In this document: one piece after another, positions 1-64,000 of the stretch
How positions within the stretch are numbered: position 1 is the first letter of the stretch
How the letters are laid out: the number at the start of each line of letters is the position of its first letter
DNA from: Flavobacteriales bacterium
Lineage (GTDB): Bacteria > Bacteroidota > Bacteroidia > Flavobacteriales_D > Sanyastnellaceae
NCBI GenBank assembly: GCA_022447625.1
Contig: JAKVAX010000013.1
Span: 1 to 64,000, forward strand
Direction: 5' to 3'
DNA length: 64,000 nucleotides
Position numbers and translations under genes: made by a program
The notes under the pieces: model-generated
Told to the model about the DNA's origin: nothing
What the model saw: the letters and a program-made list of their open reading frames with translations, nothing else
The model's database searches: none

Positions 1-36
1 GATTACAATAGGCTTGTCTGATTTTTTCTTTTTCAT
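1..36 (-). CDS. possible start of a gene cut by the window edge
   Basis: On the minus strand an ATG at 36-34 opens a frame that runs off the left edge after 12 codons (MKKKKSDKPIVI). A lysine-rich start is common for real Bacteroidota genes, but 12 codons cannot identify a family and no clear promoter box lies just upstream. It could equally be a chance frame. Confidence 0.25.
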   Translation of the reverse strand, partial: MKKKKSDKPIVI

Positions 37-92
37 TCCATATCTAAGTTAAGTAGACACAGTTGAATGAACAGTCTCAGACGAGAGTCTAG

Positions 93-127
93 AATCAATA
101 ACCAATAACCAATAGCTAAGAACTAAT
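93..127. repeat. degenerate heptamer array, five units
   Basis: Five consecutive 7-base units can be read: AATCAAT, AACCAAT, AACCAAT, AGCTAAG, AACTAAT. Two are identical and the rest are one- to three-base variants. The array lies in the 232-base gap between the left-edge frame and the acidic lipoprotein gene; the rest of that gap shows nothing else I can name. Related 7-base arrays occur at 11367, 16983, 18059, 19131 and 51085. Confidence 0.6.
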
Positions 128-223
128 CATGCTATCCTCCGGAGGCGGACTAACCACATGCTAAATCCCGATCGGTAATGACGCATATATGCGCCCCTAA
201 TGCCTTTATAAAGACCCGAGCAC

Positions 224-247
224 AAAAAAAGCCGCTCATAGCGGCTT
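224..247 (-). terminator. rho-independent terminator of the acidic lipoprotein gene
   Basis: Perfect stem AAGCCGCT / AGCGGCTT around a 3-base loop; read on the minus strand it is followed by a run of seven T. It lies about 20 bases beyond the stop codon of the minus-strand gene at 269-553. Confidence 0.85.
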
Positions 248-268
248 CCCTTCATTTATTTCAGATTA

Positions 269-553
269 TCAGTTCGCGCGATTGAGCGATTGCTCTTCAT
301 CATCCTCCTCATCGTCGTCGTCATCGTTAACCGTGTCAGGATCGTCGTCTGGACGATCTTCACCTGAACGATTTTGATTCTTATCAATACCAGTATAAAC
401 TACATCTTCTTCTTCGTCACCGCCATATGCAGCGCGGTCTTGAGCCTCAACAGCGGCTTCAACCGGCTCGATCACCTCGTACTTCTGACAGCCAGTTACG
501 GCCACCATAACTACGGTGATTAGCAGGACAAATATGTAATTCAATTTCACCAT
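269..553 (-). CDS. small acidic lipoprotein, function unknown
   Basis: 94 residues. The first 21 residues form a hydrophobic signal ending in a lipobox-like Val-Thr-Gly-Cys with Cys22 as the expected lipidation site; GlnLysTyr follows rather than Asp. The mature part is short, low in complexity and very acidic: residues 60-88 are nearly all Asp and Glu. It therefore looks like a small envelope-anchored polyanion, perhaps cation binding, but this is inference and I recognise no family. The gene has its own terminator (224-247) and lies 50 bases downstream of the sensor kinase stop on the same strand, so it could be read through from that operon or have its own promoter. Confidence 0.7.
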   Translation of the reverse strand: MVKLNYIFVLLITVVMVAVTGCQKYEVIEPVEAAVEAQDRAAYGGDEEEDVVYTGIDKNQNRSGEDRPDDDPDTVNDDDDDEEDDEEQSLNRAN

Positions 554-605
554 GGTATTCTATGGGTATTAACAAATATACGTAGAGAACGTGGAAAAAC
601 CAAGA

Positions 606-3596
606 TTAGTTGGCGTAAAAGTCTTGAAAATCAACGGGAAGTATCAGTTCTACCCGCGTTCCACTAGTCTCTTTTCCTTTGTTTTTCAGTTCATACGGAC
701 CGATCAACTTTACGTCTTTACGAGTCATTTTTCGTAAAAGTTCGATGCGTCCAGTCGTAATATTCATCCCCTGGGAGATGTGATCATCGCCACGATCGTC
801 CTTGGCGGCACGACTGGTATCAATACCAATACCGTCGTCTGTAATGACAAAGGCCACTTCATCTGTGCCTTTCATGTAGATGTCAACCTCGATGTAGCCG
901 CATTCTTCCTTAGGGAGGATGCCATGCCAGATGCTGTTCTCCAAAAATGGCTGCAATAGCATGGATGGAACCTTGTTGGATTCCTGATCCACTTCATCAT
1001 CAACGTGGATCTCAAATTCAAACTTGTCTTTGAAGCGCATGTGCTCCAAGCCTAAGTACAGTTCCAATCGTTCAATCTCTTCCCGCAGACTGGTGAAATT
1101 CACCTGAGAACTGTCTAGGTTCTTTCGAATCAGCTTGGCGAAGCTGCTCAAGTACTTATTCGCCGCTAATCGGTCTTGACGGTTGATGTAATACTGAATC
1201 GAATTCAAGGCATTAAAGATGAAATGGCGATTCATACTCGAATTCAACGTCTGCTGCTCCAAAGAAAGCATCTTCGACTTATACTCGAGTTTCTCCTTTT
1301 CCATCTTCTCGATGAAGGCTTGTTTACGACGATGATAAATGAAGTATACAATGCCTGAAATGGCCAATATCTCGAGGGCTATGAACCACCAACTAAGCCA
1401 AAATGGAGGCGAGATGCTAAAGCTAAATGAAGCCGTTTCACCAGGATTTCCATACTGGTCAATGGCGCGTACCTTAAAGGTGTAATCATCGAAAGGTAGA
1501 CTCGAATAAGTTGCAAAATCTGTCTCCGTCACACCTTCCCAATCCTCCTCAATGCCCTCAAGCATGTATTGATACTTGATACCTTCCGGTTGCGACAGCG
1601 CTAAAGCATCAAAAAAGAACGAGAAATGGTCATCGTTGTGCGGCACTTCTAACGCTACTGGCCAGTCTCCATAAGCGCTAATTTCTTGTTCATACTCGTT
1701 CCAATTGGCTTTCTCTAGGTTGATGCGGATATCTGAAATGGCAATCGCCGGTGGAGTGGCCCTTGAACGATTGAGAACAAATTCTCGATCAACCACCGTA
1801 AGCGCTTGACTAGTTCCAATCCATACACGATCATCGCTCACATGAATGGCATTTTGATTCGTCTCGAGGAAACTAATTCCGTCGTGTTTACCAAGTCGAC
1901 TCCATTGGTATTCACCACCTTCAAAAAGACCAAGGAACACTCCGTCATTGGTCCCTAGCCATGCGTGTTGATCTTTATCGAAACGAATAAAGTTGACGTG
2001 GTTAGCACCGAATCCGCCTTTCAGTTTGATGGGCTTAATCTCGCCTGCGGCGGAAATCGTGCAGAGCCCACTTTCGGTTCCTACCCAAATCGTTCCGCGC
2101 TCATCTTGAGCAATACAATAGGTCGAGTTGTCTGGAAGTCCGGTTGACTCATCAAATACAGTAAACTCGGTATCATTCCAACGGAAAACACCGGCGTTAC
2201 TAGCTATCCAAAGATCGTCGCCCATTCGAACGATGCCTCTAATCCTTTTCCGTGGTACGCTTTCAATCATTTCAAATTCTCCAATAGCTAGGGAATAGCG
2301 AACGAGTCCTCTTGCGGTTCCTACCCATAGCACTCCTTCTTCTTCCAACAGACTCAAAATTCGCTTGTGTGGCAGACCGTCTTCCTCAGTGAAGGTGCGT
2401 TGGATATCGCCATTCTCATATAGACTTAATCCTCCAGAAGTTCCGAACCAGTATTGTCCGTCTAGCCCTTTTGAAGCACTCCAAACACGAGAGCTTTTAA
2501 GGCCTGTTCCAATACCATAATTGATCACCGAGTCTTCCATAATATGCGAAAGCCCGTTGTCATAGGTACCTACCCAATAGCCATTCGATTCATCCGGAAG
2601 GATGGTCATGACAATGTCGCCGGCAATGAGGTCATCGCTGTTGAAGTGCATCACCTGATCTCCGATAAACTTCAACAGTCCACTCCCGTTACTACCGAGC
2701 CAAACGTTTCCGTCTTTGTCGCACAGAATCCCGCGGATGTCAGAATTTGGAAGACCGTTGAATTCGCTGAACGCAGCTACATCAAGAACTTCTCCATTTT
2801 CATCGACATACAAGCGAGAGAATCCATCGCGAGATTTTAGCCAGAACTCACCTTCTTGACCGGGTGTGATTCCGGAAATATTTTCACTGATTAAACCATC
2901 ATTCGGACCAATAAAACGAAGTCCATTGGGAGTTCGATGCACTACACCTTGCCCTACGGTGGCAATCAATAAGCCGCCCTTCCCATCAGGATAAGCGTCC
3001 ATAATGGTGGCGTCAATGCTGTCACTAGTGAGGATGATTTTGGAGATACCGCCTTTTCCCTCCCAGTGAATGCGGTCTTTGTAAATGGTGTAAAAGTTGA
3101 CACCCAGGCCCATATCAGCGACGGTGCGTTTAGCGTGACCTTCTTCGATGAATCGATGCCATTGTCCCTTTTCAAAAGTAACGGCGCCGTCTTCGGTAGA
3201 GATGAAGAGTTTGCCATTGTCTTCTCGGATGTGGTTCACTTGAGCATCCTCCATTCCTTCTGGGAAGCGATGCGTTTCAAACGAATTTCCATTGAAAAGA
3301 CTGATTCCTCCGACCGATCCAAATACCATGAGGCTGTCACGAAATTCCGCGATAGCGTTGACCTGATTCCCGAGCAAGCCATCTTGACGTGAGAAGTTTC
3401 TAAAGCCATCACCATCGAAACGACTAACGCCTCCAAGGGTGCCAAACCAGAGGTAGCCTAGGTGGTCTTGATGAAAACAACGTACCTGTGATTGCGCCAG
3501 GCCGTCATTTGTGCTCCATTCGATGAAAGGCAGGGTTTGACCGTTTCCGCCAATGGCGAAAAGAGAAATAAAGATGAGAAATAGCAGCTTTTTCAT
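606..3596 (-). CDS. propeller/Y_Y_Y sensor histidine kinase, LytS type
   Basis: 996 residues. A signal peptide (1-19) is followed by about 600 residues of two-component-regulator propeller repeats with recurring WxGT and GL motifs, a Y_Y_Y domain (about 665-731), one membrane segment (about 732-754) and a short coiled coil. The cytoplasmic kinase is of the LytS (His_kinase) family, with phosphoacceptor His791 in an NRHFIFNALNSIQ box, then an N-box (LLQPFLENSIWHG) and a DDGIGID ATP-binding motif. It should sense a periplasmic ligand and phosphorylate the LytTR regulator encoded immediately upstream, with which it shares a 4-base ATGA overlap; the two are surely co-translated. The domain order is typical of Bacteroidota. 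The ligand cannot be deduced. Confidence 0.93.
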   Translation of the reverse strand: MKKLLFLIFISLFAIGGNGQTLPFIEWSTNDGLAQSQVRCFHQDHLGYLWFGTLGGVSRFDGDGFRNFSRQDGLLGNQVNAIAEFRDSLMVFGSVGGISLFNGNSFETHRFPEGMEDAQVNHIREDNGKLFISTEDGAVTFEKGQWHRFIEEGHAKRTVADMGLGVNFYTIYKDRIHWEGKGGISKIILTSDSIDATIMDAYPDGKGGLLIATVGQGVVHRTPNGLRFIGPNDGLISENISGITPGQEGEFWLKSRDGFSRLYVDENGEVLDVAAFSEFNGLPNSDIRGILCDKDGNVWLGSNGSGLLKFIGDQVMHFNSDDLIAGDIVMTILPDESNGYWVGTYDNGLSHIMEDSVINYGIGTGLKSSRVWSASKGLDGQYWFGTSGGLSLYENGDIQRTFTEEDGLPHKRILSLLEEEGVLWVGTARGLVRYSLAIGEFEMIESVPRKRIRGIVRMGDDLWIASNAGVFRWNDTEFTVFDESTGLPDNSTYCIAQDERGTIWVGTESGLCTISAAGEIKPIKLKGGFGANHVNFIRFDKDQHAWLGTNDGVFLGLFEGGEYQWSRLGKHDGISFLETNQNAIHVSDDRVWIGTSQALTVVDREFVLNRSRATPPAIAISDIRINLEKANWNEYEQEISAYGDWPVALEVPHNDDHFSFFFDALALSQPEGIKYQYMLEGIEEDWEGVTETDFATYSSLPFDDYTFKVRAIDQYGNPGETASFSFSISPPFWLSWWFIALEILAISGIVYFIYHRRKQAFIEKMEKEKLEYKSKMLSLEQQTLNSSMNRHFIFNALNSIQYYINRQDRLAANKYLSSFAKLIRKNLDSSQVNFTSLREEIERLELYLGLEHMRFKDKFEFEIHVDDEVDQESNKVPSMLLQPFLENSIWHGILPKEECGYIEVDIYMKGTDEVAFVITDDGIGIDTSRAAKDDRGDDHISQGMNITTGRIELLRKMTRKDVKLIGPYELKNKGKETSGTRVELILPVDFQDFYAN
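3345..3357 (-). repeat. dispersed 13-base motif, exact
   Basis: TTCCGCGATAGCG on the plus strand; sense reading in the kinase gives NAIAEF. Confidence 0.8.
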
Positions 3597-4354
3597 CCAG
3601 CGTTTACACGTTCAAGGAATACTTGCAACTTACGACGAGCAATGGGGATTTCATTGTCGTTAGAGAGGATCACAAAGCCACCTTCTTGGCGAGAATATTC
3701 TTTAAGGTGGTGAGCGATATTCACAATGTAACTGCGGTGCAGGCGGAAGAAGATACGTTTGCTCAAACGTTCTTCAAAGTACTTGATCGTTTTACTGCTC
3801 AGAATGCTTCGTCCATCAGATAAATGAACCACAGTGTATTGATCTTGGGCTTCAAGATGGGTGATGTCTTTTGAATTGAGAAAGCTCACTCCTTCAGAAT
3901 GTACGATAGGTGTACGATCTTCATCAAGTACTTCCGTAATCTTTTCCGCGATAGCGTCAACATTAACCTCAGAAGCAGAACGACCATTGACAATTTGACG
4001 AACGCGTTCAACGGCTGCTTGAAGCTCTTCGATGTTGATCGGCTTTTCGAGGTATTGCGCAGCGTTCTCCTTGTAGGCACGAAGAGCGTGCTCACCATGG
4101 GCAGTCGTGAAAATAACTTCAAAGTCACGATCGTTGAACATGTTCAAGAACCCGAAGCCGTCTTTGGCTGGCATCATCACATCAAGGAAAACGAGGTCTG
4201 GATCCAACGCTTCAACAAGGGCCTTTCCTTCGCGAGCGTCAGGAGCGGTGCCCATAATCTGAATTCCTTCGCAGAAATCCGTTACCATCATTTTGAGGTT
4301 ATCGCGAGCGTTTTGCTCATCGTCGATGATAATTGCACGAAGTATCTCCTTCAT
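3593..4354 (-). CDS. LytTR-family response regulator
   Basis: 253 residues. The receiver domain (1-125) has the acidic pair Asp11-Asp12, phosphoacceptor Asp58 in LVFLDVMMP, Thr83/Thr84 and Lys104. A LytTR DNA-binding domain fills about residues 150-253. It overlaps the sensor kinase start by 4 bases (ATGA) and is its evident partner. A direct repeat matching the LytTR binding consensus twice lies at 4415-4444, 60-90 bases upstream of this start, so the system probably controls its own operon. Intact, unlike its paralogue at 4448-5227. Confidence 0.94.
   Translation of the reverse strand: MKEILRAIIIDDEQNARDNLKMMVTDFCEGIQIMGTAPDAREGKALVEALDPDLVFLDVMMPAKDGFGFLNMFNDRDFEVIFTTAHGEHALRAYKENAAQYLEKPINIEELQAAVERVRQIVNGRSASEVNVDAIAEKITEVLDEDRTPIVHSEGVSFLNSKDITHLEAQDQYTVVHLSDGRSILSSKTIKYFEERLSKRIFFRLHRSYIVNIAHHLKEYSRQEGGFVILSNDNEIPIARRKLQVFLERVNAG
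3944..3956 (-). repeat. dispersed 13-base motif, exact
   Basis: Same form as the copy in the kinase; encodes DAIAEK in the linker of the LytTR regulator. Confidence 0.8.
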
Positions 4355-4407
4355 AATTCCCGTCTTAGTGAAAGGAAGATAAGCGGAACGAGCCGTAAAT
4401 GAGGGAG

Positions 4408-4444
4408 CAAACTAATAAACGGTAGCGTTCAGTAAACAAACGGT
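4408..4444 (-). promoter_or_regulatory. LytTR operator overlapping the regulator/kinase promoter
   Basis: On the minus strand, ACCGTTTGT (4444-4436) and ACCGTTTAT (4423-4415) form a direct repeat with a 12-base spacer. Both match all defined positions of the published LytTR site, [TA][AC][CA]GTTN[AG][TG], whose repeats are normally 12-13 bases apart. The upstream copy contains TTTG (4440-4437), a possible -33 box, 21 bases from a near-consensus -7 box TTAGTTTG (4415-4408), about 54 bases before the regulator ATG. This is the expected arrangement for an activator site. No experimental support. Confidence 0.7.
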
Positions 4445-4447
4445 AAA

Positions 4448-5227
4448 TCAGAGTGATTTCACTCGTGTCAGAAAATCTGACAGGCGAGCACGAGCGACTG
4501 GAACCTGCGAACCATCGGAGAGAACCGCAATGTGCCCGTCTGTTTTTAGGTACTCTCGGAGTTCTTGAATGTTGATTATGTGTGACTTGTGGACTCTGCA
4601 AAAGATGGCTGGATCCAACATGTCGTCATAGATTTTCATGTTCCGACTATCATAGAAAGAAACACCGTCTTTAAAGTAAAGGGTGGTGTAGGTACCATCG
4701 GCCTCTAAGCGAACGATCTCATCATCATTGACGATTCGGAATCCCTTCTGGTGATGCAGGGTGATTTTTTTCGGACGTTGGTTGGCCTTCAATGTTTCTG
4801 TGAGTGCCTTTAGGCTTTCCAAATAAGCAGGCTGGCTTGACGGTTCGGCAACGAAGGTGTGTTGGTATTCAATCAGCTTCTCAACCGCACTTCGAAGATC
4901 TTCGATATCAACAGGCTTGAGCACGTAGTGAATGGCGTTCGCATTGAAGGCCTGCACCGCATAGTCTTTGAACGCAGTCACAAAGACCACTTGGAAGTTC
5001 AGACTTGGTGCCTTCTCTAAGAAGTCGAACCCTTCGCTACCGCTTGGCATTCGGATATCAAGGAAGACAACAACAGGTTAGAATTCTTGAAGCATATCTA
5101 GGGCGTTGTTCACACCGGAAGCATAGGCTACGACCTTGATTTCAGGACAGAAATCATCAATCAGCATGCGCAGATTTTCTCTGGCATGGAACTCATCATC
5201 TACGATTAATGCTCTCAGTTGGTCCAT
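4448..5227 (-). pseudogene. second LytTR response regulator, interrupted by an in-frame TAA
   Basis: The frame from ATG 5227-5225 to the stop at 4448 has 260 codons, the normal size of a LytTR regulator. The N-terminus has the acidic pair at residues 10-11 (LIVDDE) and phosphoacceptor Asp57 in VVFLDIRMP; the LytTR domain occupies about the last 105 residues. Codon 50 (5080-5078) is TAA, placed just before the proline that precedes the Asp57 strand. Everything after it remains well conserved and the reading frame never shifts. Re-initiation at 5050 would give 200 residues lacking Asp57. Either a recent loss of function or a base-call error. It lies upstream of the other regulator/kinase pair, on the same strand. 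Confidence 0.8.
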
Positions 5228-5334
5228 TTGCTTCTTCAAGTATAAGGCCTTCGCGGCAAGAGGTCAAAAAGTGTAACCTAAACTCTGCATTCCGCGTAAA
5301 GGGAGAGACCAAACTTGAGATAACCTAACGTACT

Positions 5335-5592
5335 ATGCACTTATTCGCATTCCTCAACCGATTGAAGGTTCAGGTCAGTGATGACCAACGCTACATTGAT
5401 GTAGCCTACACTCCTGGTTCCCCAGACGCATTATATGACATTTGTGACGTGAATGGTCGTATCATAAAAACGGGCAAAATCAATCGCGATTCTATGCGCG
5501 TAGCTGTTTCAGATCTGTTGAATTCAGCTTATGTCTTCCTCGTACTAGATGGAGATCGTATCCGAACTCAGCGATTCACAATCCACCGATAG
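5335..5592 (+). CDS. small protein resembling a stand-alone secretion-tail fold
   Basis: 85 residues, no signal peptide. From about residue 35 the pattern (YDICDVNGRIIKTGKI, then an l...AYVFLVLDGD strand and a basic end) looks like the C-terminal 50 residues of Por/T9SS type A sorting domains, but there is no cargo part. It might be a cytoplasmic or orphan domain, a fragment of a lost secreted protein, or a chance similarity. Its 3' end overlaps the convergent hydrolase gene by 17 bases. Moderately confident that it is coding; function unknown. Confidence 0.5.
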   Translation: MHLFAFLNRLKVQVSDDQRYIDVAYTPGSPDALYDICDVNGRIIKTGKINRDSMRVAVSDLLNSAYVFLVLDGDRIRTQRFTIHR

Positions 5593-6358
5593 ATTTAAAC
5601 CATTGGATCAAATGTTGAGTGGCCTTATTGGGATCCTCAAATTGTGACATGTGTCCTGTTTGATCCAAGACTTTCCAGAAACTAGGGTTGACCCTAGTTT
5701 TTTCTTCATCCATACCGTCCATTGGTAATCTTGGATCAGCCTTTCCAAGAAGATATCCTACAGGAAAAGAAGCGTTATTGAGCGTTTCTTGATGATCACT
5801 GCGGTCTCGTATGATCTTCAGATGATGCGCAATTACTTCACTGGGCATTTCGTTAGCCTCTTTTGAAAGTTGTACCACCAGCGCTTCATAGGAGGCTTTT
5901 TTGGTTTCTGGAAAAAGGCCGCCAATCATTGAACGTGTGTAGTGCACTTTGTGGGTTTTAACCATTTCTATGGCGCGGTCACGGAGTGCTTTCTTTTCCT
6001 CGGCGTCTTCACATGAGGTGGAATGAAACATCATCAATGACCCCACTCGTTCAGGTGCGCATTGCGCTAATTCGCAAGCAACGTAACCACCTAAGGAATG
6101 ACCAATAATATCGATTTTCTCAACTTCGAGGGCATCAAGTATGTCAAGGCAAACATTAGCCAAAGACCTCATAGAGTGAAAGTCTTCAGGCATGCCGCTA
6201 CTCCCATGGCCTGGAAGATCAGGAACGATGTATTGCCTATCAGGGAAGCGCTCGAGCAGAAAGTCCCACATGCTTCCCTTTTCAAGAAAGCCATGGATAA
6301 GTAGAGTAGGAGCACCTTGTCCTACCACATCGACGTTTAGCGATGCTTCTTCGCTCAT
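5576..6358 (-). CDS. alpha/beta-fold hydrolase
   Basis: 260 residues with the full hallmarks of the family: oxyanion-hole motif HGF near residue 22, nucleophile elbow GHSLGG with Ser88, an acid probably in LGKADP near residue 208 and catalytic His236 in TGHMSQF. No signal peptide, so cytosolic. The closest general description is a small-molecule esterase or lyase of the MhpC/BioH type; the substrate cannot be inferred. Two bases separate it from the upstream metalloprotease stop at 6360, on the same strand, so it may be read from the same transcript. Confidence 0.85.
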   Translation of the reverse strand: MSEEASLNVDVVGQGAPTLLIHGFLEKGSMWDFLLERFPDRQYIVPDLPGHGSSGMPEDFHSMRSLANVCLDILDALEVEKIDIIGHSLGGYVACELAQCAPERVGSLMMFHSTSCEDAEEKKALRDRAIEMVKTHKVHYTRSMIGGLFPETKKASYEALVVQLSKEANEMPSEVIAHHLKIIRDRSDHQETLNNASFPVGYLLGKADPRLPMDGMDEEKTRVNPSFWKVLDQTGHMSQFEDPNKATQHLIQWFKSIGGL

Positions 6359-6359
6359 A

Positions 6360-8498
6360 TTATGGACAAGCCGTATCGAACTGACTTGTGAAGATCAACA
6401 AGTCTTCCGCTCCTACAGATCCGTTTCCATCGAAATCTGCAACACACCCGGTGGTGCATCCGAAATTAGAAAGGAACGATAGGAAGTCTGCGATATCAAC
6501 GTAGCCGCTGTCATCTAGGTCAGCTGGACAGAAACAATTGGCCGGTGCTGTGAAAACACCCAATGCTACTGTACTACAAGTAGGCTCATCTGTGAATAGG
6601 ATCAGCACGTCGTTTGAGCTTCCGTCACTTGACAAGTCAGAGAGGTTGATCGTCAGTGGACTTGCTCCAATAGCAAAGTCAGTTCCGTTCACGTTGATTG
6701 AACCCGTTGCTGGCGCACTGGTGAATTCAACGATGATTTCTTGTGAGTACAAGTTGGTCATTGGATCACATGCTGTTTGTGCACCTGCGGTTACGTTCTC
6801 GATAGAACATGGAGGGAAGCTCCCTTGCCAGAAGGCCACTCCATACTGGGAGCCGTCTCCCGTATATGAATATGGCGAAACGAGAGAGACAAAATCTCCA
6901 ATCCCCCAATAGCCTGCAGATACCGCTAAGGCTTCGTTGCCATTTCCTCCGCTACCCCACTGAACGAAATCGAGGAAGTCATCTACTACTAGAAGATTGG
7001 CACCCGGTGCAAAGAGTTCCATAGTTGAACCAGTTGGATTCGGATTCCAGACATTCCACTGAAGCGTCACAGAACCTGTAGGTGGAATCACAATTGAACC
7101 GTCTACTGCAGTCAGCGCACTCGCTAATGTGAACGAGAATTCAGAACCAAGGATAAAGCTACTCACATCAATCGCACACGAGCCGTAGTTCGTTAATGTG
7201 ATTTGCTTCACATCCGTATCTACTGCTGTGATACGCACGTTGTCACAACATGACTGCGGTGCGGTAAAGGCGTTAGATTCTTGGTATACACAGTCTGTTT
7301 CCGAAGTGAAGAAGATGTCAAGATCTACACCTTGTCCGTCTGAAGGAAGTCCGAGAATGTTAATAGTCTGAGGAGAACCTTGAATTGTGAAGAGGTTGCC
7401 ATTTACGTTGATCAATCCTCCTGCAGGCTCACCAGAGTACTCAACAATGATTTGCTGGTTGTAAGTATTCGTTGCTGGATTACACGGTGTTTGTGTTCCT
7501 AGTGTCACATTTGAGATAATACAACCACCTACAGTCCATCCAATGTCTGTGAAGATACCTTCTACGATTGGACCTGGATCGTGATGTGCTTCTGCCGTTC
7601 CAACGAACGGAGTCATCAAGGCATTTCCACTACCTGCGCCGTAGGTTCCCTCGTTCAAGTGAGAGTAGCTCGACCCACCATTCCAAGAACCAGGAGCGTA
7701 GATACGTGGACGGTTTCCGTTGTTGTTTCCAACACCTTCAGCACCGTTCCAGTAAAGCTGGTTGCTTGTAAGGGCGTTTCCAAGAGCTGTTGTTCCACTT
7801 GCGTAAGTGTCAACGAGATCATCACCGTCAAGTTCTTCAACGAAACGGTCATAGATGATTGGGTCACCTGCAATACCTAAGAAACCTGTACCACCACTTA
7901 CGTTACCACTACCAATGAATCCGAGACCGTGACACAACTCGTGGAGTACCACCGTTACGAAGTCGTATTGACCTCCTGGCGTGTTACCATCTGTGCCGTA
8001 GTACCAGTTGGCGTTACTGTTGAAGGTACATGAAAGGTCAAAGGAGGTTATGTCATTATCAGAACCGCGAAGTTTGTTTGCTAAGGCAGCTGGGTAGAAT
8101 GTATCTGGCTCCGTCGCTCCAGGGAAATTCCGGAAGTATCCATCTGCACCAGCGAATCCAAGTGTTCCACCAGAGAGTGATTGCCAATTCGCTTCAAGTG
8201 TAATCGGCACACTAGAAGTCAACAGACTCGCCCAGATATCAACCGCAAATTGAAAGGCTGTTTGAGCCTCTGCAGAGAACCCATTATAAACCACCGAGAT
8301 GACTACAGAACGTTCTGCTCCTGGAATAAATCCTTCTGGTGGAGGTACGTAGGTGAACTCATCGATCCCCGTTCCTTGGAGTCCGTGTTCACACCCGTTC
8401 ATATGTCCTTTTTTATAATCGCTCAAGCCGCATACGAGCTGAGCATTCACTGTTACGGCCGATAGAATAAAGGCCAGCGCAATAGTAAGCTGTTTCAT
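6360..8498 (-). CDS. secreted zinc metalloprotease-like protein with dockerin-like C-terminus
   Basis: 712 residues from the ATG at 8498, chosen because it begins directly with a clean signal peptide (MKQLTIALAFILSAVTVNAQ). An HExxHxxGF zinc motif lies at His186/Glu187/His190 (VLHELCHGLGF). The middle holds two copies of a roughly 90-residue beta module, each starting C-x-I-x-NVT-G-Q-T and ending in FTAP, with a third beta domain between. The end carries two calcium-loop helices (DLDDSGYVDIADF and DFDGNGSVGAEDL), a dockerin/EF-hand pair, instead of the usual T9SS sorting tail. Probably an exported protease; how it is attached or released is unclear. Confidence 0.82.
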   Translation of the reverse strand: MKQLTIALAFILSAVTVNAQLVCGLSDYKKGHMNGCEHGLQGTGIDEFTYVPPPEGFIPGAERSVVISVVYNGFSAEAQTAFQFAVDIWASLLTSSVPITLEANWQSLSGGTLGFAGADGYFRNFPGATEPDTFYPAALANKLRGSDNDITSFDLSCTFNSNANWYYGTDGNTPGGQYDFVTVVLHELCHGLGFIGSGNVSGGTGFLGIAGDPIIYDRFVEELDGDDLVDTYASGTTALGNALTSNQLYWNGAEGVGNNNGNRPRIYAPGSWNGGSSYSHLNEGTYGAGSGNALMTPFVGTAEAHHDPGPIVEGIFTDIGWTVGGCIISNVTLGTQTPCNPATNTYNQQIIVEYSGEPAGGLINVNGNLFTIQGSPQTINILGLPSDGQGVDLDIFFTSETDCVYQESNAFTAPQSCCDNVRITAVDTDVKQITLTNYGSCAIDVSSFILGSEFSFTLASALTAVDGSIVIPPTGSVTLQWNVWNPNPTGSTMELFAPGANLLVVDDFLDFVQWGSGGNGNEALAVSAGYWGIGDFVSLVSPYSYTGDGSQYGVAFWQGSFPPCSIENVTAGAQTACDPMTNLYSQEIIVEFTSAPATGSINVNGTDFAIGASPLTINLSDLSSDGSSNDVLILFTDEPTCSTVALGVFTAPANCFCPADLDDSGYVDIADFLSFLSNFGCTTGCVADFDGNGSVGAEDLLIFTSQFDTACP

Positions 8499-8583
8499 GG
8501 TTAGGTCTCCGATAAGGGTGACTAAGATACGCATTTGATGACAGACGATTATCGCGAATCGCTGTCACAATCACTATAACAGA

Positions 8584-9369
8584 CTAGTTCTCACTAAGTT
8601 TAGATTCAATTCGGGAGAGACTATCAGTGATCTCACGAATCTTCAACGAATCAACCTTACTCAGTGGAGTGACCGGGAAGTCAAACATCATAAATGCACG
8701 TGCTCTCCACATCTCAAGAATCTCATCTGCCGCGACTTCATAAGGGGCATACTCCGGATTCTCGCTGATTAATCGGAAAGTGCCATTGCTGCCGATAAGG
8801 TTCTCTACTCGTTTGAAAACGATACCATCATTTTTGGTAACCACGATGTACGGATGACTGCCTCCGGAATTCCGGATATCGTTCTCATAACTGGAAAGCA
8901 CGTAGCTCCCTTCTGGAAGTGGGTGCATACTTTCTCCTTCTACCTGAAACATTCGCAATGAGAGGTCTTGAGGGATTTCTTTAACAGGCATGCTAAACTG
9001 AGGAAGGCCTTCAATGAAATCCAAATCGCCGTAGCCATCAAGGTAACCTGCGGCCGCCTTGACTGGAACCACGGTAATCAATTCCTCCTCGCTGCTTTTG
9101 TCTACAGCAATGGAGAGGATTTTCAATGGGATTTCAGAGTTGAATTCCGCGCTAGCGGGAGTGTCATCCAAAGAACGAATGACCAAATCATCCAAAGAAA
9201 TATTGAAGAATTCCGCGATAGCAATTAAGGTCTGAAGACGAGGCTCAGCACGGCCTTCTTCATACGCACCAATCACGCTCCTGTTCAGGCCTAGCTTCTC
9301 AGCCAGCTGTCCTTGAGTCAGCGATTGCTGCTTGCGTAAAACGCGAAGATTCTTTCCTAAGAACGACAT
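8584..9369 (-). CDS. HTH_XRE / S24 (LexA-CI type) transcriptional repressor
   Basis: 261 residues from ATG 9369; the ATG 24 bases earlier adds an uncharacteristic leader. The N-terminal helix-turn-helix (residues 1-60) has SLTQGQLAEKLGLNRSVIGAYEEG. The C-terminal half is an S24 self-cleaving protease fold: AAG-Y cleavage region near residue 107, nucleophile Ser147 in VEGESMHP and general-base Lys186 in IVFKRVEN. Such proteins repress stress or mobile-element genes until cleaved, but no phage genes are nearby. It is transcribed away from the DUF4139 gene (start 9457), so it may control that gene or itself. Contains one exact and one near copy of the dispersed 13-base motif. Confidence 0.88.
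   Translation of the reverse strand: MSFLGKNLRVLRKQQSLTQGQLAEKLGLNRSVIGAYEEGRAEPRLQTLIAIAEFFNISLDDLVIRSLDDTPASAEFNSEIPLKILSIAVDKSSEEELITVVPVKAAAGYLDGYGDLDFIEGLPQFSMPVKEIPQDLSLRMFQVEGESMHPLPEGSYVLSSYENDIRNSGGSHPYIVVTKNDGIVFKRVENLIGSNGTFRLISENPEYAPYEVAADEILEMWRARAFMMFDFPVTPLSKVDSLKIREITDSLSRIESKLSEN
9145..9157 (-). repeat. dispersed 13-base motif, exact
   Basis: TTCCGCGCTAGCG; encodes PASAEF in the S24 repressor linker. Confidence 0.8.
9211..9223 (-). repeat. dispersed 13-base motif, one mismatch
   Basis: TTCCGCGATAGCA; encodes IAIAEF in the HTH domain of the same repressor. Confidence 0.5.
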
Positions 9370-9456
9370 GGGTTCAAAGGTAAGCAATGGCATTCAGATG
9401 AACCTTTTTTGTGGAATCGTGTACGGAGGGACATCAATCTTAAAAATGATAAGACA

Positions 9457-11367
9457 ATGAAACGCATGCTTATTCTCTTCTTCATGGCAGTGACCGTTTC
9501 GGCGCTAGCCAAAGACAAAGAAACCAAAGTAAAAACGAGCATTTCGGAAGCGACTGTTTTCGAATCGGGAGCTCAAGTTGTTCGCAGTGGAAAAGCGAGC
9601 ATACCCGCAGGGACCAGCCTGCTGATCTTTGATGAATTGAACACCGCGATCGTTCCTTCTCAGATTCTATTCAACGGAAAAGGAGACTTTACTGTGCTCG
9701 CGAGCTATCACCGCTACCAAGTAGACACCATTGCCGGGTGGGATGTGGCTGAAGACCGCAAGAAGCTCGAAAAGGAACGCACCAAGTTGCAGCAAGAAAT
9801 TGCACGTGAACAGGGTTGGCTACAGATTTATGATCGCGAAGAACAGATGCTTCAAGCGAATCAAATTTTTGGAAGCAAGGAAGACGGAATCGAAATCACA
9901 AAACTCAAAGAAGCCGCCGAATTCGTGCGCCAACGCTACCTCGATATTCGCACGAAACGACTTGAGATTCAAGATCGTATTGACGAAATGAATGTTCGTG
10001 TGTACGAGATCAACAATGAGTTGAACATGCTTGGTGGCATTCAGACGAAGCAAGAGCTTCAGTACATGGTGCGCATCAATTCTGAAAAGCAGCAGTACGC
10101 TGAGTTCAATTTGACCTACCAAGTGGCAAACGCCGGCTGGACGACCGGATATGATGCGTGAGTGAATTCAGTCAGTGAGCCATTAGAATTGATTCAAAAC
10201 GCGCATGTATTCCAGAATTCCGGTGAAGACTGGGAAGATATTGACCTGATCATCTCCACAGGAACTCCTTCGCGTAACCACACGAAGCCCAATCTATCGC
10301 CATGGTATATCAATCAGCAGCCGGTATACCAACAGCCGCAACCAACAGGATATCGCGGTGATTTGAATCAAGGATTAAGAGCTCAAGCATACGATCCAAG
10401 TGTTCAGAATGTGCAGGGAAGACTTCTTGACGAGAACGGACAACCACTCATTGGTGCAACGATTGTAGTGCCAGGAACAACCACTGGAACAGTAACCGAT
10501 GTCAATGGCTACTACAACTTAAATGTGCCTCAAGGCGCAACGACGCTTTCATACAATTACGTGGGGTACCAAGCGGAATCACTGCCGATCAGTACTTACA
10601 ATATGAATGTTTACATGAATTCAAACACGGCGAGTTTGAACGAAGTAGTCATTTCCTCAGACGCTATACAACGTATTGACAATGGAAGCCTATTCGGAGG
10701 AGCTAATAAAGACAACAGCCTCGATCTCAACTATGCGCCCGTTGCAATTGCTTATACACCAACTTCCACGAAGTTCGAAATCGAAGCGAAGTATAACATC
10801 CCAAGTGATGGAACACGTTATGTTGTGAAGATGCAAGACATCTTGATACCAGCTGATTTTGTGTACCAATGCACACCTAAACTTGACCCATCGGTATACC
10901 TCACAGCGCGAATCACTGATTGGGAAGACTACAACCTCTTCGACGGAAACATGAACATCTACTTCGAAGACAGTTACGTAGGTCAAGCCCAACTTGGATT
11001 GCAATACGTAGAAGATACCCTCACTTTATCTCTGGGTCAAGACGAACGCATCGAAGTCAAGCGCCGTCGTATCAAAGCCGACCGGAAAAATCAAGCCATC
11101 CAAGGCACCCGTAAAGACGTACGTGAATGGAACTACGTGGTACGCAACAACAAGCGTGAGCGCATCAATATCCAGGGAGACGACCACATTCCAGTGACCA
11201 CATCTGAAGAGGTAGAAATCGAAGCAGAAACCCTTGACGGAGGCCACCTAAACGAAGCCACAGGTCGCGTAGTTTGGGACTATGAAATCCCAAGCGGCAA
11301 GCAAAAAGCATTCAAGCTGAAGTACTCGGTGAAGTATCCGAAGGAGCTTTATGTTCGACTTGAATAG
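9457..11367 (+). pseudogene. DUF4140/DUF4139 (MuiA-like) protein, interrupted by an in-frame TGA
   Basis: A single frame of 637 codons. It starts at the ATG at 9457 with a signal peptide (MKRMLILFFMAVTVSALA). Residues 25-120 are a DUF4140 domain, followed by a coiled coil (about 90-200) and DUF4139, into which a carboxypeptidase-regulatory-like beta domain is inserted (VQGRLLDENGQPLIGATIVV and onward), as usual in Bacteroidota members. Codon 235 (10159-10161) is TGA within GYDA-stop-V; relatives have Arg here, so CGA to TGA is the simplest change. The 402 codons after it are intact. Called mucoidy inhibitor MuiA-like in databases; the molecular role is not known. Real pseudogene or base-call error. 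Confidence 0.8.
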
Positions 11368-11387
11368 CCTATAGCCTAACGCCTAGT
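11367..11387. repeat. heptamer array, three units, spanning two stop codons
   Basis: GCCTATA, GCCTAAC and GCCTAGT run in direct succession. The array begins on the last base of the DUF4139 gene stop (TAG 11365-11367) and contains the stop of the convergent amidohydrolase (TAG, 11385-11383). Its reverse complement shares 14 contiguous bases (GTTAGGCTATAGGC) with the array at 19131-19165. Confidence 0.7.
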
Positions 11388-12672
11388 TATCATACTTCGC
11401 CTTATACTTACGATAAAGCTGCAACTGACGATTGTCAAGGTCGATCGCGCGGCCTTGGATGTATGCATGCGTGACATCGTTAGTGCGCATATCGAGGGCG
11501 TCACCTGTTGAAATGAACAGCGTGGCGTCTTTTTCTTTTTCGAGGGAACCGAGACGGTCGTCTACACCTAGGATTTTTGCGGTGTTTAAGGTCATAGCCA
11601 TTACGGCTTCTTCGTATTCCAATCCATAAGCAACGGCTGTACCTCCGTAGAAAGGTAGATTTCGCGTGCCCATCTGCTCCATGTCTCCGGCGTTTTCAAT
11701 GCAGAACATGACACCTGCTTCCTGAAGCAAGGCTGGGAGTTTGTAAGGCAGATCCACATCGTCTTGATCAAAACGAGGAAGACTGTGAACACGCTGAATC
11801 ATGACACTGACATTGTTCTCATTGAGTAGATCTGTGACCAGATGGCTGTCGTAACCACCAATGATAACCATATGTTCGATACCCATGGTGCGCTTGAAAT
11901 GAACAGCTTCAGTGATTTGTTTGATGTCATTTGCATGGACGTACAGACGATGCTCTCCGTTGAATAGTCCGCACATGGCTTCGTATTTCACCTCGGTGAT
12001 TTCTTGCTCGGCTTCACAGTATGCCTTCGCCTCAGTGAAGAAGCGAGTGATCTCTTGTTTCGTCTGATCGTAGGTCTTGCGCTTCTTGAATTCCGTCTTG
12101 CCGTGTTGGCTGTGACGGTGGTGAACATATGGCCAGTTCAAATGCACGCCATCGACCATTTCGATAGCTGCGTCTTCCCAGTTCCACCCATCGAAGTGTA
12201 CGATGCTGCTGCTTCCACTGATGATCCCGCCACGTGGGGTGATCTGTCCGATCAAAACACCATTTGTTCTCACCGTTGGGGTCACCTCGCTTTCTGTGTT
12301 GAAGGCGATGATTGAGCGAACGTTGGGACGAAAAGTTCCGGTTTCATATTGATCACGCGTGGCACGTACCGCACCGATTTCTTGTAATCCGAGGGTTGAA
12401 TTCGGAGCGATGAAACCAGGATAAACGTGCTTTCCAGTGGCGTCAATAATCTCATCATATTCGGCTTGGTTGACTCCGCGTTGCGGACCAGCGTATTTGA
12501 TAATCCCGTCTTTGAATCCGATGGCTGATTCTTCCACGACCTCGCCATTGCCCATGTGAGCTGTGGCGCCAACAATCAAAATCGACTTCGTTTGTTTTGA
12601 TCCAGGAGTAGGTTGTGCCCATGCCATCACAGTCACAACACAAAGGATGAGAAGGATACTGTACTTCTTCAT
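11383..12672 (-). CDS. secreted amidohydrolase-family protein
   Basis: 429 residues with an N-terminal signal peptide (MKKYSILLILCVVTVMAWAQ). The fold matches imidazolonepropionase-type amidohydrolases: strand-rich N-terminal region (ILIVGATAHMGNGEVV), a barrel, and the C-terminal LGSLEKEKDATLFISTGD return to the beta sandwich. The expected HxH metal motif after the GKHVYPGFI strand is absent (it reads APNSTLG), so metal binding is probably incomplete and a non-catalytic partner role is possible. Three bases separate it from the larger amidohydrolase upstream; such pairs are common in Bacteroidota and probably act together in the periplasm. Confidence 0.82.
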   Translation of the reverse strand: MKKYSILLILCVVTVMAWAQPTPGSKQTKSILIVGATAHMGNGEVVEESAIGFKDGIIKYAGPQRGVNQAEYDEIIDATGKHVYPGFIAPNSTLGLQEIGAVRATRDQYETGTFRPNVRSIIAFNTESEVTPTVRTNGVLIGQITPRGGIISGSSSIVHFDGWNWEDAAIEMVDGVHLNWPYVHHRHSQHGKTEFKKRKTYDQTKQEITRFFTEAKAYCEAEQEITEVKYEAMCGLFNGEHRLYVHANDIKQITEAVHFKRTMGIEHMVIIGGYDSHLVTDLLNENNVSVMIQRVHSLPRFDQDDVDLPYKLPALLQEAGVMFCIENAGDMEQMGTRNLPFYGGTAVAYGLEYEEAVMAMTLNTAKILGVDDRLGSLEKEKDATLFISTGDALDMRTNDVTHAYIQGRAIDLDNRQLQLYRKYKAKYDN

Positions 12673-12675
12673 GGC

Positions 12676-15600
12676 TTATCGGATTTCTTCAGTTGCACTA
12701 TCACAGTGATAGCGGTGTGGAACTCGTTCCATCGGTTTCTTTTTTCCTTCACCTCCAGCATTCAACATTTGCTGAACTAGTCGTGCACGTTCTTCACGCA
12801 TTTCTTGACGGAGTACTTGATCACGTTCTTGATCGTAAAGTCTACGACCATCAACAAAGGTCATGCGAGCCTGTGCGTAGATGCTCAATGGATGGTCAGT
12901 CCAGATAACGAAATCAGCATCTTTACCCACTTTGATCGACCCCATGCGGTCATCGAGATGAAGCAGTTTAGCGGGGTTAAGCGTAACGAACTTCAGGGCC
13001 TCTTCTTCAGGCACGCCTCCGTACTTCACAGCTTTGGCTGCCTCTTGATTGAGTCGCCTCGCCATTTCGGCGTCATCGCTATTGAAAGCGGTAATTACCC
13101 CTTGTTCCCATAGGATGGCTCCGTTATGTGGAATGGCATCTTTGACCTCGAATTTGTAGGCCCACCAGTCAGAGAAACTCGACCCTCCAGCTCCGTGCTC
13201 GAACATTTTATCGGCTACTTTATATCCTTCCAAAATGTGAGTGAAGGTGTTCAGTGTGAAGCCCATTGAATCAGCCACGTGCATCAACATGTTAATCTCA
13301 TCTTGACGGTAGCTGTGACATGAAACAAAGCGTTCACTTTCGATGATTTGCAAGAGCGTCTCCAACTCAAGGTCTCGCCTTGGAGCGGTTGGGAACCCAC
13401 CTTTACGACGTTGACGACGTGTCAAGGTGGCCATTTCTTCTTCATAGACATCCCAGGCCTCACCGTATTCACGGGCTCTGATGAAGTGATCGTAGAATAC
13501 TTGCTCCACACCCATGCGCGTTTGCGGGAAACGTGAACGGTAGTACTCACCCCAATTCGACTGCTTCACATTTTCACCAAGGGCGAATTTGATGAAAGGT
13601 GCGTCGGTCTCGATGAGCATTTCCTCCGGCGTGCTTCCCCATCGCATTTTGATGATTCCGCTTTGACCACCAATTGGATTAGCCGAACCGTGAAGCAATT
13701 GAGCAGCTGTTACCCCTCCGCTGAGCTGGCGATAAATGTTGACGTCTTCGCTATTCACTACTGAGGCGATGCTTACTTCAGCTGAGCTTGCTTGAGTACC
13801 TTCATTCACACCTCGTGAAATGGCAATATGTGAGTGCTCGTCGATGATCCCAGGCGTGAGGTGAGCCCCCTGAGCGTCATATTGCACGATGTCAGGAAGT
13901 GTTCGCCCGTACAAAGCATTGAGATCAATGGTTTGTCCAACTGCCTTGATCTTACCATCGGCAATGAGTAACTGTCCGTTTTCGATGATGCCGTCCTCTT
14001 CACATGTCCAAATGGTGGCATTCGAAATGAGCAATATCTCTTGAGCGGGTTGTTCTTTCCAACCGTAGGCAACAAATGGGTAAGTGATTTCAGGAATATT
14101 GGTGACTAAGGTGTCTGTTCTTTCAGACGCTAGCGCGGAACGCTTCGCTTCTTTTGGTTTCTCCACCTCGTTGTCTTTTACTGCGGCCCATTCAATCCAC
14201 TCACCGCTTGGATTTTCTCCTTTACCTTTCCAGATAAGACCTTTAAAGGCGTTTCCGTTAAGACGGTAGGTGCCGTCAAAGACGCCTTCGGTAGGACCAA
14301 ACTGAAGGCCGATCATTTCGCCTTCTTGTTTGATTTTTACTTTCACCATTACGGTGTCAGCTCCTTCTTTTCCTTGGGTAATCACTTCGAAAGATCCCTT
14401 GTGTTTGCCAGGTTCACCTATCACTTTGAGGTTCAAGCTCTTATCGTTGGAGGTAAGCGAGTATTCACCGCTCAAATCCGGAATGCTGCGGTCAATGATA
14501 ATGTACTGTTCACCTTGCACCCAGTTCTCTACAATCTTGCTTCCTTCATTGAACAGAGGTCCTGATGTCAGGATGAAGTTGGCGAGCATGCCATTCCGCA
14601 GTGTTCCCACCATGTCTTCCATTCCAACCAAGCTGGCTGGAGTTGCGGTCAACGCGCGTAGCGCGTCTTCCTCTGAAAGTCCGGCGTCAATGGCTTTTCG
14701 TACTTGCCCGATCAGCATTCCAGGATCTTTTAATCCTTCAGCGGTAAACGTCACTTGGATACCGGCGTCAACGAGCAGGCCTGGATTCGATGGGGCCAAT
14801 TCCCAATGACGTAATTCATCCAAGCCAATCATACGAGCGAGGTAAGGATCACTTACATCATACGCTTCTGGAAAATCAAGCGGAATGATGAGGGCACCGC
14901 CGCTATTCTTGATGGCTTCTAGGCGTTGGTACTCATCTCCGTTTCCGATGAAGTTGTATTGAACACCGAACTCATCGCCCACTCAATCTGCTCTGAGAAT
15001 ATCTAGTCGGTCGCGTACTTTAAAGAACTGTGGAAGTTCTTGATTCGCAATCCAGGCTTCTAAGCTGAGGTTTCCTTCATTGACTTCGTCGCTCGTAGCA
15101 TACCAATTCGCATCGCAATATGTTTGTCGTAGCAAGGCAATTACACCCATCAATGAACTCGGGTAGTTCTGAGAAGATGAGCCTTTACGGAATGCATAGA
15201 ATGCCCCCGCATCGGAAGCGATGAGGTCGTTGTTTTCGTTGTCTCCGAGGGTAATGAAAGCTCCCGTTCCTCTGGCGATTCCGTCTTGTTGGTTAATCAA
15301 CAGGGATCCAAAACCAGCGCTACGAAGCGACTTCGCTAAACTACTGCTATGCTCGAAATCTTCAGCTGCTCTGATCTCTGGTTTAATCGCTTGGTTCCAA
15401 CCGTAAGGTCCTTTCTTGTTGCTCAGGTCTTGAGGGCCTGGCTCACGCTTCGCTTTCGGAATTTCTGGAGTGCCATAGTCGCTGTATAGATCAATGAATG
15501 AGGGGTAGATGTGGAGACCAGAACAGTCTACCTTTACCATGCCTTCTTCCTTAGCCACTTCACCAGAGGCTACGATCTTACCATCGGCCACCACCAGGTC

Positions 15601-15756
15601 TCCTTCCACTGCCTGATCAGCAGTAATGTGAATTGTCGCGTTGGTCAAAACATAAACGGAAGTATTCTTTTCATAGGTTCCATTCACCGGGTAGGTGTCT
15701 TGACTGAAAACAACAGTGGTGCTCAGGAGCAACAGCAGGAGCAGGATCTTTCTCAT
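12676..15756 (-). pseudogene. large two-part amidohydrolase, interrupted by an in-frame TGA
   Basis: One frame of 1027 codons from the ATG at 15756, which opens a signal peptide (MRKILLLLLLLSTTVVFSQ). It contains two amidohydrolase-like halves; the second has an HSH metal-binding pair (PGIIDEHSHIAI) and the closing motif MGSIKVGKDADFVIW. Codon 258 (14985-14983) is TGA inside ILRAD-stop-VGDEF; a CGA (Arg) would restore it. Nothing else is damaged in the following 769 codons. Re-initiation at GTG 14982 would give a protein without signal peptide or N-terminal half. It lies just upstream of the smaller amidohydrolase, presumably one operon. Confidence 0.8.
14128..14140 (+). repeat. dispersed 13-base motif, exact, reversed relative to its gene
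   Basis: CGCTAGCGCGGAA on the plus strand; in the minus-strand amidohydrolase it reads SALAS. The only exact copy against the gene direction. Confidence 0.75.
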
Positions 15757-15828
15757 AGGATTCAGGTTCTGGTGCACAACAGAACAAGCTTCTTACTAAA
15801 CTTGTTTCATTTAGAAGTTCGGCTCAAT

Positions 15829-15836
15829 TACCTTTG
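15829..15836 (+). promoter_or_regulatory. -7 box of the Nfu gene
   Basis: TACCTTTG matches the Bacteroidetes -7 consensus TAnnTTTG, 33 bases before the ATG at 15870. A TTG at 15802-15804 is slightly too far upstream for an ideal -33 box. Confidence 0.5.
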
Positions 15837-15869
15837 CCGTGCAATAGAAAGCCGAAGATACCCCAAGCA

Positions 15870-16511
15870 ATGGAAACGAAAAAAATACCGACTGCAGTTT
15901 ATGCTGAAATGACTCCAAACCCGTCAGTGATGAAGTTTGTAGCTGATCGCATGTTGATCAACGGAGGAGAGCAAGTTCAGTACACATCGAAAGAGTCTGT
16001 GGGTGATTCATCGCCTTTGGCTGATGAATTATTCAACTTCCCCTTCGTAACGCAGGTATTCGTTTCTGCGAACTTTGTCTCAGTCACAAAAGACGATTCA
16101 CTGGGGTGGGAGATGATTGTTCAGCAACTTCGTGAGTACATCCGTGAATGGCTCACAGAAAATGAAGTGGCGGTAGCATTCGTCCCAGAAAGTGCCGTCG
16201 TAACTTCGGAGAACTTCACTCCACCAACGGCTCCTTCAGCAAATCAGCCACAGCTCAGCGCTGAAGATATTATCCCTTCGGAGTTCGACGCTCAAATCAA
16301 GCAATTACTCGATGATTTCGTTCGTCCAGCCGTAGAACAAGACGGTGGCGCCATCGATTTCATGGCCTACAAAGAAGGAACAGTCTACGTCACCATGCGC
16401 GGCGCATGCAGCGGATGTCCAAGCTCAATGCAAACCCTCAAAGGTGGAATTGAGAATCTCCTCAAGACGCACATTCAGCAGGTTGAAGAGGTGGTGGCTT
16501 ATGAAGGGTAA
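15870..16511 (+). CDS. Nfu-type iron-sulfur cluster scaffold/carrier
   Basis: 213 residues from ATG 15870; the upstream ATG at 15834 would lie inside the -7 box and is unlikely. The N-terminal Nfu_N domain (about 8-95, TPNPSVMKFVAD) is followed by a linker and a C-terminal NifU-like domain with the cluster-ligating CSGC motif at Cys180 and Cys183. It should accept and deliver Fe4S4 clusters to apo-proteins in the cytosol. Single-gene unit; the S23-like gene follows on the same strand after 100 bases. Confidence 0.9.
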   Translation: METKKIPTAVYAEMTPNPSVMKFVADRMLINGGEQVQYTSKESVGDSSPLADELFNFPFVTQVFVSANFVSVTKDDSLGWEMIVQQLREYIREWLTENEVAVAFVPESAVVTSENFTPPTAPSANQPQLSAEDIIPSEFDAQIKQLLDDFVRPAVEQDGGAIDFMAYKEGTVYVTMRGACSGCPSSMQTLKGGIENLLKTHIQQVEEVVAYEG

Positions 16512-16516
16512 CCTTT

Positions 16517-16528
16517 CTTAGGCCTAAG
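16517..16528. repeat. 12-base palindrome of heptamer type before the S23-like gene
   Basis: CTTAGGCCTAAG is a perfect palindrome built from the CTTAGGC unit seen in the 19131 array and is followed by TCTTTTTT. It could be a weak terminator for the Nfu gene or the left-hand counterpart of the larger array that follows the four-helix-bundle gene. Confidence 0.45.
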
Positions 16529-16611
16529 TCTTTTTTCGACTACAAGATTTTGGTTTACGTTTGTGAAGTCTTTGTTTTTTGGGGCTTTAAATGGGGTTAC
16601 TTGGGTGAAAA

Positions 16612-16986
16612 ATGCCTAGAACCTTTGAAGACCTCGTCGTGTGGAAACGTTCGCGAGGTATGGCGAATATCATTTTTGATATGTGCCGTGCCGTTGACAA
16701 GTCGAGGGTTGACTACACACTCAACAGACAAATCACAAGAGCTGTAATCAGCATAGTTTCAAATATCGCAAAAGGTTCTTCAAGACGGACCTTAAAAGAC
16801 TATTGTCATTTCTTAGACATAGCGAATGCTTCTTCAGCCGAAATTCGAGCTCAGTTATACTTATTCGAAGATCAAAAGATGGCTTCGCCAGAGTTATGCG
16901 AAGAATTAAGAAATGAATGCAAAGTAATCTCTAGGATGATCTTCGGATTGCAAAAAGCACTTAGAAAAGATAGTGGGGAGGCTTAA
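16612..16986 (+). CDS. S23/Avd-type four-helix-bundle protein
   Basis: 124 residues. FEDLVVWKRSRGMAN near the start, then ITRAVISIVSNIAKGSSR and FLDIANASSAEIRAQLYL are signature segments of the four-helix-bundle family that includes 23S rRNA intervening-sequence proteins and the accessory protein Avd of diversity-generating retroelements. Relatives form basic oligomers and bind nucleic acid; free-standing copies have no settled role. No rRNA or reverse transcriptase is nearby. Heptamer repeats flank it: a palindrome at 16517-16528 and an 80-base array that starts at its own stop codon. This suggests it may belong to a small mobile or recurrent cassette. Confidence 0.85.
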   Translation: MPRTFEDLVVWKRSRGMANIIFDMCRAVDKSRVDYTLNRQITRAVISIVSNIAKGSSRRTLKDYCHFLDIANASSAEIRAQLYLFEDQKMASPELCEELRNECKVISRMIFGLQKALRKDSGEA

Positions 16987-17064
16987 GGCTTATGGCCTAT
17001 GGCGTATGTGTTGGCATAAGGCATAAGTACTGGCTTAAGCCCTAGGCCTTAGGCCATAAGCCTT
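16983..17064. repeat. heptamer array with 15-base terminal inverted repeat
   Basis: The whole gap between the S23-like gene and trpS is made of 7-base variants (TTAAGGC, TTATGGC, CTATGGC, GTATGTG, then inverted forms). The 15 bases AAGGCTTATGGCCTA at 16985-16999 recur as their exact reverse complement at 17050-17064, so the region could fold into one long hairpin. It includes the stop codon of the S23-like gene and reaches that of trpS. It may act as a two-way terminator or mark a mobile cassette. Confidence 0.7.
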
Positions 17065-18035
17065 TAATATCCTGTTTTCTCCCTTACACGCTCCAAAACC
17101 CCTCTCGCAACTACGCGTGCTTTCTCGGCTCCTTTCGCGAGTTCTTCGTCGATTTTTGAGCGGTCAGCCATAAGGGTATGGTACTTTTCGCGAGCCTCTC
17201 CGAAGCGTTCGATGATAGCTTCGAGGAGGTCTTTTTTGGCGTGGCCCCAACCGTAACCGCCGGTGCGTAATTGATCAGCCATGGATTGCACTTTTTCCGC
17301 GCTAGCGATCAATTCATAAAGTTTATAAACCACTGCAGAGTCTGGATCTTTTGGATCTTCGAGTGGAGTGGCGTCGGTAATGATGTTCTTGTTGAGCGAC
17401 TTCTTCAACGGTTTGTCTTCCATGAAGATGTCGATGATGTTGCCACGAGACTTTGACATTTTGTTGCCGTCAGTTCCCGGTACATACATGGTTTCTTCTT
17501 TGAGTTTGTCTTGAGGAATGACGAAGGTTTCTCCCATCTTATGGTTGAAACGACTCGCAACATCGCGGGTCATTTCAAGGTGCTGGAGTTGGTCTTTACC
17601 CACCGGCACAAAGTCAGCATCATAGAGCAAGATATCAGCTGCCATGAGCATTGGGTAGACGAACAAACCGGCATTCACATCTTCGAGGCGATCCGCCTTG
17701 TCTTTGAACGAGTGCGCCAAGGTCAAACGTTGGTATGGGAAATAACACGAAAGGTACCATGCGAGCTCCGTCACTTCAGGAATGTCGCTTTGGCGATAGA
17801 AGACAGACTTATCTGTGTCCAATCCGAAAGCTAACCAGGTGGCAGCCACCGAGTAGGTGTTCTCACGCAACACTTCTGCATCCTTGATTTGCGTCAATGA
17901 GTGCATGTCAGCGATGAACAAGAATGAGTCGTTTTCAGGCTGTTTCGCCAACTCAATCGCAGGTAGAATTGCACCCAAAATATTCCCGAGGTGCGGTGTT
18001 CCAGTACTTTGTATTCCGGTAAGAATTCGTGCCAT
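17064..18035 (-). CDS. trpS: tryptophan--tRNA ligase
   Basis: 323 residues, the normal length for bacterial TrpRS. Class I synthetase signatures are TPHLGN (residues 13-18, the HIGH equivalent) and KMSKS (192-196). It charges tRNA-Trp with tryptophan in the cytosol using ATP. It is convergent with the S23-like gene, ending at the heptamer array, and is preceded by the methyltransferase on the same strand with a 32-base gap that contains another heptamer array. Contains an exact copy of the dispersed 13-base motif at 17295-17307. Confidence 0.97.
   Translation of the reverse strand: MARILTGIQSTGTPHLGNILGAILPAIELAKQPENDSFLFIADMHSLTQIKDAEVLRENTYSVAATWLAFGLDTDKSVFYRQSDIPEVTELAWYLSCYFPYQRLTLAHSFKDKADRLEDVNAGLFVYPMLMAADILLYDADFVPVGKDQLQHLEMTRDVASRFNHKMGETFVIPQDKLKEETMYVPGTDGNKMSKSRGNIIDIFMEDKPLKKSLNKNIITDATPLEDPKDPDSAVVYKLYELIASAEKVQSMADQLRTGGYGWGHAKKDLLEAIIERFGEAREKYHTLMADRSKIDEELAKGAEKARVVARGVLERVREKTGY
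17295..17307 (-). repeat. dispersed 13-base motif, exact
   Basis: Encodes IASAEK in trpS. Confidence 0.8.
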
Positions 18036-18058
18036 GCCGCGAAGGTAGGGGTTTTGTA

Positions 18059-18079
18059 GCCTAAGGTCTAACGCCTAGC
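18059..18079. repeat. heptamer array, three units, overlapping a gene end
   Basis: GCCTAAG, GTCTAAC and GCCTAGC follow in register. The last units contain the stop codon (TAG, 18070-18068) of the minus-strand methyltransferase and encode its final Ala-Arg-Arg, so the repeat extends into the coding region. Confidence 0.65.
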
Positions 18080-19111
18080 CACAACAATATCTCGCTTAAT
18101 GGCGCGGTCTACTTGATGGACGAACATTGAATAGGGTTCGCTATCTAGAACTTCTAATCCAGCCTTTTCGAAAAGTTCACGGATGACTTTTGGAGAAGCT
18201 ACGTTGCTATTCCATGCCAAGACAATTACTCCTCCTGGGTACAGGACCTTCTTCCACTCACCGATGCTTTCAGCAAGCAGCTCCTTTGGATTTCGTGAAG
18301 GTGATGGCCCTTTCTTTTCTGAATTGTGAGCGTGGTGAACGCCGTAAGGAAGATCTCCTATGATCAGGTGGAAAGATGCCTTCTTGAAGTAATCATGAAC
18401 CCCTTGGGTTTCACCTTGAATAAGCCCAAGGTAACGCCGTCCATCAGGCTGCTTGAATTCATCTTTGTCTTTGGCGTAAGTGAACTCTTGGAGATGAGTA
18501 GCTTGCGACTTTTTGCTTCCTGAAATCTGGCGCTTATTTAGAAGGTGCTTCATGCGTTCTTCCTGTAAGAACTTCTTGAAGAATACTTGTCCTTCATGAA
18601 CCGACTTCTGATCAAGTTCTATCCCGTAGGCATCGTAACCATAAACCGCCGCTTCATAGAGTGTTGTTCCACGGCCAGCCACAGGGTCAAGCAAACGAAT
18701 CGCCTCTTCATAACCAAAGGCTGAAGACAGTAGTCCAACATTGATCATCATGCGTGTGAAGAGCTCGTTGGTCTTCCCTTTATATTTTAACAAAGAGCTG
18801 ATTTTCGGGTCGATGTAATGATGATCTTCCATCAAGATTGGTTCGAGAAGAACCTTATTAACGACTTCCACTCCTTGATATACCGCAAACAAAAACGAAA
18901 GGCGTGCGACAAATTGAAGATCTGTCTCAGAAAGTGCACTCGCACATTCCAATTTCAAATAGCGTACACCGGCCAATTCTTCAACTGAAATATTGGTCAC
19001 CTCAGTAGAAAAACGCTCTGATGCCAGCGTCAATTCCGCCAAAGCTAAGTTCTCCGCGGCATCGTAATAGACACGATTGTGCCCTGGGTGTTGTAGTAGG
19101 AAGTAATTCAC
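18068..19111 (-). CDS. SAM-dependent RNA/DNA methyltransferase, TRM11/UPF0020-like
   Basis: 347 residues. Motif I is DPVAGRG at residues 142-148 and the catalytic motif IV is DLPYG at 253-257, the (N/D)-x-P-Y form used by amino-methyltransferases and by TRM11/TrmN guanosine-N2 methyltransferases. The N-terminal 120 residues carry no obvious restriction-type target domain. I infer a tRNA or rRNA base methyltransferase; DNA modification is the alternative. Stop codon lies in a heptamer array. Confidence 0.75.
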   Translation of the reverse strand: MNYFLLQHPGHNRVYYDAAENLALAELTLASERFSTEVTNISVEELAGVRYLKLECASALSETDLQFVARLSFLFAVYQGVEVVNKVLLEPILMEDHHYIDPKISSLLKYKGKTNELFTRMMINVGLLSSAFGYEEAIRLLDPVAGRGTTLYEAAVYGYDAYGIELDQKSVHEGQVFFKKFLQEERMKHLLNKRQISGSKKSQATHLQEFTYAKDKDEFKQPDGRRYLGLIQGETQGVHDYFKKASFHLIIGDLPYGVHHAHNSEKKGPSPSRNPKELLAESIGEWKKVLYPGGVIVLAWNSNVASPKVIRELFEKAGLEVLDSEPYSMFVHQVDRAIKRDIVVARR

Positions 19112-19130
19112 GGCGCGAAGGTACTTAAAG

Positions 19131-19165
19131 CTTAGGCGTTAGGCTATAGGCTTTGGGCGTTAGTG
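19131..19165. repeat. heptamer array, five units
   Basis: CTTAGGC, GTTAGGC, TATAGGC, TTTGGGC and GTTAGTG run in exact 7-base register in the gap between the methyltransferase start and the DinB-like remnant. Confidence 0.75.
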
Positions 19166-19173
19166 TTTGACCT

Positions 19174-19200
19174 GTGACCCGTCCTAAAAAAAGTTGACAG
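19174..19200. mobile_element. possible insertion-sequence end remnant
   Basis: The stretch containing GTCCTAAAAAAAGTTGACAG resembles, from memory, terminal repeats of IS3-like elements (…AAAAAGTTGACA…). No transposase or second end is present. It sits about 20 bases from the truncated 3' end of the DinB-like gene, so a past insertion and incomplete loss would explain the truncation. Weak evidence. Confidence 0.25.
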
Positions 19201-19219
19201 TGTTTGTACTAAAATACTG

Positions 19220-19477
19220 TTATAGGTTTACAAGTGTTCTTGTTTCCTGTTTTAGGTCGTCATTTTCAAAGTGAACTTGGTTAGGGTCTGTAAAGTCTTT
19301 ATCCCAGTTGGATTCAGGAAGTTCATCGATAAGGGTAGCAATGGTGTTCTTTCCTGCGATGAGTTGAACGGCTTGCTCCCAAGTCACATCAGCAAGGTGT
19401 TCTTCAACATTGGCAGCAGGCCAGTTTCTTCCGAAATAGGCCTCACGAAGGTGTTTAGCAATCAAGGCATTCAACAT
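19220..19477 (-). pseudogene. decayed DinB-like gene
   Basis: 85 residues. The start (LIAKHLREAYFGRNWPAANV and EEHLADVTWEQA, then NTIATLI) is very close to a DinB-superfamily four-helix protein of about 150 residues common in Bacteroidota. From my memory of that family, the text after NTIATL should continue with a YHINYY helix and a long middle; here it jumps to DELPESNWDKDF, which corresponds to a later segment, and the last helix with its metal-ligand His is missing. I infer an internal deletion plus loss of the 3' end. Intact short protein is the alternative. Confidence 0.5.
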
Positions 19478-19581
19478 GGGGGGGAATCTAGGAACAGTAT
19501 TCTAGAATCAGCACAACGGACCTCTGTGATAACCAATCTCCATTTTATCTCCCCTTTATCGATTATCGTTTAATTTGCACT

Positions 19582-21156
19582 ATGCTGAATCGTTCCACGA
19601 TCATCACCTTCATCTTGCTGCTGGCTACCATGGCTTTCTTCGGGATTTTTGATCTCTGGAATGAACGTCCACACCCGCTGCATGTCTGGCGAAATGCTGA
19701 TTGTTTGAGCATTACCCAGAACTATTACGACGAAGGTATGAACTTCGGTGAGCCTGCGATTCACAATTACATTTCTGACGATGACACAAGCGGGAAGACC
19801 GCCGGTGAATTTCCCGGTTGGTACTACCTCATAGCCTTGCTTTGGAAAATCTTCGGAGTGAATGAGGGGCTATATCGCTTCGCAGTCGGCGGTTTCTTTG
19901 TCATTTCATTACTTGTCCTGCAATCTGCTGCCAGACGATTGATTGGTGATTTTTGGTCGGTATTACTTACAGTGTGGCTCTTTGTACAACCCGCACTCGT
20001 CTATTACGCATTCGCCTTCTTGAGTAATGTACCCGCCTTGAGCTTTGCGTTGCTCGGGTTGGCTTCATTCATCCGCTACGCCATTCATGGCTCCAAGAAA
20101 CACCTGTATTGGATGAGTTTCTTTTATGCCTTGGCCGGCTTGTTCAAGGTCACAGCGTTGTTGACTTACTGTACAATTGGTGCCTTGTTGCTTTTAGAAT
20201 GGGTAGGTGTTGGCCTTTGGCCGGACCGCAAGCTTTTCAGGAACCACAAACGAGATCTGCTTGTGATGGCTGTGGCCCTATTGCCAAACTTCATCTGGTA
20301 TACTTGGGCAGCATGGTATAACGGTATTCATGGAGGAAAATACACCTTCAACGGCCTTTGGCCACTTTGGGAAGCAGATGCTTCTTATCGCGCTGAGGTT
20401 TGGCAGGGAATCATAGAGTTCGTGGGGCCACAAATCATGTCTCCTGTCAATTGGATAATCGCGTTGGTGACCACTTTTTTAGGCATCTTCTTCGCCAAGC
20501 GAATCCCCAAAGCACTCTGGCTGGCGCCGATCATTCTCTTCTTGGGTTGTTTAATCTAGAGCGTCTTTTGGTTTCAAGCCTGGAGGAACCATGACTACTA
20601 CTTCATCAATGTGTATGTGTGGCCCTTAATTGCTATGGGCTGTATTGTGGGGGTGCACAAAATGCTGATGATTCCGAAGTTGGCTGAACGAATATTTCGT
20701 GCGGTCGGAGTGCTCACGTTGGCTTGGTCTTTTTGGTACGGACAAGAACACCTCGAACTTCGGATTGCTCCGGATTATGATAAGGATTACTTCACCGCCA
20801 TGGAGCAGGAGGAAGGGAAACTGAAGTACATTTTCTGGGATCACGACCGACATGAACGTGGCTTGCTTGACATTGAGCCATTATTAGCCGATGCTGGAGT
20901 AGGTGAAGACGATCTTGTGGTTACCATCCCCGACGCTAGCTACAGCATTACCCTTTACCTAATGGATCGAAAAGGATGGTCAAACATGGTGAACCGGAAC
21001 CGTGATGCGGAGAGCCTTCGAAAGCATATAGCGAAAGGAGCGAAATACTTGGTGATTAACGAACCCAATTACGAAGACGAATTCCCTTGGGTGAAAGAGT
21101 TTATGACCGACTTGGTGCTTGAACACCGGTCAATCCGGGTATACCGACTCAATTAG
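19582..21156 (+). pseudogene. ArnT-like membrane glycosyltransferase (GT39/GT83 type), interrupted by TAG
   Basis: One frame of 525 codons. It starts with a membrane anchor, then an extracytoplasmic loop with the acidic residues expected near the active site (WRNADCLSITQNYYDEGM), then about ten hydrophobic helices and a soluble C-terminal domain. Relatives transfer sugars from polyprenyl-phosphate donors on the periplasmic side. Codon 326 (20557-20559) is TAG in FLGCLI-stop-SVFWF, within a helix; CAG (Gln) or TGG (Trp) would be a one-base repair. The remaining 199 codons keep conserved text (RNHDYYFINVYVWPLIAMG). Ends 8 bases inside the convergent gene at 21149. Confidence 0.75.
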
Positions 21157-23332
21157 TCAGCTCTACAATTTCCAACGCATCTACCTTAATTGGACCCTCA
21201 CACCTCCATTCTCCCTTGACCATAATGTCCAGTCTTTCTGGAATGGCTTCAGTCATATCAAACGTTACATATGTTTTCGCCCATTGTCCATTCATCGGGT
21301 GTTCAGACGCCTGCTTCGGGGTATTCAACGCCACAAAGTCTACTTGATCACCAGTAGCGTACTGGGCAATTAGTTGAGCGTTCAGTTGATACTTCCCTTC
21401 AAGACAGGCATCTTCTGGTCCACGCATGTAGAGCGTTGCCATAAAGCGTTTGCCTAACCATGTGCTATCAGGTTCTGTGCTGTAGATAACCGAAAACTCA
21501 TCACAAGGGTATTCCGCATGCCCATTTCCTTCCCACTGAATGTCCTGTTCTATACTGTCAAAAGGTTCAAAGAAATAAACCTCGTTACTATCTAATTGAT
21601 TTGCGCCCTTCGGGCGGAACGGTGCATACGCCCCTTCTGTTCGTTGAATCAATTCACTGAGAGGAAGACTGCGCAAGGCAATACCATTCTCGTTATAGAA
21701 CTCGGTGCCTCGATCCCACCAGTCCTGTTCATCAGGATCCATCGGTGTGCCGTCGTTGATTAAGCAGACCTGCTGGGTCAAGTCTAACTCGTGTCCAATG
21801 GTTTTGGGCGACGAGGCGCTTGCGAGAAGTTCAAGCAATTGGCGTGATTCATTCAACGATGCTCGAGTCAAATGAGCACCGAAGGTAGGTTTGCCGGTGT
21901 GGTATGAAAGCAACAAGGTCTCTTCCTCCATATTTCCGTCAGCGAAACGTCCGTACGCCTCACTACCCACATGGAAATAAGGCAACGGTAACAACACATC
22001 TGTTTCTGAAGTATTGATGCTATTGATAGCATTTTCATAGGCGGCCGGCGCACTGAAACTGAAGGGGTGTTCCACGTCGCTTCGAAGCGTATCCAAAACT
22101 CTTTGTTGATAGAGTCCTTCGAAGGCCAGCAACAAGAAGAAGGCAACACTGATAGGAGTTCCCACGGCCTTTGGACGATTGGCTACAAAGGTCTCGAGCA
22201 TGATCAATGCTAAGGTGGTCAAGACAAAATAGAATGGCCAGGCAAAACGACCAATCCCTCTAAACTGCTCCAAGACAGGGAAGTTCTCAATGCTGCTTCG
22301 GCCAATCCAAATGAATGGCTGACCGCATGCGACTAGGAAAAGCACCCCTGCCGCAATCAGGGAAGGTAAGATGACCAATACCCAAGTAACTTGCTGTTTG
22401 CGTACTGCTTGATATCCCCAGAAAATGAAGGAGATCAACATCAATCCCGCGCTCAAGCCGATATACGACCAACCTTCCCATTTGGTATTCCAACCTAGCT
22501 GTGAGGTGTATTCAGCAAGTGGACCAGTCTGCGGGAAAAAGATCGAACGCGGACTCGATAAAAAGTCAAAGTACCCGTACGGAGTGTCGATTCGACAAGA
22601 ATGAGTGTCTGTCAAATTTAAGAACCCCAGAAAAAGGATTATCGGTATGATTCCCGTAATGATTGGAGCCAATAAGCGCTTCCAGTTCTTCACAGATCGC
22701 AGCCACTCTATGCCAAGAAGGAGTGAGCTGAATACGATGGTCATTACGCCTAGATAGGCATGTGTTCCCAACCACCAAGTGTGAATCAAGGTCAAGACAA
22801 TCAGCTGTTTCCAAGGTAACCCATCCCGCAACGCTCGGATGGTCAGCCACCAGCTCAGAGGGAGTGCAATGGTATAGGCCAATGCGTAGTGACCTCCATC
22901 ACGTAAGATCTGAGGTGCCAAAAGCGTAAACCCAATTGCCCCTGCAATCGCGATGCCATGCCTGATTTTGAAGTGCCTGAAAAGTAAAAAGAGTGGAATC
23001 GGGGTGAGTAACCAAGACAGGTGTATCAAGAAGCTTAGCAAGTGTGCAGAGAGACCTTTTAACCCGAAAAGCTGGACAATCGGTTTCCAGAAAAAGCCAA
23101 GTGCGGGGTGTCCGTCAGTGTAAAATACATGTTCGCCGAAAGGCTCCGCCATTCCTTCAAAATTGGTGAAGCTCTCATTGTTTTCAGCGTACCAAGCAAA
23201 GGTGTAGAGATTCTTAATCCCATCTACTCCACCCCCTGAAGGGCTGTGCACCGCAAAAAGGAAATCGAGTCCATGAACAGCCATGAACAACACTAATGTG
23301 GGTAATAATAGACGGAGGTATGGAATCTTCAT
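21149..23332 (-). CDS. polytopic membrane protein, GT-C fold likely
   Basis: 727 residues. The N-terminal 400 residues contain about ten hydrophobic helices; the rest is a soluble, probably extracytoplasmic beta-rich domain. The first periplasmic loop has acidic residues and GHPALGFFWKPI, like GT-C membrane glycosyltransferases of the YfhO/ArnT class. I cannot name a specific family. It converges with an ArnT-like gene (8-base overlap), which supports a joint role in envelope glycan assembly. A 13-base palindrome, GGAAGTTACTTCC, lies 8 bases upstream of the start (23340-23352) and may be an operator. Confidence 0.7.
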   Translation of the reverse strand: MKIPYLRLLLPTLVLFMAVHGLDFLFAVHSPSGGGVDGIKNLYTFAWYAENNESFTNFEGMAEPFGEHVFYTDGHPALGFFWKPIVQLFGLKGLSAHLLSFLIHLSWLLTPIPLFLLFRHFKIRHGIAIAGAIGFTLLAPQILRDGGHYALAYTIALPLSWWLTIRALRDGLPWKQLIVLTLIHTWWLGTHAYLGVMTIVFSSLLLGIEWLRSVKNWKRLLAPIITGIIPIILFLGFLNLTDTHSCRIDTPYGYFDFLSSPRSIFFPQTGPLAEYTSQLGWNTKWEGWSYIGLSAGLMLISFIFWGYQAVRKQQVTWVLVILPSLIAAGVLFLVACGQPFIWIGRSSIENFPVLEQFRGIGRFAWPFYFVLTTLALIMLETFVANRPKAVGTPISVAFFLLLAFEGLYQQRVLDTLRSDVEHPFSFSAPAAYENAINSINTSETDVLLPLPYFHVGSEAYGRFADGNMEEETLLLSYHTGKPTFGAHLTRASLNESRQLLELLASASSPKTIGHELDLTQQVCLINDGTPMDPDEQDWWDRGTEFYNENGIALRSLPLSELIQRTEGAYAPFRPKGANQLDSNEVYFFEPFDSIEQDIQWEGNGHAEYPCDEFSVIYSTEPDSTWLGKRFMATLYMRGPEDACLEGKYQLNAQLIAQYATGDQVDFVALNTPKQASEHPMNGQWAKTYVTFDMTEAIPERLDIMVKGEWRCEGPIKVDALEIVELTN

Positions 23333-23339
23333 CTGCGGC

Positions 23340-23352
23340 GGAAGTTACTTCC
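23340..23352. promoter_or_regulatory. palindrome upstream of the GT-C-like gene
   Basis: GGAAGTTACTTCC is a perfect 6+6 inverted repeat around one base, 8 bases upstream of the start codon of the minus-strand gene ending at 23332. Possible operator; no regulator is known. Confidence 0.35.
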
Positions 23353-23361
23353 TTTCGATGG

Positions 23362-23395
23362 GAAAAAAGAAAGGCCCGCCACGAGCGAGCCTTTC
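23362..23395 (-). terminator. terminator of the bacilliredoxin gene
   Basis: Stem AAAGGC...GCCTTT with a GC-rich interior, followed on the minus strand by TTTCTTTTTT. It lies just beyond the bacilliredoxin stop. Confidence 0.8.
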
Positions 23396-23412
23396 GATCG
23401 ATTCATTGGTTC

Positions 23413-23823
23413 TTAGCAGAACTCGTCGAACGCTGCTTTGAGGTTCTCTGAAATCATTTCTGCTGTGCGTCCTTCAATATGATGACGTTCAACCATGTGA
23501 ACGAGCTTACCGTCTTTGAATAAAGCAATAGACGGAGATGAAGGAGGGTAAGGTAGCATGTACTTACGAGCACGATCAACCGCGTCACGATCAACTCCAG
23601 CAAAAGCCGTTGTCAAGCTGCTAGGCAATTTTGCGTTCTCAAGTGAGAGTTTAACACCTGGACGCATAGATCCAGCTGCACAACCACACACGCTATTTAA
23701 AACCACAAGTGTGGTACCTTCTGCATTCACTGCTGAGTCAACCTCATCAGGTGTCATCAGCTGATTGAATCCTACTGTAACAAGCTCCTCTTTCATTGGA
23801 GCTACCATTTCTGGTGGATACAT
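23413..23823 (-). CDS. bacilliredoxin, BrxA/BrxB (YphP/YqiW) family
   Basis: 136 residues from ATG 23823, which begins MYPPEMV as family members do; the longer frame adds unrelated residues. The active site is the CGC motif, Cys46 and Cys48 (NSVCGCAAGS). In Firmicutes the family removes bacillithiol from mixed disulfides; in Bacteroidota it is a common thiol-disulfide oxidoreductase. Cytosolic, single gene, with a -7 box and its own terminator. Confidence 0.95.
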   Translation of the reverse strand: MYPPEMVAPMKEELVTVGFNQLMTPDEVDSAVNAEGTTLVVLNSVCGCAAGSMRPGVKLSLENAKLPSSLTTAFAGVDRDAVDRARKYMLPYPPSSPSIALFKDGKLVHMVERHHIEGRTAEMISENLKAAFDEFC

Positions 23824-23839
23824 AGTCAATGATTTTAGG

Positions 23840-23847
23840 CAAAAGTA
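23840..23847 (-). promoter_or_regulatory. -7 box of the bacilliredoxin gene
   Basis: TACTTTTG on the minus strand matches TAnnTTTG, 17 bases upstream of the ATG, implying a leader of about 10-12 bases. Confidence 0.55.
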
Positions 23848-23940
23848 ACAATGAAATCCCAGCGAAGTTCCCGAATCCATCACGACTTCAGGTGGCGGGA
23901 GATAAAAAATGTGAAGGACGAAAGACTCGCTGGGATTCGC

Positions 23941-26900
23941 TTAGTGAACAACCAAGCTCTCTCGAGCTGAATGATGCAGGCTTTCCATTTCCAAGATATA
24001 CATGCCCTTAGCCAATTGATCAATCGCAATTGGTTGATCCGGGACGGTGTTTTGTTGAAGAACACAACGTCCGCTAGAGTCCAAAATTCGAAGGTCAAAT
24101 GGTTCTTCGGAATCGTCAAATCGAATGAATATGATCGCTTCACTTGGATTTGGATAAAGGAGGAAGTTGTTTGAAGACATCCGTTCCGTTCGTTGACCGA
24201 TTTCACCGCAGAGCGGATATTGAATATCGGTAGGTGAGAGAATCTCCGCATCAAATAGCGTTTGCGTTGGGTCGAACTCTTGAGGTTCGAACAATGAAAT
24301 GTCGGGGCTTGACAACAGCACAGAATCGTTGTCGAAGTATTGATTCAGCAAATCTTCTCGATGCGTGTATTCTAAGATTCGACTTTTGCGATGGTTAACG
24401 GCTTCTTGTTCCCAGTAATCCAGTCCGCAATGCTCCATTTGCTCTAGTACCTCTAATGATCGGTCGTAGAGATCAAGCGAAAAGAGCAATTGGCTTTTCT
24501 CTAGTTCATAAGCCACTTGTGTGAAGTACTGTTCTATGGGGGGTGACTCACTGGTGACCTTATTTAGCGTCCTTACTGCGAGGTCATTTTCTTCGTCAAA
24601 TGACTGGGCGCTATCTGGGTCAAATGCTAGCTGCCCACGGAGTGCTAACTCACCACGTACTTCTTGCAGCGCCGAAGAAGCTCGGCGCATGATTCGTCTG
24701 ATGTTGGCGTCATTGGCATCCAGGTCAGTGTAAAGAATCTCATGTAGCATGGCGGCTTTTAGATGTGGGTCGGCATCAGACTTGAGGTATTGATCCTCCC
24801 AAATGGCTCGTGAAATGGCACTTGATAGTGGTACGTCATCAAAATGATCAGACTGGATCAGCGGTTCTTGATTGATCGATTTGCCCAGCGCGCTGAGGTG
24901 ATCACCATGTTCATCCATTGCCCCGCAACTCACTGGGATTTGAGGCGATTTATCTATCAACTTCAGCACACAACCATCAAGCGGAATAAACGGGGTCAAA
25001 TCATCGCATTCAGGGTCGACCATGTGCAAAATGGCATCTGATGAGGCAGGAACACCACTAAACCAAGTGTTCTGGTGTACAGGGAACAGACGTTGACAAG
25101 ATTCCTCACAGAACCCTAAGATGGAACCCTCGAACATATACTCCTCGGCAAACAGAAACTGATTGTACCCGCCGTCAACCTCGAAGTTTAAGACTCCGTT
25201 CAGTTCACAATGCACACCGTTTTGGTCAAAGTAGTTATAACCTCCTCCAAAGGAAGTGCTCATGTTCAACTCGGAGTAGAGTCCCATGCGAATACCCACT
25301 TCGTTTTCGGAGAAGTCAGAACAACGAATCGTCACCGCTCCACCAGATTTATCCAAACCAATATTATATCCTGAAATGCCAGAGTCTTTCAAAAGCATCG
25401 CTACGTCCGAGTCATCATATAGAGCCACGGAGTGTTCTCCCTGCTCTTCGAAGAAGGTACCGATGATGGTGACAGGGTGAGATAGTGATTCACTGTCAAT
25501 GGACGACTTGTAGAATTGCGAATCAAAACACTTATAGCTACCGCCGATGACCTGCATTTCAACCCATGTCAGGTGCGAATCATCTACCCTAAAAGAAGCA
25601 TTACCCGGGTAGCATCGAATCGGAATGGCTGATACCAAACAGTCTTTCAACCGACCATCACCATATACACGAAGTCCGTTATTAATGTCTAATCCCAGGA
25701 GCTTACATCGAGTGGCCCTGAAACCCCCAGCGGCGGTAAGTTTACTATCGGCTCCAAAGGTGATACTAGCATCACGCACTTCTATCTTTCCGAACTCTGG
25801 TGAAGTCCACAAATTGCCACCTTCCACGAGTTCAATCATTTTGTCATTTAAGCCTGCACCGATAACTTCAAGTTGACTGTTAAGCCCTCCTAGAATATTC
25901 ATGCCTGAAGAGAAGAAACGAAGCTTACCACCCTCTGATCCAGTACCGTGAAACGTAGCCGTAGCGTCATCCCCAACATGCATTCTTCCATGAATGTCGA
26001 TCGTAGCTTCGATACCCTCGAGTTGTATGGGTTCATCACCGTAGATGAGTAGATCGGCACCTTCTTCAATGAGGATAGAGGCACCATTTTTCAGGTGAAG
26101 GTTTCCTCCGTGTAGGATGCAAGAAGCACCCGATTGAATCACGAGTTCTGAGTTTTCATGAATAATTACGGAAGCACCTGGTTCCATCTCAAAAGAGCTT
26201 CCTGCTGTAACCGTGAAGCTTGCGGTCAGATTTCCACCTTCACTACCTAGAAAGAAACTTCCTTGGTTCCCGATGAGAAGCGAGCCCCCGCATTGACTTG
26301 TTCTGCAATTCATATGCGATCCATCTTCAGGAAAGAGCGTTTCATCATCACCAAAATTGATCGGGAGATTGCCATTTAAGTGCAGCACACCTCCGTCATT
26401 GACTTCGTGCGTATACACTACGTTTTGTGAGGGATGTGCTAAGTTGAATTCACTGCCCTCTGGAGTGTTCTCAGACAGGACCGATGGGACTAATGATTCT
26501 CCCTGAAGGACCTCCTCAATCATTATCTGGAGCATGTCGTCGTTGATTTCGCTATGGGTCATGTTGCCTGTTGGGTGACCATAGATTCGATCGAATGGGG
26601 TAGTAATATTTCCAGCATTTATTTGAGCTTGGACATCCATGTAATAATCGTTTCCTGGTATACCGAGTGCGCTTAAGGTGGAAATGAATGAGTGATGATC
26701 TTCATAATCACCTACGTTCAGATCACACCATGTTTCTAATGTTGGATAAGATTGCAACGAAGCATTGATTGACTCTGCAAAGTCTTTGATGGATGTCCTT
26801 TTTCCTCCGGGAGCATTGTCGTAGTTCAGGTAGTTATTTGGAACACGAGCGATGTGCTCATGAGTAGCCCAGCTTATAGGCCAATCCCATTGAAAACAAT

Positions 26901-28557
26901 CCCAACCTTGACAGGAGTAGTAGACTGAATAGCGAATGATGGTAATGGTGTTCTCAAACTCATTCGACTCTACATTGTATGGATCACCGGGAGATGCAAT
27001 CAATAAGAACTTGAGGATGTTGTAGTCTACCGGGGTGCAGTTGTAATCAACCAGGTGCTCATTGGGCTCAATACCTAACTCAATCCCGTGAATGTTCCCG
27101 TTGGCCATTCCAATACGACGCACCTGCTCTGGGTAGCCAATCTCGGTGAGATAGTTTTGCATGTCGAGATAGGCTTGCTCACCTACCTCCGGATATTGAT
27201 CAAGTAGCATCTGCCTAGCCGCGGGTCTGCGCAGGAAATTATCCGCGAAGTTATCAGCCTCCTCCACGTGTTCTTCTAGGAAGAAGATGGCTTCTCTCAA
27301 GCTTCTAGGAATGTGTGCTCCCTTATGCGGTGAGTCAAGTGAAATCCAGGAACGAGTGCAGTGTGGGATACCTTCTAGCTCCATTTGTCGTAGTGCGATG
27401 CGACTGACTTGACCACCCTTACTTGCCCCCGCGACTACAAGCTCGTTCTGGCTCACTTTGTGCTCATTAGCCAGCTGAATAACGGCTTTTAGCACTTCCG
27501 CGTTAGCGAGCATATCAGCGGCTCCATCAAAGAAATCGACTAGAATGATATCGTAACCTGCATCCCTTAAGGTGTTGATCATCTCGGGCGTGTTATAGAG
27601 GAATGGATACTCTGCTGATTGGCCAGACGAAAACTCATACCATCCAAAAGTTCCATTCCGTAGGACACTGGCATCGAATCCAAAATCAATCCCTTCCACA
27701 AATATGAAGGGACGATCAAACTGGTCATCCTCGCTGGTGAGCGTGTAGGCATTGGCGTAGATACTTGTACCTTCGTATTCTACCCGAACGCGCCAAGGGA
27801 AAATGGGGTTTTCAGGTTCCCACGGAGGAAGATTTGGCAGGGGAATAGCCGATACACCCCCCGCAGTGCGAACCTTCATACCGGTACGATACTCTTGTTC
27901 ATTGATGGTCGCCTTGAACCGAATGTGACGATCAACTTGTTGTGACTCATAAGTAACCTCTCGTACTTGATCTGGCTCCATGGGTTGAAAGCCGAATCCA
28001 TCGTCAAAGTCAATCATGACATCAGACATTACGCCCAACTCAGTGAAAAAGAAATCACTCGAAAGCTGAAACAAATACGTTCCCTCAGTATAGCGGTCAA
28101 AATCGAGATAAATAGCAAAGAACTCTTCTTGGTATACCGGCGATTCCAAAGGACCAGAGATGTCTATAAACTGGTCGTCAATCATAGCGAGAAGCCCTAG
28201 GCCAAAAGCATTGGCCACGAGATCGTCATAGACGCCGGCAGCGAGATGAATCGGAATCACTGTATCCAGAGATTTCCTTGCCTTGGCCGATTGACGAAGC
28301 GTTTGGGCAGACGGAATGTTATTCGATGCATACTCGGCCTTGTTCAGTTTGAAGAATAATGATCTGACCGTCTCAGGGTAGGAGCTAGTGAAGCTTGAAC
28401 CATCCGGAATGGCCATTGGAAGGGTGTTCGAATTGGGCAGAAAAACGTCAGTTTGGATGAGTGGTGCAAGCTGTAAAAGCTCTGGATTGAGTTGCGCGCG
28501 AAGGGCAAAACAGGCGCACAACATCACGGCCACATGGGCTGAAAATAGGTAGTTCAT
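23941..28557 (-). CDS. very large secreted hydrolase/beta-helix protein with T9SS tail
   Basis: 1538 residues from ATG 28557, which begins a signal peptide (MNYLFSAHVAVMLCACFALRAQ). Residues about 280-650 form an alpha/beta hydrolase with a GASKGG elbow (Ser379), like PGAP1-type or cutinase-like esterases. From about 730 to 1160 short repeating strands rich in Gly, Asn and Leu (LHLKNGASILIEEGADLLIY) suggest a right-handed beta-helix. The end has the type A sorting pattern LYPNPSEAIIFIRF ... GMYILE. Probably exported through T9SS as a surface esterase or adhesin. Substrate unknown. Confidence 0.82.
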   Translation of the reverse strand: MNYLFSAHVAVMLCACFALRAQLNPELLQLAPLIQTDVFLPNSNTLPMAIPDGSSFTSSYPETVRSLFFKLNKAEYASNNIPSAQTLRQSAKARKSLDTVIPIHLAAGVYDDLVANAFGLGLLAMIDDQFIDISGPLESPVYQEEFFAIYLDFDRYTEGTYLFQLSSDFFFTELGVMSDVMIDFDDGFGFQPMEPDQVREVTYESQQVDRHIRFKATINEQEYRTGMKVRTAGGVSAIPLPNLPPWEPENPIFPWRVRVEYEGTSIYANAYTLTSEDDQFDRPFIFVEGIDFGFDASVLRNGTFGWYEFSSGQSAEYPFLYNTPEMINTLRDAGYDIILVDFFDGAADMLANAEVLKAVIQLANEHKVSQNELVVAGASKGGQVSRIALRQMELEGIPHCTRSWISLDSPHKGAHIPRSLREAIFFLEEHVEEADNFADNFLRRPAARQMLLDQYPEVGEQAYLDMQNYLTEIGYPEQVRRIGMANGNIHGIELGIEPNEHLVDYNCTPVDYNILKFLLIASPGDPYNVESNEFENTITIIRYSVYYSCQGWDCFQWDWPISWATHEHIARVPNNYLNYDNAPGGKRTSIKDFAESINASLQSYPTLETWCDLNVGDYEDHHSFISTLSALGIPGNDYYMDVQAQINAGNITTPFDRIYGHPTGNMTHSEINDDMLQIMIEEVLQGESLVPSVLSENTPEGSEFNLAHPSQNVVYTHEVNDGGVLHLNGNLPINFGDDETLFPEDGSHMNCRTSQCGGSLLIGNQGSFFLGSEGGNLTASFTVTAGSSFEMEPGASVIIHENSELVIQSGASCILHGGNLHLKNGASILIEEGADLLIYGDEPIQLEGIEATIDIHGRMHVGDDATATFHGTGSEGGKLRFFSSGMNILGGLNSQLEVIGAGLNDKMIELVEGGNLWTSPEFGKIEVRDASITFGADSKLTAAGGFRATRCKLLGLDINNGLRVYGDGRLKDCLVSAIPIRCYPGNASFRVDDSHLTWVEMQVIGGSYKCFDSQFYKSSIDSESLSHPVTIIGTFFEEQGEHSVALYDDSDVAMLLKDSGISGYNIGLDKSGGAVTIRCSDFSENEVGIRMGLYSELNMSTSFGGGYNYFDQNGVHCELNGVLNFEVDGGYNQFLFAEEYMFEGSILGFCEESCQRLFPVHQNTWFSGVPASSDAILHMVDPECDDLTPFIPLDGCVLKLIDKSPQIPVSCGAMDEHGDHLSALGKSINQEPLIQSDHFDDVPLSSAISRAIWEDQYLKSDADPHLKAAMLHEILYTDLDANDANIRRIMRRASSALQEVRGELALRGQLAFDPDSAQSFDEENDLAVRTLNKVTSESPPIEQYFTQVAYELEKSQLLFSLDLYDRSLEVLEQMEHCGLDYWEQEAVNHRKSRILEYTHREDLLNQYFDNDSVLLSSPDISLFEPQEFDPTQTLFDAEILSPTDIQYPLCGEIGQRTERMSSNNFLLYPNPSEAIIFIRFDDSEEPFDLRILDSSGRCVLQQNTVPDQPIAIDQLAKGMYILEMESLHHSARESLVVH
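27496..27508 (-). repeat. dispersed 13-base motif, exact
   Basis: TTCCGCGTTAGCG; encodes LANAEV in the large hydrolase. Confidence 0.8.
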
Positions 28558-28734
28558 TGGATGTAGTTTGATGTTTGAGTTCAACGAACTTAAGTCGTTT
28601 AAACCCACGTCCGACAGGCGTTTTATCGTCGTTGATGATTACTTTGTGGGTGTCGTTATTTCATGTGTGTAACCATAACCTAATTCGCTCGTAAAAATGC
28701 GTAACGCCCATCCGGTGAACCAATTACGACGATT

Positions 28735-31428
28735 ATGAATCGAAAGTTTACTACACACCACGTGACAGCATTGCTATGTGCAATGGTGTTGACATTCACC
28801 ACGCAAGCCCAAAGCGTGATGCCTCCAGCGAACGATATCTTTCCCTCCGAAACAGAATTAAATACTGCATCCCCCATGCAAGTGTTGGTTGCCAACGCTC
28901 CAGCTTCAGCGGCTTCTCTCGAAGCATACACTGTGGCCTCTGGTGAATGGAATCATCCATCGGTTTGGGATTGTGGATGTGTTCCTGATGCGAACTACGA
29001 TGTCACCATTTTGAATGGTGATAGTGTATCTGTGACGTCGAATATCAGTGTCATGAATTTGACGATCAATGCTGATGCACACCTCGAGATTAGCAGTGCA
29101 GTCTCAGTGGAAGTGTATGTCTCGGGTGACTGGACCAACCAAGGTAGTTTCGATGCTGGAACTTCGCTCGTCAATCTAGATGGGGTGGCATTGCAGCAAG
29201 TTATTGGTGAAAGTGATTTCTATGATTTGAATGTCGCTAACGCGGAAGAAGTAGTCCTTATGGGACCTACTGGGGTCACAAGCCTTCTTTTCCTGAATAC
29301 CACGTTGACTACCAATACCAACTTGGTGCTGAAAAGCAGTGGAATTGGAGCAAGTGGTTCTTTGGCTCCGGTAATGGGTGGTACTTTGAACGGACTTCTT
29401 GGCCTAGAACATACTGTGCAAGCACCATATCAAGGGTGGTTGACAATTGGTGCACCTTTTGTCAATGCAACGCTTGAACAATGGAATGATGACTTTATCA
29501 CTACTGGGTTCGACGGATCTGATTTTCCAGCTTATGAATTCGTAAGTGTTCGAACCTATGATGAGTCGGCAGCACCAGATGAGGATTCGTTCTTACCTGT
29601 AAGTTCAGCAGATGAAATGATCTCCAATGGCCTAGGGTACTATGTTTATGCAAACGCAGGGACCTACACCTTTGATGTATTCGGTCAACCAATGATTGGA
29701 AATACCACGATGCCGGTTACTTTCACCGACACAGGAAATCCAACGTCAGATGGATTCAACGTGGTGGCGAACCCGTTCCCATCGAACATTAATTGGGATG
29801 ATGAAGACTGGACAAAGAACAACATGTACAATGCGATTTACGTTTGGGATGTTGGTCTAAATCAGTTCCGCACCTATGTGAATGGATACGGTGTAAATGG
29901 TGGAACTCCTCTTATTCGAAGTGGAGAGGCCTTTTGGGTACAAGCGAATGCTCCAAGTCCTGAGCTGGGCGTATCGGAAACGGTAAAAGTATCTAGTGAT
30001 TGGACTCCAGAGGTGAACGTCGGTGATCAGTTCTTAAAACTACGTCTAGATGGTTTAGGTCTGGGAGATGAGGTGATTATCGCCTTCGATGAAAATGCCA
30101 CACAAGACTTTGATCAATCGATCGACGCATTCAAGTTTGTAAGTAGTAATGCTGTGTTGTCTATGGCCACGGTTTCAACAGATGATATGAATCTTGCCAT
30201 CAACAATCTGCCACTAGATCAGGCGGCATTTGATGTACCAGTGCTCATTACCAGCCAAGAGGCAGGTGAAATCCAACTTACCGTAGAGAACTTCCCGAAT
30301 ATTACTGATCGATGCATGTTCATGGAAGACATGATCACCGGGGAGCTCTATGATTTAGAGCCCGGAATGCTGATCGTGGTTGAAACAGAAGTTGTAACAG
30401 AACAGGAGCGTTTCATGATTCACATGGGTGAAGCCCTGCAAGTAGAAGCTTCTCCAATTGTATGTTTTGGCGATAATAATGCGAGTATCGAGGTCACAGG
30501 AATAGGAATTGGTCCGTGGACATACACTTGGACTGATGGTGAAGGAACAGAGATTCTTGTAGAAGAAGATGTCAACGGCTCAAGTAGTCTGGATGATCTA
30601 ACCGAAGGAACATATCATGTTTCTGTTCTGGGGAATCCTGTTTGTGACGCACTAAGTAGAACTTTCGAAATCATCGAGCCAGTCGCTATTGAACTCTCAA
30701 GTTCACATGCGGATATTGGATGTGATGAAGTCAATACGGGTGCAGTGACTGTCGAATTCTCAGGAGGCGCTGAGCCGCTCATGGGTCAATGGTTAAATGG
30801 AGAAACGTCAACCTCGTTGACCGATCTAGAAGCAGGAACCTACGTGTTTACCATCACCGATGCCAATGGATGTGAGGTAGAAGAAGTTGTGGTGATCGAT
30901 CAAGCACCAACTGTCGTAGCTGATTTTGAGCCGAGTGCACAGATTGTAAATCTGAGCGATGGCTTGGCCACAATCAACTTCACAAATCTGTCAGAGAATG
31001 GTGAGATATTTGTCTGGGATTTCGGAGATGGAGGGATGCCATCGATGGATGCAAACCCTTCACATTCATACACAGAAACAGGCTCGTAAATCCTTTCGCT
31101 CGATGCTTCGAACGACCAGTGTGACGATTCACATCAGATAGTGGTGATCGTTCAAGACGCCGTTGGAACCGAAGATATTCCAATGGATCAAACCGTGGAT
31201 GTATTCCTCCAAGGAGGTATGCCGGTGATTCGATTCCGTCATGATGACAAACGTGAATACAGCATTCAAGCACACAACTTATTGGGTCAACAATTGATCG
31301 CTCCAATTACGGGAAGCTTCGGAGGAGAAACCTTGCCATTAGAGCTTCTGCACATGGTGCCTGCGACGATGATCACATTGAACAATACAGTCACAGGTGA
31401 ATCACACACCTTCAAGATCTTACGCTGA
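28735..31428 (+). pseudogene. secreted adhesin-like protein (SprB-type repeat, PKD), interrupted by TAA
   Basis: One frame of 898 codons. A signal peptide (MNRKFTTHHVTALLCAMVLTFTTQAQ) precedes a beta-rich exoprotein core, two SprB-like repeats (about 575-725, ending DANGCEVEEV), a PKD domain (about 730-800) and a C-terminal T9SS type A-like tail. Codon 785 (31087-31089) is TAA inside the PKD motif HSYTETGS-stop-ILSL, where family members usually have Tyr. The stop removes the last PKD strand and the sorting tail, so the product would be exported to the periplasm but not to the surface. A terminator follows the full-length end (31471). Confidence 0.78.
29235..29247 (+). repeat. dispersed 13-base motif, exact
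   Basis: CGCTAACGCGGAA; encodes VANAEE in the SprB/PKD gene. Confidence 0.8.
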
Positions 31429-31470
31429 CATAGAGCAGCGCTAAGCTTAACCACATACTTAACATATATA

Positions 31471-31495
31471 AACCCCGCATTTGCGGGGTTTTTTA
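31471..31495 (+). terminator. terminator of the SprB/PKD gene
   Basis: Stem AACCCCGC / GCGGGGTT with a 4-base loop, followed by TTTT. It lies 42 bases after the 31428 stop. Confidence 0.9.
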
Positions 31496-31529
31496 ATCAA
31501 CAAGTGTGTCTATTCGCACCTCGAATTCG

Positions 31530-31537
31530 TAGTTTTG
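31530..31537 (+). promoter_or_regulatory. -7 box of purQ
   Basis: TAGTTTTG matches TAnnTTTG, 16 bases before the purQ ATG at 31554. Confidence 0.55.
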
Positions 31538-31553
31538 CCCCAAATTCTTCTCA

Positions 31554-32249
31554 ATGAAATTTGGTGTAGTCATTTTCCCGGGCAGTAACTGTGATGAAGA
31601 CATGGTATATGTCCTTGAGTCAATCCTTGGTCAACAAGTTGAACGTCTGTGGCACAAAGAGCGTGATCTCAAAGGAGTAGATTTCGTGGTTCTGCCTGGT
31701 GGATTCAGCTATGGAGATTACCTCCGCAGTGGAGCGATTGCTCGATTCTCACCAATCATGGAAAACGTCGTAAAACACGCAAACAAGGGCGGGTACTTAA
31801 TGGGTATCTGTAACGGTTTCCAGGTGTTGACAGAAGCAAACCTTCTACCAGGAGCACTGCTACACAACACTGAACGTAAGTTCATTTGTAAGAATGTTCA
31901 CCTCTTACCTCAGAGCGAGAGAGCGTTGATGACCAACCATCTTGAATTTGATCGCGCTTACCAGATTCCTGTGGCTCACGGTGAGGGTAATTATTTCGCT
32001 GACGCGGAAACGTTGAAGGCATTGAATGACAATGACCAGGTACTTTTCCGTTACTGTGATGCTGAAGGAAATATCTCTGAAGACACGAATCCGAATGGTT
32101 CTGTTGAAAACATCGCAGGTGTGATGAACGAGAACGGAAACGTATTTGGAATGATGCCGCACCCTGAGCGTGCATCTGATAGTGACCTTAGCAATACAGA
32201 CGGACGCGAGATCTTCGAATCGATCTTGAAGAACTTCGTGCTTAGCTAA
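31554..32249 (+). CDS. purQ: phosphoribosylformylglycinamidine synthase subunit PurQ
   Basis: 231 residues. A class I glutamine amidotransferase that supplies ammonia for the fourth step of purine synthesis. The nucleophile is Cys86 (MGICNGFQVL) and the His203-Glu205 pair lies in MMPHPERA. PGSNCDED near the start is specific to PurQ. Cytosolic; needs PurL and PurS, not in this window. purD lies 1.2 kb away on the other strand, giving a loose purine cluster. Ends 8 bases inside the convergent DUF6427 gene. Confidence 0.97.
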   Translation: MKFGVVIFPGSNCDEDMVYVLESILGQQVERLWHKERDLKGVDFVVLPGGFSYGDYLRSGAIARFSPIMENVVKHANKGGYLMGICNGFQVLTEANLLPGALLHNTERKFICKNVHLLPQSERALMTNHLEFDRAYQIPVAHGEGNYFADAETLKALNDNDQVLFRYCDAEGNISEDTNPNGSVENIAGVMNENGNVFGMMPHPERASDSDLSNTDGREIFESILKNFVLS

Positions 32250-33207
32250 GCCATCCGAAGTGCACCCAAATCCAGCTGAGTATTCCACCTATAATGAGGG
32301 TATAGAACAACACCCCCTGTAATCGATATTGACGCTCTAGGAATAGCCATGGGAGCGACCACGCCGCTGGAATCAATAATAGGTTTGATGCCACGGCTTC
32401 ACTGTGGAAGTATGCCGTAATGGCGCTTCCAAGAATTCCAAAAGAGAAAAAGAGCAAGACCGCTTTCGAGTTCTTCGACTTGTTACTGCTCGAAGAGAAG
32501 GTGCCTAGCATGAATAGCAATCCTGTTACACTGAGCAGCGCCATCAAGCTTGCGAAAACAAACAGTGTCCATGAAATATCTGCAGATCCTGGATCGGTGA
32601 GTCCGAACCAAAAGCTATTCAACGGCATATCTAACAACCACAAGAGGGTCGCGAAAATCATGAATGGCAAGATGAAGCCAACAATCGGAAGCATGATTTC
32701 GCGCCAGTTGGCTGCACGAGTGTATAGCACTGCTACGATCAACATCAATTCCGCGCTAGCGAAATAACCGCAAATTACCGTAGCCACGCCAAAAAGAAAA
32801 CCTGCATTGAAATAGCTGGCCGCACCATCGTTTTGACGATAGATCTTCAGGGTCTCATTTACCCCAAGTACAAAGAAAATGGCGCCGGGAAACACCGGTG
32901 AGTACGGAAAAGTATGCGGTATCACCATCGCCGGGAAAATGAAGAAAAATGCAGCTAATACGTTGCCCGAGCGATTGAGCTCATGACGCAGAAAACAGCG
33001 GTTCACAAGCATGGCAGTTGCCAAAACAAAGACCATGTTCACCCATGGATACCCTTGCCAAGTGAGAGAACCCGGGAGCCAAGCATGGCTGTCATTCAAC
33101 TCGATGATGACCGGACTAAGAAAGACGTGCAAACCAATGCCGAGAAGCGCAATTAGTGGCGCTACAAGGTTAGCAATAGGTTGGTTTGAACGTAGAATAC
33201 TTAGCAT
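32242..33207 (-). CDS. DUF6427-type polytopic membrane protein
   Basis: 321 residues from the ATG at 33207 (MLSILRSNQPIANL), with about nine hydrophobic helices and almost no soluble part. It fits the Bacteroidota-specific DUF6427 family, often found beside purD, upp and a small DUF6341 membrane protein, as here. Function unknown; a role in the envelope is inferred only from location. Its promoter (33266-33273) overlaps that of the divergent DUF6341 gene. Exact 13-base motif at 32749-32761. Confidence 0.8.
   Translation of the reverse strand: MLSILRSNQPIANLVAPLIALLGIGLHVFLSPVIIELNDSHAWLPGSLTWQGYPWVNMVFVLATAMLVNRCFLRHELNRSGNVLAAFFFIFPAMVIPHTFPYSPVFPGAIFFVLGVNETLKIYRQNDGAASYFNAGFLFGVATVICGYFASAELMLIVAVLYTRAANWREIMLPIVGFILPFMIFATLLWLLDMPLNSFWFGLTDPGSADISWTLFVFASLMALLSVTGLLFMLGTFSSSSNKSKNSKAVLLFFSFGILGSAITAYFHSEAVASNLLLIPAAWSLPWLFLERQYRLQGVLFYTLIIGGILSWIWVHFGWLS
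32749..32761 (-). repeat. dispersed 13-base motif, exact
   Basis: Encodes FASAEL in a helix of the DUF6427 protein. Confidence 0.8.
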
Positions 33208-33234
33208 GCCTGTCAAAAATCAGTGTCGAATGAA

Positions 33235-33263
33235 TTGCATTTAAAGTCTAAGTGCTATTTTTG
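33235..33263 (+). promoter_or_regulatory. -33/-7 promoter of the DUF6341 gene
   Basis: TTG (33235-33237) and TATTTTTG (33256-33263) are 18 bases apart, close to the Bacteroidetes TTTG-N19-21-TAnnTTTG layout. The ATG follows at 33282. Confidence 0.6.
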
Positions 33264-33265
33264 CC

Positions 33266-33273
33266 CAAAAGTA
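33266..33273 (-). promoter_or_regulatory. -7 box of the DUF6427 gene, divergent and interlocked
   Basis: TACTTTTG on the minus strand lies 2 bases beyond the oppositely oriented -7 box of the DUF6341 gene, so the two -7 boxes abut and RNA polymerase can probably occupy only one at a time. Confidence 0.5.
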
Positions 33274-33281
33274 ATCAAGCC

Positions 33282-33470
33282 ATGAATTTGCAGAGCATCA
33301 TTGACCCAATTGGTAAAATCGTAGAAGATTCATTCGAAGGCGTTCTTGTACCTATCAGTGAAATGTTCAACTGGGGAGTAATCGTCCTTGGTTTGGTTGG
33401 CCTTGGTATCTGGCTGAAGATGCAAGGTGATTACAACAAGAAAGCGCAGCGTGAAGGAACGCTAATGTAA
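33282..33470 (+). CDS. DUF6341-type small membrane protein
   Basis: 62 residues from ATG 33282. One hydrophobic helix (WGVIVLGLVGLGIWLKM, about 33-49) and a basic tail. It corresponds to the small DUF6341 family that neighbours purD and DUF6427 genes in flavobacteria. Role unknown. Shares a divergent promoter region with the DUF6427 gene. Confidence 0.78.
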   Translation: MNLQSIIDPIGKIVEDSFEGVLVPISEMFNWGVIVLGLVGLGIWLKMQGDYNKKAQREGTLM

Positions 33471-33486
33471 TTCGCGTCCCCTCTTT

Positions 33487-34779
33487 TTACTTCGTTGTTT
33501 GAACCTTCTGTAGATCGAATCCGATGTCTTTACGGAAGTATTTCCCGTCAAATTCTACTGCATCAATGGTAGCGTAGCTCTTTTCAAGCGCCTCTTCCAT
33601 GTCTGCACCCATCGACGTCACTGCCATTACGCGCCCACCATTCGTGAGCACCTTATCGCCGTCAAGCTTTGTGCCTGCGTGGTAAACAATGCTCTTGTCT
33701 TTTTCATTTGACATGGTGATAGCCTTTCCTTTTTCATACGAAGCAGGGTATCCATCAGAAGCAAGAATCACGGTCGTTGCCGTACGATCATCAATCTCCA
33801 AATCACATTCACTCAAGGTATCAGTTGCAATTCCCTCGAAGAAGTGCAATAGATCAGACTTGATGCGTGGTAGAATTACCTCTGTTTCAGGGTCTCCTAA
33901 ACGACAATTGTACTCAATCACATATGGATCTCCTTGAACCTTCATTAATCCAAAGAAGATGAATCCTTTGTAGCTGATGTCGTCAGCGTTTAGTCCTTTG
34001 ATAGTTGGAATGATGACATGGTTTTTCACCTTTTCCATGAATTCTGGATTCACGAATGGCACTGGGCTAATCGCGCCCATACCTCCGGTGTTCGGACCAG
34101 TATCACCTTCGCCAATGCGCTTGTAATCTTTCGCTTCAGGGAGAATCTTGTACGATCTTCCGTCAGTAATCACGAACATCGAAACTTCAATCCCTTTCAG
34201 GAACTCTTCGATAACCACTGTGCTGCCAGCATCTCCAAAGACTTTGTCTACGAGCATGTTATTCACCGTGGTCACGGCTTCTTCGATATCATCGGTGATG
34301 ATTACTCCTTTTCCAGCAGCGAGTCCATCAGCTTTAATCACATAAGGCGGCTTCATGCCTTCCAAGAAAGCACGAGCGTCTTTTGCGTTTTCACGCGTGA
34401 AGCTTTTGTAACGAGCTGTTGGGATCTGATGGCGGCGCATGAATTCTTTGGCGAACTCTTTACTACCCTCCAACTGGGCACCCACTTTGTTAGGTCCAAT
34501 CACGCAGATGTGGCTTAGGGAATCATCAGATTCGAAATAGTCTGCAATTCCTTCTACCAATGGTGCTTCAGGGCCAACAACAATAATTTTAATGTCATTA
34601 TCAAGAGCGAACTGAGCAACCGCCTTGAAATCCATCACGTCGAGTGCTACATTCTCAGCAATAGCAGCGGTTCCGGCATTGCCCGGTGCGACGTACAGTT
34701 TCGTCAAAATAGAACTTTGAGCTACTTTCCAGGCGATCGCGTGCTCCCGTCCTCCTGAACCAAGGATCAGAACATTCAT
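33487..34779 (-). CDS. purD: phosphoribosylamine--glycine ligase
   Basis: 430 residues, standard length. N-terminal ILGSGGREHAIAWK, central ATP-grasp with IKADGLAAGKGVII and GGMGAISPVPF. It joins glycine to phosphoribosylamine in purine synthesis, in the cytosol. A good -7 box lies at 34796-34803. Convergent with the DUF6341 gene, 16 bases apart. Confidence 0.97.
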   Translation of the reverse strand: MNVLILGSGGREHAIAWKVAQSSILTKLYVAPGNAGTAAIAENVALDVMDFKAVAQFALDNDIKIIVVGPEAPLVEGIADYFESDDSLSHICVIGPNKVGAQLEGSKEFAKEFMRRHQIPTARYKSFTRENAKDARAFLEGMKPPYVIKADGLAAGKGVIITDDIEEAVTTVNNMLVDKVFGDAGSTVVIEEFLKGIEVSMFVITDGRSYKILPEAKDYKRIGEGDTGPNTGGMGAISPVPFVNPEFMEKVKNHVIIPTIKGLNADDISYKGFIFFGLMKVQGDPYVIEYNCRLGDPETEVILPRIKSDLLHFFEGIATDTLSECDLEIDDRTATTVILASDGYPASYEKGKAITMSNEKDKSIVYHAGTKLDGDKVLTNGGRVMAVTSMGADMEEALEKSYATIDAVEFDGKYFRKDIGFDLQKVQTTK

Positions 34780-34795
34780 AAAGGGGTGTTTTCTA

Positions 34796-34803
34796 CAAAA
34801 TTA
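34796..34803 (-). promoter_or_regulatory. -7 box of purD
   Basis: TAATTTTG on the minus strand, 17 bases upstream of the purD ATG. Confidence 0.55.
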
Positions 34804-34885
34804 GCACTTTGTGCGCCCTTGACAAGCAAGGTTTTCAACAGCGAATACCAGTTCTTGTGTGTACCTTCGCATCGAATCTCTGGTA

Positions 34886-35659
34886 ATGGAAAGAGCAAAA
34901 CTCTCAGTAGTAGTCATCACCTTTAACGAGGAACGGAACATTGAACGTTGTATTCGTTCTGTGCAAGATCTTGCCGACGAAGTGTTGATCCTTGACTCTT
35001 TTTCGAAAGACAACACCAAGCACATCGTTACTTCGCGAGGGGCACGTTTTGAGGAGCATGCCTTTGACGGACATATTCAACAGAAAAACCGAGCTTGGCA
35101 GATGGCAACGCACGATTGGGTGTTAAGCCTAGATGCTGACGAAGCGCTTGATGGTCAATTGAGTGCTGCTATTGAAGAAGTTCTTTCTAACGATGATCCT
35201 CAAATTCATGGTTACTCCATGAACCGCTTAACCAATTACTGTGGTGAATGGGTGCGCCATTCAGGGTGGTATCCCGACACGAAAATGCGACTCTTCCGAA
35301 AAGGAAAAGGGGAGTGGGGAGGTGTGAATCCTCATGATAAGTTTGACCTCCATGAAGGTCTTGCTTCAAGTCACTTGAAGGGCGATATACTTCACTACAG
35401 CTATTACACTTCTGAAGATCACTACAAGCAGATTGAGTACTTCGGTAACATCGCGAGTGAAGAGCTTTACGAACGAGGTGTCAAGAAAGGCTGGTTCACG
35501 ATTTATCTTAAGGTTTTTGCGCAGTTCATGAAGACATTCTTCTTCAAGAAAGGCTTTCTTGATGGCGCAACAGGCTTTACCATCGCTCGCATGAGTGCTT
35601 TTGCGACCTACCGCAAATACGTGAAACTCAAACAAAGACATGCCGGAACTTTCGCCTAA
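34886..35659 (+). CDS. family 2 glycosyltransferase, WaaE/KdtX-like
   Basis: 257 residues from ATG 34886. GT-A fold with the donor strand LSVVVITFNEERNIERC, LILDSFSKDNT and the metal-binding DADE in WVLSLDADEA near residue 90. The segment QQKNRAWQMATHDW is characteristic of the WaaE/KdtX branch that adds a sugar to the lipopolysaccharide inner core. Cytosolic face of the inner membrane. Followed with a 20-base overlap by a family 9 glycosyltransferase, so both are translated together for core or O-chain synthesis. Confidence 0.88.
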   Translation: MERAKLSVVVITFNEERNIERCIRSVQDLADEVLILDSFSKDNTKHIVTSRGARFEEHAFDGHIQQKNRAWQMATHDWVLSLDADEALDGQLSAAIEEVLSNDDPQIHGYSMNRLTNYCGEWVRHSGWYPDTKMRLFRKGKGEWGGVNPHDKFDLHEGLASSHLKGDILHYSYYTSEDHYKQIEYFGNIASEELYERGVKKGWFTIYLKVFAQFMKTFFFKKGFLDGATGFTIARMSAFATYRKYVKLKQRHAGTFA

Positions 35660-36632
35660 GCATATCGTCATTTCGCGCACCGACGGCATCGGGGATGTCA
35701 TCCTTACGCTGCCCTTGGCAACACGTTTGCGTGCACTCTATCCAAAGGCGAAAATTAGCTTTTTAGGTCGTTCTTACACGCGCTGTGTAATTGAGGCCTG
35801 TCAAAGCGTGGATATCTTTTTGAATTGGGATGATATTTCTTCGCTAGCGCGGAATGAGCAGGTGGCCCAAGTCAAGGCATGGGACTCTGACATGATCTTC
35901 CATGTGTTTCCTCGGAAAGAGGTGATTGAAGTAGCACATGAAGCGAAGATTCCGACACGCATTGGGACCGCTAAGCGATGGCATGCTTTGACCAAGGTGA
36001 ACAAACGCCTTTGGTACAGCCGAAAAGGATCAGACCTTCACGAGGCACAACTGAATTTAAAGATGTTGGAGGCCATTGGTCAAGTTGCCTGTGACGATCT
36101 TAATAGCATTGGAGAGCTTTACAATATGAGTGTTCCATCTCAAGATCTCGGGAATGCTCAAGCGATTGTCGATGCGGAATTTTCCATTTTGTTGCATCCA
36201 CTCTCTCATGGCAGCGCGCTCGAATGGCCCTTGGAATCATTTGCCAAACTCATCGAACTACTGTCAGCAAAAGGTGTCACCGTAGGTGTGACCGGCACAG
36301 CGAAAGAACGCGAAACCATGGGTGATAGGTTGCCTTGGGACAAGGTGATTGATCTGGGCGGACAATTGAACTTAGATCAACTGCTATACCTGATTTCTAA
36401 AGTAGATGGTTTGGTGGCGGCTTCAACGGGGCCACTACATATGGCAGCGGCTACAGGCATTAATGCACTTGGGTTGTATTCACCGAAACGTCCAATATTC
36501 CCAACACGCTGGGCTCCATTGGGGCCAAAAGCATCGTACTTAGTTGATGATGTTCACCCAGAGGATGGACGATTGAAGATTACTCCCGATCAGGTATTCG
36601 GACGAATCCTAGAATGGAAGGCTAGTCGTTGA
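35640..36632 (+). CDS. family 9 glycosyltransferase (heptosyltransferase-like)
   Basis: 330 residues. GT-B fold, with RTDGIGDVILTLPLATRL near the start and ASTGPLHMAAATGINALGLY near residue 265 as ADP-heptose/LPS heptosyltransferase II signatures. Transfers a sugar, by family heptose, to the lipopolysaccharide core at the inner membrane. Overlaps the GT2 gene upstream by 20 bases and the convergent O-antigen ligase gene downstream by 43 bases. Carries an exact 13-base motif at 35842-35854, in a different frame from most others. Confidence 0.88.
   Translation: MPELSPKHIVISRTDGIGDVILTLPLATRLRALYPKAKISFLGRSYTRCVIEACQSVDIFLNWDDISSLARNEQVAQVKAWDSDMIFHVFPRKEVIEVAHEAKIPTRIGTAKRWHALTKVNKRLWYSRKGSDLHEAQLNLKMLEAIGQVACDDLNSIGELYNMSVPSQDLGNAQAIVDAEFSILLHPLSHGSALEWPLESFAKLIELLSAKGVTVGVTGTAKERETMGDRLPWDKVIDLGGQLNLDQLLYLISKVDGLVAASTGPLHMAAATGINALGLYSPKRPIFPTRWAPLGPKASYLVDDVHPEDGRLKITPDQVFGRILEWKASR
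35842..35854 (+). repeat. dispersed 13-base motif, exact, other frame
   Basis: CGCTAGCGCGGAA; read in another frame as SLARN in the GT9 gene. Confidence 0.8.
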
Positions 36633-38179
36633 CCGCTGAAAAGAGCGGCGAAAAACGCAAAGAAGGTAACTCCTGCCTGTGTCTCTAGGGTGTCTTCCGT
36701 CAGGAAGCTCAATGCCAAAATCAAACAGAAGGTGGTGAAGAGGAATCCCCGTTCACTTCCAACGACTCCGAGTGGCATAAACAGCACAAGTAGGAGTAAC
36801 AAGACGCCACATATCCCAAAGGTAATCCAGAAGGTCATGTATTGATTGTGCGCACGCAAACGGTAAGGTTCTTCTAAGGAAGAATCAATCTCGTCATATG
36901 CAGTAGCAAAGGCATCTTTGACATCTCCGGTTCCCACACCTAGCAAAGGGTGATCAGCGATGATGTGCCTTCCAGCCTTCCAGAATTCTAATCGTTGCGT
37001 CACAGAATTCCCACCTGGGTTACCGCCATTCATGACGTTCGATATTTCGAAGAAAATCTTGTCTAGTCGACGACGTAGTCCACTGTGTTCAATTTCAAGA
37101 ACAGAAGGGATTCCCGACTCAACGAGCTTGACATCTTCTTCCGATAGCGCACGTACCCCTTCAAGGTCTTTGCGGAGTCCTTTTGAAGTGAGGTATCGTA
37201 CCAAAGTGCCATAGAGCGCTTGCCCACGAGCATCTTTACTGTCGTATGCCAGAGAGCTTCGCTCTTCCCATCCCGAACGCAACTCTCCCCAGGCAATATA
37301 CCTCCAGATGAAGTGACCATTTTCACGCATGGTGTTGTCTGGATGGTGCTCATAGGGATTTCCCTGGGCTGTATGTGTTTCAAGTCCTTCGGCGTGGTTC
37401 TCTGGAAGTTTGAAGTAGTCATAGGTTATGTACCCAATGGCACCTATGCCAATCAGCATCAAAGAAGGGATTGTCCAGCGCAGCATCTTGCGCCATCTTG
37501 GCTTAATCACGCTCGCTTCTTCACTCACAAGGAAGAGAATAATCACTGCTGTTAGGAGTACCGCTCCCGTGACAGATTCGATGATCCACAAGAAGCTGAG
37601 ATTCAATGCTAATAGCGCCAAACAGAGAAGAATTTTTCGTCCTTCAGAGATCCATAACATCAACACAGCTGATGCAAAAACGAGTAGCATGCTGAATCGA
37701 ATATGTGAGATAAACACACTGATATCACGGATGTTACTGACTTCTTTATCCCAGATGCCAAGAGGGATTAGGGCACATCCGACAACTGCCGCTCCGCAGG
37801 CCATGACAAAGAATAGCCACATACGCCTCAGACTCAATCCTTCTATAGGTCTAGCGGTGAAGAAAATGGTGACGAAGAGAAGAATGGGGAGCTTAATCCG
37901 AATATCTTTCATCGCATAACCGAAGTCTTGCGTCCATAGCAAGCCAATGATGTGGATGAGGAAGACAGAGATCAGGATCCAGAAGTAACCACTTGAAATG
38001 GCTTTTGCCCAGCGGTACTTGAGGTTCTGTTTTTCAGAAGTTAGTTGATCAATGATCCAGGTTCCGAGAAGCCAGAATGAAGACACACTCATCCCGAAAT
38101 TCGAGAAGGGCATCGACACTACAGCAAGGATTAGCCCTGCCTGGTAAAGAAGGGGGACAATTCTATCTTTCTGAATCAC
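36590..38179 (-). CDS. O-antigen ligase/polymerase (Wzy_C domain) family protein
   Basis: 529 residues. About twelve membrane helices with a large periplasmic loop (about 270-430). His444 in RAHNQYMTFWITFG matches the conserved HNxYL box of WaaL/Wzy_C proteins, and the loop holds several Arg residues expected to bind lipid-linked glycan. It probably attaches or polymerises surface polysaccharide at the periplasmic face. Convergent with two LPS glycosyltransferase genes. Distinguishing ligase from polymerase is not possible from sequence alone. Confidence 0.82.
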   Translation of the reverse strand: MIQKDRIVPLLYQAGLILAVVSMPFSNFGMSVSSFWLLGTWIIDQLTSEKQNLKYRWAKAISSGYFWILISVFLIHIIGLLWTQDFGYAMKDIRIKLPILLFVTIFFTARPIEGLSLRRMWLFFVMACGAAVVGCALIPLGIWDKEVSNIRDISVFISHIRFSMLLVFASAVLMLWISEGRKILLCLALLALNLSFLWIIESVTGAVLLTAVIILFLVSEEASVIKPRWRKMLRWTIPSLMLIGIGAIGYITYDYFKLPENHAEGLETHTAQGNPYEHHPDNTMRENGHFIWRYIAWGELRSGWEERSSLAYDSKDARGQALYGTLVRYLTSKGLRKDLEGVRALSEEDVKLVESGIPSVLEIEHSGLRRRLDKIFFEISNVMNGGNPGGNSVTQRLEFWKAGRHIIADHPLLGVGTGDVKDAFATAYDEIDSSLEEPYRLRAHNQYMTFWITFGICGVLLLLLVLFMPLGVVGSERGFLFTTFCLILALSFLTEDTLETQAGVTFFAFFAALFSGQRLAFHSRIRPNT

Positions 38180-38185
38180 CTAGGT

Positions 38186-39838
38186 CTATTCGGTTCCGTT
38201 TAGGATCCGAATATACTCCTCTCCGAAGACATTCAAGGCACGTTTCAGTACTGGATCATGTTCCAGGGCGTAGCGAATCGCTCCTTTTTGATAGTAGTAA
38301 CGACTAATGATCTCTTCTTCAAGAGTGTACTCAATCTGCTCGCGGAATTTCTGAAGATCACGTGATTTCTCAGGTGCGATCTGCTCTTCAAGCGAAGCAA
38401 AGACCTCTTCAGCTCCTTCGTAGTAGCGCTCATCTTGAGCCACTTCTTTGAGTCGGGCGAGAAGTTCTTCTGTACGTGTATCGTAGTCGAATTCTTTTAA
38501 AAGTGCGTAGGCCACAAAGTCATCATATCGTTCACCTAGGTCGAAGGCTTCAGGTTCTGCGATTTCAGCGTTCTCACGTACAAAGGTGGTCGCGTATTTG
38601 AATACGATGTGATTACGCATGAGTCCCGCAAGTACGTTGCTGAATTCACCTTGCTCCACGTCTACATCCGGCGCAACTCCACGTCCGTCATAAACGGTAC
38701 GACCGCCTACGGTTTGAAAAGGCTTGATAAGTGAATCAGGTACTTCGTCTACACGTTCGCCAGCACGGTTGGTATAATCGAGTTTCTGGATGCATCGTCC
38801 GCTAGGAATGTAGTATTTCGCAACCGTCAACTTTAGTTTTGAGTTATACTCGAGGTCTTTTGTTTGCTGTACAAGACCTTTGCCGAATGTGGTGTTTCCG
38901 ACAACTACAGCTCTATCAAGATCTTGCAATGCCCCACTCACGATTTCACTGGCACTGGCAGAACCACCATCAACCAAAACAATAACTGGCATGTCAGGAG
39001 CAATAGGCTCGTTTAGTGCTGTGTGCGTACGATTCCACTCTTCGAGTTTTCCTTTCGTGCTTACGATTTCTGTTCCTTTCTGAACAAATAGGTTCACGAT
39101 GTTGATGGCTTCTCGAAGCAAACCACCACCATTGCCGCGAAGGTCGAACACAAGCTGCTCCATTCCTTCGTTGTCGCGAAGTTCAACAAGGTTTTTGCGT
39201 ACTTCTGCACTCGCTGTTTTGGTGAAACTTCTGAGGTGGATGTATCCAACCTTATCAGTCAACATTCCAGCGTAAGGAACGTCTGGAATCTGTACATCTT
39301 GGCGCTCTACTTGAACAACCATCGGGCTTGCTTCTCCTTCACGTCGGATTTTAACATCCACCGTAGTTCCGGCTTGACCTTTAAGGAGTCCACTGATTTC
39401 GTCAGGGTCGACCTCATTGAGGTCTTTCCCATCGATTTCAAGAACAACATCGCCGGCGAGAAGTCCGGCAGAATGTGCTGCGTATCCTTCATATGGCTCC
39501 ATGATTGTCACCTCTCCATCAATGGTGTTGACGAGGGCACCGATGCCGCCATATTGACCTGTGGTCATGAAACGGTAATCTTCAATCTTAGATTCAGGAT
39601 AGTAAACTGTGTAAGGGTCGAGTGACTTGAGCATGGCGTCAATACCTGTCTTCATCAACTCACCTGGATTGGTCTCGTCTACGTAGAAAATGTTGAGTTC
39701 TTTGTAGAGCCCAGTGAAGATCTCAAGGTTCTTTGAGATTTCGAAATAGTCTTCAGCAGCTTTGAATGAGATTCCTCCGATGGCGAGTGGTACAAACAGT
39801 AACCAAACCCACTTATTCTTACGTAGCACTTTTTTCAT
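38186..39838 (-). CDS. C-terminal processing peptidase, S41 family
   Basis: 550 residues from ATG 39838; the earlier ATG is inside rnpA. A signal anchor (residues 7-27) is followed by a PDZ domain (GQYGGIGALVNTIDGEVTI, GLLAGDVVLEIDGKDL) and the protease core with catalytic Ser295 (GGSASASEIVSG) and Lys320 (FGKGLVQQ), spaced 25 apart as in CtpA/Prc. It trims or degrades exported proteins in the periplasm. In an operon with rnpA (1-base gap), hemD and DUF4271, an arrangement usual for Bacteroidota. Confidence 0.94.
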   Translation of the reverse strand: MKKVLRKNKWVWLLFVPLAIGGISFKAAEDYFEISKNLEIFTGLYKELNIFYVDETNPGELMKTGIDAMLKSLDPYTVYYPESKIEDYRFMTTGQYGGIGALVNTIDGEVTIMEPYEGYAAHSAGLLAGDVVLEIDGKDLNEVDPDEISGLLKGQAGTTVDVKIRREGEASPMVVQVERQDVQIPDVPYAGMLTDKVGYIHLRSFTKTASAEVRKNLVELRDNEGMEQLVFDLRGNGGGLLREAINIVNLFVQKGTEIVSTKGKLEEWNRTHTALNEPIAPDMPVIVLVDGGSASASEIVSGALQDLDRAVVVGNTTFGKGLVQQTKDLEYNSKLKLTVAKYYIPSGRCIQKLDYTNRAGERVDEVPDSLIKPFQTVGGRTVYDGRGVAPDVDVEQGEFSNVLAGLMRNHIVFKYATTFVRENAEIAEPEAFDLGERYDDFVAYALLKEFDYDTRTEELLARLKEVAQDERYYEGAEEVFASLEEQIAPEKSRDLQKFREQIEYTLEEEIISRYYYQKGAIRYALEHDPVLKRALNVFGEEYIRILNGTE

Positions 39839-39839
39839 C

Positions 39840-40262
39840 CTATCCGGTTTGATGGATCGATCGGTCATCGCTCTTGAAGTTAGCGATATCCTCTATTAAA
39901 CGATCGATCAGGAGCGATATTTTAAGATCTATTGTGTTAAAGTCTGGGAGTTCTTTCCCAATGTAGATCACTGCTACCGCCAATTGAAGATCGTGTTGTT
40001 CACAAGCATCGTAAATACGGTGCTTTTGCATACGCCAACTTTCGCGAATAAGTCGCTTGATTCGGTTGCGATCGACAGCTTTCTTGAAGTATCGCTTAGA
40101 AACACTGATGACTACCTGTACAGGTTGATCTTCGCTTAGCTCAGTAGCAAGCCACTTGAAGCGCACAGGAAATGACTTAATAGCCGCACCTTTTTCAAAA
40201 AGCTGACCGATGATCTTACGGTGCGTAAGACGCTCGTGCTTTTTAAAGGTGTATCGTTTCAT
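39840..40262 (-). CDS. rnpA: ribonuclease P protein component
   Basis: 140 residues, standard length. The RNR motif region KRYFKKAVDRNRIKRLIRES is intact, with the basic N-terminal FKKHERLTH. It helps the RNase P RNA bind pre-tRNA and cut the 5' leader. rpmH, its usual neighbour elsewhere, is not here; the flavobacterial order hemD-rnpA-S41 is. Confidence 0.94.
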   Translation of the reverse strand: MKRYTFKKHERLTHRKIIGQLFEKGAAIKSFPVRFKWLATELSEDQPVQVVISVSKRYFKKAVDRNRIKRLIRESWRMQKHRIYDACEQHDLQLAVAVIYIGKELPDFNTIDLKISLLIDRLIEDIANFKSDDRSIHQTG

Positions 40263-40279
40263 GAAAGTAATGGGCCGGC

Positions 40280-41032
40280 CTATCCTTTCCCGGTGATATA
40301 GTTCTCAATCGCCATCGACATCGAAGGTGCCTTTGGGTTTGGAGCGCTAACGTCAACACGTAGTCCAGATTCTTCCGTTGCCTTGACCGTTGTTGGGCCG
40401 AATGCTGCAATGCGTGTAGCATTCTGCTTGAAATCAGGGAAATTCTTAAAGAGTGACTCAATTCCTGAAGGAGAGAAAAATACAAGCATATCGTAGGTCA
40501 CATCTGAAAGGTCAGAGAGGTCGCTACATACCGTGCGGTACATGATTGCTTTAGTGTAATTGATCTTCGCTTCTTCCAACAAATGAGGAATAGATGGCTT
40601 CAACAAGTCAGAACAAGGAAGAAGGAACTTCTCCTTGCTATGCTTTTTGATAGAATCCATCAAGTCAGCAAAACGCGCCTTCCCATGGAAAATCTTACGC
40701 TTGCGGTAAACAACATATTTCTGAAGATAAAATGCGGTTGATTCTGAAATACAGAAGTACTTCATGGTGTCAGGTACAGCGAATCGCAACTCTTCACAAA
40801 TCCGGAAGTAGTTATCAACGGCATTACGACTCGTGAAAATCACCGCAGTGTGATCTTCAAGATCAATGCGCTCTTGACGAAATTCCTGTCCTGGAACTGG
40901 TTCAACATGAATGAACGGACGGAAGTCGATCTTCATGTTGTATTTGTCTGCCAAGTCAAAGTATGGAGACTTATCAGAAGCAGGCTTTGGTTGCGAGATG
41001 AGAATGGTTTTAACCTTGTCTTGCCCAGCCAT
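40280..41032 (-). CDS. hemD: uroporphyrinogen-III synthase
   Basis: 250 residues. Two-lobed HemD fold with VIFTSRNAVDNYFRIC near residue 65, VFFSPSGIESLFKNFPDF near 190 and the end FGPTTVKATEESGLRV. It closes hydroxymethylbilane to uroporphyrinogen III in haem synthesis. Low identity is usual for the family; the neighbours rnpA and DUF4271 support the call. Confidence 0.9.
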   Translation of the reverse strand: MAGQDKVKTILISQPKPASDKSPYFDLADKYNMKIDFRPFIHVEPVPGQEFRQERIDLEDHTAVIFTSRNAVDNYFRICEELRFAVPDTMKYFCISESTAFYLQKYVVYRKRKIFHGKARFADLMDSIKKHSKEKFLLPCSDLLKPSIPHLLEEAKINYTKAIMYRTVCSDLSDLSDVTYDMLVFFSPSGIESLFKNFPDFKQNATRIAAFGPTTVKATEESGLRVDVSAPNPKAPSMSMAIENYITGKG

Positions 41033-41069
41033 AAGTAGTTCGTTTCAAATTCCTTAGCGAAACCTACTT

Positions 41070-41774
41070 CTAAACGCCGTAAACCGTGGAAAAGACTTTC
41101 AACAGCACCACGAAGGGTAGGATTTCGAGGGTGCAAAGATACAAAATTATATAGTTCAGAGTGATGCGGTTCTCAATAGCCGCTATGACACCCCTGAATA
41201 AACGGAACAAATAACTCAGCAAGTATATTCCAATCCCAACATAGATCAGAAGAGGAGCTGGACCTCCTTCGGAAAGGGACGCTGCAATAGAAAGAAGAAG
41301 CAACACGCTTCCGGTTAATTCCGAGACTAAAATTGAGTTTCCGTAGTAGACTTTCAGACTGTTGCCTGGTTTACCAATGGTAGAAACCAATTGCATGGCA
41401 ACAATCTTTAACATAAACACCATGGCCACTAAGAAACACATGGTCAAAAACGGACCTACCCCTTCCGCGATAGCGAATGAAGCAGAACTCTTGAGAAACA
41501 AAAACAGAAACAATGCATGACCAATGACCAACACAGGGAACATGAAGAGCCAGTCTGGCTTGATCTGGTATTCATTGTCGATGAAGGTTTGCTTGGCGAT
41601 GCGGTAGTTAGTGAAGTTGTAGCCCAAGAGTTGGATGTACTGAGGGTATTGCACCTTAACTAGTACCACAAGAATTAATGCACCCAAAAGAAACCAAGTC
41701 ATCCAAGGTTCGAAGAGGTGATCTACTTCGCGAAGTCTTGGTGTTATGTCTAAAACGAGGGCGATGGGCTGCAC
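41070..41774 (-). CDS. DUF4271 membrane protein
   Basis: 234 residues with six to seven hydrophobic helices and little else. Size, composition and its place just upstream of hemD match the Bacteroidota family DUF4271. Function unknown. Exact 13-base motif at 41463-41475. The lamin-tail gene ends 17 bases upstream on the same strand, so it may be read from that transcript too. Confidence 0.8.
   Translation of the reverse strand: MQPIALVLDITPRLREVDHLFEPWMTWFLLGALILVVLVKVQYPQYIQLLGYNFTNYRIAKQTFIDNEYQIKPDWLFMFPVLVIGHALFLFLFLKSSASFAIAEGVGPFLTMCFLVAMVFMLKIVAMQLVSTIGKPGNSLKVYYGNSILVSELTGSVLLLLSIAASLSEGGPAPLLIYVGIGIYLLSYLFRLFRGVIAAIENRITLNYIILYLCTLEILPFVVLLKVFSTVYGV
41463..41475 (-). repeat. dispersed 13-base motif, exact
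   Basis: Encodes FAIAEG in DUF4271. Confidence 0.8.
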
Positions 41775-41790
41775 AACCCAAAGGTGGCAA

Positions 41791-44700
41791 TTAATCTAAC
41801 TGGTGCCCCAGCGTGCAGACCAATTTTTCAAAGATGACTTCTCCATCGGGGTGGAAAACCTCAAAAATGATGACATAAATGCCAATAGGGGCCTTTTCGC
41901 CGTGGTCAGTGATTCCGTTCCAGCTCAAGGTGCCTTCCATTCCCAAGGTCTCATTATTCGCAAGACGTCGGATGAAACGACCACCATCATCGAAGATTTG
42001 GATGTTTCCAGTGAATCCGGCACGCCCGAGGTTGTAACTGATTAACAGGTTGTCTTCGAAGCCATCGTTGTCAGGTGAGAAGACTTCTGGTGATGCGCTC
42101 ACCACGCTCTCAGACATGGCTTGATCGAACTGACTATTCATATAACCTGGCGTTGCGAAGCCTTCGATGCTTGCGGCACTGTGCCAGTTGGTTTCATCAT
42201 CGGAATATCGTTCCGCGCTCAGGCGCTCAAGAGAAACACCTTCGGTATCATCCAACAATGGGTAGTGTTGGCTGTCGTCGTATGGAACACGGTCACTGAT
42301 TGTGAATAGACTGTCAGTGAGCACCACCACCCCGCTGTTGTTGCTGTATGTGGGAAGGTCGGCTACTTCAATGATGGCTGTTTCCGCTGCATTCGGGTAG
42401 AAGGCAGTAACACCGGATACCGATTCTGTGAAGACGAAATATTCGCCCGGATAGATGATGAAAGGCACTTCCGAGATAGGCTTGAAATTCTCAGGGATTC
42501 CATTGGCTTCATTACCTAGCTGCCAGTTCAGAATACTGATGTTCTTTTCTGAGCGGTTGTAGATTTCAACGAAGTCCGTCCCATCTGTATAAGGGTCGAA
42601 GAGAATCTCATTAATGATCAAATCTCCAGCCTCCGCATCTTCTGGCACAGCGAAACGAACCAACTCGACCCCCTCCGTTAGCTTCCCCCAGCAATCAGTG
42701 GCTCCAGTGAGTTGACAGATATAGGTCACTCCTGCTGAAAACCCACCGTCAAATTCTATGCGCATTGATCGCCGCGTAGGAGGAATAAGGGAAGTAGCGC
42801 CTTGCAGATACCCTAATGATTCAAAGGTGCCGTTGGTTTCAATACCAACCTCAACTTCTAATGTTTCTTCACTGATCAAATCAAGCTGCTCGTCAAAGAA
42901 GATGTCGATGCTGTTGGCTCCAGAAACGAGGGCGTAAAGCACTGCAGGAAAAGCCTGGTCTGGAGTCTCGTCGTAAACCGAATTGATGGCTCCAGCTGTG
43001 TGGCCCGTGGTTGCTTGTGAAGCCGTCCAGTTGTCTTGGTCGCTGCACGGGTCTTCAGGATTAATCAACTCCAAACTGTAGCCACCGTCATCCTTGGAAG
43101 GGTCGTTATACCAGCTGTCTTCGTAGCTAACTTCATCTATGATATTGAGGGCTGCGTCGGTCAAGGTGAGAGTTCTTCCACCATTCGTCAAGCCCGGGAA
43201 TTCAACCATTCCCACGACATTATCGAACAACAAGAAGTCAATCAAGTCTTCGTTGTCAGTAATGATAAGGTGGGCGCCAGGTTCAAGAACAACTTGCTCT
43301 TCGAAGAAGCCATCGTTCAGTAGTAAGTCTGTGAGCTCGAGCAAATTTTCAGAACGGTTGAATACCTCAACATACTCTGCATTCGGTGAAGGAATTTCCG
43401 CGTTTGGGGCGGCCATGATCTCGGTCATGATTAAGTCGCCTTCCTGAGGGACTGAGCCGCGCGTAAATTCAATGATGAGGTCATCAGTACTTGCATTACC
43501 CGAGCAGTCAACTACGTTTGACAGTGTGATTGTGTAACTAGTGCCACTTTCGAATTCACTGTCAAATACGATTTCGATTGCGCTGAGGTCATTGGCCAGC
43601 GTTGTAGATAATATCGGAATGGCCGGTGCAATGTCAATGGAAATCAAATCAAGTTGATCATCAGCTAAGCGTTCGTCAAATTGAATCAACACGCTGTTGT
43701 CAGCTGGGAAAAAGAACGAAGCAATCGTCGGTGCCGTAGCATCTGGCGCGTCGTTGAATATGCTGTTTACCGCTCCAGGAGTTCCTCCAGAAAAACTTTG
43801 TGAAGCACTCCAGTTCCCAGAACCAGAACATCCGGCGAATGGATTGATGCGTTCCAAGGTGATTCCACCATCGGAGAATTCTGAGGCCCCGTACCAATCG
43901 TCAGTGTAGGAAACAATATCGAGAATGGTGCTTTCCGGACTTAATAGTGTTAGGCTATCGCCGGAATTGCTCAGCGCGGTAAACGACTCTACGGTAATAA
44001 CCGGACCGAATGCTTCCAGAACTTCGGCTGCCTCATTATCACATAGGATGACGTATTCTCCAGGCAATAAAGGGTAGGAAGGAAGAATCTTCGAGGTGTT
44101 CGTATTGACGAATTCAAAATTGGCTAAGTCGAAGGCGTTGTCAGAGGCATTGAAGAACTCTACGAATTCAAACTCTGGAAGGCCCAGGGCTGGAGTTGGG
44201 TCAGGTAAGATTTCGTTGATGACGATGTCACCTGCTTCTGCGATAGCGCTCACCACCCAGGTGAAGTTCAGGGTGCCACCATCAAGACTATTCCCCGAGA
44301 GATCCTCTACTCCATTCACAGTCAAGGTTACTTCCGTATTCTCAGGGAAGGTGTTCCCAAAAGTCAAATGAACCAAAGACTGATCAACTTCGTCACGTTC
44401 AGCTGTGGCAGGGGAGCCAACACCATTAGAAACTGAATAATTACCGACTGTTTCGGCGCTAGCCTCGTCAACAGCCTCATTGAAAACAACGTCAATCTCA
44501 TTCGCGCTGATGGTGGTGATTGACTGCAATTCAGGGGCAATGTCATCTACGAATTGAGCACCGAAATAAATGTCGTCAAATTGAAAGGCATCAGCGTTAC
44601 TTACGGTGTAATTACAGACGAGTCCAAGTGCTGTAGCTACTGAATATGTATCATCCACCCCAGAAGCTTCGAGCTGATAGTTCGTGCCGCCGTCTGGGTC

Positions 44701-45231
44701 AACAAAGATCTGCCAGTTGCCTGACCCATCTCGCGTGACACGCACTCTGATTTCAAAAGAACCGGCTACCAGACCCGCTGTTCCTGCAGCAATTTCAACC
44801 ACTGGGTCTCCCAAGTTATCGTCGCGGAGGAGTCGAATGGCATCTTCTGAACCAGATTCTCCAAAGAGTAGGAAATAACCTTGAGCACCAGCGCTGGAAG
44901 CTCCAGTGAAGGATAGGTTCTCAGCTTGAGAACTGAGGTAGTAGCGTGTGAAGTTGTTGGAAGAGCCAGAGAAGGAATGTTTTACCCAAATGTTCCATTC
45001 TTGGTTGGCCAATTCCGCGCTAGCGAAGGTAGTAGACAAATAACTTTGGGAAGCCTCGTCGTCATTCAGCTGCAAGCGTTGATTGCCGTTAATAATGAAG
45101 TTCTCGGTATTGCCATTCCAGACTGGATTCGTGGTGAGATCACCATCAGAGAAATCATCCGTCAATTGCGCGGAGGCCAGCGAATAAACGCTGCATAAGA
45201 TCATCAAAACGAAAAGACGCATCAGTTGCAT
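41791..45231 (-). CDS. secreted lamin-tail-domain surface protein
   Basis: 1146 residues; an internal ATG at 45222 is an equally good start. Signal peptide (MRLFVLMILCSVYSLASAQ), then a concanavalin-like beta sandwich (about 20-230). Three lamin tail domains follow, each starting GDIVINEIL / GDLIMTEIM / GDLIINEIL, alternating with Ig-like SbsA-type domains (FNEAVDE..., FDERLADD...). The end is a gliding-motility-type C-terminal domain (SPDNDGFEDNLLISY, GIYVIIFE), a T9SS signal of the type B/FlgD-like class. Likely a large cell-surface or matrix protein, perhaps binding polymers; no catalytic motif seen. Confidence 0.82.
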   Translation of the reverse strand: MQLMRLFVLMILCSVYSLASAQLTDDFSDGDLTTNPVWNGNTENFIINGNQRLQLNDDEASQSYLSTTFASAELANQEWNIWVKHSFSGSSNNFTRYYLSSQAENLSFTGASSAGAQGYFLLFGESGSEDAIRLLRDDNLGDPVVEIAAGTAGLVAGSFEIRVRVTRDGSGNWQIFVDPDGGTNYQLEASGVDDTYSVATALGLVCNYTVSNADAFQFDDIYFGAQFVDDIAPELQSITTISANEIDVVFNEAVDEASAETVGNYSVSNGVGSPATAERDEVDQSLVHLTFGNTFPENTEVTLTVNGVEDLSGNSLDGGTLNFTWVVSAIAEAGDIVINEILPDPTPALGLPEFEFVEFFNASDNAFDLANFEFVNTNTSKILPSYPLLPGEYVILCDNEAAEVLEAFGPVITVESFTALSNSGDSLTLLSPESTILDIVSYTDDWYGASEFSDGGITLERINPFAGCSGSGNWSASQSFSGGTPGAVNSIFNDAPDATAPTIASFFFPADNSVLIQFDERLADDQLDLISIDIAPAIPILSTTLANDLSAIEIVFDSEFESGTSYTITLSNVVDCSGNASTDDLIIEFTRGSVPQEGDLIMTEIMAAPNAEIPSPNAEYVEVFNRSENLLELTDLLLNDGFFEEQVVLEPGAHLIITDNEDLIDFLLFDNVVGMVEFPGLTNGGRTLTLTDAALNIIDEVSYEDSWYNDPSKDDGGYSLELINPEDPCSDQDNWTASQATTGHTAGAINSVYDETPDQAFPAVLYALVSGANSIDIFFDEQLDLISEETLEVEVGIETNGTFESLGYLQGATSLIPPTRRSMRIEFDGGFSAGVTYICQLTGATDCWGKLTEGVELVRFAVPEDAEAGDLIINEILFDPYTDGTDFVEIYNRSEKNISILNWQLGNEANGIPENFKPISEVPFIIYPGEYFVFTESVSGVTAFYPNAAETAIIEVADLPTYSNNSGVVVLTDSLFTISDRVPYDDSQHYPLLDDTEGVSLERLSAERYSDDETNWHSAASIEGFATPGYMNSQFDQAMSESVVSASPEVFSPDNDGFEDNLLISYNLGRAGFTGNIQIFDDGGRFIRRLANNETLGMEGTLSWNGITDHGEKAPIGIYVIIFEVFHPDGEVIFEKLVCTLGHQLD
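44236..44248 (-). repeat. dispersed 13-base motif, one mismatch
   Basis: TTCTGCGATAGCG; encodes SAIAEA before the first lamin tail domain. Confidence 0.5.
45013..45025 (-). repeat. dispersed 13-base motif, exact
   Basis: Encodes FASAEL near the start of the lamin-tail protein. Confidence 0.8.
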
Positions 45232-45262
45232 TTTACAAAGCGGCTAAGGGGCCTAAATATAC

Positions 45263-45270
45263 TACTTTTG
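45263..45270 (+). promoter_or_regulatory. -7 box of asd
   Basis: TACTTTTG matches TAnnTTTG, 34 bases before the asd ATG. It lies in the 73-base divergent gap shared with the lamin-tail gene. Confidence 0.55.
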
Positions 45271-45304
45271 ACTCCTGAGAATCAGGTTTAAAAAATCTTA
45301 ATTT

Positions 45305-46309
45305 ATGCCTCAAGGATTGAAAGTAGCAGTGTGCGGAGCTACAGGAATGGTAGGGAGAACCATGTTGAACCTCCTAGCCGAGCGCAATTTTCCCATCAGC
45401 GATTTGATTCCGGTAGCCTCTTCACGCTCTGCGGGAAAGCAGTTAGAGTTCAAAGGAGAACAGCACACCATCGTGAGCTTTGATGAAGCCTTGCTACGTA
45501 AACCTGACGTGGCACTATTCAGTGCCGGAGGTTCAGTAAGCTTGGAATGGGCGCCCCGCTTTGCGGAAGTCGGAACTACAGTCATCGACAATTCTTCAGC
45601 ATGGCGGATGAATGAGAAATTTAAACTGGTGGTGCCTGAGGTGAATGGAGATGTGGTGACCAATGAAGACCTTATTATCGCAAACCCTAACTGCTCTACA
45701 ATCCAACTGGTGATGGCTTTGAAGCCTTTGCATGACGCTTTCAACGCGAAACGTGTGGTGGTGTCAACCTACCAATCGGTAACAGGTACCGGACAAGCAG
45801 CGTTCCAGCAATTGGAAATGGAGCGCAGAGGAGAAGATGGTGAAATGGTGTACCCTTATCCGATTGACCGCAATGTCTTGCCACATTGCGATATCTTCCT
45901 CGATAACGACTACACGAAAGAGGAAATGAAGCTCACGCAAGAGACCTGCAAAATTTTAGGCGATGATGCCATCAAGGTGGTGGCGACTGCCGTGCGCGTT
46001 CCTGTAGCTGGCGGACATTCAGAATCTGTCAATGTAGAGTTTGAATCAGCCTTTGAAGTCGGGGATGTGAAGAAGCGCTTGTCTGATTTTCCAGGCATCA
46101 AAGTGCAAGATCAACCGGAAACCAACAATTATCCAATGCCGCTTTATGCATCTGGTAAAGACGAGGTGTTTGTGGGTAGAATTCGCCGTGATTTCACGCA
46201 GGAGAATACACTCAACATGTGGGTGGTAGCAGATAACCTTCGAAAGGGAGCTGCGACAAACGCGATTCAAATTGCAGAAGACCTGCTTGCGAAAGGACGT
46301 TGGTCTTAA
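45305..46309 (+). CDS. asd: aspartate-semialdehyde dehydrogenase
   Basis: 334 residues. NADP-binding AVCGATGMVGRTM at the start; active-site Cys130 in ANPNCSTIQL and His238 in AGGHSES. It reduces aspartyl phosphate to the semialdehyde for lysine/diaminopimelate, methionine and threonine synthesis. Its stop directly abuts the convergent metG stop. Confidence 0.97.
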   Translation: MPQGLKVAVCGATGMVGRTMLNLLAERNFPISDLIPVASSRSAGKQLEFKGEQHTIVSFDEALLRKPDVALFSAGGSVSLEWAPRFAEVGTTVIDNSSAWRMNEKFKLVVPEVNGDVVTNEDLIIANPNCSTIQLVMALKPLHDAFNAKRVVVSTYQSVTGTGQAAFQQLEMERRGEDGEMVYPYPIDRNVLPHCDIFLDNDYTKEEMKLTQETCKILGDDAIKVVATAVRVPVAGGHSESVNVEFESAFEVGDVKKRLSDFPGIKVQDQPETNNYPMPLYASGKDEVFVGRIRRDFTQENTLNMWVVADNLRKGAATNAIQIAEDLLAKGRWS

Positions 46310-48373
46310 TTAAGCGACACCGTCTCCCGGTTCAGCACCTTTTTCAGCCGTCACGAAACTGAGTTCACCTGCAGCGTTTTCTGCCATGAGAACCATTCCC
46401 TGGCTTTCTACGCCTTTGATTTTACGAGGCTCAAGGTTCAGCAGAACACAGACTTTCTTCCCGATGATTTCTTCCGGTTTGTAATGCTCTGCAATACCTG
46501 AAACAACAGTGCGCTCATCCACACCAGTTCGGATGGTGAGCTTCAATAGCTTCTTCGTTTTCTTAATAGGCTCAGCGTCGAGAATCTCCGCCATGCGAAT
46601 GTCAAGACCAGCGAATTGCTCGAACGGAACGTTCGCTTTCACGGGCTCCAACTCGCGCTCTTGTGAAGCAGCCTTCGCTTCCTCCAGTTTCGCAACTTGT
46701 GCTGACACCAATTCGTCGTCAACTTTTGTAAATAGAATTGGCGTCCTCTCGATGGTACTACCCGGTTCGAGTAGTGATTTCCCAGCTTCGTTCCACTCCA
46801 AATGGTTGAGTCCAAGTGCCGAGGCGATCTTAGCCGAGGTATTCGGAAGGAACGGATGCAATACGTAAGGAAGATTCGATGCCACCTGAACACAGATGTT
46901 CATGATGGTTTTTACGCGCTCTGGATCTTCCTTGATCTTCTTCCAAGGCTCTTCCTCAGTGAGGTATTTATTACCGGCACGCGCTAGGTTCATCGCTTCC
47001 AATTGCGCTTCGCGGAATCGATAGCCACGGATCAGCTTCGCTACTTTTTCAGGAGTAGCGGCGATGGTTTGAAGCATCTCTTCATCCTGAGGGAGCAATT
47101 CTCCAGCAGCAGGAACGGCACCATCGTAGTATTTATGTGTCAAGACCACTGCGCGGTTGATGAAGTTTCCGAGGATATCGGCAAGTTCATTGTTGACGCG
47201 ATCTTTGTAGTCGTTCCAAGTGATTTCTGAGTCTTTCTGCTCTGGCATAATAGACGCCAGAACGTAACGCAACTCATCCTGCTTTCCTGGGAATTCTTCA
47301 AGGTATTCGTGAAGCCAAACAGCCCAATTTCTTGAAGTCGAAATCTTATCTCCCTCCAAGTTCATGAACTCGTTGGCTGGCACGTTGTACGGCAATATAT
47401 AATCACCGTGCTCACGAAGTAGGATTGGGAAAATCAAACAGTGGAATACGATATTGTCTTTTCCAATGAAGTGCACGAGGTGGCTGTCTTCAGACTTCCA
47501 GTAGTCTTTCCAGTTCTTTCCGTGTTCTTCTGCCCATTTTTGCGTGGCTGTGATGTATCCAATCGGTGCATCTAGCCAAACGTAGAGCACTTTTCCATCT
47601 GCACCTTCAACAGGCACTGGCACCCCCCAATCAAGGTCACGAGTCATCGCACGTGATTGAAGTCCGCTATCGATCCAAGACTTACACTGGCCAATAACGT
47701 GCTTCTTCCACTCTTTCACTTCGTGCTGAGACTTCCCTTCAAACTGTCCGTTCTCGATGTAATTACGCAACCAATCTTCATGGTCACCCATCGGCAAGTA
47801 CCAAAGCGAAGTCTCTTTCAATTCTGGCTTACTACCACTCAATACTGAACGTGGGTCAATCAGGTCAGTTGGGCTCAACGCGCTTCCGCAATTTTCACAT
47901 TGATCACCGTAGGCATGGTCGTGACCACACTTCGGACATGTTCCTGTGATGTAACGGTCAGCCAAGAATTGCTGTGCTTCATGATCGAAGTACTGTTCTT
48001 CCGTTTTGACTTCAAAAGAACCTTTTTCAAGCAGCGTCAAAAAGAAATCTTGCGCGTTTTTGTGGTGCTCAGGCGATGAAGTACGATCGTAGATGTCGAA
48101 TTCAATGCCGAATTCCGCGAAGGTCTTCTTCATCAATTCGTGGTACTGATTAACGATGTCGTTCGGGGTAACTCCCTCTTTTTTGGCGCGAAGCGTAATT
48201 GCTGCGCCGTGTTCATCGCTTCCACAAACGAAGGCAACGTCTTCCCCTGCTGAACGCAGGTGGCGAACATAAATATCAGCCGGGAGCATCGCGCCAGCAA
48301 TGTGACCAATATGAAGTGGACCATTGGCATATGGGAGTGCCGAAGTAACCATGTATCGCTTTGGAGCTGTCAT
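46310..48373 (-). CDS. metG: methionine--tRNA ligase with C-terminal tRNA-binding domain
   Basis: 687 residues from ATG 48373; the longer frame starts before the -7 box. HIGH motif is HIGH at residues 21-24, a Cys4-type zinc knuckle (CPKCGHDHAYGDQCENCG) lies near 150 and the KMSKS equivalent is KISTS. The C-terminal 110 residues are an EMAP/Trbp111-type domain (FAGLDIRMAEILDAE) that dimerises and binds tRNA. Shares a 52-base divergent gap with the LD-carboxypeptidase gene. Confidence 0.97.
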   Translation of the reverse strand: MTAPKRYMVTSALPYANGPLHIGHIAGAMLPADIYVRHLRSAGEDVAFVCGSDEHGAAITLRAKKEGVTPNDIVNQYHELMKKTFAEFGIEFDIYDRTSSPEHHKNAQDFFLTLLEKGSFEVKTEEQYFDHEAQQFLADRYITGTCPKCGHDHAYGDQCENCGSALSPTDLIDPRSVLSGSKPELKETSLWYLPMGDHEDWLRNYIENGQFEGKSQHEVKEWKKHVIGQCKSWIDSGLQSRAMTRDLDWGVPVPVEGADGKVLYVWLDAPIGYITATQKWAEEHGKNWKDYWKSEDSHLVHFIGKDNIVFHCLIFPILLREHGDYILPYNVPANEFMNLEGDKISTSRNWAVWLHEYLEEFPGKQDELRYVLASIMPEQKDSEITWNDYKDRVNNELADILGNFINRAVVLTHKYYDGAVPAAGELLPQDEEMLQTIAATPEKVAKLIRGYRFREAQLEAMNLARAGNKYLTEEEPWKKIKEDPERVKTIMNICVQVASNLPYVLHPFLPNTSAKIASALGLNHLEWNEAGKSLLEPGSTIERTPILFTKVDDELVSAQVAKLEEAKAASQERELEPVKANVPFEQFAGLDIRMAEILDAEPIKKTKKLLKLTIRTGVDERTVVSGIAEHYKPEEIIGKKVCVLLNLEPRKIKGVESQGMVLMAENAAGELSFVTAEKGAEPGDGVA

Positions 48374-48393
48374 TGTCTTCTTGTTGTACGCCG

Positions 48394-48401
48394 CAAAATT
48401 A
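48394..48401 (-). promoter_or_regulatory. -7 box of metG
   Basis: TAATTTTG on the minus strand, 21 bases upstream of the metG ATG; a good TAnnTTTG match. Confidence 0.55.
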
Positions 48402-48425
48402 TTTCTTTTCAGCAGATTTGCAGGT

Positions 48426-49346
48426 ATGCATGTCAATCCACCATTCTTAAATCAAGGAGATACGATCGCTTTAGCTGCGGCAAGTAGATGGTGTACTCCT
48501 GAACAAGTGGCCGCGGTGTCGCAGTTGATAGAGGCTAGAGGCTTTCGTGCTTATGTGCCAGACGGACTGTTTCAGCGCGATGGTCAATTGGCGGGTGATG
48601 ATGCCCACCGTGTTCAACTATTAAATGAGTTGACGGCATCTGATGATGTAAAAGCAGTGCTATTTATGCGTGGGGGTTATGGTGCTGGGCGTTTGCTCCC
48701 TTTTCTTCGCCTAACGGCGGAACGCGACCGCTTCCCTTGGTTATGTGGTTTCAGCGATGTCACTGCGATTCATTCCTGGACAACAATCAATGGTATAAGT
48801 TCTTTGCATTCCCCTGTAGGAACCACCTTACTCACTTCCCCACCGGAGGTGGTGGATGCCTTTTTTAGTGAACTTCAAGGAAAAACTACAGGATGGAATG
48901 TCGAAGCTGAGGTTGTTGAAGAGGGAAATTCAGAAGGGCGGCTCATTGGAGGTAATCTTAGCTTACTCTATAGTCTCCGAGGCACACCTTACTTCCCTGA
49001 TCTCTCCGGCAAAATATTGATCATAGAGGACTTGGATGAGATGCTCTATCACCTAGATCGGATGATGAATAACTTCGCGTTGTCTGCCGAGTTTGAGAAG
49101 CTGAGTGGACTGCTCATTGGGCAGTTCTCAGACATGCGTGACAACACAAAATCTTTCGGTTTTAGCAGCGATAACCCATTTGGGTATAACCAACGACAGA
49201 TCATTGAACGATTCTCGCAAACCCTGAACATACCGGTGGCTTTCGGGCTTCCATTTGGGCATGAAGCGATGAATCTACCCGTGAGATTAGGAGCAGAAGT
49301 CGAACTTGAATTGAAAGATCATCGCTGCCACATTGTGTATCGGTAA
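48426..49346 (+). CDS. LD-carboxypeptidase, S66 family
   Basis: 306 residues from the ATG at 48426; the longer frame would begin inside metG. Catalytic triad by comparison with LdcA: Ser110 in CGFSDVTAIH, Glu201 in IIEDLDEM, and His279 in FGLPFGHEAM. The upstream MRGGYGAGRLL is also typical. It removes the terminal D-alanine of tetrapeptides in cytoplasmic murein recycling. TTTG stands eight bases before the ATG, so the mRNA may have almost no leader. Confidence 0.93.
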   Translation: MHVNPPFLNQGDTIALAAASRWCTPEQVAAVSQLIEARGFRAYVPDGLFQRDGQLAGDDAHRVQLLNELTASDDVKAVLFMRGGYGAGRLLPFLRLTAERDRFPWLCGFSDVTAIHSWTTINGISSLHSPVGTTLLTSPPEVVDAFFSELQGKTTGWNVEAEVVEEGNSEGRLIGGNLSLLYSLRGTPYFPDLSGKILIIEDLDEMLYHLDRMMNNFALSAEFEKLSGLLIGQFSDMRDNTKSFGFSSDNPFGYNQRQIIERFSQTLNIPVAFGLPFGHEAMNLPVRLGAEVELELKDHRCHIVYR

Positions 49347-49385
49347 TTTTACCTGAAATTTGAACCAGAATTTAATCCCATAGCC

Positions 49386-50582
49386 ATGTACGGAAAGATG
49401 AAAGAACATCTTCAGGAAGAACTGAAGCAAATCGAAGAAGCCGGACTGTTCAAGAAGGAACGAATCATCACGGGTCCTCAAGACGCCTTGATTAACGTGT
49501 CAACAGGAGAAGAAGTGCTGAACTTCTGTGCAAACAACTACCTCGGACTTTCATCACATCCGAAAGTGCTAGACGCGGCAAAGGCTACGCTAGATACACA
49601 TGGATTTGGAATGAGCTCTGTGCGGTTCATCTGTGGAACGCAAGACATTCACAAAACCCTCGAAGAGAAAATTGCTGACTTCCTGCATACGGAAGATACG
49701 ATTCTATATGCAGCGGCATTCGATGCCAATGGTGGTGTATTCGAACCATTGCTGACGAAAGATGATGCGATCATTTCTGATTCATTGAACCACGCTTCGA
49801 TCATCGATGGTGTTCGCCTATGTAAAGCAGCTCGCTACCGCTATGCGAACAACAATATGGAAGATTTGGAGAAGCAACTTCAGGCCGCTGAAGGAGCGCG
49901 CTTCAAGATCATCGTGACTGACGGTGTCTTCTCCATGGATGGGTATGTTGCGCAGCTTGACAAGATCTGTGATCTCGCAGATAAGTATGATGCGCTTGTC
50001 ATGGTTGATGAATGCCACGCTACTGGTTTTATTGGCAAAACAGGACGTGGTTCAGTTGAACTTCGTGGGGTGCTAGGTCGCGTTGATATCATTACAGGAA
50101 CGCTCGGAAAGGCACTTGGTGGCGCAATGGGTGGATTCACTACTGGTCGTAAAGAGATCATCGAAATGCTACGTCAGCGCTCTCGTCCGTACTTATTCTC
50201 AAACTCATTGGCTCCATCCATCGTGGGTGCTTCGATTGCGGTGTTTGATCTATTGAATGAGACGACCGAATTGCGCGACAAACTCGAATGGAACACCAAC
50301 TACTTCAAAGATGGTTTGCGCAAGATCGGTCTTGATTTCAAAGACGGTGACTCGGCGATTGTACCGGTGATGCTATACGATGCGAAGTTGTCGCAAGTAA
50401 TGGCTGACCGCCTGGTCGAAGAAGGGATTTACGTAATTGGTTTCTTCTACCCGGTGGTACCAAAAGAGCAAGCGCGTATCCGCGTTCAGTTGAGTGCGGC
50501 GCATACCCAAGAACATCTAGACAAAGCACTGGCTGCCTTTGAAAAGGTAGCGAAGGAGCTGGGTGTACTCAAAGAAGCATGA
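49386..50582 (+). CDS. kbl: glycine C-acetyltransferase (2-amino-3-ketobutyrate CoA ligase)
   Basis: 398 residues, usual length. A fold-type I PLP enzyme of the alpha-oxoamine synthase family: Lys242 in [12 protein letters not shown] binds PLP; Asp208 and His211 in [10 protein letters not shown] contact the cofactor. [11 protein letters not shown] favours Kbl over serine palmitoyltransferase or BioF. It cleaves 2-amino-3-oxobutyrate with CoA to glycine and acetyl-CoA in threonine breakdown. Overlaps the next gene by 4 bases (ATGA). Confidence 0.93.
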
Positions 50583-51622
50583 GGTTTGACCTGATCATTG
50601 TCGGACAAGGTCTGGCAGGATCTGTGTTGGCGTGTGAAGCGCAATCCCGAGGGCTGTCTGTCGGTATCATTGACAATGGCTGGAAGTTGAGTGCCTCAAT
50701 GGTTGCTGCCGGTATGTGGAATCCAGTGAGCTTCCGTAAGATCATTTCCGTCTGGCGTGATCAAGAATGCATGGAGGCGCTTCAAACCAAGTATCCTGCC
50801 TGGGAGAAGTCTCTTGAAAGCCAATTTTACTTTGACCGTCCGGTGATGCGTGTCTTCCCGAATCAGGAGTACGCTGACTTGTGGGCAAAGCGCTTGTCCG
50901 AGGGCATGCCTTGGATACAAGCGGTACACGAACTTCCTGATCGTGTAAAGGCTCCGTACGGTGCCGGTTTGGTGGATCAGGCCGGGTATTTACATCTTCC
51001 TCGTTTTTTGCAATCGGTTCGTGATCTCGCTAGCGCGGAATCGCGACTCCTAGAAGAGGAGTTTGATCCCAAGTATCTAGAAACGGATGCCGGACGCCGG
51101 ACACCGGATAAACCTGTCGTCTACAAACACTGGCAAGCCGATCACCTCATCATTGCGATGGGGACGAGTGCTCGTAAACTTTCGTGGTATCAAGGTCTAC
51201 CACTTCAGACCAACAAGGGCGAGGTGCTTGATGTTAGCGTGAAAGACTTTCAACGTTACATCACCGCAAACAACGGAAAATGGCTCTTGCCGTATAACGA
51301 GGAGGGATACAAACTCGGCGCAAGCTATGATTGGCGTACAGACGATCTAGAAACGTCTGATGAGGTGCGTGAGATGCTTTTGGAAAAGGTTCAACTCATG
51401 CTCGATGCCGAGGTGTCGGTAGTGGAGCATAAGGTGGGATTACGTCCGACCGTCAAAGACCGTAGACCACTCTTAGGTGAACTGGAAACCCGTATATGGT
51501 CATTCAATGGATTAGGTACACGAGGTGTGTTAATCTCGCCACTACTGGCGGGAGAGTTGCTCAATCATATCTTCGACGGGGCGCCGTTGCATCCAGAAAC
51601 CGATCTCAACCGATTCAAGTAA
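50579..51622 (+). CDS. FAD-dependent oxidoreductase, DAO family
   Basis: 347 residues. Rossmann FAD motif [16 protein letters not shown] at the start (GxGxxG, residues 9-14), a middle domain and the closing [18 protein letters not shown]. It belongs to the D-amino-acid/glycine oxidase family; substrate unknown. Overlap with kbl (ATGA) suggests a link to glycine or threonine use. Odd feature: a heptamer run (51085-51110) lies inside the gene and encodes DAGRRTPDK without breaking the frame; an exact 13-base motif sits 44 bases before it. Confidence 0.88.
51028..51040 (+). repeat. dispersed 13-base motif, exact
   Basis: Encodes LASAES in the FAD oxidoreductase. Confidence 0.8.
51085..51110. 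repeat. heptamer array inside a coding sequence
   Basis: GGATGCC, GGACGCC, GGACACC and GGATA follow in 7-base register. Each unit shifts the reading frame, so three full units (21 bases) keep it open. The array sits between two conserved parts of the FAD oxidoreductase. Confidence 0.65.
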
Positions 51623-51627
51623 CAGAA

Positions 51628-51647
51628 CTTTCAAAAAATATTGAAAG
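51628..51647. promoter_or_regulatory. palindromic operator upstream of the GbsR/MarR gene
   Basis: CTTTCAA and TTGAAAG form a perfect 7-base inverted repeat around AAAATA. The TTG (51641-51643) is also the likely -33 box: TATCTTTA, a near-consensus -7 box, follows 19 bases later (51663-51670). Bound regulator would block the promoter, which fits autorepression. A near copy lies at 52627-52644. Confidence 0.6.
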
Positions 51648-51674
51648 ATTAGGATTGTTTTGTATCTTTAGGTC

Positions 51675-52187
51675 ATGGAACTCAAAGAAGCGAAAGAACA
51701 ATTTATCATGTCATGGGGTGCCCTCGGCTCTAACTGGGGCGTAAGTAAGACCATGGCTCAAGTACACGCCTTATTGATGGTGAGCAATGCTCCGCTATCT
51801 GCAGACGAGGTGATGGAACAACTGAATATCTCACGTGGAAATGCCAACATGAACCTACGCGCATTGATCGATTGGGGGTTGGTAGAGAAGATCCATAAGC
51901 TCGGTGAGCGTCGTGAATTTTTCCAGGCGGAAAAAGACATGTGGAAGATCGCAACGCGCATAGCCAGTGAGCGACGCAAGCGTGAATTGCAGCCGATCCT
52001 CAAGGTTGTTGATCAGATGAAGGAAATTGAAGACAAGCAAGCCGATAAGGCTGAGTTGGATGCCTTCAAGAAGCAAATGACCGAACTCGAAAACTTTACT
52101 GGAAGGGTAGACCGCATCTTCGATCGACTGGATCGAGCGGATGAACGATGGTTCACCGGGCTTCTTACGAAAATCATGAAACGATAA
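51675..52187 (+). CDS. GbsR/MarR-family transcriptional regulator
   Basis: 170 residues. A winged helix occupies about 20-95 (LLMVSNAPLSADEVMEQLNIS, RGNANMNLRALIDWGLVEK), then a charged coiled coil for dimerisation. Family members bind palindromic operators. The start is only 4-5 bases after the -7 box, so the mRNA is probably leaderless. It heads a run of same-strand genes (small membrane protein, TIGR01777 epimerase, ferritin) and shares an operator sequence with the epimerase gene. Confidence 0.88.
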   Translation: MELKEAKEQFIMSWGALGSNWGVSKTMAQVHALLMVSNAPLSADEVMEQLNISRGNANMNLRALIDWGLVEKIHKLGERREFFQAEKDMWKIATRIASERRKRELQPILKVVDQMKEIEDKQADKAELDAFKKQMTELENFTGRVDRIFDRLDRADERWFTGLLTKIMKR

Positions 52188-52211
52188 AATAAACAACATA
52201 AACTGATCGCT

Positions 52212-52610
52212 ATGAACAAGAAAGCAGTTAAAGTACTGGTCACATTGCAGATGATTCTATTGGGTGCAGCGCTGCTCACCTCTGTGACCCCTTTTATCCC
52301 CTTGATATTGGCTATGGTGGTTGGCGGACTTCAATTGTTACTGGGAGCCGTTTACGTCATTGGCTTTTGGAATTGCATTTCGTCTTCAACCAAGCAGATG
52401 CTAAGTGTCTATTGGGGCATCGTCTTCGCTTATTTTGGTGGGGGGTACATCCTTTTTGAAATCCTCAATGTTAATGATGAACTACTCTTGATTCCTGCCA
52501 TAGGTATCCCTATCGGACTTGCGATTTTCTTTGTCTTTATCACAGACAAAATGAAAAGCGACAAACTCGTGCATGTAGATGAACATTTGGCAGACATCAT
52601 TGATGCCTAA
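52212..52610 (+). CDS. small four-helix membrane protein
   Basis: 132 residues with four hydrophobic helices (about 8-24, 30-52, 60-82, 90-112) and a short soluble tail. I recognise no family. It starts 25 bases after the GbsR/MarR gene, so it is most likely co-transcribed with it and may be part of the same response. Confidence 0.75.
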   Translation: MNKKAVKVLVTLQMILLGAALLTSVTPFIPLILAMVVGGLQLLLGAVYVIGFWNCISSSTKQMLSVYWGIVFAYFGGGYILFEILNVNDELLLIPAIGIPIGLAIFFVFITDKMKSDKLVHVDEHLADIIDA

Positions 52611-52626
52611 TTTTTTTCATTCGAAG

Positions 52627-52644
52627 TTTCAAAAAATACTGAAA
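52627..52644. promoter_or_regulatory. second GbsR/MarR-type operator, before the epimerase gene
   Basis: TTTCAAAAAATACTGAAA differs by one base from the core of the 51628-51647 palindrome and ends two bases before the epimerase ATG at 52647. A weaker relative, TTGAAAAAATACTG, occurs at 53648-53661 upstream of ferritin. Confidence 0.5.
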
Positions 52645-52646
52645 AG

Positions 52647-53618
52647 ATGAAATATAAAGGAAATAAGAAATTGGTGGTTGCTGGAGGAAGTGGTTTCCTT
52701 GGAAATTCGATCATAGAGCGATTTCGCAGCGTCTTTGAAGAGATCGTTGTCCTGACACGAAAGCCACAAGAAGCGCAGCATGGAATCCGTTGGGTGCGTT
52801 GGGATGGAGTACATGTAGGCAAATGGGTCAAGGAGATTGACGGTGCCGACTTGCTCATCAACCTTGCTGGACGTTCAGTAAACTGCAGGTACCATCAAAA
52901 GAACAAAACAGAGATTCTTCAGAGTCGAGTGAAAAGTACGCTTGCCTTGGGTGCTGCAGTCATTGCCGCAGATCATCCGCCGGAATGTTGGATGAATGCC
53001 TCAAGTGCCACTATTTACGACGACGAATACAATACGGCGCACACCGAAGCCGAAGGCCGAATCGGTCATGATTTTAGCATGAATGTCTGTAAGGAATGGG
53101 AAGCCACATTTAATGACATCCCAGTTCCTGGAACGCGTAAGTTGATCCTGAGGATGGGCTTAGTCTTCGGAAAAGCCGGCGGTGCACTGCCTGAACTGGT
53201 AAACCTAGCCAAGATGGGTCTTGGTGGTAACGCAGGAACAGGCAAACAACGAATGAGCTGGATTCACGAGGATGACCTCGCGAATGCCTTGATCAACGCC
53301 TATGAAGATGATTGGGAAGGCGTATTCAACCTCACAGCACCCACCCACCCTACGAATGAGGAAGTCATGGGCATTGTAAGAGAGCTGAAGAACGCCACGT
53401 TTTCATTCCCTATTGGAAAGCGACTTTTGGAGTTCGGTGCGTGGATTCGAAGTACCGAAACCGAACTCCTACTTAAGAGTCGGTACGTCTACCCCCAGCG
53501 GCTCATGGAGCACGGGTACGAGTTTAAGTACCCCCACTACCGAGAAGCCTTGGAGGCCCTTATTCGAGGTGGTGGAATGGCTAGCTCATCAATGGTGGGC
53601 GATCCAATTCCGCACTAG
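52647..53618 (+). CDS. TIGR01777/SDR39U1-type NAD(P)-dependent epimerase
   Basis: 323 residues. Rossmann motif VVAGGSGFLGNSI near residue 10; LINLAGRSVNCRYH and SSATIYDDEYNTAH (the atypical YxxxK region) are characteristic of the TIGR01777 family, as is MSWIHEDDLANALI near 210. Substrate unknown. In marine Bacteroidota the family is often next to MarR-type regulators in light- or stress-responsive clusters; the GbsR/MarR gene and shared operator here fit that. The stop codon TAG falls inside a near copy of the 13-base motif (53608-53620). Confidence 0.88.
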   Translation: MKYKGNKKLVVAGGSGFLGNSIIERFRSVFEEIVVLTRKPQEAQHGIRWVRWDGVHVGKWVKEIDGADLLINLAGRSVNCRYHQKNKTEILQSRVKSTLALGAAVIAADHPPECWMNASSATIYDDEYNTAHTEAEGRIGHDFSMNVCKEWEATFNDIPVPGTRKLILRMGLVFGKAGGALPELVNLAKMGLGGNAGTGKQRMSWIHEDDLANALINAYEDDWEGVFNLTAPTHPTNEEVMGIVRELKNATFSFPIGKRLLEFGAWIRSTETELLLKSRYVYPQRLMEHGYEFKYPHYREALEALIRGGGMASSSMVGDPIPH

Positions 53619-53620
53619 CG
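53608..53620 (-). repeat. dispersed 13-base motif, one mismatch, at a gene end
   Basis: TTCCGCACTAGCG; its TAG is the stop codon of the TIGR01777 epimerase. Confidence 0.5.
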
Positions 53621-53702
53621 GGAACAGGAGCTCATTCTTACCAAACATTGAAAAAATACTGCGTTAAGGACTTGAGAAAGGTTCGTGTTCGACAGCTTTT
53701 AC

Positions 53703-53710
53703 TAGCTTTG
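53703..53710 (+). promoter_or_regulatory. -7 box of the ferritin gene
   Basis: TAGCTTTG matches TAnnTTTG and implies a leader of about 45 bases before the ATG at 53760. Confidence 0.5.
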
Positions 53711-53759
53711 AAACATGCAGGAAGTCCAGCTGTTATAATGTCAAACAAGCAAAAGGAAT

Positions 53760-54266
53760 ATGTTAGCAAAGAAGATTGAAGACGCACTAAATCAGCAGAT
53801 CAAAATTGAGGCTGAGTCATCTCAGGTTTATCTCGCCATGGCTTCATGGGCAGAGACTACAGGACTGAATGGAACGGCAGCATTTCTATATATGCACTCT
53901 GATGAAGAGCGCATGCACATGATGAAGTTGGTGAAGTTCGTTAACGAACGCGGCGGTAAAGCCGAGATTCCTATGCTTGCGCAGCCGCCAAAATCATGGA
54001 GTGGCATTCAAGAAGTGTTTGAATCCCTATTAGAACACGAAACGAAAGTAACCGCCGAGATCAACAATGTCGTTGATATCTGCTTGTCTGAGAAAGACTA
54101 CACCACGCACAACTTTATGCAGTGGTACGTAAGTGAGCAGATTGAGGAAGAAGCGTTAGCGCGCACGATACTAGACAAGTTGAGCTTAATCGGAAATGAT
54201 AAAGGAGGGCTCTATCTCTTCGACCGCGATCTTGAAGGGATGCACAGTCTTGAAGAAGAGGCGTAA
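53760..54266 (+). CDS. non-haem ferritin
   Basis: 168 residues. The ferroxidase ligands fall on the same numbers as in E. coli FtnA: Glu17, Glu50, His53, Glu94 and Gln127, with site C residues Glu49, Glu126, Glu129 and Glu130 also present. It should form a 24-subunit shell that oxidises and stores iron in the cytosol. It follows the epimerase gene by 141 bases, with its own -7 box and terminator. Confidence 0.96.
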   Translation: MLAKKIEDALNQQIKIEAESSQVYLAMASWAETTGLNGTAAFLYMHSDEERMHMMKLVKFVNERGGKAEIPMLAQPPKSWSGIQEVFESLLEHETKVTAEINNVVDICLSEKDYTTHNFMQWYVSEQIEEEALARTILDKLSLIGNDKGGLYLFDRDLEGMHSLEEEA

Positions 54267-54297
54267 GTATCCACATCTAAGCGTTTAAAAAGACCCG

Positions 54298-54329
54298 AAA
54301 GCCCTGACCTTCAAAGGTTGGGGCTTTTT
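54298..54329 (+). terminator. terminator of the ferritin gene
   Basis: Stem AAAGCCC...GGGCTTT with an inner ACCTT/AAGGT stem, then a short T run. Just after the ferritin stop. Confidence 0.85.
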
Positions 54330-54361
54330 ATATTTGATCCTACTGACGATACTTTGCGCGT

Positions 54362-54895
54362 ATGAAACTCTTTTGGTTAGGTATGGCAGCTCTCTTGTCT
54401 GTTTGGCTGCAAAGTCCTGACCAGACTGATCCGCAGGTTGAAGACGATGATACAGTAGCGGTTTTCAAAGCGAGTTACCTCTTCAAATTTGCTACTTCGA
54501 ACGACTGGCCAGCAGACGCTAAAACAGGGCCCTTCAAGGTTGGGATATTCGGGAATAGCAGCGTGTATGAGAACTTCCTAAATAAATTCGCGACCCACGC
54601 GGTAGGAAGTCAGGTGGTGGAAGTGGAAGAAATTACGAGTGCCAACTTTGATGAATTCTATCACATGATCTATGTCGATAGAGCCATGTCTAGCGAATTC
54701 AAGAAAGTCATTGACTCCGTGGGAGATGCTCACACCTTGGTGGTTGCCGACGATAAGTCGTTCATCAACAGCGGTGCCTGCATCAGCTTTGTCGTCGTAG
54801 ACAACGCAACGAAATACATTATTAACTCCGAAGCAGCTCAGAAAAAGGGCATCACCTTCGGTTCAACCATCATACTATGGTCAGTCAGCGAATGA
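54362..54895 (+). CDS. YfiR-family (DUF4154) periplasmic protein
   Basis: 177 residues. A signal peptide-like start is followed by the YfiR domain (about 28-175): FKASYLFKFATSNDWP, FKVGIFGNSSVYENF and the ending ITFGSTIILWS. In Pseudomonas YfiR binds and inhibits a membrane diguanylate cyclase. Here the overlapping downstream genes are a TPR protein and a two-TM SpoIIE phosphatase, so it more likely controls that phosphatase. Start codon overlap of the next gene (ATGA) shows one operon. Confidence 0.85.
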   Translation: MKLFWLGMAALLSVWLQSPDQTDPQVEDDDTVAVFKASYLFKFATSNDWPADAKTGPFKVGIFGNSSVYENFLNKFATHAVGSQVVEVEEITSANFDEFYHMIYVDRAMSSEFKKVIDSVGDAHTLVVADDKSFINSGACISFVVVDNATKYIINSEAAQKKGITFGSTIILWSVSE

Positions 54896-55797
54896 TTCAA
54901 CGCCTTGGTGCCTTGTTGCTGATCATCGCTCCGTTGTTCAGCCTAGCACAGGGAACTACAAAAACCGAAGAGGCTGTAAGGATCTACCAAACGGGAGATC
55001 TGATGGCGGCAAGAACACAGATTCTTAATGCCCTGCAATCGAGTGAAGAGAAAGACCAAGCCTACACTTGGTTCGTGAAAGGATTCATTTTCAAAGAGAT
55101 TTTCAAACAGATTGAGAAAGGCAATCCCTTCAGTGAAAACCGCGAAGTGGCCGTGGAAGCGATTCTGCATTCCATGAAACTCGACGGAACGGGACAATAC
55201 CGTGAAAACAATGTGAACGCGCTCAAATACCTGTCGTTGACCTACTACAACGATGCTGTTTTGTTGACGAAATCACTCAATGAGTCGAACCTCGAATTCC
55301 CGCTTCAATTCTACCAGCGCTATAAGGAGTTGAACGTTCACATTGAACCTGCGAACGATCACAAAGAACAAGACCTAGAGTTCTACAAAAACATGGGGAA
55401 GGCATGCCGCATTCTCTACGAAAAGGAAGACGGCACCAAAGTGATTTACTTTGACAAGATGGTTGACTTCTACAACATGGCGTTAGAGGTAGCTCCTGAA
55501 GATTTTCAGGCGAACTACAACCTTGCTGTCAACTACTACAACAAAGGAGTGTATAAGATTCGTAAGATTGATCACAACACAGAAATCTTCGAATTAATTC
55601 GCATTCAAGACGAATGTGTTGCCTTGTTTAAGCAAGCCCTACCGTTCATGCTCGCAGCAAATGAAGCACAGCCTGAACACGCAGATACCCTGAAAGGACT
55701 CATGGCGATCTATCGCTCACTCAGCGATCGTGAGAATGCCATGGCTTACCAAGAAGAGCTAGAGAAGTTAATCACTGACGGTAAACCGCAAGACTAG
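54892..55797 (+). CDS. exported TPR-like protein
   Basis: 301 residues from ATG 54892, which overlaps the YfiR gene stop as ATGA. Signal peptide (MIQRLGALLLIIAPLFSLAQ), then helical repeats of TPR type (about 30-300; e.g. FYNMALEVAPEDFQANYNLAVNYY). No catalytic motif. Probably a periplasmic scaffold between the YfiR-like protein and the phosphatase that follows 5 bases later. Confidence 0.8.
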   Translation: MIQRLGALLLIIAPLFSLAQGTTKTEEAVRIYQTGDLMAARTQILNALQSSEEKDQAYTWFVKGFIFKEIFKQIEKGNPFSENREVAVEAILHSMKLDGTGQYRENNVNALKYLSLTYYNDAVLLTKSLNESNLEFPLQFYQRYKELNVHIEPANDHKEQDLEFYKNMGKACRILYEKEDGTKVIYFDKMVDFYNMALEVAPEDFQANYNLAVNYYNKGVYKIRKIDHNTEIFELIRIQDECVALFKQALPFMLAANEAQPEHADTLKGLMAIYRSLSDRENAMAYQEELEKLITDGKPQD

Positions 55798-55802
55798 CCC
55801 TC

Positions 55803-57584
55803 ATGAACTTCAGGTTTACTATCCCATGGAAGATTGGTGTCGGTTTCGGGATGTTCGTTGTGGTAACGGGCGTCCTATTCTTCTTGACATCTAATACCTT
55901 GAGTGAATCGCGATCAATCAATCGCGAGATCAACGAGGTGTATGCTCCTGGGATCGAAGCTGTAGAAGAACTATCCACCCAACTCAGTTACAGTGAACTC
56001 CTCATCCGCTATTGGGGAACGGTACAATCAAGAGACGACGTGGTCGAAAAGCGCAACATGCGAACGCTCATTAGTACGGAGATTCCAAGTCAACTCAGTA
56101 CACTCGATTCACTCAGCGCCGAATGGAACAACAAAGAGCAGTTCGTCTTAGACAGTCTCAATACGACCATGGAACGACTGTTCATATTGTACCAGCAAGT
56201 TATGGTCAAGCTCCCTGATTTTGATAGCTACGCAGATCAAATGACCCGGATGGATATCGAATTCCTGCTGCTGCCTGATGAGGGAATTGATAAGGAATTG
56301 CGCTCAGCGAAAGGGCAAATTGATCGACTACTAAAAGCCCAACGAAGCAATCTGTTAAGTGCCACTCAACGAAGTGATGCCTTAGGTGATCGCCTGCGCT
56401 TTCTCGCAGGAAACATCTCCATCTTCATTCTGATTGTGGGAGTGGTCATTGCCTTCTTGGTATCGCGCTCTATTGTTCGGCCGGTAAATGAACTGAAGCG
56501 CACACTGCTCTACCTCGGTAAAGGGATATACCCTCGCTCAACCGTTGAAGTGACTTCCGATGAAATCGGACAAATGGCCTTCGCAGTCAATCGTCTCGTG
56601 GATGGATTAAAGAAAACAAGGGAGTTCTCTGCGCAGGTAGGATCTGGAAACTTCGAAGCTACCTACACGCCACTTTCTGAAGATGATGAGCTTGGTTTTG
56701 CGCTGCTGAAAATGCGCGACGATCTAGCAGCCAGTGAACGTCACCTTGAGCGAAAGGTTGAGGAGCGTACCAACGAAGTGGTGCAGCAAAAAGAAGAAAT
56801 TGAACGCCAAAAGGAACGAGTAACTGAGCTTTACAAAGACCTTACAGACTCCATCAACTACGCGAAGCGCCTCCAGCAAGCAATTCTTCCAACCAAAGAG
56901 TTTGTCTTGGATATGTTCCCTGATTCCTTTGTGATGTATCGTCCGAGAGACATCGTTTCTGGTGACTTCTATTGGTTCAAAACCACTGGAAAGAAAAACA
57001 TCTTTGCCGCCGTTGACTGCACCGGACATGGCGTGCCTGGAGCCTTCATGAGTCTAGTAGGTCACAACGTGCTCAACCAAGTTACCAAGGTGTTCACAAG
57101 ACCATCTCAGATCCTGAATAACCTCAATCGTCTCGCGGCAGAAGCCTTGCGCAGTGAAGAGTCAGAAACAGGCGTCTCTGACGGCATGGACCTAGCCATG
57201 GTGACCATAGATATGGAGAGTCTTGAGCTAGAGTATGCTGGCGCTTACAATCCGTTGTACATCATCCGAAACAAAGAGATCATCCAACTGAAGGCTGATA
57301 ACTTCTCCATTGGCTCATTCCGCTTCGGTGAACGCGAGTACAATAACCACAAGTTCCAGCTTGAGAAAGGAGATGCGATCTACGCCTTCTCTGATGGATA
57401 TGTAGACCAATTCGGAGGAGATAGAGGCAAGAAATTCCTGAAGAAGCGCTTCAGAGAAACCCTCTTATCGGTCTCTGATCTGCCCATGGATGTACAGCAT
57501 CAGAAATTGAACGAAACATTCGTTCGCTGGAAAAAGAGTCTAGATCAAGTAGATGATATCTTGGTAATCGGGATTCGCGTCTGA
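55803..57584 (+). CDS. membrane sensor with HAMP and PP2C/SpoIIE phosphatase
   Basis: 593 residues. Two membrane segments (about 10-30 and 199-221) enclose a helical periplasmic sensor; a HAMP domain and coiled coil (about 222-350) lead to a SpoIIE-type PP2C domain with metal-binding Asp388 (SGDFYWF) and Asp405 (DCTGHGVPGAF), and the late FSDGYVDQFGG motif. Such phosphatases act on STAS anti-anti-sigma factors in partner-switching pathways; no STAS or anti-sigma gene lies in this window. Last gene of the YfiR-TPR operon, convergent with UspA (1-base spacing). Confidence 0.9.
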   Translation: MNFRFTIPWKIGVGFGMFVVVTGVLFFLTSNTLSESRSINREINEVYAPGIEAVEELSTQLSYSELLIRYWGTVQSRDDVVEKRNMRTLISTEIPSQLSTLDSLSAEWNNKEQFVLDSLNTTMERLFILYQQVMVKLPDFDSYADQMTRMDIEFLLLPDEGIDKELRSAKGQIDRLLKAQRSNLLSATQRSDALGDRLRFLAGNISIFILIVGVVIAFLVSRSIVRPVNELKRTLLYLGKGIYPRSTVEVTSDEIGQMAFAVNRLVDGLKKTREFSAQVGSGNFEATYTPLSEDDELGFALLKMRDDLAASERHLERKVEERTNEVVQQKEEIERQKERVTELYKDLTDSINYAKRLQQAILPTKEFVLDMFPDSFVMYRPRDIVSGDFYWFKTTGKKNIFAAVDCTGHGVPGAFMSLVGHNVLNQVTKVFTRPSQILNNLNRLAAEALRSEESETGVSDGMDLAMVTIDMESLELEYAGAYNPLYIIRNKEIIQLKADNFSIGSFRFGEREYNNHKFQLEKGDAIYAFSDGYVDQFGGDRGKKFLKKRFRETLLSVSDLPMDVQHQKLNETFVRWKKSLDQVDDILVIGIRV

Positions 57585-58415
57585 TTATCCAGAGAAGACT
57601 GAACCACTCATGACATAACTGTCTTTCGGGTTCAAACACATAACCGGAATCTGCGCTTCATTTGTGATCATCTGCTGCTCGTAACCACCACCGATGATAC
57701 TGATCAAACTGTTCTCGTAGAAGTTCATGATCGTAATCAAGTCTGCATCAATCGAAGAAGCGTATTTTACAACGGCCTTCGCAAATCCAGAGCTCTTTGA
57801 TTCACTGATCTCCACATCGAACTCAATCTCACGCTCTGAAAGGAAACCTTTCGTGTAAGTGATGTTACGGTCGAGCTGATTCTTAAGGAATTCATCCGTT
57901 TCTCCTGGAGAGATGAGGTGAACGCGGCTGTTGAAGTACTTCGCCATGTCAGCCACCAATGAAAGCTTCTGCTTTGTTTCCTTGTGAAGGTCCAAAGGCA
58001 CAACGATGTCGTCGTAACCACCTTCGCGGATGCCTTTTTCCTGAACAACGATGAACGGAATAGTGGAGTCAGTAACGATACGTAGGGCACGACTTCCAGT
58101 AATGAATTGCATTCCTTTCATTCCGTGTGTTCCCATGATAATCATGCTAGCACCCATCTCTGTAGCCACATCGTCAATGTCTTCAAAGATGCTACCGATA
58201 CGAACGATCGTGTTGATCTCGAATCCACTCTCTTGTTTCACTCGGTCAGCTAGTGTTTCAAGCTTCAGGCGAGCCTCAGAAATGAACTTCTTGTTCTCGA
58301 TAACGTGAAGCACATTCACTTCAGCATCAATCGCTTTACCAACAGTGATAGCGTGGTTTAGGGCTGTATCACCAACTTTGGTGAAATCAGTAGGTACTAG
58401 GATCTTCTTACTCAT
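57585..58415 (-). CDS. tandem universal stress protein (UspA) family
   Basis: 276 residues from ATG 58415. Two Usp folds: the first (1-145) has ILVPTDFTKVGDTAL and the nucleotide-loop GTHGMKGMQFITGSRA; the second (150-276) starts DDIVVPLDLHKE and has a less typical end (GGGYEQQMI). ATP binding is likely in the first only. Cytosolic stress-related protein, target unknown. Convergent with the phosphatase gene. Confidence 0.9.
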   Translation of the reverse strand: MSKKILVPTDFTKVGDTALNHAITVGKAIDAEVNVLHVIENKKFISEARLKLETLADRVKQESGFEINTIVRIGSIFEDIDDVATEMGASMIIMGTHGMKGMQFITGSRALRIVTDSTIPFIVVQEKGIREGGYDDIVVPLDLHKETKQKLSLVADMAKYFNSRVHLISPGETDEFLKNQLDRNITYTKGFLSEREIEFDVEISESKSSGFAKAVVKYASSIDADLITIMNFYENSLISIIGGGYEQQMITNEAQIPVMCLNPKDSYVMSGSVFSG

Positions 58416-58484
58416 AGCGTATTGGGTCGTAACTGCTTTACAGGTCGAAAATAGCAATATCTCATGTGATAGCTCCTAAGCGTG

Positions 58485-58498
58485 TAGGAATTTTCCTA
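58485..58498. promoter_or_regulatory. palindrome and repeated TCCTACA boxes upstream of UspA and the small RNA
   Basis: TAGGAATTTTCCTA is a perfect inverted repeat. Four copies of TCCTACA occur in the same gap: 58483-58489 (reversed), 58518-58524, 58690-58696 and 58713-58719. Such clustering suggests a regulator binding several sites between uspA and the ClC gene. Confidence 0.4.
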
Positions 58499-58544
58499 GG
58501 AAGGATGGGTGTCGGTGTCCTACATCATATGGAAATGAGCCACT

Positions 58545-58552
58545 TAGCTTTG
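58545..58552 (+). promoter_or_regulatory. -7 box of a candidate small RNA
   Basis: TAGCTTTG is an exact TAnnTTTG match. No clear -33 TTTG precedes it. Confidence 0.45.
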
Positions 58553-58557
58553 TGTCG

Positions 58558-58663
58558 TCTAATGACCTATTCTAGGTCGGATCATCCATCCTATACCACT
58601 GTTCACTTTTAGCAAACATGATGGTCTCAATAGGCAGCCACCGGCCCCAACCGGTGGTTTTTT
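58558..58663 (+). ncRNA. candidate small RNA
   Basis: About 105 bases between the -7 box and a strong terminator, with no convincing reading frame. A perfect hairpin, GACCTA-TTC-TAGGTC, sits at 58564-58578 near the 5' end. The most economical reading is a free-standing small RNA; a leader that ends early (attenuator) for the ClC gene 235 bases downstream is the alternative. Expression is unknown. Confidence 0.45.
58638..58663 (+). terminator. terminator of the candidate small RNA
   Basis: Perfect stem CCACCGG / CCGGTGG, 6-base loop, followed by six T. It has no protein-coding gene on its strand within 1 kb upstream except the convergent phosphatase, which suggests it ends a small transcript. 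Confidence 0.85.
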
Positions 58664-58897
58664 GCCAACCACGTCTGGTGTCAGATTATTCCTACAGATG
58701 GCTTATCAGTAGTCCTACACTTCTCGAAATGAGGAACCGTAACTTCATGGAGTTGAATGTAAGAAAGCTGAATGCAGTTTTCTGACAATGAACGCACCGA
58801 TCTATTTTTTTCTCATTAGGCGCCGGGTCTTGTATCCGGCGTTTATGTTGGGTGTCATGGAGGTTTTCCAATAAATTTGTGCCACTGATCCCCCCTG
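58664..58897. other. non-coding gap before the ClC gene
   Basis: Two TCCTACA copies (58690, 58713) and one stem-loop, CGCCGG / CCGGCG (58821-58841), followed by only three T. No gene or promoter box that I can support. Confidence 0.4.
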
Positions 58898-60655
58898 ATG
58901 AAACGTCTGAGAGCTTACCTTCTTTCGATTCGCCAAAAGCATGCCTTGATACTCATGAGCATCGCTGTGGGTATAGCCTCAGGTCTGGTGGCCGTTATCC
59001 TTAAGAATACGGTATTCGGGATTCGCCGGCTACTCACTGAGAACTTTGCCATTGACGGCCTAAACTGGCTATACGCCATCTACCCAGCAATAGGTATTCT
59101 TCTCACACTCTTAATCGTCAAACGATTTTTGAAAGGTGTCCACCCCGGTCCAGGAATCCCTTCCACGTTATACGCCATCAGTAAACGTAAAGGGCAGCTT
59201 CGTCGAAAGCAGATGTTTGCGTCTATCATCACCAGTATTTTCACTGTTGGTTTCGGGGGAAGCGCCGGACTGGAGGCGCCTGCCGTCCAATCGAGCGCAA
59301 GCATCGGGTCTAACATCGCCGCCTCGCTGAAGATGAACTACAAAACGCGCATTCTGATGATTGGATGTGCCGCTGCTGGTTCCTTAGCTGCCATATTTAA
59401 GGCTCCGGTGGCAGCGATCATTTTTGCCGTTGAGGTGATTATGATTGACTTGACAACAGCCAGCTTAGTACCGCTCTTGATGGCTTCGCTGTCGGCATTG
59501 TTAACCACTTACCTTTTCGTGAATGACGGACAACTCCTGAGCCTTGATGAAGTGGCTCCGTTCAAAGCACGGTACTTGTTTTACTATGTGGTGTTGGGGA
59601 TTGGTTGTGGAGTATTCTCGTTTTATTTCAATCGTATCTACTTGTGGATTACCCATCGGATGAATGCGTTTAAGGACGGTTGGGTTCGTGTGGCCTTCGG
59701 CGGAATTGTGCTCGGAGGTATCATCTTGGTGTTCCCTCCGCTTTATGGTGAGGGTTATGACATCTTGAATGCATTCCTGCGTGATGATCTCAGGGAAACC
59801 ACCGTCAACTCAGTCTTCTTTGAAGTGTCGATGGAATCATGGTATCTGTTCGGTTTCCTATTTGCTTTGATGGTGTTGAAGGTAGTGGCTACCGGAATTA
59901 CTCTAGGCTCTGGTGGAGTTGGTGGTATTTTCGCCCCTACGCTTTTCATGGGAGGAACCTTTGGATACTTAGTTGCGAAGGTCTTACAAAAGACCCCGGC
60001 AGCAGGCGATATCCCCGTTGGTAATTTTGCCTTGTTAGGAATGGCCGGCTTGATGGCCGGGGTGCTTCACGCGCCGTTGACCTCGATCTTCTTAATCGCT
60101 GAAATTAGTGGGGGTTATCAGCTTTTTGTTCCTCTAATGGCTACCGCCGGAATTGCTTATTACACAAGCCGACTATTCACGAAAGATACGATCTATACCC
60201 GCGAGTTAGCCGCGAAAGGGGAGCTGATCACACATAACAAAGACAAAGCGGTGTTGACCTTGATGAGTCTCAAAGACGAAATCGAAACCAACTTCGCGAC
60301 CATTCAACCGGAAGACTCTTTACGTGAATTAATTGCCGTGGTCAGTAACAGTAAGCGAAACATCTTCGCGGTAGTAGATCCGGCTGATCGACTGATTGGT
60401 ATCCTCATGTTGGATGACATTCGCTCGATTATGTTCAATACAGAGCTGTACGATGATGTTAATTTAAATGAGCTCATGACACTCCCACCAGAGATCATCC
60501 ACCTCTCAGATCGAATGGAAACGGTGGTGTCTAAGTTCGACGAATCTGGAGCCTGGAACCTACCTGTGGTCAACGAGCAAGGAAAGTACATCGGCTTTGT
60601 TTCTAAGTCTCGACTGTTCTCAGCTTACCGCCAAGTCTTGGTGGAAGTTTCCTAA
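58898..60655 (+). CDS. ClC-family chloride channel/antiporter with CBS pair
   Basis: 585 residues. About eleven membrane helices; the anion-pathway motifs are GSAGLEAPAVQ (about 124, with Glu at the gating-glutamate position), GSGGVGGIFAPTLFMG (about 345) and the conserved Tyr region GGYQLFVP. Two CBS domains (about 455-580) probably bind adenine nucleotides and regulate transport. Chloride/proton exchange or chloride conduction at the inner membrane. Confidence 0.92.
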   Translation: MKRLRAYLLSIRQKHALILMSIAVGIASGLVAVILKNTVFGIRRLLTENFAIDGLNWLYAIYPAIGILLTLLIVKRFLKGVHPGPGIPSTLYAISKRKGQLRRKQMFASIITSIFTVGFGGSAGLEAPAVQSSASIGSNIAASLKMNYKTRILMIGCAAAGSLAAIFKAPVAAIIFAVEVIMIDLTTASLVPLLMASLSALLTTYLFVNDGQLLSLDEVAPFKARYLFYYVVLGIGCGVFSFYFNRIYLWITHRMNAFKDGWVRVAFGGIVLGGIILVFPPLYGEGYDILNAFLRDDLRETTVNSVFFEVSMESWYLFGFLFALMVLKVVATGITLGSGGVGGIFAPTLFMGGTFGYLVAKVLQKTPAAGDIPVGNFALLGMAGLMAGVLHAPLTSIFLIAEISGGYQLFVPLMATAGIAYYTSRLFTKDTIYTRELAAKGELITHNKDKAVLTLMSLKDEIETNFATIQPEDSLRELIAVVSNSKRNIFAVVDPADRLIGILMLDDIRSIMFNTELYDDVNLNELMTLPPEIIHLSDRMETVVSKFDESGAWNLPVVNEQGKYIGFVSKSRLFSAYRQVLVEVS

Positions 60656-60661
60656 AAAGAA

Positions 60662-60700
60662 AAGCGCCTCCCTAAAGGAAGGCGCCTCTCTTGTTTAGTA
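60662..60700 (-). terminator. terminator of the cytochrome c peroxidase gene
   Basis: Stem GGCGCCT...AGGCGCC; on the minus strand it is followed by TTTTCTTTTT. It may also stop the convergent ClC transcript. Confidence 0.8.
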
Positions 60701-60710
60701 GTTGGTGTCT

Positions 60711-62075
60711 TTATTCAATACAACCTTGGTCAATCTGAGAGATGGCGTCGTTGTTCGGGAAACACTGTCCACTAGGAAGTGCATCCGGAGTGTAACGCAC
60801 CAAGTTTGGATCGTACAATGCGTATTCTATGAAGTTCACAAGATCATCGATTTCTTGTTCTGTCAATTGCAGCGCATGGAATTCTTCTGCCAATTGTGAA
60901 GCAGGAACATTGACGTTTTCTGCTACCGCGTTGTTCTTGTACATGATAACATCGCGAACTGTGTTGAAGGTGCCCCCGTGTCCGTAGAATGGTGAATCTT
61001 TCAAGTTGTAAAGCTGTGGCGTCTTAAACTTGTATTCATCTTCTGGGTTTCCTGTAAATCCTCCACGGCCTTTGTCGTCTTCAGCACCGTTGATGATATC
61101 AGGACCAGCCAAATCGTTCATCCCCAATCCGTGGAACGTCATGCTGTTCAAAGCAGGCCCCGAGTGACAGCTACCACATTCAGCTTTCGAGAAGAACAAT
61201 GTTGCTCCACGCTTTTCGCTGTCAGTCATGGCATTCGTGTTTCCACGTAGCCAATCTTGCCATGGCGCTTGGTTAGCTAGCATAGTACGCTCGTAAGCTG
61301 CGATCGCCATACCTGCTGTACGGTTGGTGTAACGAGTAGCTTCAGGCCAATCTGGGAATGCGATGTCGAACAGATCTTCGTAAAGTGAGATCTCTTGACA
61401 GATTTCCTCATTTACAAGCAAGCGGTGAACCGTCATACCTGCGATGGCTTGAGTTTCTAGTCCGTGATGACCAAAGTTATTATTGAAGATTGGTGTTCCG
61501 GGAGTCCACTGTGATTCAGTTCCTTCGTTTACACCAACGGCACCGAATTGACCATTCCAAAGCATGGCTTCTTGGTAGGCACCGTTCATTGCGGTCGGAG
61601 TGCGAATTGGCTGTAGGTCGATAGAATCAACTGGGTACGCCGGATTCAGTTCTCGGCTTTCTCCAGCCATTCCAAACCCGATTCCACCTTCACCAATCCC
61701 TTGGCGAAGATTAGCCTGAAATCCTGCTGCCGCATGGTGGCAACTGGCGCACGAAAACGTGTTCACTCCAAGGTCTTCCATTTTGGCATCAAGGCCGATT
61801 CCGGTCTCATGATACAATAACCTACCAAGTTCAACCTTGGCAGTATTTAAAGGATTCAGCGGGTCTTGAGGAATCAATGAAAATTGATCGCTCTCAGGAA
61901 GAATGAAAAAATTTAACCCTTGTCCATTTGACGCCTCTTCTAATACTCCACGAAGCTCAACATCAAGGTCAACCAATTCGGAGCCTTGATCATCACTCCT
62001 ATCTTTCTTACAACCTGAAAATGTTAACAATACCACGGCTGATGCAAGAAAGATCTGGTTAATAGATCTCTGCAT
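60711..62075 (-). CDS. di-haem cytochrome c peroxidase lipoprotein
   Basis: 454 residues from ATG 62075. A lipoprotein signal ends in FSGCKK. Two CxxCH haem sites, CASCHH and CGSCHS, and a long W-rich linker define the bacterial CcpA/MauG family. It reduces hydrogen peroxide with electrons from small cytochromes on the outer face of the inner membrane or in the periplasm. Own -7 box at 62114-62121. Confidence 0.93.
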   Translation of the reverse strand: MQRSINQIFLASAVVLLTFSGCKKDRSDDQGSELVDLDVELRGVLEEASNGQGLNFFILPESDQFSLIPQDPLNPLNTAKVELGRLLYHETGIGLDAKMEDLGVNTFSCASCHHAAAGFQANLRQGIGEGGIGFGMAGESRELNPAYPVDSIDLQPIRTPTAMNGAYQEAMLWNGQFGAVGVNEGTESQWTPGTPIFNNNFGHHGLETQAIAGMTVHRLLVNEEICQEISLYEDLFDIAFPDWPEATRYTNRTAGMAIAAYERTMLANQAPWQDWLRGNTNAMTDSEKRGATLFFSKAECGSCHSGPALNSMTFHGLGMNDLAGPDIINGAEDDKGRGGFTGNPEDEYKFKTPQLYNLKDSPFYGHGGTFNTVRDVIMYKNNAVAENVNVPASQLAEEFHALQLTEQEIDDLVNFIEYALYDPNLVRYTPDALPSGQCFPNNDAISQIDQGCIE

Positions 62076-62113
62076 TTTGAGTTTTTTAGTTATAAGTAGT
62101 TTGACAGTTAACA

Positions 62114-62121
62114 CAAAAATA
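62114..62121 (-). promoter_or_regulatory. -7 box of the cytochrome c peroxidase gene
   Basis: TATTTTTG on the minus strand, 38 bases before the ATG at 62075. Confidence 0.5.
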
Positions 62122-62155
62122 CAACATTTCGTCGACAGTAAATCGACGTTAGTCG

Positions 62156-62923
62156 TTAGAGTGCCTCCAAAAAGGTACGAGTGACAGCTAAGAAAGTTTC
62201 AGGCGCTTCAGCGTGAAGCCAGTGTCCAGCGCCTTTTATTGTCTCTAACTCAGAGTTGGGGAAGTAGTGGGAAAGGTAAAACTGATCTTCATCAGTTATG
62301 TAGTCCGATTCGCTACCTCTCACGAATAAAGTATCTGTTAGACAGATCTGTTGGTTGGTTTCATCCACAATTGCCCCGATCTCGCGGTTCAGCACCGGAA
62401 TATTAAAGCGCCAGGCGAGTTCTCCTTTGTTCTTCCAGTATAGATTCTTTAGCAGGAACTGACGCACTCCCTCTTCTTCAATAAGCTGTTCGAGGTGTTT
62501 ACTAACAGCGCCTCGGCTGCCAAGGGCTCTTAAGTCAGCGGTCGTTAGTGCCTCTAAAATCTTTTGGTGATGAACAGGGTATGGCTTCGGAGCCATGTCA
62601 GCAACGATGAGTTTGTTCAGGGCATAGCTGTGCTCAGAAGCAAAGAGCATGGCTGTTTTTCCACCCATCGAATGACCAATCATATCAACGTCGGTCAGGT
62701 CGTGGTCTTCCACAAATTTGGTGAGGTCATCTACCATCAGTTGGTAGCTGAACTCATCAGCGTGGGGAGATCGACCGTGATTTCGCTGATCAACAAGGTA
62801 GACTTGGTGGTCTTCCGCATAGCTGCGTGCTAAGGTTTGCCAGTTATCTCCAGAACCAAACAGACCGTGAAGAATAATGAGAGGTCTTCCTTCCTCACCA
62901 ATTTTACGGTAGAACAGTTCCAT
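62156..62923 (-). CDS. alpha/beta hydrolase, YbfF-like esterase
   Basis: 255 residues. HGLFGSGDNW near residue 19, VDQRNHGRS at 44-52, nucleophile Ser85 in MIGHSMGGKTAM, and His234 in GAGHWLHAEAPE are the signature of the YbfF/ABHD11 esterases. Cytosolic acyl-ester hydrolase; substrate unknown. Three bases after pdxJ on the same strand, likely one operon. Confidence 0.9.
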   Translation of the reverse strand: MELFYRKIGEEGRPLIILHGLFGSGDNWQTLARSYAEDHQVYLVDQRNHGRSPHADEFSYQLMVDDLTKFVEDHDLTDVDMIGHSMGGKTAMLFASEHSYALNKLIVADMAPKPYPVHHQKILEALTTADLRALGSRGAVSKHLEQLIEEEGVRQFLLKNLYWKNKGELAWRFNIPVLNREIGAIVDETNQQICLTDTLFVRGSESDYITDEDQFYLSHYFPNSELETIKGAGHWLHAEAPETFLAVTRTFLEAL

Positions 62924-62926
62924 GTG

Positions 62927-63649
62927 CTAGAGTTTGCCGAGATACATTTGAACTGTGTTCTCTAATCCAAAGTACAAGGCGTCGCTTATGAGTGCATGTC
63001 CGATGGAAACTTCTTGCAGTCCTTTCACTTCTTGAGCGAAGTACGCGAGGTTATCTAAGTTCAAATCGTGACCTGCGTTCACGCCCAATCCAATGTCTCT
63101 AGCAAAGGCTGCTGATCGAATAAAAGGGGCAACGGCCTCCTCGGGATTTTTCGCATAACCGGTAGCATAAGCTTCGGTGTACAACTCGATTCGATCTGAA
63201 CCACATGCCTTCGCGCCTTCAATCATCGCCTCATCAGTTTCGATGAATACACTGGTACGCGCTCCCCAAGAAGAAAGCTGGGCAATGACTTCTTTCAAGA
63301 AATCGGCATGCTCAATAGTGTTCCATCCGGCGTTACTTGTTAGCACACCCGGTGGGTCTGGGACAAGAGTCACTTGGTGCGGTTTTGCCTCCTCAACGAG
63401 CTTCATGAACTCAGCGTTAGGATACCCCTCAACGTTAAATTCTGTTGTCACAATTTCCTTTAATTCTCGCACGTCAGCGTAGGTGATGTGTCGTTGATCA
63501 GGCCTTGGGTGAACTGTAATTCCCTCAGCTCCAAAGGCTTCAATGTTTTTGGCCGCAATGGCCACATTGGGCGTATTCCCACCTCGAGCGTTTCGTATGG
63601 TGGCGATCTTGTTAATATTTACGCTTAATCTGACAGAAGTTTTTCTCAT
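62927..63649 (-). CDS. pdxJ: pyridoxine 5'-phosphate synthase
   Basis: 240 residues, standard length. A TIM barrel with LSVNINKIATIRNARGG, ITVHPRPDQRHI and VNAGHDLNLDNLAYF as family signatures. It condenses 3-amino-1-hydroxyacetone phosphate with deoxyxylulose 5-phosphate to pyridoxine 5'-phosphate. Divergent from the CBS gene; a -7 box TACCTTTG lies at 63722-63729. Confidence 0.97.
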   Translation of the reverse strand: MRKTSVRLSVNINKIATIRNARGGNTPNVAIAAKNIEAFGAEGITVHPRPDQRHITYADVRELKEIVTTEFNVEGYPNAEFMKLVEEAKPHQVTLVPDPPGVLTSNAGWNTIEHADFLKEVIAQLSSWGARTSVFIETDEAMIEGAKACGSDRIELYTEAYATGYAKNPEEAVAPFIRSAAFARDIGLGVNAGHDLNLDNLAYFAQEVKGLQEVSIGHALISDALYFGLENTVQMYLGKL

Positions 63650-63721
63650 CTGTTGAACAACTTGTTTAAAAATTCAACGTCCTTTAAACAGAGGCAGCCC
63701 TCATGCGGTTAACTTGTAGCG

Positions 63722-63729
63722 CAAAGGTA
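63722..63729 (-). promoter_or_regulatory. -7 box of pdxJ
   Basis: TACCTTTG on the minus strand; leader of about 65 bases. Confidence 0.45.
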
Positions 63730-63753
63730 GGGCTATCTGTAGTTGGAAAACAC

Positions 63754-64000
63754 ATGGATATCAACAACATAATAACGAACGAAATTCCTTCGCTGATAGC
63801 GAAAGACAGTATAGAAACCGCAATCCAATACATGGATGATTGGAAAGTAGGCCATCTGGCTGTTCTTAACGGAAAGAAGTTTCTCGGTCTTCTCGATGAA
63901 TCAGTGTTGCTTAGCGCAGAAGGCGTTCAGAATAATGTTGGTGAGTTTGAGTTGATCGATATCAAGGTAAGTCCGAAGGTGCACATCTTCGACGTGATTG
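63754..64000 (+). CDS. CBS-domain protein, cut by the window edge
   Basis: 82 codons visible, beginning MDINNIITNEIPSLIAK. The pattern DSIETAIQYMDDWKVGHLAVL and KKFLGLLDES is a CBS domain; the second begins at the right edge. In Bacteroidota a CBS gene divergent from pdxJ is followed by NAD kinase and BamA-type genes; those would lie outside. Confidence 0.88.
   Translation, partial: MDINNIITNEIPSLIAKDSIETAIQYMDDWKVGHLAVLNGKKFLGLLDESVLLSAEGVQNNVGEFELIDIKVSPKVHIFDVI

Follow-up and report, generated by a model that had tools for sequence, protein, structure and literature searches.

The window, i.e., the whole analysed stretch of 64,000 nucleotides, carries on its minus strand two tandem genes for LytTR response regulators, RR-A and RR-B, followed by the gene of a sensor kinase, HK (Table 1). 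A paired repeat is located between the stop codon of RR-A and the start codon of RR-B. Both the receiver and the LytTR domain of RR-B scored above the cut-off. The RR-A fragment reached it with the LytTR domain; its receiver is truncated in the open reading frame and fell below the cut-off. The two regulators share about 36% identity, and the genome contains 17 LytTR domain matches. A previous interpretation of this DNA, referred to here as the sequence-only reading, had named the 253-residue regulator and the kinase as the setting of the repeat. Both are present, but RR-A, the second LytTR gene directly upstream, had been overlooked.

Table 1. Features at the RR-A/RR-B junction, in window positions
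Feature	Positions	Strand	Remarks
HK, 996-aa Reg_prop - Y_Y_Y - His_kinase sensor kinase	606..3596	-	4-base overlap with the 3' part of RR-B
RR-B, 253-aa response regulator, receiver and LytTR domain	3593..4354	-	PF00072 E 4.6e-20, PF04397 E 1.2e-17
Predicted -7 box, TATCTTCC	4374..4381	-	begins 42 bp after the start of unit 2
TAGTTTG immediately following the last unit	4408..4414	-	a TAGTT-like element recurs there in orthologues
LytTR repeat unit 2 (promoter-proximal), ACCGTTTAT	4415..4423	-	21 bp after unit 1; kept in orthologues
LytTR repeat unit 1, ACCGTTTGT	4436..4444	-	consensus match, rarity; kept in orthologous junctions
RR-A, upstream LytTR response-regulator gene	4448..5227	-	TAA at codon 50 (5080-5078); intact in G047

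Comparison with the congeneric genome G047 revealed 42 synonymous and no nonsynonymous codon differences in RR-B, and 55 synonymous and nine nonsynonymous differences in RR-A. Five of these nine changes fall within codons 35-52, four of them being a change to T in the genome of the window. Beyond the in-frame stop codon, RR-A shows 47 synonymous and four nonsynonymous codon changes; the stop therefore probably arose recently or is an error in the sequence. The first 48 of the 93 bases of the junction, which include the array, are identical in G047, and all four differences are found in the remaining 45. The segment upstream of RR-A (5228-5360) showed one difference in its 133 bases, which makes it much more similar to G047 than RR-A itself, at 91% identity.

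Read on the minus strand, the junction has the order TGA TTT ACCGTTTGT TTACTGAACGCT ACCGTTTAT TAGTTTGC, in which the repeat ACCGTTTGT-N12-ACCGTTTAT spans positions 4444-4415. The spacer of 12 bases gives a period of 21 bp and lies within the 11-13 bp that separate the two direct repeats of about 9 bp in LytTR-type sites. Both nonamers match every defined position of [TA][AC][CA]GTTN[AG][TG], which we take to be the LytTR consensus. LytTR sites have also been described as lacking any common consensus (PMC4847170). The looser dimer of WMCNGTT occurs once in the 64-kb window, where 0.04 occurrences are expected, which confirms the near-perfect repeat with a 12-base spacer noticed in the sequence-only reading. 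The interval proposed there, 4408-4444, contains both nonamers; it also takes in the TAGTTTG at 4414-4408, which is not part of any nonamer. The tight dimer WMCGTTTR-N12-WMCGTTTR has a single match with zero mismatches in the whole 3.9-Mb genome. Matches with up to two mismatches amount to 102 genome-wide, against 99 in the reversed control. The idea of a large regulon marked by exactly this consensus was dropped on this ground.

The conservation of the repeat was assessed at RR-B orthologues, for which 114 family genomes and the GTDB collection served as sources. Orthologous RR-A/RR-B junctions of the Flavobacteriales usually contain two or three ACCGTT-like units with a 21-bp period. The ACCGTT dimer at a spacing of 21 exceeded its shuffles (p <= 0.012) in 10 of the 13 family loci with both genes; in the G048 and G016 pairs the array takes the form of a three-unit or 42-bp variant (p about 0.1), and the G015 pair showed no ACCGTT array in this test. 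No dimer beyond shuffles was detected at the 16 loci scored as single RR-B (p >= 0.2), G004 being cut by a contig end. Among further GTDB pairs from outside the family, arrays are present in L165, L168-L172, L174, and L175 and weak in L161-L164, and no clear array was seen in L159 and L160. Upstream of RR-A, a comparable array is generally missing in the 23 cases tested, the exceptions being L054 at p 0.03 and L169, whose score was low, at p 0.01. Because the loci that were scored had also served to train the unit matrix, the array scores are partly circular; this applies less to the shuffle test of the ACCGTT dimer. The paired repeat is thus real and conserved in evolution, as a candidate site at which a LytTR-type switch protein could dock; by its sequence, it is a well-formed LytTR-type activator site. 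That such a site stands ahead of the RR-B and kinase genes, as had been suggested, is supported, since the conservation ties the repeat to the RR-B/kinase promoter.

In Flavobacterium psychrophilum, the promoter element TAnnTTTG occupies positions -12 to -5 (PMC9723704). If the TA of the predicted -7 box is placed at -12 accordingly, transcription would start near position 4369, and the units fall at about -74 to -66 and -53 to -45. When the loci are aligned on the last unit, the match to TANNTTTG peaks at offsets 41 and 42 (3.00 and 2.89), the whole profile having a mean of 1.74 and a standard deviation of 0.37. The TAnnTT box at these two offsets, taking the better of the two for each of 24 loci, reached 94, against 54.6 +/- 5.1 and a maximum of 69 in 500 shuffles; this set leaves out three loci without an array. 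In 17 of the 24 loci, TA stands at a distance of 41 or 42 bp, counted from where the last unit starts. After the array ends of L165 and L174 had been re-registered by eye and the near-copy G047 had been dropped, TANNTT was present at 40-42 in 19 of 23 loci. The array therefore has the fixed position upstream of a predicted core promoter that characterizes LytTR-type sites, with a -7-like box 41/42 bp from the last unit. No conserved TTG was observed at the expected place of the -33 element in the aligned loci. The sequence-only reading had one nonamer covering a possible -33 box; this is not supported, given the conserved distal -7 box 42 bp past the start of the last unit, which puts the array upstream of the -33 region. 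The TAGTT-like element after the last unit also stands out in the alignment (mean TANNTTTG match of 3.00 at offset 9; background 1.8 +/- 0.44); it might serve as a second promoter element in a proximal position.

The spacing between the array and the predicted -7 box is the geometry of known LytTR-activated promoters. In published LytTR operons, 9-bp repeats are mostly 12 bp apart and often lie 10 bp upstream of the -35 element (PMC6193735), which is about the same distance as for the array described here. The HdrRM/BrsRM operons of Streptococcus mutans and the LRS-like operons of Bacteroides resemble the present locus in having direct repeats of 9-11 bp with an 11-12-bp spacer, set at a short and constant distance ahead of the core promoter. 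The HdrR repeats are ACCTCTTAG-12-ACCACTTAA, and those of B. thetaiotaomicron lie upstream of TATCTTTG (both PMC6193735). However, the unit here is ACCGTT-like and often present in three copies. LRS operons consist of a LytTR protein gene and a membrane inhibitor gene, whereas two response regulators and a histidine kinase are encoded here; with a Reg_prop/Y_Y_Y/His_kinase protein as the partner, the locus is not an LRS operon. The yjiY site of the Escherichia coli BtsSR (YehUT) system, ACCGCTTAC-N12-ACCACTCAG (PMC4847170 oligonucleotide, aligned by eye), shows the same 21-bp period. BtsSR is likewise a kinase-regulator pair, of the LytS/LytTR type; it differs in its LytS 7TM sensor, in place of which a Reg_prop sensor kinase is found here. 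The repeat here has T for C at the fifth position of that site and adjoins the regulator genes themselves. A search for papers on LytTR sites of Bacteroidota yielded little besides PMC6193735. The present locus gives their LytTR regulators a defined, directly testable target architecture, made up of the unit, the 21-bp period and the 41/42-bp distance to the -7 box.

RR-A orthologues (at least 52% identity) were found in all 12 paired genomes searched. The other genomes have no RR-A orthologue, apart from a contig-end fragment in G004; what matches best there is RR-B or a different LytTR regulator, at no more than 47% identity. In the tree, A and B form separate supported groups, and the RR-B proteins from genomes without RR-A nest within B, which implies at least two secondary losses of RR-A. 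Since RR-A was not found where the RR-B promoter has no array, and by the tree has been lost secondarily there, it is the best candidate for the reader and is favoured over RR-B. The loss of the array may also be mechanical, because losing RR-A removes the adjacent junction as well. In MAG-57, where RR-A is unlinked (L176), a weak dimer (p 0.03) persists at RR-B (L158); counted by hand, its distance to a TATCTTGC is 62 bp. Searches of solved structures returned receiver domains among the matches listed and nothing useful on DNA contacts. The concrete target for a Bacteroidota LytTR regulator put forward in the sequence-only reading is thus borne out as a sequence candidate, with RR-A as the preferred reader over the 253-residue RR-B.

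We propose that a phosphorylated LytTR response regulator, most likely RR-A, binds the ACCGTT units, which at their spacing of 21 bp would share one face of the helix. Bound to the promoter-proximal unit (about -53 to -45), it would stand just upstream of RNA polymerase, where it could compensate for a promoter with a -7 box and without a conserved -33 element. RR-A would thereby switch on the second regulator, RR-B, together with its kinase, in a regulator cascade. Direct observations are the repeat and its conservation, the constant spacing to the -7-like box and the co-occurrence with RR-A; from them we infer binding, activation and RR-A as the binder. The probability that RR-A reads the array and activates the RR-B/kinase promoter is estimated at about 0.55. 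Several observations speak against the cascade. ACCGTT-type arrays occur at other promoters as well, and related genomes are rich in LytTR proteins. The pairs of G015, L159, and L160 have no clear array, several other pairs have weak ones, and RR-A contains an in-frame stop in this genome.

A positive autoregulation, with RR-B as the protein that binds the array and turns on its own operon as in the LytTR operons of S. mutans, is rather unlikely. It would agree with the location of the array upstream of RR-B and with the frequent autoregulation of LytTR operons through such repeats (PMC6193735), but RR-B orthologues without RR-A also have no array, though RR-B persists in the same clade. Paired paralogous LytTR regulators that act on the same repeats are known from Lactobacillus plantarum, where PlnC and PlnD are encoded together and the repeats are also spaced by 12 bp (PMC2714321). 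A similar arrangement, with RR-A and RR-B competing for the array or sharing it and one of them activating while the other represses, the roles reported for PlnC/PlnD, is improbable; PlnC and PlnD are 59% identical, so that the divergence between RR-A and RR-B is far greater. Here the array lies between the two genes instead of ahead of both. Least probable is that another of the LytTR proteins encoded in the genome reads the array, or that the repeat is non-functional in a strain whose RR-A is broken at codon 50, given that the array co-occurs with RR-A and that the stop, judged by the changes beyond it, is probably recent or an error.

A search with the motif and the -7 box led to arrays ahead of apparently non-coding transcripts that share GGTTAAGG and a terminator-like hairpin. 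The totals of this composite search were about equal to the reversed control; they were dropped as count evidence, and the candidates were judged by context rather than by number. The terminator stem of the small RNA shows changes on both sides at 12 of 12 pairs, and an Rfam scan of 11 sources, mostly array-preceded loci, gave no match at E <= 1. A covariance model detected the family in 110 of the 114 family genomes, with 9-11 matches in the genus of the window; elsewhere in the order, few genomes gave a match. A pattern search had suggested that the small RNA is exclusive to genomes with RR-A, which the covariance model ruled out; only the array-type promoter, not the small RNA itself, tracks RR-A. 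The motif has thus brought up a small-RNA family that is multicopy, has no Rfam entry and seems to use at least two types of promoter. The other copies appear to have different promoters, some of them sigma-54-like. Several carry an upstream TGGCA...GC element that looks sigma-54-like. Sigma-54-like promoters of the form TGGCA...TTGC, together with 5' hairpins whose stems seem to covary when judged by eye, were noted at G000:C38:11054-11113 (L304), L266, L273, L271, and others.

For the array-type promoter, 57 copies from 11 genomes with RR-A, a part of the copies of these genomes, were scored. The unit matrix was trained on RR-B junctions, and its position 5 was opened to C after ACCGCT units had been seen here. 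Eleven copies reached the score of 14.2, all with TANNTT in register; 3420 shuffled windows gave 18 such scores and no registered -7 box, a contrast that is optimistic because this change to the matrix, the threshold and the accepted offsets of 61-63 all followed inspection of the small-RNA loci. G000 (C34:120109-120171; L305, L252), G047, G048, G014, G015, G016, G028, G029, G044, G045, and G046 have one qualifying copy each. A second G016 copy (L319), which scores 14.2 after rounding and has no registered -7 box, was left uncounted. A further 46 copies were taken from covariance-model matches down to about E 0.01. The 36 of them from genomes without RR-A (G005, G009, G025, G026, G031, G039, and G040) scored at most 11.5 (L392, G025) and had no -7 box in register. 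None of the remaining ten, six from G082 and four from G001, both with RR-A, exceeded 5.6. Single copies from G007, G027, and G033, which also have no RR-A, scored no higher than 4.4. The array-type promoter is therefore found in 11 of 13 genomes with RR-A and in none of seven without it (Fisher p 0.0005, shared ancestry ignored). This link is a correlation. Within a genome, the units of the small-RNA promoter resemble those of the RR-B promoter, though not diagnostically so, and another LytTR protein could thus drive the small RNA. Only tentatively can RR-A be regarded as a dedicated switch for RR-B with its kinase and one small-RNA copy, which would be a LytTR regulator-RNA circuit in Bacteroidota. 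RNAIII of Staphylococcus aureus is a regulatory RNA. In the AgrA/P3/RNAIII system, LytTR repeats (PMC4227749) also precede the promoter of the RNA, as with the array-preceded small RNA; unlike RNAIII, the RNA here is short and belongs to a multicopy family, and the Rfam scan found no relation between them.

Further arrays were noticed in G000, G047, and G048. Three ACCG-type units are located at G000:C12:40253 (L100, L254) and are kept in G047 (L101), with TATCTTGA 40 bp past the last one by hand count; the array is near another Reg_prop kinase and LytTR gene and has no clear target gene. In G048 (C2:1030459; L099, L146), an ACCGTT dimer lies just past the stop codon of another LytTR gene, with a rhodopsin-like open reading frame close by on the opposite strand. 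An ACCGTT dimer at G047:C1:3679385 (L104, L135), where yet another LytTR gene has its 3' end, precedes a small predicted secreted protein and has diverged in G000 (L120). A conserved array with TATCTT is present at G000:C31:18860 (L247, L253) and G047:C1:390043 (L238, L255), upstream of an open reading frame that begins with MFSNKLFRGLIAVLTLWCCT and looks secreted.
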